Virus record (IMG/VR): IMGVR_UViG_3300042868_002001
Span: 1-24,907 of that record
Source of the DNA: a virus
Strand: one strand, 5' to 3'
Length of the DNA stretch: 24,907 nucleotides
Shown here: positions 1 to 24,907 of the stretch, piece after piece
Position numbering within the stretch: the first letter of the stretch is position 1
Layout of the letters: the number at the start of each line of letters is the position of its first letter
Notes under the pieces: generated by a model
What the model saw: only the letters and a program-made list of their open reading frames with translations
Database searches by the model: none
Told to the model about the DNA's origin: nothing
Made by a program: the position numbers and the translations under genes

Positions 1-198
1 AAAGCCGCAAGCCTTTCTGATAACGACTATTCGTTTATGGTGACTACACAGAATGGTGACAAATACTTTTTCAGGGCGCAAATCATGTCTTGGAAAGTAG
101 GCGTTGGCTCTGTTGATTCAATCACTACTGCAACTGCAACATTGGAAATCACAACCAATGCCGCAGGAGTTGGCATTGTTGAATCTCTTGCCGCTTAA
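1..198 (+). CDS. Major tail (tube) protein, C-terminal fragment
   Basis: An open frame runs from base 1 to a TAA at 196-198 and gives 65 residues. The upstream part lies outside the window. The segment alternates polar and hydrophobic residues and ends in a Thr/Ala-rich stretch (SITTATATLEI, then VGIVESLAA), as in the beta-rich C-termini of siphovirus tail tube proteins. Position is the main argument: it directly precedes a frameshifted chaperone pair and the tape measure gene, which is where the tube protein sits in most siphoviruses. No catalytic motif is visible. Family assignment from 65 residues is an inference. Confidence 0.6.
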   Translation, partial: KAASLSDNDYSFMVTTQNGDKYFFRAQIMSWKVGVGSVDSITTATATLEITTNAAGVGIVESLAA

Positions 199-310
199 AG
201 AATTGCCGTAAATGGCAACACGCGCACCTACTCGGGTCAGTTCGCATCCTTCGCGGGGTGCGGCTGACTTGAGCAAGGGCAATAACTCTCCCCGCGAAAG
301 GATTACTAAA
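199..310 (+). promoter_or_regulatory. Structured leader with competing hairpins before the chaperone gene
   Basis: This 112-base gap can fold in two exclusive ways. Hairpin A pairs GTCAG (236-240) with CTGAC (264-268) and CGCATCC (243-249) with GGGTGCG (256-262, one G-U pair). Hairpin B pairs TTCGCGGGG (250-258) with CCCCGCGAA (290-298), and its 3' arm reaches into the AAAGGA ribosome binding site of the next gene. A smaller hairpin, TTGCC (203-207) with GGCAA (214-218), follows the tail tube stop. No U-tract is present, so translational control is more likely than termination. The pairing is seen; the function is inferred. Confidence 0.45.
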
Positions 311-715
311 ATGTTTGATATCTCAGAATTGGCAGTCAAAGACACAGCCATCGTTGAATTAGAAACAGTTGAAGGCGATGCACTATTAGATGTGAATGGC
401 AATCAACTTTCCATTACTGTTTACGGTCCTGGAAGTAAGGCATTTCAAAAAGCACAAAGCATTCGCAATCGTGCTATTCTTGAGTACGTCAAGAAAGGTG
501 GCAAGAAGATGAAAGAAGGCGAACAGCGCGAGCTTGATGCTGAGTTTCTATCTGCTTGCACAGTTAGCTTCAATGGCTTTGGCTATAAAGATTTCACAGG
601 CGTTGAAATGTTTAAAGCGGCTTATCTTGATTCAGCCATCGGCTTCATTACTGAACAAGTAAATAAAGCTGTCGGTGATTGGGCAAATTTTACTCAGGCA
701 TCATCGAAGACCTAA
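311..715 (+). CDS. Tail assembly chaperone, upstream frame (lambda G-like)
   Basis: This 134-residue protein lies between the tail tube and tape measure genes. It is mostly charged and helical, with a lysine-rich stretch near residues 60-70, and has no membrane segment. The ATG at 311 is chosen because AAAGGA lies just upstream; an in-frame ATG at 212 has no ribosome binding site and would add an Arg/Ser-rich tail. Position and the overlapping -1 frame mark it as the lambda G-type chaperone, which coats the tape measure during tail assembly and is absent from the mature virion. Part of translation probably shifts at 685-691 to make a longer G-T fusion. Confidence 0.75.
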   Translation: MFDISELAVKDTAIVELETVEGDALLDVNGNQLSITVYGPGSKAFQKAQSIRNRAILEYVKKGGKKMKEGEQRELDAEFLSACTVSFNGFGYKDFTGVEMFKAAYLDSAIGFITEQVNKAVGDWANFTQASSKT

Positions 716-1167
716 CTCTGTATGCAAGACAACTGGCTTGGTTCAGATCAATCCCAGTTGTCAAGCAAGAGAAATCGGTTGCATCAGGCGATAAGCAAGC
801 TGAGTTAACACGCGCTGAGAAGATTCAAAAAAATGGCGGTAAGCCATTGATGCCTGATGTTGGTGATGCTGAATATGTGATAACCTATTGGCAGGATTTG
901 GGCATGGTAGAGATGGGCGCGATGGGTCCAGTACCATTGTCTGCAAGAGAAATAATATCGTGGCAACAATGCACAGGCGTTGAGCTTACAGCTTGGGAAT
1001 ATAGAGCGATCAAACAAATGTCACAGGCATATTTGATGCAATCTAAAGACAGCGAAAAGCCAGAGTGTGTTCCACCATTTGGTGATCCAGTAAGCGAGTT
1101 CGATAGAACTATCGTGAGCAATAAAGTCGGCAACGCTTTCAAGGCGTTCATTCAGGCAAAAAGGTAA
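679..1167 (+). CDS. Tail assembly chaperone, downstream frame (T domain; DUF1799-like)
   Basis: This frame is -1 relative to the preceding chaperone gene and is probably made as the C-terminal part of a G-T fusion of about 285 residues, spliced at base 691. The ATG at 679 has no convincing ribosome binding site, which favours frameshifting. The middle of the protein (SAREIISWQQCTGVELTAWE, then IKQMSQAYL) resembles the short helical T domains of siphoviruses annotated as DUF1799. The T part is known to contact the tail tube protein, and the G part the tape measure. The tape measure gene starts three bases after the stop. Confidence 0.7.
   Translation: MGKFYSGIIEDLTLYARQLAWFRSIPVVKQEKSVASGDKQAELTRAEKIQKNGGKPLMPDVGDAEYVITYWQDLGMVEMGAMGPVPLSAREIISWQQCTGVELTAWEYRAIKQMSQAYLMQSKDSEKPECVPPFGDPVSEFDRTIVSNKVGNAFKAFIQAKR
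685..691 (+). promoter_or_regulatory. Predicted -1 ribosomal frameshift site A AAT TTT
   Basis: In the upstream chaperone frame the codons read gcA AAT TTT, a textbook X XXY YYZ heptamer. Slippage back by one base joins the frame to the downstream one at TAC (691-693), eight codons before the zero-frame stop at 713-715. The overlap of the two open frames coincides with this site, as in lambda G/T and many other siphoviruses. Confidence 0.75.
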
Positions 1168-1170
1168 GTC

Positions 1171-4100
1171 ATGGCAACAACAGTCGGGCAACTAACAATC
1201 GAGATGGCGGCTAACATTGTTCGCCTCCAACAAGATTTAGATAAAGCCAAGAACTCTGTTTCCTCTGCAATGTCCTCAATTCAAAAGTCGGCAAGCATGG
1301 CGGCTTCTGCATTGGGTGCGATTGGAGTTGGCTTATCTGTTGCGGCTTTTACTGGATGGATTAAAAGCGCGATTGATGCCGCTGATGAAACCAATAAGAT
1401 GGCACAGAAGATTGGTGTCGCTGTCAAAGATGTAGCAGGGCTTCAGCTTGCCTTTAGACAGGCGGGTATCGATAGCGGTGCGCTACAAACAAGCATGAGT
1501 AAATTGTCTGTAGCTATTGCAAACGGAAATGATGCTTTTGTTGCGATGGGAATTAGCACTCGCAATACTGATGGCACACTCAAGTCAACGCGGCAAGTCT
1601 TAGGCGAAGTCGCTGATAAATTTAAATCATATGAAGATGGTGCAAGTAAGACAGCATTGGCTGTTCAGTTGTTTGGCAAAGCGGGTGCTGATTTAATTCC
1701 ATTGCTTAATGCAGGAGCAGACAGCTTAGATCAGTTTGATGAGATGGCTCGTAAGCTAGGTTTAACAATCACAGATGAGACAGCCGCAAGAGCAGAGAAG
1801 TTTAATGACACATTAGATTTGATGGGTCAAGGCTTCAAGGGTATTTCAATGCAAGTGATGGCTGAGTTGTTGCCAACTCTTGAAGGTCTTGCAGATCAAT
1901 TCTTTTCAAGCATGACAGAGGGTGATCGCTTGAAGCGCATTGCCGAAGGCTTGTCTATTGGACTCAAAGGTTTATACATCGCAGTTGTTCTTGTTTATGA
2001 AGCTGTCCAGACAATGGTTGATGGGCTATACACAGCAGGAAAACAAATCTATGCGGTAATGCAAGGTGATTTCAAAGGTGCGATGAAGCTAGGGTCAGAG
2101 TATGCTGATCGCCTGAAAACAAATTGGACTTCTGCATTAGAAGAAGTTGACAAAGCATGGAACGCAAACGGAAGCACAGCAGTTTCAACTATGACTGCTA
2201 TAGCAAAGGCGGCAAAGACAGAAGCTCCTTATGTGAGTGACGCTTCAAAGAAACAAGCTGAAGAATTAAACAAGCTAGCAGAAGCATATAAGAAACTTAT
2301 GCTTTCTGTTGATGAAAAGATTGCAACAAACAAAGCAGAAGTTGATGCTTCAGAAAAGTTAACTGAATCACAAAAGCTAGAAATCAAATACACAGCAGAG
2401 ATTGAAGCAGGAACTTTGAAGCTGACTAAGGCACAGCAAGAGAATTTATTTGCAAAGCTCAAAGTCTTGAGGGCTACCGAAGATGCAATTGCTCTAGGTA
2501 AATTAGAAAAAGAGATTCTTGATGAATCAGCAAAATCTAATCTTGCAGTTTATGACGCATTGATAAAAAAGAATAAAGCAATTGAGGATGAATTAGAAAA
2601 GCAAAAAGATTCTAATGCTGAAATGTTATTGGGTGCTGATGCGCTTGCTCAACTAGCGATTGCAAAATTACGAGATCAAGCAATATCAGCAGATCGTCTT
2701 GCAACGATCATGGAAGAAATCAATCCAGATGTTGCTAAAACTTATCGCGATCAAGCATCAGCATTACGCGCATTGGCAGATGCTAAAGACAAGGGTCTTG
2801 GAATTAAAGCCGCGAAGGATGCACAAGACGCATGGGACAAAGCGGCAAGCTCAATCACAGAAGGATTGACTGATGCCTTGATGCGTGGCTTTGAATCAGG
2901 AAAAGGATTCGTAGATAACATCTTGGACTTTATTAAAAACAAGTTCAAGACAACAGTCGCAGAATTTATCATTCGCCCGATCATGTCGCCAATCGGCAAT
3001 ATGTTTGCAACAATGATGCCGACAGCCGCAGGAGTTGCGAGTGGTGGCGGTGGAATGTTTGGCTCTATTCTTGGCGGTGCAAGCCAGATGGGTTCTTTGT
3101 TCGGAACTGGTGCAAGCGCGACAATGGGCGGTGCAGGGTTCATGGACATGATGGGTGCTTCATCAGCCATGATGGGCAATGGAAGCATGATGGGCGGTAT
3201 GGCTATGGGTGCGGGTGCAGTCATGCCTTATGTCCTAGCGGCGGCGGCTCTTGTCTCTCTTGTCAAATCACTTGATGACTCAGGCACTATGCACGCGGGT
3301 GGAACAGCTACCGCATCTGCAACTGGTGCAAAAGCAACTACAGGCTCAGAACTGAACTTCGTTGTTGAAACAAATAAGCAAATGCAATCAAGCATTGTGA
3401 CAATGGCGGGAAGCATCTCTAGCACATTGAACGGATTGCAACGCGCATTTGGAAAAGCAGAAGAAGTAGTTGTTGGTCTTGGCTTCGCAGATGACTCAAG
3501 CGCAGATGGTGCTTGGGGTGCATTGAAGATTCTTGCAAGTGGTAAGACTCTAGTTGATTGGGCAAGCGGTGTCGACAGATGGCCAGGATTTGAGTTCTCT
3601 GATGGAGAGGCGGGACTCGCAGAATTCACAGCAAAGATAGCCACAGATGTGAAGGGCATGATATCTACACTCGGCTTGCCTGAGTGGGCTTTAGCTATCA
3701 CAAACAATCTGCAAGAGGGCGCGACCTTAGAACAAGTGTTAGCAACCTTAGAGCAAGTGGCTCTCATCAAAGTTCAATTGACAGAAGCAGGAAATGCTTT
3801 GACATTGATGGGTGGTCCATTGGCAGGACTAGCGGCGGCAGGAGATTCCGCTGTCTTAGCAGTTGCAGAGTTGGTTGGCGGCATTGATCAGTTGGTCTTG
3901 AAAGCTCAAGGCTTTATGGCTAACTATTACACAGAGCAAGAGCAAGCGGGTGTTCTTGCATCAAGCCTCACGCAATCACTTGAGGAAGCGGGATTCAGTC
4001 AAGCGCAGATTGCGGCATTGATGACACGCGAGGACTTCAGGGCATTGCTCGAAAGTATTGATATCAGTACAGAGCAAGGTGCTGAACAGTTTGCCGCATT

Positions 4101-4869
4101 GCTTACTGTTCAACAGCAATTTGCAGATGTTCAAACTTATTTAGAATCCCAAGGTGTCACCTTACTTGAGCTTGCAGAAGCCGCACCTCAAGTAGCATTG
4201 TTAACTTTGATTAAAGATCAAGACGCAACAAACGCAAAAACATCTTTAGAAATTGCTAACATCACTTCTGATTCTTTGATATCAATGATTGAACAAGATA
4301 AGACAAATGCAAGTTCAGCATTAGAAGTAGCGACAGAATCTGCTGATTCATTGTTGAAGATTGATACAGGCGTTAAAACAATGATTGATTCTATCAACGC
4401 GCTTGATACAACGATGGAAAGCGGACTAGAAAACATATCTCTTGCCACAAGTTCAGCTATGACTTTGGCAACAGATGCAATAGCATCTGCAAACGCAAGC
4501 GCGATGGCGGCTATTGCGGCGGCTAATCAGATTGCCGCACAATCAAGTTCTATCGCTGTCACACAGAAGTTGGCTACTGGTGGTCAATACAATGGCGGCA
4601 TGGCTCTTGTCGGTGAGCGTGGTCCTGAGCTTATTGATTTGAACACTAGCGGTCGTGTTTATTCTGCAAGCCAAACAGCAAGCATGATTGGCGGAGATGT
4701 TGCGGGTGAGATCAGGGCTTTGCGCGATGAGGTAACTTTGCTAAGATATGAGGCAAGATCAACAGCAGTCAGTTCAGCAAAGATTGCAAGATTGCAAGAT
4801 AACTGGGATGTCCGTGGTCTTACTGTCAGAACAGATGTTGATCAACCTTTGGACACAGTAGCAGTATGA
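1171..4869 (+). CDS. Tape measure protein
   Basis: At 1232 residues this is the largest protein in the window. It should set tail length and be threaded through the tail tube. It has hydrophobic segments near residues 44-60, 267-285 and 683-700, a long Lys/Glu/Ala-rich coiled-coil region around 350-500, and a Gly/Met-rich low-complexity stretch around 620-680. The C-terminal motif VGERGPELI, near residue 1147, is typical of tape measure C-termini. From the usual figure of about 0.15 nm per residue, the tail would be near 180 nm, which fits a long-tailed siphovirus. No lysozyme or peptidase domain is recognisable. The stop overlaps the next start (ATGA). Confidence 0.9.
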   Translation: MATTVGQLTIEMAANIVRLQQDLDKAKNSVSSAMSSIQKSASMAASALGAIGVGLSVAAFTGWIKSAIDAADETNKMAQKIGVAVKDVAGLQLAFRQAGIDSGALQTSMSKLSVAIANGNDAFVAMGISTRNTDGTLKSTRQVLGEVADKFKSYEDGASKTALAVQLFGKAGADLIPLLNAGADSLDQFDEMARKLGLTITDETAARAEKFNDTLDLMGQGFKGISMQVMAELLPTLEGLADQFFSSMTEGDRLKRIAEGLSIGLKGLYIAVVLVYEAVQTMVDGLYTAGKQIYAVMQGDFKGAMKLGSEYADRLKTNWTSALEEVDKAWNANGSTAVSTMTAIAKAAKTEAPYVSDASKKQAEELNKLAEAYKKLMLSVDEKIATNKAEVDASEKLTESQKLEIKYTAEIEAGTLKLTKAQQENLFAKLKVLRATEDAIALGKLEKEILDESAKSNLAVYDALIKKNKAIEDELEKQKDSNAEMLLGADALAQLAIAKLRDQAISADRLATIMEEINPDVAKTYRDQASALRALADAKDKGLGIKAAKDAQDAWDKAASSITEGLTDALMRGFESGKGFVDNILDFIKNKFKTTVAEFIIRPIMSPIGNMFATMMPTAAGVASGGGGMFGSILGGASQMGSLFGTGASATMGGAGFMDMMGASSAMMGNGSMMGGMAMGAGAVMPYVLAAAALVSLVKSLDDSGTMHAGGTATASATGAKATTGSELNFVVETNKQMQSSIVTMAGSISSTLNGLQRAFGKAEEVVVGLGFADDSSADGAWGALKILASGKTLVDWASGVDRWPGFEFSDGEAGLAEFTAKIATDVKGMISTLGLPEWALAITNNLQEGATLEQVLATLEQVALIKVQLTEAGNALTLMGGPLAGLAAAGDSAVLAVAELVGGIDQLVLKAQGFMANYYTEQEQAGVLASSLTQSLEEAGFSQAQIAALMTREDFRALLESIDISTEQGAEQFAALLTVQQQFADVQTYLESQGVTLLELAEAAPQVALLTLIKDQDATNAKTSLEIANITSDSLISMIEQDKTNASSALEVATESADSLLKIDTGVKTMIDSINALDTTMESGLENISLATSSAMTLATDAIASANASAMAAIAAANQIAAQSSSIAVTQKLATGGQYNGGMALVGERGPELIDLNTSGRVYSASQTASMIGGDVAGEIRALRDEVTLLRYEARSTAVSSAKIARLQDNWDVRGLTVRTDVDQPLDTVAV

Positions 4870-5762
4870 AAGTCATAAAGCCAGTTACAGTAACTCCTGA
4901 AATGATACTGTCCAGTAATGCGACAGAGGCATATGCTCTTTGGAGTGCAGGAACAACTTATGCAAAGAACGCAAAAGTAGATCATGGTATCCACTATTTC
5001 AACAGCTTAGTGAATGCGAATACTGGCAATGACCCTGATACAAGTCCAACTTTTTGGGAGAACATTGGTCCTGATAACAAACACGCTATGTTTGATGGAC
5101 AGATCAGTACAGAGACAACCAAAGCAACATCGCCATTGATTGTTACGATAGGCGCGGGAATTGTAAATAGTGTCGCTCTGCTTGGTCTTACTGGAAAGTC
5201 GGTTTCTATTGTGATGAGAGATGGTGGTGCAAGTCCTCCAGTTTATTCAAGAACAATTAACTTAGAAGGCTCAATCATCAATGATTGGTATATGTACTTC
5301 TTTGAACCATTCGAGCAATTGTCTGAAGTTGTGCTTACTGACTTGCCTCCATATTCAGGCGGTCAAATTACAATGACTCTTTCATCTGGTAGTGCAGTAG
5401 CGATTGGTGAATTTCTTGTTGGTACTGTTTACGCTTTGGGTGAAAAGGCTTTAGAGCATGGTGCAACAATTGGCATCATTGATTACAGCCGTAAAGATAC
5501 AGACCCCGATACTGGATTGACAACATTTGTTGAGCGAGCTTATAGTAAGCGAATGAGTGGTCAGTTCTTGATTGAGAATGGAAGCATAAGTGGAGTGCAA
5601 AAAATTCTCTCATCTATTCGCGCAGTACCAAGTGTGTTCATTGGTTCAGAAGATACTGATTACGCATCATTGATTGTTTATGGCTTCTATAGAGACTTCA
5701 GTATTGACATTGCATATCCAACGCATAGCTTCTGTCGAGTTGAAGTTGAAGGTTTGATTTAA
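4866..5762 (+). CDS. Distal tail / baseplate-like protein with N-terminal CBM5/12-like segment
   Basis: This 298-residue protein starts in a 4-base overlap with the tape measure stop, so the two are probably translationally coupled. Residues 20-66 (W26, SAGTTY, then DPDTSPTFWENIG) look like a small carbohydrate-binding module of the CBM5/12 type. The rest is beta-rich, with a Gly/Ser-rich stretch near 155-175, and ends in aromatic strands. A protein encoded directly after the tape measure is usually a distal tail or hub component at the tail tip. I recognise no named family for the C-terminal 230 residues, so the role rests on position. The same CBM-like pattern recurs in the next gene. Confidence 0.6.
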   Translation: MKVIKPVTVTPEMILSSNATEAYALWSAGTTYAKNAKVDHGIHYFNSLVNANTGNDPDTSPTFWENIGPDNKHAMFDGQISTETTKATSPLIVTIGAGIVNSVALLGLTGKSVSIVMRDGGASPPVYSRTINLEGSIINDWYMYFFEPFEQLSEVVLTDLPPYSGGQITMTLSSGSAVAIGEFLVGTVYALGEKALEHGATIGIIDYSRKDTDPDTGLTTFVERAYSKRMSGQFLIENGSISGVQKILSSIRAVPSVFIGSEDTDYASLIVYGFYRDFSIDIAYPTHSFCRVEVEGLI

Positions 5763-5777
5763 TAAAGGAAATTTGAA

Positions 5778-7892
5778 ATGCCTATTTCTCCTCTGCCAAC
5801 GCCTCCGAGTAGGGAAGACCCCGCAAATTTTGCGGCTCGCGGTGATGCCTTCTTGGGTGCTTTACCAACCTTCCAATCTCAAGCAAATGCTCTTGCTGTT
5901 GAAATGGATGCTGATGCTGTTAGTTCTGCGGCTAGTGCGGCTACTGCATCTGCGGCGGCTACATCTGCTGTTGCTTCTGCTAATGCTACGCAATGGGTAA
6001 GTGGAACAACATATACAGCAGGGGCAGTAGTCTGGTCGCCAATCAATTACTTAACTTTCCGCAGAAAGACTACTGGTGGTGGAACTACTGACCCAAGTCT
6101 TGACTCAACTAATTGGGCGCAAGTTGCAGGTACTGGTGATGTAACTCAAACTGGCACTCAGACTCTTACAAACAAAACATTAACTGCGCCAACATTAACT
6201 GCCCCTATATTGGGAACTCCTGCAAGTGGTCTTTTGAGTAATGCAACTGGATTGCCATTGACTACTGGTGTCACAGGAACATTGCCAATCGCTAATGGTG
6301 GTACTAACTCAACTGCTACACCAACAGCAGGAACAGTCCCTTATGGAACTGGAACTGCGCTTGCTTATACAGGAGTTGGAACAGCGGGTCAGCTACTAAC
6401 AAGTCAAGGTTCTGGTGTTCCAACTTGGACTAGCGTGGCATCAGCAGGAACTATTACTAGAACTGCATCAGGAACTATTCCTTCAGGTGCTCCTGTTATT
6501 TTGAATTCTAGCGGTCAAGCAAAAGTAATTACTAACACCGCTTTTACGGGATATAACGGTCCAACTGGTACAAATTTTGGTACTGAAGTAAGCGTATCTC
6601 CTTATTATCCACATCAAGGTGGTAATGTTTTAAGATGTGTTTATAACCCAATAGATCAAAGACAAGCTGTTGTTTGGCTTGACTCAAGTAACGGCTATCT
6701 TCTTTATAACTCTGCTACATGGACTGCTACTAAGACATCAAGTTCATTTTCACTGAGCACTAGACAAACCATAAATTCATCTGTCATCACTAGGAGTGAA
6801 CCATTAGGAATTTCAAATGTTATATATGATACAAGCACAAACTATTATTATTTGATTGCTAGAAAAAATGATACTGGTAATTTGAATCTTTTCAAATTCA
6901 CTCATGCAGATGTTGATGCAACTTTTGATGCTCTAGAAACAGCAGGGTCAAATAACTTTACTTCATATGAGTTAGCAGGAACTAAAACTGGAAAACTTGC
7001 TATTACTTATATTGATAGTAGTGCTAATTGGTGGGTGCGAGTTGGAACAGTATCTGGTGGAACATCTACATGGGGAACTGCATTGCAAATTGGTTCATCA
7101 ATGATGGACAGAACTGTGCAAAGATGCGGTATTGCTATCTCGCCTGATGGAAATTCTATTGTTTGCGTTGGTTCGTTTTCAAGCAGAACAAAATCAGCTT
7201 ACATAACAGTTTCAGGAACTACTTGTACTTTGCAAAATACAGCAACTGTGCATGATGCATTTGGAACATCGTCTACTGGCAGAAGAAGTGTTGAATATAT
7301 TCATAGTGCAAATACATGGCTTATTGTTTCAGTAATTGGCTCAGGTGGAATGTATGTAACTGCAATGCAATGGAATGGTTCTGCTCAAACTTTTGGAGAT
7401 TCTCAATATACAGCTGGAGCAGGAAGCGTTGCACTATCTCAGACCAATTTTGTTATTAGCTATCCTGCTGTAACAGGTGGTTTCATATGTATAGCTAATG
7501 GTGATGGGTTCTATTATGGAACTGTTTCTGGAACTACCATAACAAATTTGTTGAGTGGTGGGTATCTAAGCTCATATACACATTCTGCTTACAACTCTGA
7601 TTCTGGAATGCAGTTTTCTTCATATGCTACAGGTGGCACAAATTTGCCTATGCAACAATGGTTTAGATATACAAGTGATCTCAACAATAATTTTATTGGG
7701 TTCTCAGAGGGTTCTTATACAAATGGTCAAACTGCCAACATTACTGTAGTTGGTGGAACTAATACGGCAGTTACTTCTTTGCAAAGTGGTTCTCGTTATT
7801 ACATTCAAATGACTGGTTCTCTAGGATTTGGAGTTACAAATAACATTGCAGGACAAGCATTGTCATCAACTAGCATTTTAGTTAAAGGTTAA
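5778..7892 (+). CDS. Tail fibre / receptor-binding protein
   Basis: This 704-residue protein has a clear AAAGGA site before the ATG at 5778. Residues 1-45 probably anchor it to the tail, and residues 46-70 are an Ala/Ser-rich helix. Residues 73-117 (W73, SGTTY, DPS, W113) match a CBM5/12-like module. Residues 125-220 are a Thr/Gly/Pro-rich shaft with short repeats such as [18 protein letters not shown] and PIANGGTNS, common in fibres of aquatic phages. Residues 230-704 are long, beta-rich and full of Ser, Thr, Gly and aromatics, suggesting a propeller-like receptor-binding head. No hydrolase or intramolecular chaperone motif is visible. Host recognition is the expected role. Confidence 0.8.
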
Positions 7893-7894
7893 AT

Positions 7895-8158
7895 ATGAAA
7901 ACATTAGCTTATAAAGATGGTAAAGATTCAATCTTTTTATTTGAAGATGATGTTATTGTGAAGCTCTATAACGATATGACGATTGTGGATTTTGGTAACA
8001 ATAATAATCTTTATATACAGGAATGCAAAGATAGCAATTCAGTTGTACATGAAAATGTGACTCCTCCACAAGATTGGATTCCACATAAATATTTTTATGA
8101 TTCAAGCTCAAGTCCGAAATGGTTACTCAATCCTGATTGGATTGGCTCGCCTGAATAA
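7895..8158 (+). CDS. Small protein after the tail fibre, possible fibre-associated factor
   Basis: This 87-residue acidic protein begins three bases after the fibre stop. It has alternating hydrophobic residues in the first half and a Pro/Trp-rich tail (TPPQDWIPHKYFYD, then WLLNPDWIG). I do not recognise a family. Short genes directly after a fibre gene often encode fibre assembly factors or add-on tip proteins, and that is the most likely reading here, from position only. There is no signal peptide or membrane segment. Confidence 0.55.
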   Translation: MKTLAYKDGKDSIFLFEDDVIVKLYNDMTIVDFGNNNNLYIQECKDSNSVVHENVTPPQDWIPHKYFYDSSSSPKWLLNPDWIGSPE

Positions 8159-8173
8159 TGATTGGTAAGCACC

Positions 8174-8383
8174 ATGCAAGAAGTAGAGATTGATCCTGTG
8201 AAATATGGCGTTCTTTGGGAGCGCGTACAGAACATGGATAAGAAGATGGACAAGATGGAAGCTCAGATTGCAGAGCTTCTTGAGCTTGCCAACAAATCAA
8301 AGGGCGGCTTCTGGATGGGGATGACCATCGCATCAGGAGTTGGCGGTTTTGTAAGTTGGCTTGTTAGTCACTTGAAGACATGA
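8174..8383 (+). CDS. Small coiled-coil protein with a C-terminal membrane segment
   Basis: The ATG at 8174 gives 69 residues; a TTG at 8162 could add four. Residues 10-40 form a heptad-like charged helix (RVQNMDKKMDKMEAQIAELL), followed by one hydrophobic segment (WMGMTIASGVGGFVSWLV). This coil-plus-anchor layout is common among small phage proteins encoded near lysis genes, and resembles XhlA-like holin accessory proteins. Its stop overlaps the next start by four bases. A lysis accessory role is possible but unproven. Confidence 0.6.
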   Translation: MQEVEIDPVKYGVLWERVQNMDKKMDKMEAQIAELLELANKSKGGFWMGMTIASGVGGFVSWLVSHLKT

Positions 8384-8472
8384 AAGATTGGGCTGTCGCG
8401 TTCACTGCGGCAGTCCTTTTAGTCATCACGATTCTTTGGTGCGTCTTAATTTTTATTTGGTACTGGTCATGA
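8380..8472 (+). CDS. 30-residue membrane protein
   Basis: An ATGA overlap with the preceding stop starts a 30-residue frame that is almost all one transmembrane helix (AVLLVITILWCVLIFIWYW) with a short charged N-terminus (MKDW). The next gene starts again by overlap, at 8469. The chain of overlaps is the main support that this tiny frame is translated. Function is unknown; a holin-like or membrane-regulatory role is conceivable. Confidence 0.5.
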   Translation: MKDWAVAFTAAVLLVITILWCVLIFIWYWS

Positions 8473-8594
8473 CTTTTGTCATGATCTTTTTTTTTGCTTC
8501 AGTAGAATATCGGTGTGTTCGATGGGCATGGACAGGAGATGTCTATAACCGAAAAGTAGTGTGCCTTGAATGGCAAAAGGTTGAGAGAAAATGA
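8469..8594 (+). CDS. 41-residue small phage protein
   Basis: The ATG at 8469 overlaps the preceding stop (ATGA), and the frame stops at 8592-8594, where it overlaps the next start. The first 12 residues are hydrophobic (TFVMIFFFASV). The tail (GDVYNRKVVCLEWQKVERK) resembles a short motif I associate with tiny proteins in the lysis region of betaproteobacterial phages. Function is unknown. Confidence 0.5.
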   Translation: MTFVMIFFFASVEYRCVRWAWTGDVYNRKVVCLEWQKVERK

Positions 8595-9085
8595 TTGATC
8601 CGATGACAGCCCTTGCGGGAATACAGTCGGCTATCTCGATGGTCAAGAAGGCATCGAAGGTAGCCAATGATCTAGGCTCACTCGCGCCAATGATAGGCAA
8701 GATGTTCGATGCTAAGAGCACAGCTACTAAGGCATTGATTGAAGCGAAGAAGGGCAAAGGCTCAAATATGGGGACTGCTCTCCAGATTGAGATGGCTCTT
8801 GAACAAGCTCGCGCATTTGAAGAAGAATTAAAAATGCTCTTTATGACCACAGGCAAGATTGATGTGTGGAATAAAATTAAAGCTCGTCAAGAACAGATGG
8901 ATGTTGATGATGCAAGGGAGCTTCGTTCATTAGAGCGAGCAGAGAAGAAAGCAAAAGAAAAAGAAGCCGAGATGAATGAGTTGGCAATTATCATTGGAGG
9001 CGTTGCATTTGTTCTGTTATTGGTAGCTATCGGCATCAATGAGTTGATGGACTTTTGTCAGCAAACAAGAAGGTGCGGCAGATGA
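8591..9085 (+). CDS. Conserved aquatic-phage protein with C-terminal membrane segment
   Basis: This 164-residue protein starts in an ATGA overlap. Residues 1-55 are helical and mildly hydrophobic, residues 60-128 are strongly charged and probably coiled (RELRSLERAEKKAKEKEAEM), and residues 130-150 form one transmembrane helix (LAIIIGGVAFVLLLVAIGI). The N-terminal pattern (MIDPMTALAGIQSAISMVKK, then MFDAKSTATKAL) recalls a widespread protein of unknown function in aquatic phages. It may be a minor structural or membrane-associated protein. It belongs to the overlap-linked chain from 8174 to 10691. Confidence 0.65.
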   Translation: MIDPMTALAGIQSAISMVKKASKVANDLGSLAPMIGKMFDAKSTATKALIEAKKGKGSNMGTALQIEMALEQARAFEEELKMLFMTTGKIDVWNKIKARQEQMDVDDARELRSLERAEKKAKEKEAEMNELAIIIGGVAFVLLLVAIGINELMDFCQQTRRCGR

Positions 9086-9171
9086 CTTGGCTTGATATAG
9101 TTCTTTGGTCTGCTGTACCTCTTAACTATTTCTTCTGGATTGTTGTTTATCCATATCTGAGCAATGAATGA
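9082..9171 (+). CDS. 29-residue membrane protein
   Basis: The ATG overlaps the preceding stop (ATGA at 9082-9085) and the frame overlaps the next gene by eight bases. The peptide is one hydrophobic helix with many aromatics (DIVLWSAVPLNYFFWIVVY). No family is recognised. Support comes from coupling to its neighbours and the strong transmembrane character. Confidence 0.45.
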   Translation: MTWLDIVLWSAVPLNYFFWIVVYPYLSNE

Positions 9172-9319
9172 ATATCAAAAGACATTTGATATGTGCCTCA
9201 AGATATTTGTCTACGGATGCGTAGCATTATATTTTTTAGGCTTTCTTAAATTCTTGCCTGATGATTTGTCTGATAGGATTGTTAATCTGTTGCTTGGAAA
9301 GGTTGGTCTTGGCAAATGA
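9164..9319 (+). CDS. 51-residue protein with one membrane segment
   Basis: This frame starts at an ATG inside the end of the preceding gene and ends in an ATGA overlap with the next. A central hydrophobic helix (LKIFVYGCVALYFLGFLKFL) is followed by a short amphipathic tail (DDLSDRIVNLLLGKVGLGK). It is unrecognised. Its place between other small membrane proteins suggests a membrane or lysis-timing role, by context only. Confidence 0.5.
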   Translation: MNEYQKTFDMCLKIFVYGCVALYFLGFLKFLPDDLSDRIVNLLLGKVGLGK

Positions 9320-9492
9320 AAATTTCACTCTATCAACAAAACGCTAAGATGCTTTGGGAAGCACAGAGAGTTATCCATCAGCAGAACATGGAATATCTAG
9401 CGAGACTGAATCGACAAGCTGACCAACAGCAGAAGGTTCAAGAAATAAAATCACATTGGGTCAAGGTCAATCAAGTGGATGTAATGGCATGA
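9316..9492 (+). CDS. 58-residue Gln-rich helical protein
   Basis: The ATG overlaps the preceding stop (ATGA), and the stop overlaps the start of the lipoprotein gene (ATGA at 9489-9492). The peptide is polar, helical and glutamine-rich (YQQNAKMLWEAQRVIHQQ, then RQADQQQKVQEI). It has no membrane segment or cysteine. No family is recognised; a short coiled coil is likely. Confidence 0.5.
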   Translation: MKISLYQQNAKMLWEAQRVIHQQNMEYLARLNRQADQQQKVQEIKSHWVKVNQVDVMA

Positions 9493-9695
9493 GATATATT
9501 CTGCTTCTGCTATTGCTTACTGGATGCAAAGATGTTTATCGCTATCCATGTCAGAACCCTGATAACTTTATCTTGCCTGAATGTCAGAAGCCAAAGTGCT
9601 TGTTTACTCAGCAATGTCCTGAATACTTAGTCGCACCAATCTTGGAAAAGAAAGTAACCGATGTCCAACAGCCAGAAGCCAAACCTAACAACTGA
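9489..9695 (+). CDS. Small lipoprotein with a conserved Cys-rich region
   Basis: The ATG at 9489, in an ATGA overlap, gives 68 residues; an in-frame TTG at 9456 would spoil the signal peptide. Residues 1-13 are a lipoprotein signal with lipobox LLTGC, so C13 should be lipidated. Four more cysteines follow in DVYRYPCQNPDNF and PECQKPKCLFTQQCPEYL, a pattern I recall from small lipoproteins next to lysis genes in aquatic phages. It could act in the periplasm at the outer membrane. A spanin role is less likely because a clear Rz1 exists downstream. The next gene overlaps it by 35 bases. Confidence 0.65.
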   Translation: MRYILLLLLLTGCKDVYRYPCQNPDNFILPECQKPKCLFTQQCPEYLVAPILEKKVTDVQQPEAKPNN

Positions 9696-10191
9696 AGAAT
9701 TTGAAGTTCGCGTTTGGGGATTTGTTGTCGTAGTCGTGACTTGCATCCTTTGCTTCATTGTCATTGCGCTTTTGTACTCTGTGACCTTTGTGACTCAGCC
9801 AATCAAGAGCATGGCTCCAATTGACCAAGCCTATACAAAGATGTTAAACGACATTGTTCTGCTGATCGTTGGCGGCATCGGTGGAGTTATGACCAAACGG
9901 GCGGCAGGGGCGGTATCTAGGGCGTTCAATCCTACGCAACCATCCCAACCTATGTGTCAGCCCTATCAAGGACAGGGCGTCGGTTTTGGTATGTCAAACA
10001 ATTCAGGCTATAACCCGCCATCGGCTTATGGGGGTTTGCCTAGTCAGCCGTTCGGGGCGATGCCAGTATTCACTAATCCGCAACTGGATGAAAACTGGAC
10101 ACCTCCACCCCCTCCAACAACCCCGCCTGAGCATCTTGAATCGGATGCTGATCGGGAACAAATTGCTCTTGCAAGAACTGAGGCTGACTAA
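9661..10191 (+). CDS. Two-helix membrane protein, candidate holin
   Basis: This 176-residue protein has two predicted membrane helices, residues 18-43 (Val/Ile-rich) and 64-80 (IVLLIVGGIGGVM), then a positive patch and a long Pro/Gly-rich cytoplasmic-type tail ending in acidic residues. GGAAAAG lies upstream of the ATG. Position directly before Rz/Rz1 and the endolysin, plus the two-helix layout of class II holins, makes it the best holin candidate. The 90-residue proline-rich tail (PPPPPTTPPEH) is unusual for a holin, so a virion or membrane scaffold role remains open. The stop shares one base with the Rz start. Confidence 0.6.
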   Translation: MSNSQKPNLTTEEFEVRVWGFVVVVVTCILCFIVIALLYSVTFVTQPIKSMAPIDQAYTKMLNDIVLLIVGGIGGVMTKRAAGAVSRAFNPTQPSQPMCQPYQGQGVGFGMSNNSGYNPPSAYGGLPSQPFGAMPVFTNPQLDENWTPPPPPTTPPEHLESDADREQIALARTEAD

Positions 10192-10691
10192 TGTTTCCAA
10201 TTCCCTTGCCTTGGATAATTGTTGGTGTAATTATTTCTCTCTTCGGAACTTATCAAGTTGGCCATCATTACGGATGGCTTGAGCGCGATAATGACATGAA
10301 GATTGCCATTGCAAAAAAGAATGAGGAATCTAGGGCAACTGAGCAGAAGCTCGGTGAACAACTCAATACCAATGCAACAAAGTTACAGGAGGCAACAAAT
10401 GCCATCACTCAAAAACAGTCTGCCCTTGATCGCGCTATTCGTTCTGGCAGGGTGCGCCTCCCAACCTCAAGTTGTCAGCAAGCCGCCTCAAGTCCCGCCA
10501 TTGCCGCCACAGATAGCAAAGAAACAAGAAGCGAACCTGACAGACAGACTGACACGGCTCCTGATACCGAGCGAGAAACCCTTGTCGCCATCGCAGAAAT
10601 AGTGGCGCAGGGTGACAGAAATACTTTGCAACTGAACTCTTGCATAGATGCTTACAACGAAGTGAGGAATCTTTTAAATGGTAAGTCCTGA
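10191..10691 (+). CDS. Rz: Rz-like inner-membrane spanin subunit
   Basis: This 166-residue protein has an N-terminal membrane anchor (residues 8-27), a charged periplasmic coiled coil (30-85), a Ser/Pro/Thr-rich linker and a C-terminal helix with the motif CIDAYNEVRNLL, as in many Rz-type proteins. Spanins join inner and outer membranes and complete lysis by fusing them. The gene carries a full second gene, Rz1, in the +1 frame (10399-10602), the classic embedded layout. It overlaps the endolysin start by 14 bases. The linker composition (residues 90-125) is probably set by the need to encode the lipoprotein in the other frame. Confidence 0.85.
   Translation: MFPIPLPWIIVGVIISLFGTYQVGHHYGWLERDNDMKIAIAKKNEESRATEQKLGEQLNTNATKLQEATNAITQKQSALDRAIRSGRVRLPTSSCQQAASSPAIAATDSKETRSEPDRQTDTAPDTERETLVAIAEIVAQGDRNTLQLNSCIDAYNEVRNLLNGKS
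10399..10602 (+). CDS. Rz1: Rz1-like outer-membrane spanin lipoprotein, nested in Rz
   Basis: This 67-residue frame lies wholly within Rz in the +1 frame. A perfect AGGAGG (10387-10392) sits six bases before its ATG, strong evidence for independent translation. Residues 1-18 are a signal peptide with lipobox VLAGC, so C19 is the lipidated residue. The mature part is proline-rich (PPQVPPLPPQ), as in known Rz1 proteins. It should sit in the outer membrane and bind the C-terminus of Rz across the periplasm. Confidence 0.88.
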   Translation: MPSLKNSLPLIALFVLAGCASQPQVVSKPPQVPPLPPQIAKKQEANLTDRLTRLLIPSEKPLSPSQK

Positions 10692-11292
10692 ACAATTACG
10701 CCAACTCAAGATTGAACAATCTTTGGCAGAACCATTCAACGAAACATTTGAACGCTTCGGAATCATGTCGGCTGTTCAACAAGCCGCATGGCTTGGACAA
10801 TGTGGCCATGAGTGCAATAATTTTAGAGTGCTTGAAGAAAACCTGAACTATCGTGCGCCAACCTTGCTCAAGTTGTTTCCATTGACAGCAAAGAGAGGAT
10901 GGGGCTTCACGCCTGAATCAGCGGCACAGTATGAGCGTCAGCCAGTTAAGATTGCCAATCGCATTTACGGCTCGCGTATGGGCAACAGGGATGAGGCATC
11001 GGGAGATGGATTCTTGTACCGAGGCTCTGGATTTTTACAATTGACGGGCGCGGCAAATTTTTTCCATGCGGGAAAAGCATTAGGCGAGGACTTCGTTCGC
11101 AATCCTGATTTGGTTCGGACACCGAAATATGCAAGCCTAACCGCAGGATGGTTTTGGCAAACGCACAATTTGAATCAGTACGCTGATAAAGAAGATTGGT
11201 TGATGCTGACAAAAAGAATCAATGGCGGCACGATCGGATTAGAAGATCGCAAGAAGCATATCGCACACGCCATTGAAGTTCTTACTGCTTAA
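10678..11292 (+). CDS. Endolysin, glycoside hydrolase family 19
   Basis: This 204-residue protein matches the phage GH19 (chitinase-like) lysin pattern. It has HECNNFRVLEENLNY near residues 44-58, which contains the expected catalytic glutamates, NRIYGSRMGN near 93-102, and the substrate-groove signature YRGSGFLQLTGAANF near 115-130. GH19 lysins cut the glycan backbone of peptidoglycan. No signal peptide or separate wall-binding domain is seen, so it needs a holin. GAGGAA precedes the ATG. The gene lies after the spanins, unlike the usual holin, endolysin, Rz order. Its stop overlaps the convergent gene below by 11 bases. Confidence 0.9.
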   Translation: MVSPEQLRQLKIEQSLAEPFNETFERFGIMSAVQQAAWLGQCGHECNNFRVLEENLNYRAPTLLKLFPLTAKRGWGFTPESAAQYERQPVKIANRIYGSRMGNRDEASGDGFLYRGSGFLQLTGAANFFHAGKALGEDFVRNPDLVRTPKYASLTAGWFWQTHNLNQYADKEDWLMLTKRINGGTIGLEDRKKHIAHAIEVLTA

Positions 11293-11599
11293 CAGCTTTC
11301 CATTCTCTCTCGCTACGATTGGCATTTGATTTGACTTTATTACCTGTCAACTCAATCATGCCAAGATCGTGCATTTCATTAAGCCGCCTTGCCACTTGAT
11401 TACCATCAAGATTGGTGCATTGCGCTATCCCATCTTTTCCTAGAGGTCCAAATGCAAGCAAGCAATCAACAATACGTTGGTAATGTTGCGGTGCATACTC
11501 TCTAATTGAATCAGCCGCTTCAAAAGAAGTTACTGGATCACTAGCTCTGACTCTAGGGAAGGCAGGGAATAATTTGTCAAACATTTTTCTGTAGTGCAT
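11282..11599 (-). CDS. Winged-helix DNA-binding protein
   Basis: The 105-residue frame starts at the ATG at 11599, with GGAG six bases upstream; a TTG at 11611 would overlap that site. Residues 40-95 look like a winged helix: IVDCLLAFGPLGKDGIAQ, then a recognition helix around NLDGNQVARRLNEMHDLG, and a wing ending IELTGNK. Such proteins recur in phage replication and recombination blocks, as regulators or in a support role. It is the last gene of the minus-strand block and converges on the endolysin with no terminator between them. Confidence 0.65.
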   Translation of the reverse strand: MHYRKMFDKLFPAFPRVRASDPVTSFEAADSIREYAPQHYQRIVDCLLAFGPLGKDGIAQCTNLDGNQVARRLNEMHDLGMIELTGNKVKSNANRSEREWKAVKQ

Positions 11600-11611
11600 G
11601 ATCTTCTCCAA

Positions 11612-11663
11612 AGAGGTGAGGGTACTAGCGTTCGTCCGACATTGCTGTCGCGTTTTCCCCTCT
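11612..11663 (-). promoter_or_regulatory. Structured spacer upstream of the winged-helix gene
   Basis: On the minus strand a hairpin CGACA-GCAA-TGTCG (11650-11637) has a GNRA tetraloop and sits within a longer pairing of AGAGG with CCTCT (11663-11659 with 11616-11612). It fills the gap between two minus-strand genes and could be a processing site or translational control element. No U-tract follows, so it is not a standard terminator. Confidence 0.3.
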
Positions 11664-11672
11664 GGTTAAATT

Positions 11673-11912
11673 TTAGAACGGTACATCGTCATCTTCAAGC
11701 TGTGGCAATCCATCCTCACCTTTAGGGGTATTCAAATATGCCCATCCATTCCACCCCCCCGCATCTGTTAGAGGAGTGCAATCAAGTTTCAGCATCGGTC
11801 CTTTCTTGGTTTCAATAACTGAACCAATCCTCAGATACCGATTTTTATTTGCACCATCCTTGTTAACATAAGTACCTGTTATTACAGATATCTCATAAAT
11901 TGTCTTTGCCAT
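11673..11912 (-). CDS. Small protein with an SSB-type acidic C-terminal tip
   Basis: This 79-residue protein ends in LEDDDVPF, nearly the same as the DDDIPF tip by which bacterial SSB recruits repair and replication proteins. The body is beta-rich (YEISVITGTYVNKDG, YLRIGSVIETKKGPMLKL), compatible with a small single-stranded DNA-binding fold, but it is much shorter than SSB (about 110-180 residues) and I cannot prove an OB fold. It overlaps the exonuclease gene by 20 bases and lies in one block with ERF, so a role in single-strand recombination is likely. Similar short proteins are common in aquatic phages. Confidence 0.65.
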   Translation of the reverse strand: MAKTIYEISVITGTYVNKDGANKNRYLRIGSVIETKKGPMLKLDCTPLTDAGGWNGWAYLNTPKGEDGLPQLEDDDVPF

Positions 11913-12522
11913 TATTTTCTTTCAGTTGGTTAAGGGTAGTTAGCGTTACATCAACTTCTGCCAAAAATAGCAGAACTTCTGTTTCTAACTTATTTGCATA
12001 TTCGGCATCGTATGGATAACGCTGTACGAACATTTGCAACTCTTGAGGTAGCCTTGGGTCAAAGCTAATGAAATCGCACCACTTGCGACCAGTACAAATC
12101 ATTTGCCAAGTCATCTGAGCTTTGTGCTTATTTGGAATCTTGCCATTCAGCAGGGTTTCAATATGCGTATTGGTCTGTGGGCATTTGATTTCAATCAAAC
12201 CATCTTGGCCAACCAAACCATCAGGCGAAGCCCCTGCCATCAAAGTCGGGTGCTGAACAAATCCAACCTCATCAACTAAGACGCTGTTCTTCATCTCATA
12301 AGCCGCCCTAGCAAGTGGCTCGGTCTCTGTGCCGTGAGCCATTGCAGGAGTGCTAAATGACTCTGCCGCCTTGCCTGTTAAGCGTTCGCATACAAGCTGT
12401 GCCAAGTAGTTGTCGCGACTCGCGGCATATCCTGTTTTGGTACGAGCCACAATGTCTTGAACCTTACTGGCAGTCACCCGCCCAAGACGCGCGGCAAACC
12501 ATTCTTCTGTGCCTTGTTCCAT
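11893..12522 (-). CDS. YqaJ/lambda-type recombination exonuclease
   Basis: This 209-residue protein matches the YqaJ viral recombinase family: EEWFAARLGRVTASK (residues 6-20), HGTETEPLAR (63-72), and the catalytic core ASPDGLV then IEIKCP with D101, E111 and K113. These form the PD-(D/E)xK metal site. The enzyme degrades one strand from double-stranded ends, leaving single strands for the annealing protein encoded just upstream in transcription order. AAGGA precedes the ATG. The exonuclease, ERF and SSB-tip protein form a self-contained annealing recombination set like Red or RecET. The length is normal for the family. Confidence 0.92.
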   Translation of the reverse strand: MEQGTEEWFAARLGRVTASKVQDIVARTKTGYAASRDNYLAQLVCERLTGKAAESFSTPAMAHGTETEPLARAAYEMKNSVLVDEVGFVQHPTLMAGASPDGLVGQDGLIEIKCPQTNTHIETLLNGKIPNKHKAQMTWQMICTGRKWCDFISFDPRLPQELQMFVQRYPYDAEYANKLETEVLLFLAEVDVTLTTLNQLKENNGKDNL

Positions 12523-12525
12523 AAT

Positions 12526-13107
12526 TTATCCTTGGCTTTCTGAAAGAGCTTTTTTACGAGCATCTTTTTTTGCAATGATTCTTTTCTGCAACTCTGTGTC
12601 GCCATTGGCAAACTGATAAGCCAATGTGAAAGATGCTTTCAGCGCATCTGCATCTGAGGCGGCATCAATGGCGGCAAAGTGGTCAGCCATGACAGATTCA
12701 TCAATCGTTGGCTTCTTGCTCCTTGAGGCGGCATTTCCGTCATCGTCTTCTGGTGCGATTCCGCAAGCCGCCATGAGCGAACCCCTGCGAGCATATGTAA
12801 GCGCGCTCATGTAGCCCTGTGGGTCTGTTTTGGCGGCAGGGAAATACAGGCGACCGCAGTTGAGAGACTCGCCTGATTCATGCAGAAACATTGTTTCCAC
12901 AATTACGCCATCAGGATGTTCGTGATTCAGTTGGATCAGCGAGATCCCATTGTTATTCAGCGCATCAAGAACAGCATCTACGCATGATGCCAAATCTGCG
13001 TAGCGTGATATTTTATTGCCCTTTGAAAAAAATTCGTTTGTTGAATTTTTGATGATTGGCGAATAAGCCTTTTGTGCTTTGACTAAAGCTGTTGCGATTT
13101 GTTTCAT
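12526..13107 (-). CDS. erf: ERF-family single-strand annealing protein
   Basis: This 193-residue protein shows the ERF signature: YADLASCVDAVLDALNNNGI (residues 36-55), MFLHESGE (73-80), then DPQGYMSALTYARRGSLMAA (95-114) and the acidic EDDDGNAA (120-127). ERF proteins form rings that anneal complementary single strands in phage recombination and genome circularisation. The C-terminal 60 residues are a charged helical tail. The gene sits three bases before the exonuclease gene on the minus strand, and the pair should act together. Its start overlaps the stop of the preceding small gene. Confidence 0.92.
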   Translation of the reverse strand: MKQIATALVKAQKAYSPIIKNSTNEFFSKGNKISRYADLASCVDAVLDALNNNGISLIQLNHEHPDGVIVETMFLHESGESLNCGRLYFPAAKTDPQGYMSALTYARRGSLMAACGIAPEDDDGNAASRSKKPTIDESVMADHFAAIDAASDADALKASFTLAYQFANGDTELQKRIIAKKDARKKALSESQG

Positions 13108-13304
13108 TTGATTGCATCCAGTTGTTGTTTAATTTCAGAGATCAATTCTTCGTGGAGATTGACGATGTAGCAAAGCTCGCGTATCTTGCCCTGCAACATT
13201 CCGACCTGATAGGAAAGCCTATCTCTTGGCTCGCCCCCCTCAAAGAGGCGAGATGAATCCTGCGCTATGGAAGCGATAATATAATCAGCGTTAAGTTTGC
13301 TCAT
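13104..13304 (-). CDS. 66-residue hypothetical protein of the recombination operon
   Basis: The gene overlaps both neighbours by four bases. The protein is helical and includes DRLSYQVGMLQGKIRELC, a short pattern I associate with small early phage proteins. There is no membrane segment or metal motif. Its place before ERF suggests early expression; function is unknown. Confidence 0.6.
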   Translation of the reverse strand: MSKLNADYIIASIAQDSSRLFEGGEPRDRLSYQVGMLQGKIRELCYIVNLHEELISEIKQQLDAIK

Positions 13305-13492
13305 TCAGAATTCTCCAAGTACATTGTTAATCGCTTAACTCTGTCGGAGTGGTAATCAGACATACGACGAGCGTATTCCATTGCTGATTGAGCATCAAGG
13401 AAACGCCTCTTTGCTTCTTCAAGCTCCTTTGCCGCCATTTCATTAGGTGATGGCAAACGCCACAAATCCTGTATCTTGTATAGCAAGTTCAT
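13301..13492 (-). CDS. 63-residue helical hypothetical protein
   Basis: The ATG at 13492 is chosen because GGAGG lies eight bases upstream; a TTG at 13507 would overlap that site. The protein is one long charged helix (MAAKELEEAKRRFLDAQSAM, then YHSDRVKRLTMYLE), probably a coiled coil, with a short hydrophobic N-terminus. It resembles a small protein common in early operons of freshwater phages. Function is unknown. Confidence 0.6.
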   Translation of the reverse strand: MNLLYKIQDLWRLPSPNEMAAKELEEAKRRFLDAQSAMEYARRMSDYHSDRVKRLTMYLENSE

Positions 13493-13494
13493 CT

Positions 13495-13587
13495 TCAGCC
13501 CCTCCAAGCAAGTAGGACACCAATGCCGCCAAAGATGACGATGGCTAAAGTGGCTTCAATTAAAAAAGTAATGATTTTGTTTATCAT
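13495..13587 (-). CDS. 30-residue membrane protein
   Basis: The ATG at 13587 overlaps the stop of the preceding minus-strand gene, and the ribosome binding site of the next gene lies inside its end. The peptide is one transmembrane helix (TLAIVIFGGIGVLLAW) with a charged start (MINKIITFLIE). Coupling on both sides supports translation. Function is unknown. Confidence 0.5.
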   Translation of the reverse strand: MINKIITFLIEATLAIVIFGGIGVLLAWRG

Positions 13588-13790
13588 AATAAATCTCCCC
13601 ACTCTTTTGAATCTGTTTCCTCTTTGTAACCCTGTGTATAGGCGGCTCGCTCTTCTGAAGTCAATTCAGTAACATATTTGGATTGCAAAGAATCTCCAAC
13701 AAAGTAATGCGGATTGAAATCGCGTGCGTAATATTTGTCAGCTGACCCTCTGTCGTATGCACCGCCATGCCGTGTGTATTCTGCTTTCAT
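13584..13790 (-). CDS. 68-residue polar protein, common early-operon type
   Basis: The protein is rich in Tyr, Asp and Gly (TRHGGAYDRGSADKYYARDF, then SEERAAYTQGYKEETDSKEW). It overlaps both neighbours by four bases. I associate the pattern HGGxYDRGSADxYY with a widespread small protein of unknown function in phages of Proteobacteria. No membrane segment or enzyme motif is seen. Confidence 0.65.
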   Translation of the reverse strand: MKAEYTRHGGAYDRGSADKYYARDFNPHYFVGDSLQSKYVTELTSEERAAYTQGYKEETDSKEWGDLL

Positions 13791-13993
13791 GCTGTTACCT
13801 CACTTTTTGAAATGGTTGCAAATTCTGTCAAAGAAACAAGACGCACATTCTTGCTGTCAATCCTCCAACCTTTCGCTCTCGCAAATCGTATTGCTTGCAT
13901 GAACGTACAAGGCACAGTTACATCGTGCCAAGTATTGTCATAATCGCTGAACAATACGATCAGGTAGTCTTTTTTCCATGCTGTGCTTTTCAT
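13787..13993 (-). CDS. 68-residue hypothetical protein
   Basis: The protein has an alternating hydrophobic N-terminus (KDYLIVLFSDYDNTWHDVTV) and a basic helix (QAIRFARAKGW). It overlaps both neighbours by four bases. It may be a small alpha/beta fold. No function can be assigned. Confidence 0.55.
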   Translation of the reverse strand: MKSTAWKKDYLIVLFSDYDNTWHDVTVPCTFMQAIRFARAKGWRIDSKNVRLVSLTEFATISKSEVTA

Positions 13994-14190
13994 GCTGTAG
14001 CCCCCTCATGGTGCATTTCGTAATAGGCTTGAGCATCTTCCGCAGTTGATGCTTCCCATTCGCGGCAGATTGCAACTTCATGGCCATTGTTGAAAACAGC
14101 CATCCAAGCCGCAGGAATAGTGCAGTTCAGGCGGTGATGGAAATATTCCGCTTGAAGATAAACTTCGGTGATTTTGAATTGTTTGAACAT
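13990..14190 (-). CDS. 66-residue hypothetical protein with its own leader
   Basis: The ATG at 14190 is preceded by AAAAGGAAT. An upstream start at 14280 is rejected because it would include a hairpin and the repeated leader. The protein has a beta-like N-terminus (FKITEVYLQAEYFH) and a helical C-terminus (EASTAEDAQAYYEMHHEG). It is the first gene of the small chain leading to ERF. A TATAAT on the minus strand lies about 50 bases upstream. Function is unknown. Confidence 0.55.
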   Translation of the reverse strand: MFKQFKITEVYLQAEYFHHRLNCTIPAAWMAVFNNGHEVAICREWEASTAEDAQAYYEMHHEGATA

Positions 14191-14215
14191 CTTGATTCCT
14201 TTTAAAAGACCCCGA
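14191..14215 (-). repeat. Repeated leader, copy 1
   Basis: Minus-strand sequence GGTCTTTTAAAAGGAATC lies just before the ATG at 14190. CTTTTAAAAG is a perfect palindrome that includes most of the ribosome binding site. Close copies precede the genes starting at 15613 and 15921. Confidence 0.6.
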
Positions 14216-14238
14216 CTGAAATTGCAGGGCATAGACGA

Positions 14239-14244
14239 ATTATA
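14239..14244 (-). promoter_or_regulatory. Candidate minus-strand promoter -10 box
   Basis: A perfect TATAAT is read on the minus strand at 14244-14239, placing the start point near 14232 and giving a leader of about 40 bases for the gene at 13990-14190. The -35 region is weak (TTCCAA at 18 bases), so activator help or a chance match is possible. Confidence 0.4.
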
Positions 14245-14270
14245 AGCCAGATTATTTAGAGTTTGGAAAC

Positions 14271-14296
14271 CCCCCATCAATTTATTTTGATGAGGG
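14271..14296 (-). terminator. Hairpin after the DUF932 gene
   Basis: CATCAA (14275-14280) pairs with TTGATG (14287-14292) around a six-base loop. Flanking C and G runs extend the stem with one bulged base. On the minus strand the stem is followed by TTTCC, a very short U-tract, so termination would be partial. It separates the DUF932 gene from the next promoter and leader. Confidence 0.45.
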
Positions 14297-14307
14297 AAAA
14301 CCCTTGG

Positions 14308-15279
14308 TTATGCCAATAGCAGGGATTCGGCCTCGCTTTTCATGCGGTTGCCATTGCCAAACCATGCGTTGTTCATGCGGCTGTCAACATTGTGGCCTTT
14401 GTCGTGGTCAATGTATTGGGTGACAGCATTGAGCAAGCCCCATCGCGTACCCCCTGCGCCCTGCAAATCTGCGCCCATGCCCTTTCCCTCAAACAACTCA
14501 AGCACCTTGTTGTATCCGCGAGATGGCTTGAACTCGGCAGTCTTTGGGTCAAAGTTGGCAGGGAATAAATTTGTCAGGAAGTCTTTGACAAAAGTGACAC
14601 CGACTTGCTGACGCGCAAGATGGCGGTACTTGTCCATCATGCCGTCAAAGCCGCTAACCACTAGGCCGAGCTTGTCACGCATCAGGCTCGCATCAAACTC
14701 GCGACCATGCGTAATATTGAACCGACTAGGGGCAACCTCATTGTCAGCGGCTGAAAGAGTGTTGTTGCAGACCACACGGACGCTAGTGAATTGGCCAACA
14801 GTTGCGGTAGAGCCATCAAAGCTAGTGGACAACAGCAAATAACCGCGAACGGCATCATCGCCAAGGACACAGGCCTCTTTGTTTGTGTTTGCCAATGCCC
14901 AAATGCGCTTACCGCCTTTAATCGCTCCTGCGACCTCTAGCTTGAACCCTGCGCTTTGCATCAGCACATTGAAGAAGTCCAGAACATCTTTGGGCTGATG
15001 GAGCTTGTATCGGTTGGTGACCAAACCGAGCGGGGCAAAGGTATCGCTTCTGTAAACGACATTCTGACCCTGTACGCGCAACATATCGCCATCTGAACCG
15101 AGGGGTTCAAAACGAACAGGCGACACTTGAGCTTGCCAATCAAGCCCCGCCATCTTTGCCCATGTTTCAATGTCAGCATCAGGGTTCAATTCTTGGCCAA
15201 GACCATGCCAAGGCTTCTGACCCACATAGGCGATCTCTGCCATACCTGTAGTTGCGTTTGTTTCGATTAAATGTGCCAT
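14308..15279 (-). CDS. DUF932 phage/plasmid-like protein
   Basis: This 323-residue protein matches DUF932: the N-terminus has WHGLGQELNPDADIETWAKM (residues 24-43), followed by TNRYKLHQPKDVLDFF, LLSTSFDGSTAT and VRVVCNNTLSAA, the most conserved blocks. The family is found in phages and plasmids, is often strongly expressed early, and has no agreed function; involvement in DNA metabolism or defence evasion has been guessed. The leader TTAAAGGAAATTTATC precedes the ATG. The gene stands alone between two hairpins, unlike the overlapping genes downstream. Length is typical. Confidence 0.85.
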   Translation of the reverse strand: MAHLIETNATTGMAEIAYVGQKPWHGLGQELNPDADIETWAKMAGLDWQAQVSPVRFEPLGSDGDMLRVQGQNVVYRSDTFAPLGLVTNRYKLHQPKDVLDFFNVLMQSAGFKLEVAGAIKGGKRIWALANTNKEACVLGDDAVRGYLLLSTSFDGSTATVGQFTSVRVVCNNTLSAADNEVAPSRFNITHGREFDASLMRDKLGLVVSGFDGMMDKYRHLARQQVGVTFVKDFLTNLFPANFDPKTAEFKPSRGYNKVLELFEGKGMGADLQGAGGTRWGLLNAVTQYIDHDKGHNVDSRMNNAWFGNGNRMKSEAESLLLA

Positions 15280-15300
15280 GATAAATTTCCTTTAATTAAA
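15280..15300 (-). repeat. Repeated leader, diverged copy 4
   Basis: TTTAATTAAAGGAAATTTATC before the DUF932 start shares the AAAGGAAAT part and an AT palindrome (TTTAATTAAA) with the other leaders, but lacks GGTC. It may be a degenerate copy. Confidence 0.35.
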
Positions 15301-15314
15301 TTTCAGAGTTGCGA

Positions 15315-15335
15315 GCAGGGGCTTGCGCCCCCTGC
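15315..15335 (-). promoter_or_regulatory. Strong GC hairpin between the 15341 gene and DUF932
   Basis: On the minus strand GCAGGGGGC pairs with GCCCCTGC around a GCAA tetraloop, with one bulged G. It lies just after the TAA of the upstream gene. No U-tract follows, so transcript protection or processing is more likely than intrinsic termination. Confidence 0.45.
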
Positions 15336-15340
15336 CATTG

Positions 15341-15613
15341 TTAACACCAACCAAGACCCAGATTCACAGGGGTAGTTTCATAGATGCCAACAAATTTACG
15401 AGTTGAATCATCCAACTTCGCACAAGCCTCTTTAGCTTGGGCTTCAGTTGAGTAATCTAACTTTTCATTGAGTTGAGCTTTCAGGCTAACTCTGATGTAC
15501 TTGACCATCAACATCAAGTCTCTGCGAGTTGAATCCTTCTTTGTCAAAACAAGTTCATCCCAGACCTTGTCTTGATTTATTGAAACACTCCAAAATGATT
15601 TTCCAGTTTGCAT
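15341..15613 (-). CDS. 90-residue hypothetical protein
   Basis: The protein starts at 15613 behind a copy of the repeated leader, with AAAGGAAAT as ribosome binding site. It has a possible beta start (SFWSVSINQDKVWDELVLT), a basic helix (RRDLMLMVKYIRVSLKAQL), and a helical C-terminal half. No family is recognised. It stands alone between hairpins, in the first part of the minus-strand block. Confidence 0.6.
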   Translation of the reverse strand: MQTGKSFWSVSINQDKVWDELVLTKKDSTRRDLMLMVKYIRVSLKAQLNEKLDYSTEAQAKEACAKLDDSTRKFVGIYETTPVNLGLGWC

Positions 15614-15639
15614 TTTTAATTTCCTTTAAAAGACCCCGA
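15614..15639 (-). repeat. Repeated leader, copy 2
   Basis: Minus-strand CTCGGGGTCTTTTAAAGGAA, followed by ATTAAAA, precedes the ATG at 15613. It shares CGGGGTCTTTTAAA with copy 1 and GGTCTTTTAAA with copy 3. Confidence 0.6.
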
Positions 15640-15674
15640 GGGGATTGTTGTGATGTGACAGATTGCACATCTCA

Positions 15675-15693
15675 AGGCTCACCGCATGAGCCT
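15675..15693 (-). promoter_or_regulatory. Perfect 7-bp hairpin after the 15706 gene
   Basis: AGGCTCA (15675-15681) pairs with TGAGCCT (15687-15693) around a five-base loop, about 12 bases past the minus-strand stop. There is no U-tract. It resembles the hairpins after the next two minus-strand genes. Confidence 0.45.
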
Positions 15694-15705
15694 CAAGATA
15701 TGTAA

Positions 15706-15921
15706 TCAGGCAACGATGTTGAAGTGGAAATGCACTCCGTATTGCATTGCGCTAGTGCCAATGAAGCAAGGAAAGAAGCGGCCATCGGTATGAGTCAAAA
15801 CCATGTAACGCAGTTGATTCAAATCGAATTTGTCAGAGGGAAAAACTTTCTCAACAGCCTTAATTGCATTTGCAACGGTAGCGTAAGTTTTGTTAGGTGT
15901 AAGTTGAACTTGAGTTGACAT
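15706..15921 (-). CDS. 71-residue hypothetical protein, first gene of the minus block
   Basis: The protein has a helix (TYATVANAIKAVEKVF) and a conserved-looking C-terminal half (DGRFFPCFIGTSAMQYGVHF) that I associate with a small early protein of aquatic phages. Its ATG at 15921 follows repeated-leader copy 3 with AAAAGGAAA. As the gene nearest the divergent control region it should be the first one expressed leftward. Function is unknown. Confidence 0.6.
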   Translation of the reverse strand: MSTQVQLTPNKTYATVANAIKAVEKVFPSDKFDLNQLRYMVLTHTDGRFFPCFIGTSAMQYGVHFHFNIVA

Positions 15922-15948
15922 TTTGATTTCCTTTTAAAAGACCACAAG
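15922..15948 (-). repeat. Repeated leader, copy 3
   Basis: Minus-strand CTTGTGGTCTTTTAAAAGGA, followed by AATCAAA, precedes the ATG at 15921. The palindrome CTTTTAAAAG is perfect here, as in copy 1. Confidence 0.6.
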
Positions 15949-16123
15949 ATGTTTGCGGCATGGATGAATTTTGCATCAGAAATAATAAAAAACGTATTTA
16001 TTCTAAAAATATTTATAAATTCCCTTATTTTTGTACCTTTCGTTGTTTTTTTGGCACATTTGACAGCTGTCCCCTCAGGGTTTCCACTTATTTGCGTTAG
16101 CTAAACTTGCTTATAATGGCGAC
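15949..16123. promoter_or_regulatory. Divergent early control region
   Basis: This gene-free stretch separates the leftward recombination block from the rightward replication block. It is very AT-rich at 15975-16035, which offers several weak -10 boxes for leftward transcription but none with a clear -35. A perfect 10-base palindrome GACAGCTGTC (16062-16071) is a candidate operator. For rightward transcription there is TATAAT at 16112-16117, with the weak TTTGCG (16091-16096) as -35. I see no repressor gene on the leftward side. Confidence 0.55.
16112..16117 (+). promoter_or_regulatory. Rightward promoter -10 box
   Basis: TATAAT ends six bases before the ATG at 16124, so the transcript should start at or next to the start codon. 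A -35 match is weak (TATTTG at 17 bases or TTTGCG at 15). Confidence 0.5.
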
Positions 16124-16279
16124 ATGAAAAAAAATGATGCTATTAAACTTGCAGGAAGTATCAAAGAGCTTGCGCTTCTATTGGGCATTTCTCAACCCGC
16201 GATTTCCATGTGGAAAGAGGATGTGCCAAAGATGCGTGTCTTTCAACTTCGTGCTTTGAAACCTGAGTGGTTTTTGTAA
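16124..16279 (+). CDS. Cro-like helix-turn-helix regulator
   Basis: This 51-residue protein is nearly all one helix-turn-helix: SIKELALLLGISQPAISMWK (residues 12-31) followed by VPKMRVFQLRALKP. That layout matches short Cro/YdaS-type repressors. It would bind operators in the divergent region just upstream and repress early genes, possibly through GACAGCTGTC. No ribosome binding site precedes the ATG, and the -10 box is so close that the mRNA is probably leaderless, as for lambda cI from PRM. No cI-type partner lies in the window, so lysogeny cannot be judged. Confidence 0.75.
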   Translation: MKKNDAIKLAGSIKELALLLGISQPAISMWKEDVPKMRVFQLRALKPEWFL

Positions 16280-16378
16280 TTTGAAACACGGCTAGGATGG
16301 ATTAATTACCCATCTGAAAAGAGTTCTCCCCCTCTCCTGCCGAGGTTTCTTTTAGGGGGCTGTTTGAAAAGGGCGGCT
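16280..16378 (+). promoter_or_regulatory. Structured gap before the replication gene
   Basis: The 99-base gap holds two possible stems: GATGG with CCATC around 16297-16315, and CCCCCT with AGGGGG (about 16328-16359) around a 20-base loop. No U-run follows. They may modulate translation of the replication gene or weaken read-through from the regulator. Confidence 0.3.
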
Positions 16379-17131
16379 ATGCACTATTACCAGTTCAACA
16401 TTGGTGACTACCACACGCACACACTACATCTGAACGAGATGGAGGATTTGGCTTATCGCCGAATGCTTGATTGGTGCTACTTACATGAAAAAGAATTGCC
16501 ATTGGACTACGAGCAGATCGCAAGACTGATTCGTATGCGGTCGCACACCGATTGCATTGCGGTCGTAGTGCAAGAGTTCTTTACGCGACACAATGATGGT
16601 TGGATCAGCGAGAGGGTATTGCAGGAAATTGAACACTACAAAGCAAAAATTGAACAGGCATCAAGGGCGGGTAAGGCATCTGCTGAACGAAGAGCCAACG
16701 TCAGTCCAACGGGCGTTCAACCAACCAATAACCAACAACCAATAACTAACAACCAACAACCATTAGATATAGATGCTATCGCATCTTTGCCGGAAGAGGG
16801 TCTTCCACCCTGTCCACACAAAGAGATTATTCAGTTATACAAGAAGCATTTGCCGCACCTGACACAGCCGCGAGTTTGGGAAGGGAATAGGCAGACAGTT
16901 TTGAAAAGCCGATGGATACAAGCCTCAAAGCCATCAAATTATTCCCCTGATGGTTACAAGACGCGGGAAAGTGGGTTGAAGTGGTGGGATAGTTTCTTTG
17001 GTTACATTGCCAATGATTCATCTTTGAACAACGGCTTTAAAAGCAAAGATAGAACATGGTTGCCTGATTTGGAGTGGATAACTACCGCATCAAATTTTGC
17101 AAAAATAATAGATGGGAAATATGCAAAATGA
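16379..17131 (+). CDS. DUF1376 replication protein
   Basis: The ATG at 16379 follows AAAAGGG and gives 250 residues; a TTG at 16364 would overlap that site. Residues 1-100 match DUF1376 (YdaU): YYQFNIGDYHTHTLHLNEME, DLAYRRMLDWCYLHEKELPL and GWISERVLQEIEHYK. This winged-helix domain is found in phage replisome organisers. Residues 112-129 are an Asn/Gln/Pro repeat linker. The C-terminus (RTWLPDLEWITTASNFAKI) is the conserved tail of many phage replication initiators. It should bind the origin and recruit the host helicase machinery, since no helicase, loader or polymerase gene is seen nearby. Confidence 0.82.
   Translation: MHYYQFNIGDYHTHTLHLNEMEDLAYRRMLDWCYLHEKELPLDYEQIARLIRMRSHTDCIAVVVQEFFTRHNDGWISERVLQEIEHYKAKIEQASRAGKASAERRANVSPTGVQPTNNQQPITNNQQPLDIDAIASLPEEGLPPCPHKEIIQLYKKHLPHLTQPRVWEGNRQTVLKSRWIQASKPSNYSPDGYKTRESGLKWWDSFFGYIANDSSLNNGFKSKDRTWLPDLEWITTASNFAKIIDGKYAK
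16723..16764 (+). repeat. Tandem repeats within the replication gene, iteron-like
   Basis: Six tandem heptamers of consensus AACCAAY occur here, or equally two 21-base units (16723-16743 and 16744-16764) that match at 18 of 21 positions. Because 21 bases is about two helical turns, they could be binding sites for the protein encoded around them, like the iterons inside lambda O. In the protein they appear as two copies of TNNQQP in the linker. Confidence 0.5.
16771..16786 (+). other. Small hairpin next to the tandem repeats
   Basis: AGATGC and GCATCT form a perfect 6-base stem with loop TATC, seven bases after the repeats and next to a short AT-rich stretch. It could be part of an origin or merely coding sequence. 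Confidence 0.3.
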
Positions 17132-17217
17132 GTAACAGGATTATTTTCACCGCATTTTTTTTAATGCTAGTTATTTTTTGGTCATGGGTATTACACCTAG
17201 TTTGGAGTCGCGGATGA
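17128..17217 (+). CDS. 29-residue membrane protein
   Basis: This frame is linked by ATGA overlaps to both neighbours (17128-17131 and 17214-17217). It encodes one hydrophobic helix (IIFTAFFLMLVIFWSWVLHL) with basic residues at the N-terminus and near the C-terminus. Coupling supports translation. Function is unknown. Confidence 0.45.
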   Translation: MSNRIIFTAFFLMLVIFWSWVLHLVWSRG

Positions 17218-17450
17218 CACAAGATGAAATTATTGAGATGGCTAGGCAGTCGGGGCTTGTAGGTAAGCCTACATACACGGAAGGGCTTGTGGCATTTGCT
17301 AATTTAGTAACGCAGAGAGAGCGTGAGGCGTGTGCAATGGTGTGTGAGTTGCTTTCGCTTGAATGGGAAGACCAGCCAGAAATAGCGCAAATAGAATCGG
17401 CAACTAAATTGGACTGCGCTTTAGCCATCCGAGCAAGGGGACAAGGATGA
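17214..17450 (+). CDS. 78-residue nin-region hypothetical protein
   Basis: The ATG at 17214 is chosen for its overlap with the preceding stop. The pattern MTQDEIIEMARQSGL, then FANLVTQREREACAMVCELL and a C-terminal CALAIRARGQG is widespread in small phage proteins of unknown function. It is helical and acidic, without a membrane segment. It overlaps the next gene by four bases. Confidence 0.65.
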   Translation: MTQDEIIEMARQSGLVGKPTYTEGLVAFANLVTQREREACAMVCELLSLEWEDQPEIAQIESATKLDCALAIRARGQG

Positions 17451-17689
17451 CACCAAAACAAGAAGAAGCGTTGCGTGAATATCTGCAAGAGGTCATAACG
17501 CCATTGATTGAGCAGGTACTTGTCAAGAAGTTGGGGCAAGCAATGACGTTTGCAAAAGAAGAACTTATTCAATCAAAACGTGAATGGCAAGGGCTGACAG
17601 AAGATGACCGAGATGCGATTTTGAGATCAGACGGCAGTATCTTTGATTTTACTGAGGCGATATTAAAAGCCAAAAATAACAGGCAATAA
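17447..17689 (+). CDS. 80-residue nin-region hypothetical protein
   Basis: The ATGA overlap fixes the start. The protein is helical and charged, with EWQGLTEDDRDAILRS near residues 46-61, a motif I associate with small proteins of nin-like regions. Function is unknown. Confidence 0.6.
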   Translation: MTPKQEEALREYLQEVITPLIEQVLVKKLGQAMTFAKEELIQSKREWQGLTEDDRDAILRSDGSIFDFTEAILKAKNNRQ

Positions 17690-17725
17690 TCTTAAACAGA
17701 ACAGATTTATTCAAAAGGCAAAATT

Positions 17726-17956
17726 ATGAGCTTCGCAAAACCTGAATCAAAAAGAAAAGACGAATTTGAGTTTTCCACATACTGCTCTGTTGATGGATGT
17801 GGATACAGATGGGCAGTTCATTGCGATGGTGATAAGCCTAAATGCTCACATCATCAATGGCAAAGTGATAGACCTCAAAAGAAATCATTTACATCATTGC
17901 CTGACTTAAAGCCTAAAACTGTTGCTCAATGGTATGAAGAAAAGGATGAGTTCTAA
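17726..17956 (+). CDS. Small zinc-ribbon-like protein
   Basis: This 76-residue protein has C20-x4-C25, then C33, C40, H42 and H43 (CSVDGCGYRWAV, then KPKCSHHQW), a likely metal-binding knuckle. The N-terminus is basic and the C-terminus charged (TVAQWYEEKDEF). AAAAGGC precedes the ATG. The pattern recurs in small early phage proteins of unknown role; nucleic acid binding is plausible. The next gene starts on its last base. Confidence 0.6.
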   Translation: MSFAKPESKRKDEFEFSTYCSVDGCGYRWAVHCDGDKPKCSHHQWQSDRPQKKSFTSLPDLKPKTVAQWYEEKDEF

Positions 17957-18186
17957 TGAACTATTTTGATGCAATGAGAATTCTAGATAAAGTAGCTGAT
18001 GGCTCAACATATCCTGAAAAAATAATTAACTTAGCTTTAGAAATTACAGGCGATTTAGATGGACAAGGAACTCCTCAAAGATTCAGAAGCTCGGGAGTGG
18101 ATTGCAAGATACAGGAAGAAGCAACTGGAAGAAGGCAAGGGCGAAGCGTTAGAGTGGTGGAGCAAGACTTTGGCAGACATATCTAA
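17956..18186 (+). CDS. Small hypothetical protein with an extended, dual-coded C-terminus
   Basis: The start shares a base with the preceding stop. Residues 1-36 (MNYFDAMRILDKVADGSTYP, then LALEITGDLD) fit a short protein I associate with freshwater phages, which usually ends near the GDLD motif. Here the frame runs 40 residues further through the beginning of the next gene. The extra part is Arg/Gln-rich, unlike the first half, so it may be read-through after loss of an old stop. Function is unknown. Confidence 0.55.
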   Translation: MNYFDAMRILDKVADGSTYPEKIINLALEITGDLDGQGTPQRFRSSGVDCKIQEEATGRRQGRSVRVVEQDFGRHI

Positions 18187-18271
18187 GAGGCGCGGCCAAT
18201 CAGCGGCTGATGATCTGAGAAAAAGAATGAATATTCAAAGGAAAAAAAATGCAACAAGAAATCAACATTGA
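18059..18271 (+). CDS. 70-residue basic helical nin-region protein
   Basis: The gene starts 128 bases before the end of the preceding frame. Residues 8-45 (SEAREWIARYRKKQLEEGKG, then EWWSKTLADISKRRG) and the end (ADDLRKRMNI) match a pattern common to small phage proteins of this region, so this frame is the better supported of the two. It is basic and helical, which fits nucleic acid binding. Function is unknown. Confidence 0.65.
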   Translation: MDKELLKDSEAREWIARYRKKQLEEGKGEALEWWSKTLADISKRRGQSAADDLRKRMNIQRKKNATRNQH

Positions 18272-18425
18272 AGCATTGTTAATGAAAGAGCGTGAACAAT
18301 GCGTTATTGAATTGCTTAGATGCTTTGTCACAACTGATCAGATGCCAACATCCCGCGATGCTGTCACACACAATGAGGCGGTCAAAGAATGTATTGAAGC
18401 TTTGATTGCGAGGAAAGACAAATGA
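18249..18425 (+). CDS. 58-residue hypothetical protein
   Basis: AAAGGA lies seven bases before the ATG at 18249, a strong site. The protein is helical (MKEREQCVIELLRCF, then AVKECIEALIARKDK) with three cysteines, and has no membrane segment. It overlaps the preceding gene by 23 bases and the next by four. Function is unknown. Confidence 0.55.
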   Translation: MQQEINIEALLMKEREQCVIELLRCFVTTDQMPTSRDAVTHNEAVKECIEALIARKDK

Positions 18426-18688
18426 GATATGCCGCAAGAGTGGATGCAAATCAGGCAGAAATAGTCAAAGCCTTGCGTGATGTTGGCGCATTTGTTTGGA
18501 TTATTGGTTTGCCTGTGGATTTGCTAGTTGGCTATAAAGGCCATACATTCTTGATGGAAATCAAAACAAATTCTAAGAAGAAATTAACGGACTTGCAGAT
18601 AGATTTCTTTTCTGGTTGGGATGGCGGCATAGTTTGCAGGATTGATAGTGCTGAATCGGCTTTGAGAATGATTGGAGTGGCCAAATGA
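18422..18688 (+). CDS. VRR-NUC-like nuclease (PD-(D/E)xK fold)
   Basis: This 88-residue protein matches a compact phage nuclease of the VRR-NUC or Holliday-junction-resolvase-like type. ARVDANQAEIVKALRDVGAF (residues 5-24) is followed by PVDLLVG with D33, then FLMEIKT with E46 and K48, the metal site, and KLTDLQIDFF. It probably cuts branched or damaged DNA during phage recombination. It lies directly before NinB, another recombination protein. The usual PDLL motif here reads PVDLL, a small variation. Length is normal for this short class. Confidence 0.8.
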   Translation: MRYAARVDANQAEIVKALRDVGAFVWIIGLPVDLLVGYKGHTFLMEIKTNSKKKLTDLQIDFFSGWDGGIVCRIDSAESALRMIGVAK

Positions 18689-19098
18689 TCTATCACCTTG
18701 AAACCGCAGAGCAAGCAACATCTTTGATGCAAACTTTATGGCCAAAAGTAAAAACAGCATTACAGGCGGGGAGGAAACTTTCCCTTGAAATCAAGCCTGA
18801 GAAAAAAAGCCGCGACCAAGAAGAAAAATATCACGCAATGATTGGCGAAGTTGCCAAGCAAGCACAGCACGTCGGAAGCCGATGGAGTTCCGAAGATTTC
18901 AAACGCTTATTGATTGACCAATGGGCAAATGAAACAAATCGCAAGATCGGGCGACTCGTTCAAAGTTTAGACGGAGAACGTATTGTTCAACTTGGGATGC
19001 AATCGCGCAAATTCTCAAAAGAAGATGCAAGCGAATTTATTGAATGGTTGGAAGCATGGGGTGCAACCAACGGAATTGTTTTTTCAAAAGGGGAATGA
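18685..19098 (+). CDS. ninB: NinB recombination protein
   Basis: This 137-residue protein fits the NinB/Orf family. The typical core is RDQEEKYHAMIGEVAKQ (residues 43-59) followed by WSSEDFKRLLIDQWANE (67-83), with a C-terminal EFIEWLEAWGA. In lambda, Orf (NinB) binds single-stranded DNA and SSB and replaces host RecFOR in Red recombination. Here it can serve the ERF/exonuclease pair and may contact the SSB-tip protein. It overlaps the nuclease gene by four bases. Confidence 0.88.
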   Translation: MIYHLETAEQATSLMQTLWPKVKTALQAGRKLSLEIKPEKKSRDQEEKYHAMIGEVAKQAQHVGSRWSSEDFKRLLIDQWANETNRKIGRLVQSLDGERIVQLGMQSRKFSKEDASEFIEWLEAWGATNGIVFSKGE

Positions 19099-19099
19099 A

Positions 19100-19330
19100 A
19101 TGTATAAGTATACTTACTACACAACTATTGGCGAGGGTTTAGAGCCTGTTTATATTGAAATTGAATTTGACAGAGATGAGGATTCAACATTTGATAGAAG
19201 TATCGTTTCAATTAAATTAGGACAGACAGAAATTAGCGGATGCTTTACGGCTGAAGTTTTAGACGATCTTGCCAAACAAGGTGCTGATCTTTATATGGCC
19301 GAAATTTCCTCTGGAGAGCAAAATGTCTAA
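19100..19330 (+). CDS. 76-residue acidic hypothetical protein
   Basis: The ATG follows AAAAGGGG by eight bases. The protein is acidic and beta-rich at the start (YKYTYYTTIGEGLEPVYIEI), with a helical end (EVLDDLAKQGADLYMAEI). No family is recognised. It overlaps the next gene by eight bases. Confidence 0.55.
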   Translation: MYKYTYYTTIGEGLEPVYIEIEFDRDEDSTFDRSIVSIKLGQTEISGCFTAEVLDDLAKQGADLYMAEISSGEQNV

Positions 19331-19493
19331 AAGAATAACATTGCCAATAACGCAGAACTTGAATGATGTCCGCGAACAGATCAAGTCTGACATGGGTATT
19401 GAATTAACTTACACGCAACTAATTGATTTTCTGATTCATTTTTACCTGAACAAGTCAGGCCAACCAAAAACGCAATGGAGGGCAATAAAATGA
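19323..19493 (+). CDS. Small ribbon-helix-helix-like protein
   Basis: This 56-residue protein has a short strand (KRITLPIT), a helix (NDVREQIKSDMG) and a second helix (YTQLIDFLIHFYL), the order of a ribbon-helix-helix DNA-binding fold. It resembles small phage proteins of this region. A regulatory role is possible; the fold is an inference from pattern. It overlaps both neighbours. Confidence 0.5.
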   Translation: MSKRITLPITQNLNDVREQIKSDMGIELTYTQLIDFLIHFYLNKSGQPKTQWRAIK

Positions 19494-19651
19494 AGACTTT
19501 TGCAATATCTTTTTGCGTATCTTATTTTTTTGCGGCATTTATAAATTGGCAATTTGACCCATCTGAATGGAGCGAGTTTGCGAGATTTGCTTTTTTGCTT
19601 TTTGGCTTCACTATTTTTGGCATGGTCAACGCTTCAAAGAAAAATAAATAA
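19490..19651 (+). CDS. 53-residue protein with two hydrophobic segments
   Basis: The ATGA overlap fixes the start at 19490. Two hydrophobic stretches (FAISFCVSYFFAAFI and FARFAFLLFGFTIFGMV) flank an acidic loop, and the C-terminus is basic (NASKKNK). It is a small two-pass membrane protein by appearance. Function is unknown. Confidence 0.5.
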   Translation: MKTFAISFCVSYFFAAFINWQFDPSEWSEFARFAFLLFGFTIFGMVNASKKNK

Positions 19652-19654
19652 ATC

Positions 19655-20113
19655 ATGCGAAAGAAAACAAAAAGAAAGCATTGGGGTTTAGTGAATCCAA
19701 TTGAACACGCCATCACAGGCGTAGCATTGATTGAACGCAAAGATTTGAATAAATTGCGTTTGACAGAACTCACAGCATTAGACGCAATGATTCGAGGCAT
19801 GGGTACTGTTCAGGATTGGCGTACTCTGGTGGATGTTCTGAATCTGACTGAGATGATGGCAAGCAATGGCATAGGACACGAAGCCTTGGAGACCTGTGCC
19901 GTAGCACAGACAGCATTGCATGAATCTGCAATACGCTATGAAAGAACAAAAAAAATGGGATTGAGTGGCATCGGAATCAAAGCGATCAGGGATTTGCTTG
20001 AATATGCCGATCTCCAACAGGCAAGTATTCCTAGATGCGATTTTGAAAAGATGATTCAGAAAACCAAAAACTACATTAAATCTAGGAACGACAAAGTTGT
20101 TGAAATAGCATGA
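19655..20113 (+). CDS. Conserved phage protein of unknown function
   Basis: This 152-residue protein has a basic start (RKKTKRKHWGLVNPIEHAIT), then a helical body (LTALDAMIRGMGTVQDWRTL, MMASNGIGHEALETCAVAQ) and a second helical part. The layout resembles a protein common in the nin-like region of betaproteobacterial phages, which has no assigned function. It overlaps the YbcO-like gene by four bases. A role in nucleic acid metabolism is suggested by position only. Confidence 0.6.
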   Translation: MRKKTKRKHWGLVNPIEHAITGVALIERKDLNKLRLTELTALDAMIRGMGTVQDWRTLVDVLNLTEMMASNGIGHEALETCAVAQTALHESAIRYERTKKMGLSGIGIKAIRDLLEYADLQQASIPRCDFEKMIQKTKNYIKSRNDKVVEIA

Positions 20114-20457
20114 GATTCCCAAAACATCAATACATCCGTAGCACCACTTTGCTCCGCAATGCAAGAGAAATTGCTTGTCAGCATTGTGGTGCTGATGACG
20201 GAACTGTAGTTGCCGCACATACTAATTTCGGAGGCGGCAAAGGGCGTTCAATCAAAGCTGACGACAACCTGATTGCAAGCCTCTGCTACAGATGCCACAT
20301 GGAGATCGACCAAGGTAGCAACTTGTCCAAAGAGGAAAGGCAAATACTCTGGCAGAAGGCTCATCGCAAGACTGTTCAGCGTTTGGTGATGCTTCAATTA
20401 TGGCCTCACAACATTGCAGTCCCTGATTTGCAAAATTATTTTGAAAAAGAGCGATGA
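20110..20457 (+). CDS. YbcO-like (DUF1364) predicted nuclease
   Basis: This 115-residue protein has a treble-clef zinc pattern: C23-x2-C26, an AAH with H37, GKGRSIKADDN (44-53), then C59-x2-C62-H63 and EID. This is the HNH-like core of YbcO/DUF1364, which in lambdoid prophages lies in the nin region. It is expected to cut DNA or RNA in recombination or repair. The usual family length is about 95-115 residues. It is the last gene before a promoter-bearing gap. Confidence 0.75.
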   Translation: MRFPKHQYIRSTTLLRNAREIACQHCGADDGTVVAAHTNFGGGKGRSIKADDNLIASLCYRCHMEIDQGSNLSKEERQILWQKAHRKTVQRLVMLQLWPHNIAVPDLQNYFEKER

Positions 20458-20562
20458 GGGGGGGGGTGGGGGTCAGGCATACAGAAAAAAAAATTAGGGG
20501 GTGTCTTGTTTGGGAATATATAAGGTATATGCTAAGATTCCTTATCTAATCAGAAGGTGTAT
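20458..20562 (+). promoter_or_regulatory. G-tract and candidate promoter before the modification operon
   Basis: The gap begins with nine G, one T and five G (20458-20472), and another run of five G lies near 20497, so a G-quadruplex in the non-template strand is possible. A sigma70-type promoter candidate follows: TTGTTT (20506-20511), a 16-base spacer and TATGCT (20528-20533), with a start near 20540. AGAAGG precedes the next ATG. This is the largest gap in the right block and the likely start of a separate transcript. Confidence 0.5.
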
Positions 20563-21168
20563 ATGACAAACAAATTGGCAATCAAATATAAGACAACTGA
20601 ACAGTTGATTCCTTATGCACTCAACAGCCGCACACACTCTGAATCGCAAATTGCACAATTAGCCGCAAGTATCCGTGAGTTCGGGTTCACAAACCCTGTC
20701 CTGTTGGATGGCGAGAATGGCATCTTGGCAGGGCATGGTCGGGTAATGGCGGCAAGATTGTTGAAGTTGGAAAGCGTTCCGACTATTGAAATTTCACATC
20801 TGACAGCAACTCAGAAAAAGGCTTATGTCATTGCTGACAACAAATTGGCTCTGAATGCAGGGTGGGACATGGATATTCTTGGCCTTGAAATTGAAGAATT
20901 GAAAAATTGTGACTTTGAAATTGAATTGCTCGGTTTTGATGAATCAGAACTGGCTAAAAGCGCAATTGATTATTCTGTCCTTGATGATGAGGATGTTGAT
21001 GACAAGATTCAAGACATGGCTGATGGTGTCAGAAAGGCAATACAAATTGAATTTGAGCCTGAACACTATTCTGAAGCGCAAGAACTGGTGAAATATTGGC
21101 GCGGTCAGAACGCTTATGTCGGATACATGATCTTGGATTTCCTGCGAAAACAAAAAGATAAAGTTTGA
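20563..21168 (+). CDS. ParB-like nuclease domain protein
   Basis: The ATG at 20563 has AAGG five bases upstream and gives 201 residues; a GTG at 20557 overlaps that site. Residues 12-100 are a ParB/sulfiredoxin-like domain: YALNSRTHSESQIAQLAASI, VLLDGENGILAGHGRVMAAR with GHGR at 57-60, then YVIADNKLALNAGWD. In phages this domain is often fused to a DNA methyltransferase, but here the protein ends after a 100-residue acidic tail with no methyltransferase motif. It may bind or nick DNA and guide the modification enzymes encoded downstream, or act in packaging. It starts the cassette. Confidence 0.8.
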   Translation: MTNKLAIKYKTTEQLIPYALNSRTHSESQIAQLAASIREFGFTNPVLLDGENGILAGHGRVMAARLLKLESVPTIEISHLTATQKKAYVIADNKLALNAGWDMDILGLEIEELKNCDFEIELLGFDESELAKSAIDYSVLDDEDVDDKIQDMADGVRKAIQIEFEPEHYSEAQELVKYWRGQNAYVGYMILDFLRKQKDKV

Positions 21169-21169
21169 A

Positions 21170-21691
21170 ATGAAAATCTTTGTAACCATTGGCGGCTCTG
21201 GTACTAGGATGAAGGAAATCAGCCCTGTTGATAAACAATTTATTTATTACAGAGAAAAACGCATCATTGAGCATATCTTCAAAATTTTCCCATACGCAAA
21301 TTTGTTAGGTGAGAATAAAACAAATAGCAGGAAAGATACGCTGACAGAAATAGCGCATGAGCAAGATTGTTTGATAGTTGACTGTGACATTATTCCTTTC
21401 GGCTTGCCAGAATTGAATTTTGACGGCGACACACTATTTTTCTTCAAGAGCGATAAGCCTAAATACGGCTCAATTCTGATTGAAGATTCGCGATTGATTG
21501 CTGTAAATGAAAAAGACAGCATTTCAAAAAATAAATGTAGCGGAATTTATTTTGTGAAATCCATGTCTAACTTATTAGAAAACATGAGAGATGAAAACAG
21601 CTTGGCATCTGGAATGATTGGCGCGAAAGTTATTCAAGAAAACACATTCATCAAACTAGGTGATGTGGAAGATTATTACGAGGCACTATGA
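21170..21691 (+). CDS. Compact nucleotidyltransferase (GT-A fold)
   Basis: This 173-residue protein begins MKIFVTIGGSGTRMKEISPV, the NTP-binding signature GGSGTR of sugar-phosphate nucleotidyl- or cytidylyltransferases. IVDCDIIPFG (69-78) carries the metal-binding aspartates, and IKLGDVEDYYEAL closes the fold. It is shorter than usual sugar nucleotidyltransferases (about 230-300 residues). It should activate a phosphorylated sugar or alcohol as NDP-X. The next gene has a choline-kinase-like domain, so a LicC-like CDP-activation step is one option and NDP-sugar formation another. It overlaps the next gene by four bases and looks AT-rich. Confidence 0.75.
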   Translation: MKIFVTIGGSGTRMKEISPVDKQFIYYREKRIIEHIFKIFPYANLLGENKTNSRKDTLTEIAHEQDCLIVDCDIIPFGLPELNFDGDTLFFFKSDKPKYGSILIEDSRLIAVNEKDSISKNKCSGIYFVKSMSNLLENMRDENSLASGMIGAKVIQENTFIKLGDVEDYYEAL

Positions 21692-22626
21692 TCGTTGTTG
21701 TTGATTTTGATGGGACATTGGCAATTGGACATACGCGCATCATGGACAGGATGCCCAATCACGCGCTAATCAAACGCTTGCAAGATTTGAAAAGCACAAT
21801 CAATCCAATAATCAAAGTCGTTACAGCGCGTGGCTCAAGATTCGGCTTGTCAGAGAGCCAGAAGATTGAAAAATATCATAAAGATATCAAAACTTGGCTA
21901 AATTTGCACAATGTGCCGCATGATTGCATTTCTTTCAACAAAGAATATGGCGCGATTTACATTGATGACATGACTGTCAGCCAAGACGCTGATTTTTCAA
22001 GCCTCTTGAGTCCATTCACTAAAAATAAGCTAATCTTCACAGACAGCACAGTAATCAAGAAAACTGTGAATGCAGAATTGGAATACGCTTGGTATAAGGC
22101 GGCAGATAGCATCGTACAGACACCGAGAATATTATTCTGCAACGATGAGATGATCATTCTTGATAGAGTAAAAGAACACAGGAAGCCGACAGCGCATGAA
22201 ATTATTGATTTGATTGAGTCGTACAAGAATAAATCAATCAAAAATTATTCTTTTGACAGCTACAAGCGAAATTTGCCAAGAATTAGATACGCGACAGCCA
22301 AAGTGAAGACCATCATTGATGGACTAGATGAACATGAGCCATCTTTCTTTCATGGCGATCTTTCAACAACTAACATTCTTGTGAAAGATGGCAAGATTTA
22401 CAGCATCGATCCGAACTACAAAGGCATTTTTGGAAGCTATCTGACGGATGCAGGAAAGGCTTATTTCAGTCTGCTTGCATACGAACAAAGTTATTCACAG
22501 GCAAAAATAATTTCAGATAAGTATGGCCAAGATGTAATCAAGTATGCCATCGCAGAAGGATTGCGGGTTTGCAAATACAACAGCAAATACATTTCTGTTG
22601 TTAACAACATGACGGATTTGATATGA
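21688..22626 (+). CDS. Fusion of HAD phosphatase and choline-kinase/APH-like kinase
   Basis: This 312-residue protein joins two domains. Residues 1-110 are a HAD phosphatase: VVDFDGTLA with D6 and D8, VVTARGS with T46, and YIDDM with D93/D94. Residues 115-312 are an aminoglycoside/choline kinase-like domain with the catalytic loop FFHGDLSTTNIL (D224, N229) and the metal motif YSIDPNY (D241); its N-lobe is short. One chain may therefore phosphorylate a small substrate and remove phosphate from another. With the nucleotidyltransferase before it and the glycosyltransferase after it (4-base overlaps), it probably makes the activated group for base modification. Cell-surface modification is the alternative. 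Confidence 0.75.
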   Translation: MIVVVDFDGTLAIGHTRIMDRMPNHALIKRLQDLKSTINPIIKVVTARGSRFGLSESQKIEKYHKDIKTWLNLHNVPHDCISFNKEYGAIYIDDMTVSQDADFSSLLSPFTKNKLIFTDSTVIKKTVNAELEYAWYKAADSIVQTPRILFCNDEMIILDRVKEHRKPTAHEIIDLIESYKNKSIKNYSFDSYKRNLPRIRYATAKVKTIIDGLDEHEPSFFHGDLSTTNILVKDGKIYSIDPNYKGIFGSYLTDAGKAYFSLLAYEQSYSQAKIISDKYGQDVIKYAIAEGLRVCKYNSKYISVVNNMTDLI

Positions 22627-23351
22627 AGATTGCAATACCAACCCATCGGAGGTCAGATTCAATAACCAAACTTACTTTGAGTTTGCTATCTGATTTTGAT
22701 AAGAAAGATATTTATTTATTCATAAGCGATGAGCAAGATATGACTCTGTACAAGCAAATTTGTCCAGAGTACAACCTTGTTTTATGCGAGACAGATAATG
22801 CAACTGATAAATTTAATTACATCCAAAATTATTTTGATGTAGGAGTGTTTGTAATTGTCATTGAGGATGACATCAAGCATATACAGTCTTTGATGACAAA
22901 GGATTTGAAGAAGCTCTTTGGGTTCATAATAAATTATTGCAACAATAAACAAATCAATTCTTTCGGTGTCTATCCAAGCTCAAACAAATTTTTTATGAGT
23001 AAGACTATAGATATTGGAGCGACATACATCGTTGCTAATCTTTTTGGATTCAAATCAACAAAAGACCATCGTGTTCTTTGCCAACTTAAAACAAAGACAG
23101 ATTATGAAAGAAGCGTCAAGTTCTATAAACACATGGGGAATATTGCGCGTTTCAATTTCATATCTTGCCTGACAAACAATTACACCAATAAAGGTGGAAT
23201 GCAGGAAATCGCAGATAGAGCGAGCCTTGAAAGGCAAGCATCACTCATGCTGTGCAAGTTATATCCTGACATTTTTTCTATCAATGAGAATAGAAAATCC
23301 AAATACACAGAGATTCAAATGGCCAAGAATGTTGTGAAAGAACAGCTATGA
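22623..23351 (+). CDS. GT-A glycosyltransferase, TET/JBP-associated type
   Basis: This 242-residue protein starts with a GT-A strand (MKIAIPTHRRSDSITKLTLS) and has VIVIEDDIKHI with E81-D82-D83 in the place of the DxD metal motif, then KTDYERSVKFYKHMGNIARF (from 158) and NNYTNKGGMQ, which look like acceptor-side and late catalytic motifs. Glycosyltransferases of this general type have been reported next to TET/JBP genes in phages. The ATGA overlap with the dioxygenase gene suggests coupled translation. The likely acceptor is a hydroxymethyl pyrimidine in DNA. Acting on a host surface glycan is less likely, as there is no membrane segment. The gene looks very AT-rich. Confidence 0.75.
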   Translation: MKIAIPTHRRSDSITKLTLSLLSDFDKKDIYLFISDEQDMTLYKQICPEYNLVLCETDNATDKFNYIQNYFDVGVFVIVIEDDIKHIQSLMTKDLKKLFGFIINYCNNKQINSFGVYPSSNKFFMSKTIDIGATYIVANLFGFKSTKDHRVLCQLKTKTDYERSVKFYKHMGNIARFNFISCLTNNYTNKGGMQEIADRASLERQASLMLCKLYPDIFSINENRKSKYTEIQMAKNVVKEQL

Positions 23352-24145
23352 ACTATGTAGAACTCAAGCAACTCAAGCACAGCATAAAGATTGGAGATGT
23401 ATGCGGTGATATTGAGCCAAATGTCACAGAGGACACAATATTCTTGTCAGACGATAAGATTGTTGGCTTCTATATCAAGGAGATGACAGGGCGAGTCAAA
23501 CAGCTTGCTGATGTTGCCAATGCTGAGTTCCTTTCTGACAGAGTGCCAAAGTCTTTCATGGACAGGAAGAAGCCAATGGGTCAGGATGAGAATGGCAAGA
23601 ATAAGTATCATATCATCCGGCAATACAGCACAATCCTTGGATCAATAGCACCCAAGCCACATATGAAGAGGGTGTATCCTGCGATCTCTAGCGTACATCA
23701 GGTTAAGTCAGCGCAGACATTTGTCAAGGCCATGCTCCTGCTATGCAAAGAATCAGAGAAGCTGATGCTAGAGATTGCTCCAGAGCTTTATGAAACGCAA
23801 AAAAGAATCATCACAGAGCAAGTCCCGCCTGAATTCCGCTTCGGAGAATTGTTCACATCCAGTATCAGCAACTTCAATATCTCTGCACCTTTCCATAGAG
23901 ATGCCGCTAACCTTGAAGGATGCGTCAATGTTATTATTGCCAAGAAGAAGAACGCGAGAGGTGGCAATACGACTGTGCCTGACTATGGGGCAACTGTTGA
24001 CAGCAGGGACAATTCAATGTTGGTGTATCCTGCATGGCGTAATGTCCATGGAGTTACCCCCATCCATCCAATAGTTGAAGGTGGATACAGGAACTCTTTG
24101 GTGTTCTATCCGCTGAAAGCATTTGCCAACCATTGGAAACAATAG
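23348..24145 (+). CDS. TET/JBP-family Fe(II)/2-oxoglutarate dioxygenase
   Basis: This 265-residue protein has the TET/JBP core in its C-terminal half: SNFNISAPFHRDAANLEG with the HxD iron ligands H183 and D185, GGNTTVPDYG (205-214), a turn with D218/D221, VHGVTP with the third iron ligand H234, and YRNSLVFY with R248 for 2-oxoglutarate. In eukaryotes TET oxidises 5-methylcytosine and JBP hydroxylates thymine; phage members hydroxylate 5-methylcytosine as the first step to hypermodified bases. The N-terminal half is phage-specific. No cytosine C5-methyltransferase is in the window, so it must lie elsewhere or thymine is the target. Composition looks richer in GC than the three genes before it. 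Confidence 0.85.
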   Translation: MNYVELKQLKHSIKIGDVCGDIEPNVTEDTIFLSDDKIVGFYIKEMTGRVKQLADVANAEFLSDRVPKSFMDRKKPMGQDENGKNKYHIIRQYSTILGSIAPKPHMKRVYPAISSVHQVKSAQTFVKAMLLLCKESEKLMLEIAPELYETQKRIITEQVPPEFRFGELFTSSISNFNISAPFHRDAANLEGCVNVIIAKKKNARGGNTTVPDYGATVDSRDNSMLVYPAWRNVHGVTPIHPIVEGGYRNSLVFYPLKAFANHWKQ

Positions 24146-24152
24146 GCTAAAG

Positions 24153-24524
24153 ATGGATTATGTTGACTTCTTTGCCCTGCAAGAAGGGGAGCAGAAGATA
24201 GATGCCCGACTCAAGAATTGGTCAATCTATGTTCGCCCGAGGCGGGGCTACGGCTCAGTGCATCCAATGTTCCGATGGTATCGCCCTACAGAAGTATGGA
24301 ACGGCAATCCGAACAGCTTTGCTCTGGATTTGCCTGATGCCGAACTATTAGAGAGGACAATGCGTGACCTATCCAATGTCAATAGGATTGCAATCAAATG
24401 GTTCTATGTAGAGAACACATCGCCAACTAAAGTATGCAAAATATTAAATATCAATGTTCACACATTAAAAAATTATGTAACTGGTGGTAGAAAACAGTTG
24501 CAAAGTTATCTAGAAGTGATCTAG
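24153..24524 (+). CDS. Q-like late transcription regulator
   Basis: The ATG at 24153 gives 123 residues; the earlier in-frame ATG at 24123 lies inside the dioxygenase gene. The N-terminal half has aromatic and basic patches (WSIYVRPRRGYGSVHPMFRW). Residues 88-118 look like a sigma region 4-type helix-turn-helix (TKVCKILNINVHTLKNYVTG, then GRKQLQSYL). Small proteins with this build, placed just before HNH/terminase genes, act as antiterminators or activators of late genes (Q, RinA, ArpU types). It probably switches on packaging and structural genes to the right. The exact family is not certain. Confidence 0.65.
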   Translation: MDYVDFFALQEGEQKIDARLKNWSIYVRPRRGYGSVHPMFRWYRPTEVWNGNPNSFALDLPDAELLERTMRDLSNVNRIAIKWFYVENTSPTKVCKILNINVHTLKNYVTGGRKQLQSYLEVI

Positions 24525-24584
24525 AATGCAGTCGTCAAGAGCGCATACGCATAAGTTGACCACTATCTTTGCGGAGGTTTTATC
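24525..24584 (+). promoter_or_regulatory. Gap before the HNH gene, possible late promoter and repeat
   Basis: TTGACC (24556-24561) and TATCAT (24581-24586) form a possible promoter with a long 19-base spacer. A perfect GGAGG (24573-24577) lies in between. ACGCATAAG occurs at 24547-24555 and again at 24593-24601, 46 bases apart. This could be the late control region served by the Q-like protein, but each element alone is weak. Confidence 0.35.
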
Positions 24585-24893
24585 ATCTCTAAACGCATAA
24601 GCGGTTGGCGGCTTCAGAAGGTTCGTCATTTGAGAATGATGGAATCTCCGCTATGTACGCATTGCCAAGCCAAGGGAATAGTCAGGCTTGGAGAGGAGTT
24701 GGATCACATCATGCCCTTGTCAAAGGGCGGCTGTAACGATCCGACCAATCTCCAAATGCTCTGTAAGGAATGCCATTACATCAAAACCCTTGATGATATG
24801 GGGTTCAAGCCAAAACCGAAAATAGGTTTGGATGGATGGCCAGAGGAGGAGAATAAAATCTTCCATGGGGGGGCGGTTCAGAAGTCTATCTGA
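24585..24893 (+). CDS. HNH endonuclease, probably with an ATC start
   Basis: The protein has the HNH zinc pattern C-x2-C (CTHC), LDHIMPLSKGG with D-H, N in PTNLQ, and C-x2-C-H (CKECH). The expected N-terminus SKRISGWRLQKVR, as in many phage HNH proteins next to terminase, is in frame from an ATC at 24585, seven bases after a perfect GGAGG, with an in-frame TAA at 24552. No ATG, GTG or TTG lies between. The first standard start is TTG at 24630 (AGAAGG eight bases before), which would drop that conserved part. Counted from 24585 it has 102 residues. Such HNH proteins assist terminase in cos-type packaging. Confidence 0.85.
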   Translation: MSKRISGWRLQKVRHLRMMESPLCTHCQAKGIVRLGEELDHIMPLSKGGCNDPTNLQMLCKECHYIKTLDDMGFKPKPKIGLDGWPEEENKIFHGGAVQKSI

Positions 24894-24907
24894 AACATAA
24901 GCAAAAC

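Follow-up and report, generated by a model that had tools for sequence, protein, structure and literature searches.

A repeated leader with promoter, hairpin and Shine-Dalgarno sequence ahead of diverse genes in IMG/VR phages

Genes and repeat copies at the locus

The window, by which we mean the whole stretch of 24,907 bases that was analysed, is an IMG/VR virus record and carries genes for a tape-measure protein, an endolysin and a ParB-like nuclease. The phage is of the freshwater type. Its leftward unit includes Erf, YqaJ exonuclease and DUF932 genes and adjoins a divergent gene of the P22-Cro family (Table 1). Three exact matches to GGTCTTTTAAA occur in the window, at 14201-14211, 15625-15635 and 15933-15943, all on the minus strand and just 5' of start codons, whereas 0.02 matches are expected in dinucleotide shuffles and none of 100 shuffles reached three. 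A first-pass annotation had described a repeated leader ahead of the three minus-strand genes starting at 14190, 15613 and 15921, and this was confirmed. All three copies were also recovered with the covariance model R1. However, the "diverged form" that had been suggested ahead of the gene starting at 15279 gave nothing with R1 at E ≤ 0.1 and merely resembles the others in its Shine-Dalgarno (SD) sequence (AAAGGAA). The remark that the repeat marks those minus-strand genes which do not overlap an upstream gene was nearly right, but the gene starting at 12522 also clears its upstream neighbour, by 3 nt. In blastp comparisons among the four downstream proteins no kinship was detected (best between-gene E 0.19); the four window proteins are mutually unrelated and therefore the copies are not duplications of whole gene-plus-leader units. 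In Rfam, the three elements remained unmatched on the minus strand at E ≤ 10 (positions 13500-16500).

Table 1. Features of the leftward unit and its surroundings, in window coordinates
Feature	Positions	Strand	Remarks
Gene behind element, 66 aa, without family match	13990..14190	-	
Leader element of gene 13990-14190	14195..14232	-	predicted +1 at 14232; hairpin from G3, UCUUUU, AAAAGGAA; R1 E 2.3e-9
-10 box TATAAT	14239..14244	-	6 nt before predicted +1; sequence and spacing rule
Operator-like inverted repeat over the 14190 -10 box	14242..14255	.	1 mismatch; position enriched in relatives
Leader of DUF932 gene 14308-15279, not a member	15280..15340	-	SD similarity only; no R1 match
Gene behind element, 90 aa, without family match	15341..15613	-	replaced by unrelated genes or missing in relatives
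Leader element of gene 15341-15613	15619..15645	-	hairpin AUCCC-CUC-GGGGU, UCUUUU, AAAGGAA; R1 E 7e-4; fold
Two more inverted repeats, flanked by gene 15706-15921 and the promoterless element	15652..15694	-	read from sequence
Gene behind element, 71 aa, DUF7456-like (below cut-off)	15706..15921	-	
Leader element of gene 15706-15921	15927..15961	-	predicted +1 at 15961; hairpin CCGCAA/UUGUGG, UCUUUU, AAAAGGAA; R1 E 3.5e-8
Weak -10-like hexamer CAAAAT	15968..15973	-	6 nt before predicted +1; sequence and spacing rule
Operator-like site ATAAATTCCCTTAT, between leftward promoter and Cro-like gene	16015..16028	.	1 mismatch
Weak operator-like site overlapping the Cro-like gene's -10 box (16112-16117)	16101..16114	.	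2 mismatches
P22-Cro-family regulator, 51 aa, candidate regulator	16124..16279	+	PF14549 E 2.7e-10; PDB 1rzs Cro E 1.9e-4; divergent from leftward unit

As read from the sequence, the copies take three forms. The one at 14190 appears full, the one at 15921 lies beside the Cro-like gene and has a weak -10 hexamer with no operator over it, and the one at 15613 appears to be promoterless, inside a transcription unit, with no -10 box at the usual spacing detected by eye. Two of the three copies read GGTCTTTTAAAAGGAA; the 15613 copy has AAA and thus lacks the full CTTTTAAAAG palindrome. In the predicted fold of the 14190 leader (-8.4 kcal/mol over 73 nt) the hairpin is located upstream of the SD and a weak second helix touches only the edge of the SD, and in that of the 15921 leader (-7.5 kcal/mol) the hairpin is again upstream and the SD unpaired. 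The span annotated initially, 14191-15948, stops within the 15921 leader and excludes the promoter of that leader as well as the operator-like sites close to the Cro-like gene; these are required to recognise what the repeat is.

The wider unit, its promoter and its hairpin

Judged by their sequence, the window copies form the 3' end of a longer unit that is widespread in IMG/VR phages. It consists, in this order, of a sigma70-like promoter, the predicted +1, a hairpin from about +3, a U-rich stretch, the SD and the AUG, with GGUCUUUUAAAAGGAA as consensus. When viral contigs were scanned with the GGTCTTTTAAA motif, at least 118 stretches were obtained; among the matches listed, many are the longer unit ahead of diverse open reading frames and others are chance matches inside genes. 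From a further scan, for CATGCC...GGTCTTTTAAA, the matches listed were used. Scanning for CATG...CTTTTAAAAGGAAAT, where the stem is unselected except for CATG, yielded 91 stretches, scanning for GGGTC...AAAGGAAA, where the T-run is free, yielded 62, and two scans anchored on promoter plus GCC, where everything 3' of GCC is free, yielded 71 and 41. One leader without hairpin (L028) was left out of the set of unique leaders and one sequence without 3' arm (L320) out of the promoter-anchored hairpin set. A MAFFT alignment, A1, misplaced short-loop copies, which are omitted from alignment A2 (47 of 77 kept), and a chance row from genome_contigs (L123) stays among the 78 copies counted below and is excluded from both alignments. 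As to host copies, five matches in genome_contigs, all in stop-free frames of 723-1497 nt and in unrelated MAGs, were taken as chance. R1 matched at 75 places, 1-4 per record, in 30 of 30 element-bearing records, which is so by construction because the records were chosen for carrying the element. A few weak matches aside, the copies of a record cluster in a single region spanning a few kb.

The -10-like hexamer ends 6 nt before the A of ATGCC in 98 of the 112 unique leaders listed and 7 nt before it in another 8. Since the usual sigma70 geometry sets the start point relative to the -10 box, this A is the predicted +1, which in those 98 leaders lies exactly 7 nt after the -10 box. ATGCC is absent from 14 of 124 unique leaders listed. 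By eye, several of these hold the same spacing with another triplet, and several, the 15613 copy of the window included, are promoterless and situated downstream of other inverted repeats. A minimal leader peptide, AUG-CCN-stop, had also been considered, with an in-frame stop in 69 of the 111 AUG-bearing promoters (of 123); it was ruled out by the leaders without ATGCC, in several of which the spacing from -10 box to stem is kept (by eye).

The 3' arm of the hairpin ends in GGNCUW in 76 of 77 unique 36-nt downstream sequences from the promoter-anchored sampling. In this sampling the third stem pair is formed in all 48 unique hairpins, compared to a mean of 29.8 and a maximum of 40 in 5000 shuffles, and its identity varies (CG 36, GC 10, AT 1 and GT, that is GU, 1). 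The fourth pair covaries little by itself (42 of 45, against a mean of 39.8 and a maximum of 44 in shuffles), and the outer two C-G pairs are invariant and hence neither support nor oppose pairing. An overlapping, differently gathered set, namely 47 long-loop sequences hand-chosen out of 77 aligned, contained 22 cells in which both sides had changed versus 4.2 after shuffling (0 of 500 shuffles), slid controls being lower, and RNAalifold recovered the same stem unaided from these 47 sequences. The distance from the CC to the GG arm varies between 6 and 18 nt, which fits an RNA hairpin better than a dimer bound to DNA. The stem is short and often consists of 3-4 pairs and a G-U. In 36 of 48 cases no more than 5% of shuffles reach the stability of the hairpin. 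In context, the stem probability exceeds 0.5 in 73 of 88 leaders and is 0.5 or less in 15, and the predicted accessibility of the SD is moderate (median 0.50).

Among named phages, blastn of the typed consensus against INPHARED gave marginal matches, the best with E 5. Rhodoferax phage P26218 and Xanthomonas phage X1 each possess a gene homologue without the element (by eye), and in three other named phage regions R1 detected nothing, 5' hairpins of other sequence being visible there by eye. When the DUF932 leaders of six named phages were inspected by eye, a hairpin near the predicted +1 was noticed in four (L353, L354, L355 and L356; that of L355 starts later than the other three) and none near the predicted +1 in L357 and L358. 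With L353 and L357 left out, 3 of 500 shuffles were as stable as the leader of DSL-LC04, 13 of 500 as that of ACP17 and 24 of 500 as that of V45v66; IME-SM1 was negative (264 of 500), and a similar-looking leader of MW202544 was not significant (121 of 500). In Acidovorax phage ACP17, a promoter that recurs together with a conserved start region is mostly unstructured downstream, so that conservation of the initial transcribed region does not by itself imply a hairpin.

Operator-like repeats and exchange of genes behind the leader

Upstream of the elements we found an inverted repeat, WTAAG-N4-CTTAW, centred at -16.5 and lying over the -10 box. In 196 unique promoters, on average 3.92 of the five half-site pairs are complementary at this centre, none of 24 other centres exceeds 2.15, and the pair (-23,-10) is complementary in 114 of the 196 compared to a shuffle maximum of 88. 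At this one fixed centre, 104 of 243 unique promoters have the repeat without mismatch and 191 with no more than one, and only 45 exact sites lie elsewhere within 400 nt. Part of the right half-site had been selected in the promoter-anchored scans, but no scan had selected for the left half-site, which in promoters from the earlier scans is present with at most one mismatch in 97 of 123. Additional operator-like sites occur 91 times upstream, at 30-300 nt, versus 14 times downstream. Across the whole window, operator-like sites with at most two mismatches are not above chance (52 versus 44.1 expected). The P22_Cro family (PF14549) is present in 28 of the 30 element-bearing records, 26 of which exceed the cut-off; among 14 control genomes it is present in 3. 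In all, 18 distinct Cro-like genes lie divergently, 71-154 nt upstream of elements. The idea of a common control target was supported as far as common control goes, but the likely target is a different sequence, the inverted repeat over the -10 box, and not the repeated leader for which it had been proposed.

Also, the genes behind the leader were compared. The 147 proteins encoded behind elements fall into 42 crude clusters, including LPD29 and DUF932. At the 15613 copy, ten relatives were compared, of which four carry the same gene, four an unrelated gene, one a third gene and one none. The gene at 15341-15613 is kept in L047, L114, L077 and L236. L033, L048, L076 and L017 show 95% identity up to window position 15607 and 90-94% again from 15333, with another gene between. 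L228 retains 99 nt at 99% identity, after which comes a third gene that by eye is a relative of the second. L112 has the DUF932 gene immediately behind the leader. The swap has its breakpoints at the start codon and immediately downstream of the stop. The diversity of the proteins and the exchange of the gene behind the leader between close relatives bear out the earlier suggestion of a portable expression signal.

Proposed function and comparison with known systems

In our judgement the unit is probably a portable cassette for early expression that is controlled by a Cro-type protein and whose 5'-terminal hairpin would protect the mRNA and leave the SD free. The WTAAG-N4-CTTAW repeat overlapping the -10 region of its sigma70-like promoter would most likely be bound by the phage's P22-Cro-type regulator, which is encoded by the adjoining divergent gene. 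The predicted start of transcription lies exactly 7 nt beyond the -10 box, which would make AUGCC the first bases of the mRNA; the hairpin then begins at about +3, with GG-U/A-C at the end of its 3' arm, and is followed by a short U-rich stretch, SD and AUG. With 2-3 unpaired nucleotides at the predicted 5' end, the hairpin may hinder attack by RppH and RNase E, as in ompA and engineered 5' stem-loops, and U-rich stretch and SD would stay open to the ribosome. Such protection and an open SD would render the short early mRNAs of several units stable and well translated, and the Cro-like protein could switch these units off together. Speaking against this reading are the poor -10 hexamer of the 15921 copy with no operator over it, the promoterless 15613 copy, the short stem and its low probability in 15 of 88 leaders, the moderate accessibility of the SD, the chance level of operator-like sites across the window and the mostly unstructured ACP17 promoter.

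A more tentative extension, which we regard as possible, is an integron-like early region in which one Cro-type repressor controls several dispersed promoters with operator and hairpin leader, and in which the leader also serves the annealing recombinase of the phage itself as swap joint. If this reading is true, new host-takeover or anti-defence genes would plug in already regulated, stable and translated.

Alternatively, instead of acting as a stabiliser, the nascent 5' hairpin with its U-rich stretch might be recognised by a factor that binds RNA or is loaded onto RNA polymerase, be it an antiterminator or a translational regulator. In lambda, nutL occupies the first leader of the leftward early unit beside the Cro gene, and the 15921 copy has the like position; the high conservation of GGNCUW after the stem and the retention of hairpin and U-rich stretch in promoterless copies would suit such a site as well. 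We nevertheless consider it unlikely, as loop length and sequence vary between copies of one phage and widely overall (see the arm distances above), unlike the fixed boxB loop that accompanies boxA in lambda nut, as there is a single small hairpin where the HK022 put site has two, and as tract variants such as CUAUC occur.

Slightly less likely still is that the leader is kept chiefly as a recombination joint at which the phage's annealing recombinase (Erf, with the YqaJ exonuclease) swaps early genes. The gene exchange observed at the 15613 leader and the Erf and YqaJ genes within the same unit speak for it; however, a joint needs no base-pair covariation, no fixed distance to the -10 box and no operator, and its use as a joint may simply follow from the expression function.

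A promoter-proximal intrinsic terminator or pause site, acting as attenuator, seems improbable. Most copies do have a GC-containing stem followed by UCUUUU, but the stem mostly comprises 3-4 pairs and the tract merely four U, unselected copies include the tracts CUAUC, CUAUU and CUUAAAGG, and a terminator scan (stem of at least 5 pairs, then at least 5 T in 8) called no copy of the window.

The initial proposal of self-pairing by CTTTTAAAAG, either inside a single RNA or from copy to copy, that would hide the ribosome-binding site can practically be dismissed. Although two of the three window copies contain this 10-nt palindrome, the 15613 copy does not; the folding energy of CTTTTAAAAG is 0 kcal/mol as monomer (-6.8 as dimer), and among the 78 unique copies listed the A-run is 4 in 38, 3 in 19, 5 in 11 and 2 in 10 while the T-run is TTTT in 68. 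The exact palindrome occurs in only 13 of the 48 unselected hairpins, and variants in the unselected set are CTTTTAGAAAG, CTTTTTAGGA, CTATTAAAAGG and CTTAAAGG. It arises where the U-rich stretch meets the A-rich SD and hence appears to be a side effect of a T-run beside the ribosome-binding site, not the conserved feature.

The portable cassette, as we propose it, would mark early genes in many uncultured phages and could be used to locate transcription starts and to list early proteins of unknown kind, possible takeover or anti-defence genes among them. It also offers a natural repeated series for gauging how phage mRNA is affected by a 5'-terminal hairpin and a case where a shared leader may guide gene swapping.

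Several known systems resemble parts of the unit. The T7 gene 10 leader, a strong expression leader made by the phage RNA polymerase, likewise has a 5' hairpin, an AU-rich stretch and an SD; the layout is similar, with no sequence relation to the element described here. For the bla mRNA in E. coli, a review reports that a 5' hairpin stabilises the transcript and impedes RppH, and that B. subtilis RppH requires at least two unpaired nucleotides (PMC3997798). In the stem-loops of ompA, papA and hairpin-tagged bla treated there, the hairpin lies a few nucleotides from the 5' end, as is predicted here (PMC3997798), and the element shares with stabilising stem-loops a base-paired stem close to the predicted 5' end, given the covariation and the stem at the predicted +3. 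In contrast to these, it is a repeated, portable phage element with fixed promoter and SD, and its stabilising role is proposed by analogy.

The operator consensus of P22 c2 has, in the table for 2R1J, the symmetry TTAAG-N4-CTTAA (PMC9976882), and half-site and N4 spacer are equal to those of our repeat. Here, too, the inverted TTAAG half-sites with their 4-bp spacer are found in promoters near an adjoining Cro-family gene. However, in the present case the repeat sits over the -10 box of several promoters dispersed along the leftward unit, its binding is predicted, and the Cro-like proteins are merely distant relatives of P22 Cro (see the 1rzs match in Table 1).

The SAS and ESAS repeats of cluster K mycobacteriophages (PMC3203893) are the nearest repeated start-site element. 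SAS is a 13-bp asymmetric consensus located within 3-7 bp of the start codon, with 11-19 copies upstream of start codons per genome, and RNA pairing of the ESAS repeats had little support according to the authors (PMC3203893). Both systems have a short repeat that overlaps the SD, lies in one orientation ahead of many unrelated gene families (non-structural in the SAS case), as the clusters of downstream proteins confirm for the element described here, and has an extra inverted repeat upstream. In contrast, SAS comes without promoter geometry in the text compared (PMC3203893), whereas there are 1-4 copies, RNA covariation and a fixed -10 spacing here. As GGUCUUUUAAAAGGAA differs from the SAS consensus printed there, the likeness is one of working and not of membership. 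A literature search, with most subscription papers beyond its scope, found no description of a unit of promoter, hairpin and SD. In summary, a start-associated repeat, a 5'-terminal stem-loop and a Cro operator are each of a known kind, and the novelty would lie in their combination in one portable cassette.

Inverted-repeat block

Two inverted repeats form a block together with the promoterless element, the leader copy of gene 15341-15613, and this block is possibly a processing site. In L228, a relative compared at this copy, the block is conserved at 99% across 99 nt and the gene behind it differs from that of the window.

Features of the window and their positions
Feature	Position	Strand
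Two inverted repeats	15652-15694	-
Promoterless element	15619-15645	-
-10 box and start codon of Cro-like gene	16112-16126	+
int-alpA-like match	16285-16359	+
Possible modification genes	22623-24145	+

Cro-like genes and possible modification genes

The start codon of the Cro-like gene lies 6 nt after the -10 box, a distance judged by eye to be 5-7 nt in most of 18 relatives; by this spacing, the Cro-like genes of the window and of loci L260-L286 look leaderless. Between this gene and the DUF1376 primosomal gene, an Rfam search gave a full-length but sub-threshold match to int-alpA RNA (RF02996; 27.4 bits vs. a threshold of 35.8, E 0.0075). Elsewhere, neighbouring genes with PHROG matches to a glucosyltransferase (E 1.2e-8) and, strongly, to queuine tRNA-ribosyltransferase suggest modification of DNA or nucleotides.

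Repeated promoter of Acidovorax phage ACP17

Several ACP17 genes (L360-L367) are preceded by a repeated promoter that differs from the window type and whose initial transcribed region is conserved and mostly unstructured.

Follow-up and report, generated by a model that had tools for sequence, protein, structure and literature searches.

A HAD phosphatase-kinase fusion in a phage TET/JBP cassette, with a predicted role in sugar activation for DNA modification

The question raised by this locus is why a phage should encode a phosphatase and a kinase on a single polypeptide chain, beside a nucleotidyltransferase. The chain is encoded in a virus stretch of 24,907 nt (IMGVR_UViG_3300042868_002001), covering positions 1 to 24,907 of this IMG/VR record and termed here the window; the positions of its features are window coordinates. 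The first-pass annotation had described a HAD phosphatase fused to a choline-kinase-like domain, both with intact sites, and had proposed that their 'opposing activities' serve a channelled synthesis of an activated phospho-compound.

The HAD-kinase gene and its operon

The window is an otherwise ordinary tailed phage fragment, with tape measure, endolysin, RecE-like exonuclease and Erf-like annealing genes in the regions 1171-4869, 10678-11292 and 11893-13107. The genes and domains of interest are the following:

20557..21168, + strand: ParB-like protein, 203 aa from GTG (Pfam ParB_N, E 1.6e-4; phrog_15396, 2.7e-54)
21170..21691, + strand: short NTP-transferase-like nucleotidyltransferase (NTase), 173 aa, with GGSGTRM and DCD motifs (phrog_3980, 3.7e-8)
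21688..22626, + strand: HAD phosphatase-kinase fusion (HAD-kinase, P0001), 312 aa (motifs, alignment, AlphaFold2, Foldseek, profile comparison)
21688..22017, + strand: minimal HAD domain, approximately residues 1-110 (TIGR01689, 2.8e-9; family profile; motifs D6, D8, T46, K85, D93/D94)
22024..22623, + strand: compact choline-kinase/APH-fold kinase domain, approximately residues 113-312 (K124, E132, H222-G-D224, N229, D241; Foldseek)
22623..23351, + strand: TAGT (TET-associated glycosyltransferase), 242 aa, EDD motif (Pfam PF20691; phrog_842)
23348..24145, + strand: TET/JBP 2OG-Fe(II) dioxygenase, 265 aa, with HRD, distal H and YRN (Pfam PF12851; phrog_6059, 3.7e-50)

The ATG start of the HAD-kinase lies inside the stop codon of the upstream NTase ORF (an ATGA overlap), and the junctions at 22623 and 23348 are of the same type. 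The three overlaps indicate a single block of genes, from NTase through HAD-kinase and TAGT to TET, whose translation is coupled. TAGT and TET/JBP are adjacent and both score above the curated Pfam cut-offs (28.7 bits for PF20691, cut-off 27.5; 37.9 bits for PF12851, cut-off 34.9), as in the known TET/JBP-TAGT phage operons, to which the window adds sugar-activation genes of its own. TAGT also matched phrog_842, beta-glucosyl-HMC-alpha-glucosyltransferase (1.2e-8). The ParB-like gene starts with GTG in the window, while an ATG two codons downstream is the start in relatives. The ParB-like proteins of the window and of cassette relatives share a conserved C-terminal tail (KKAIQIEFE...WR...Y.GG.IL..L..EK.K); a targeting or nuclease role for them is possible.

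The HAD-kinase contains the DxD nucleophile motif, the motif II Thr, the motif III Lys and the motif IV acidic pair of the HAD superfamily (D6/D8 in DFDGT, T46, K85 and D93/D94), as well as the fold, ATP-site Lys, HGD...N loop and metal-binding Asp of choline-kinase/APH-like kinases (K124, H222-G-D224, N229 and I240-D241-P). The residues named in the first-pass annotation were found at the positions given there, and the catalytic residues of the two domains are invariant or nearly so in a family alignment of 46 rows (homologues 21-93% identical to the window protein; one row truncated at its start). T46, R48, K85, Y91, D93, D94, K124, H222, G223, D224, N229, D241, D254 and K257 are invariant in this alignment, and D6, D8 and T10 are conserved in at least 90% of it.

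Since P0001 alone does not reach the curated HAD and APH cut-offs of Pfam and NCBIfam, the assignment of the two domains relies on profiles, motifs and fold. The match to the NCBIfam EcbF-BcbF model reached 37 bits (curated cut-off, 162). Judged by sequence, the HAD domain is thus related to the EcbF/BcbF subfamily and is not a member of it; it aligns end to end with these capsule phosphatases (TIGR01689; PDB 1xpj), but is fused to a kinase and lies in a phage DNA-modification context. Pfam APH (PF01636) gave 12.1 bits against a gathering cut-off of 23.2, and the Pfam scan found no match of P0001 to PF01633 (choline/ethanolamine kinase). Comparison of the family profile with PDB retrieved the HAD structures 1xpj (E 3.6e-32) and 9iqw (an RB69-type HAD, 1.9e-17), with weak matches to choline kinase and methylthioribose kinase. 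The AlphaFold2 model built from the 46-row alignment, which replaced an earlier one from 12 rows (pLDDT 72), had a pLDDT of 93.7 and a pTM of 0.85. In Foldseek searches of PDB, its kinase domain best matched 3dxq, of the choline/ethanolamine kinase family (E 1.9e-7), followed by LicA (9.6e-7) and also APHs. Profiles, motifs and predicted fold therefore bear out the reading of one chain with a HAD and a choline-kinase-like domain. The dN/dS of the HAD-kinase was 0.10-0.14 against four relatives, and that of its three neighbours 0.02-0.09; all are under purifying selection. Conservation, fold and dN/dS together rule out chance motif matches.

A phosphatase joined to a kinase might also repair nucleic acids in the manner of polynucleotide kinase-phosphatase (PNKP), and PNKP-phosphatase-type HAD profiles do match weakly (phrog_415; HAD_PNKP for the Enterococcus phage 9183 relative). 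However, the Foldseek results place the kinase in the choline-kinase/APH fold, not in the P-loop fold of PNKP, which rules out that identity, and the nucleotidyltransferase partner is constant; a repair function is very improbable. Least probable of all, to the point of being hardly credible, is a phosphatase joined to a protein kinase or to an antibiotic phosphotransferase: the weak matches to RIO1, Bud32 and APH profiles cover only catalytic-loop stretches and fall under the cut-offs, and the gene context is that of sugar activation.

Relation to the RB69-type set

In Yersinia phage TG1, RB69, Thanatos and Enterococcus phage 9183, the NTase is fused to the kinase, and the HAD is encoded by a separate gene next to this fusion. 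The RB69/Thanatos-type set (RB69 ORF053_52c and TH1_060, phrog_4098, with the HAD protein RB69 ORF051c, phrog_1238; PDB 9iqw) comprises the same three domain families as the window. When window-type and RB69-type proteins were compared with hhalign, the kinases gave a probability of 97.6% (E 3.5e-12), the HAD domains 99.5% (1.8e-22) and the NTases 97.3% (2.4e-11), against 0.2% for swapped, mismatched domains. By these profile comparisons, all three domains are homologous to the RB69-type sugar-activation set.

The wiring differs. In the RB69-type set the kinase is fused to the NTase and the HAD is separate, whereas in the window the kinase is fused to the HAD and the NTase is short and separate. 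A TS-like enzyme acts on the base in the former, while the window has TET/JBP oxidation and a TAGT transferase. RB69 also has a SIS isomerase nearby; none was found on the window, and among 27 records surveyed only RB69 and one large phage had it, which rules out this isomerase as a constant partner.

The two arrangements are linked by a relative (L026:4139-6004) in which NTase, HAD and kinase form one 621-aa chain, located at exactly the corresponding place, with ParB on one side and TAGT-TET on the other. The window NTase corresponds to residues 1-240 of this triple fusion, and parts of the chain matched phrog_3980 (1e-44), phrog_1238 (1e-18) and the RB69-type phrog_4098 (5e-19). The occurrence of the same three catalytic domains as NTase plus HAD-kinase, NTase-kinase plus HAD, and NTase-HAD-kinase points to a single pathway. 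In the HAD-kinase, an enzyme set associated with the sugar-modified DNA of T4-related phages is fused and wired in a new way, within a TET/JBP cassette. A literature search found no paper on the fusion; key subscription papers lay outside its coverage, and an earlier mention is possible.

In Foldseek searches of viral models, the best match of the HAD-kinase was a 635-aa Indivirus protein (397 columns aligned), with RB69ORF052c at 3.4e-6. This protein (BFVD A0A1V0SE67, from the eukaryote-infecting giant virus Indivirus ILV1) is named nucleotidyl transferase; on the modelled structures, it is likely the same NTase-HAD-kinase triple fusion outside phages.

RB69-type and Thanatos-type sets occur in phages with pentose-modified cytosine (PMC6024577, PMC12838424, PMC13390438). 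The RB69 genes have been put forward as candidates for the synthesis of activated arabinose (PMC6024577). In an RB69-related phage the modification has been re-read as arabinose directly on C5 of cytosine, with an uncharacterised precursor pathway (PMC13390438). In Thanatos, TH1_063 was assayed and is a UDP-xylose pyrophosphorylase, while the NTase-kinase TH1_060 is essential for normal propagation, its function being unresolved (PMC12838424). The phrog_1238 family (RB69 ORF051c and relatives) is named 'phosphoheptose isomerase' in PHROG and in many phage records; according to its sequence and the solved structures 1xpj and 9iqw, it is a HAD phosphatase family. The 9iqw structure is deposited as 'Capsule biosynthesis protein', and no paper describing it was found.

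Distribution and gene context

A scan of viral contigs that used TAGT rather than the HAD-kinase as its anchor identified 13 contigs (TAGT identity 67-98%). The HAD-kinase was adjacent in all 13, and the gene order ended TAGT-TET wherever complete, TET being missing solely at a contig end. A scan with the family alignment identified 80 loci in five arrangements; the counts are descriptive, since the split between types A and B is partly defined by the presence of TAGT/TET and some loci are near-copies. Type A (17 loci) has NTase and HAD-kinase with TAGT, nearly always also with TET, and a ParB gene lies upstream in 14 of these cassettes. Type B (17 loci) has NTase and HAD-kinase in phage glycan islands, where no modification gene was found within range. 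Type C (ten loci, including L007 and L015) combines more distant HAD-kinases with a HIGH-type, cytidylyltransferase-like nucleotidyltransferase; its members are Agathobaculum phages, L015 and L064-L071, and Agathobaculum phage AB434P2 has the TS-like version. Type D (11 loci) has the single-chain NTase-HAD-kinase, mainly in glycan islands, while type E has the NTase-kinase with a separate HAD, and 22 of its 26 loci include a TET or TS-like gene. Two of the relatives (L067:4329-5585 and L069:10424-11725) encode a protein with a CxxxCxxC-like motif near the HAD-kinase, the HIGH-type nucleotidyltransferase, TAGT and ParB; by eye it appears radical-SAM-like, and might provide a further base-modification step.

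The suggestion that the fusion always accompanies TET/JBP did not hold. Of the 55 fused loci, roughly half carry a TET, TAGT or TS-like gene; roughly half have none of these and belong to phage glycan islands, so that the HAD-kinase is not specific to DNA modification. In the tree of fused proteins, parsimony required at least five changes of context, and the strongly supported branches by themselves require two or more of these; some long branches meet, and the deep joins are unsure. These changes, together with the DNA and glycan settings, suggest that the set is an exchangeable module predicted to make NDP-sugars for both DNA and glycans.

This raises the alternative that in the window, too, the NTase, HAD and kinase domains supply a surface glycan or a virion protein with activated sugar, their position next to TAGT and TET being incidental. 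Types B and D occur in large phages, and their glycan reading is drawn from nearby glycosyltransferases, NeuB, GDP-mannose dehydratase, epimerases and DegT aminotransferase; in addition, the EcbF family takes its name from capsule loci, and an NTase-kinase plus HAD pair also occurs in bacteria. The conserved order up to TAGT-TET in the 13 TAGT-anchored contigs and the separate modification lineages with TS-like genes argue against it, making this reading improbable. The closest HAD-kinase homologues (51-96% identity) all have TAGT beside them and nearly all have TET, which upholds the link to DNA modification that the first-pass annotation had set against an association mainly with capsule clusters.

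In the first searches of plasmid and phage records, the intact fusion was detected in Agathobaculum phages only. A scan of genome contigs for a bacterial origin of the fusion gave one weak, HAD-only match, and a search of 395 genomes, run without a positive control, did not find it.

Predicted pathway and the modified base

From the observed identities of the domains and their intact conserved sites, from the operon and the recurrent linkage of its genes, and from the homology to the RB69-type set, we infer activities, their order, a type of sugar and candidates for the modified base. The HAD-kinase is rather probably a bifunctional sugar-phosphate kinase/phosphatase that, with the NTase, turns a host sugar phosphate into an NDP-sugar that decorates the phage DNA. 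With both sites intact in one chain, and with its gene coupled to those for a nucleotidyltransferase and TET/JBP, the best reading is the one first proposed, that an activated phospho-compound is made. Since TAGT is a glycosyltransferase, the donor should be an NDP-sugar, the making of which needs a sugar-1-phosphate. The choline-kinase-like domain would take a sugar phosphate and phosphorylate it at the anomeric C1-OH, yielding a 1,n-bisphosphate, and the HAD domain would then strip the original terminal phosphate to leave the sugar-1-phosphate. The NTase would convert this into the NDP-sugar, and TAGT would move the sugar onto a pyrimidine hydroxymethylated by TET/JBP. In an alternative order, the HAD domain may first free the sugar and the kinase re-phosphorylate it at C1.

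Anomeric kinases of the APH/choline-kinase fold include methylthioribose kinase, maltokinase and N-acetylhexosamine 1-kinase. In heptose activation (GmhA, HldE or HddA, GmhB, and HldE or HddC), a kinase, a HAD phosphatase and a nucleotidyltransferase act in series to give an NDP-sugar. The predicted design is that of this route (kinase, GmhB-type HAD, nucleotidyltransferase), drawn from other kinase and HAD families; the window differs from it in the kinase fold, the HAD subfamily, the domain fusion and the lack of an isomerase on the contig. The two activities of the chain need not be opposed, as had been supposed, and fit two consecutive steps towards an NDP-sugar. An arabinose-5-phosphate isomerase-like gene beside the RB69 set suggests a sugar phosphate as input, and hence the order kinase, HAD, NTase. 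In type C, where a HIGH-type enzyme replaces the NTase and the HAD-kinase is kept, the HAD-kinase product is most simply the substrate of the nucleotidyltransferase; the link to DNA modification is retained there in nine of the ten loci (TS-like genes in seven, TAGT in two), the remaining locus being truncated.

The same enzymes could be arranged as in the LicA/LicC route, with the HAD domain freeing an alcohol or amino alcohol, the kinase making the phosphoalcohol and the NTase a CDP-alcohol (of the choline, ethanolamine or glycerol type), the group then being put on the DNA or on a DNA sugar. A CDP-amino-alcohol would fit, since the kinase fold is nearest to choline/ethanolamine kinase and LicA, and the RB69-type NTase has LicC, the phosphocholine cytidylyltransferase, as its nearest relative of solved structure; the HIGH-type cytidylyltransferase partners at distant loci also agree with it. 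The window differs from LicA/LicC, however, in its extra HAD domain, its glycosyltransferase partner and its low sequence identity; the coupled transferase is TAGT, a phosphotransferase of the LicD type was not seen, and the phage from which the RB69 counterparts come has arabinosylated DNA (PMC6024577, PMC13390438). CDP-alcohol synthesis is thus unlikely.

No cytosine-C5 methyltransferase (PF00145) was found on 12 cassette records (G000-G011), most of which are fragments, or on the 38-kb Prochlorococcus phage MED4-184, a TET carrier, and ten cassette records had no N4/N6 methyltransferase family. A base-priming methyltransferase of either the N4/N6 or the C5 kind was thus found on none of the cassette records examined, whereas the large TET phage G420, with a type E set, has a PF00145 methyltransferase. 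The oxidised base may therefore not be phage-made 5-methylcytosine, and the substrate of TET could be thymine or a cytosine methylated by the host. Only tentatively can a more far-reaching version be proposed: a self-contained phage system that makes its own non-glucose NDP-sugar with the rewired NTase, HAD and kinase, and links this sugar to a base that TET/JBP has oxidised in situ. For the TET/JBP-TAGT cassette this base could be thymine, as no cytosine-C5 methyltransferase was found on its contigs; a bacterial virus would then have its own equivalent of base J, carrying a new sugar.

Inspection of MED4-184 (L009, 4641-6765) showed that its gene annotated as 'DNA methylase' encodes a ParB_N protein and that the next gene encodes an FkbM-type methyltransferase, which occupies the slot held in the window by NTase, HAD-kinase and TAGT. 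Its 'queuine tRNA-ribosyltransferase' is a Tet_JBP dioxygenase.

The HAD-kinase cassette connects three things reported apart: the TET/JBP-TAGT phage operons, RB69-type arabinosylated DNA, and unexplained phage HAD/kinase genes. It predicts sugars other than glucose on the DNA of many TET phages, which would matter for the evasion of restriction and for new DNA-modifying reagents.
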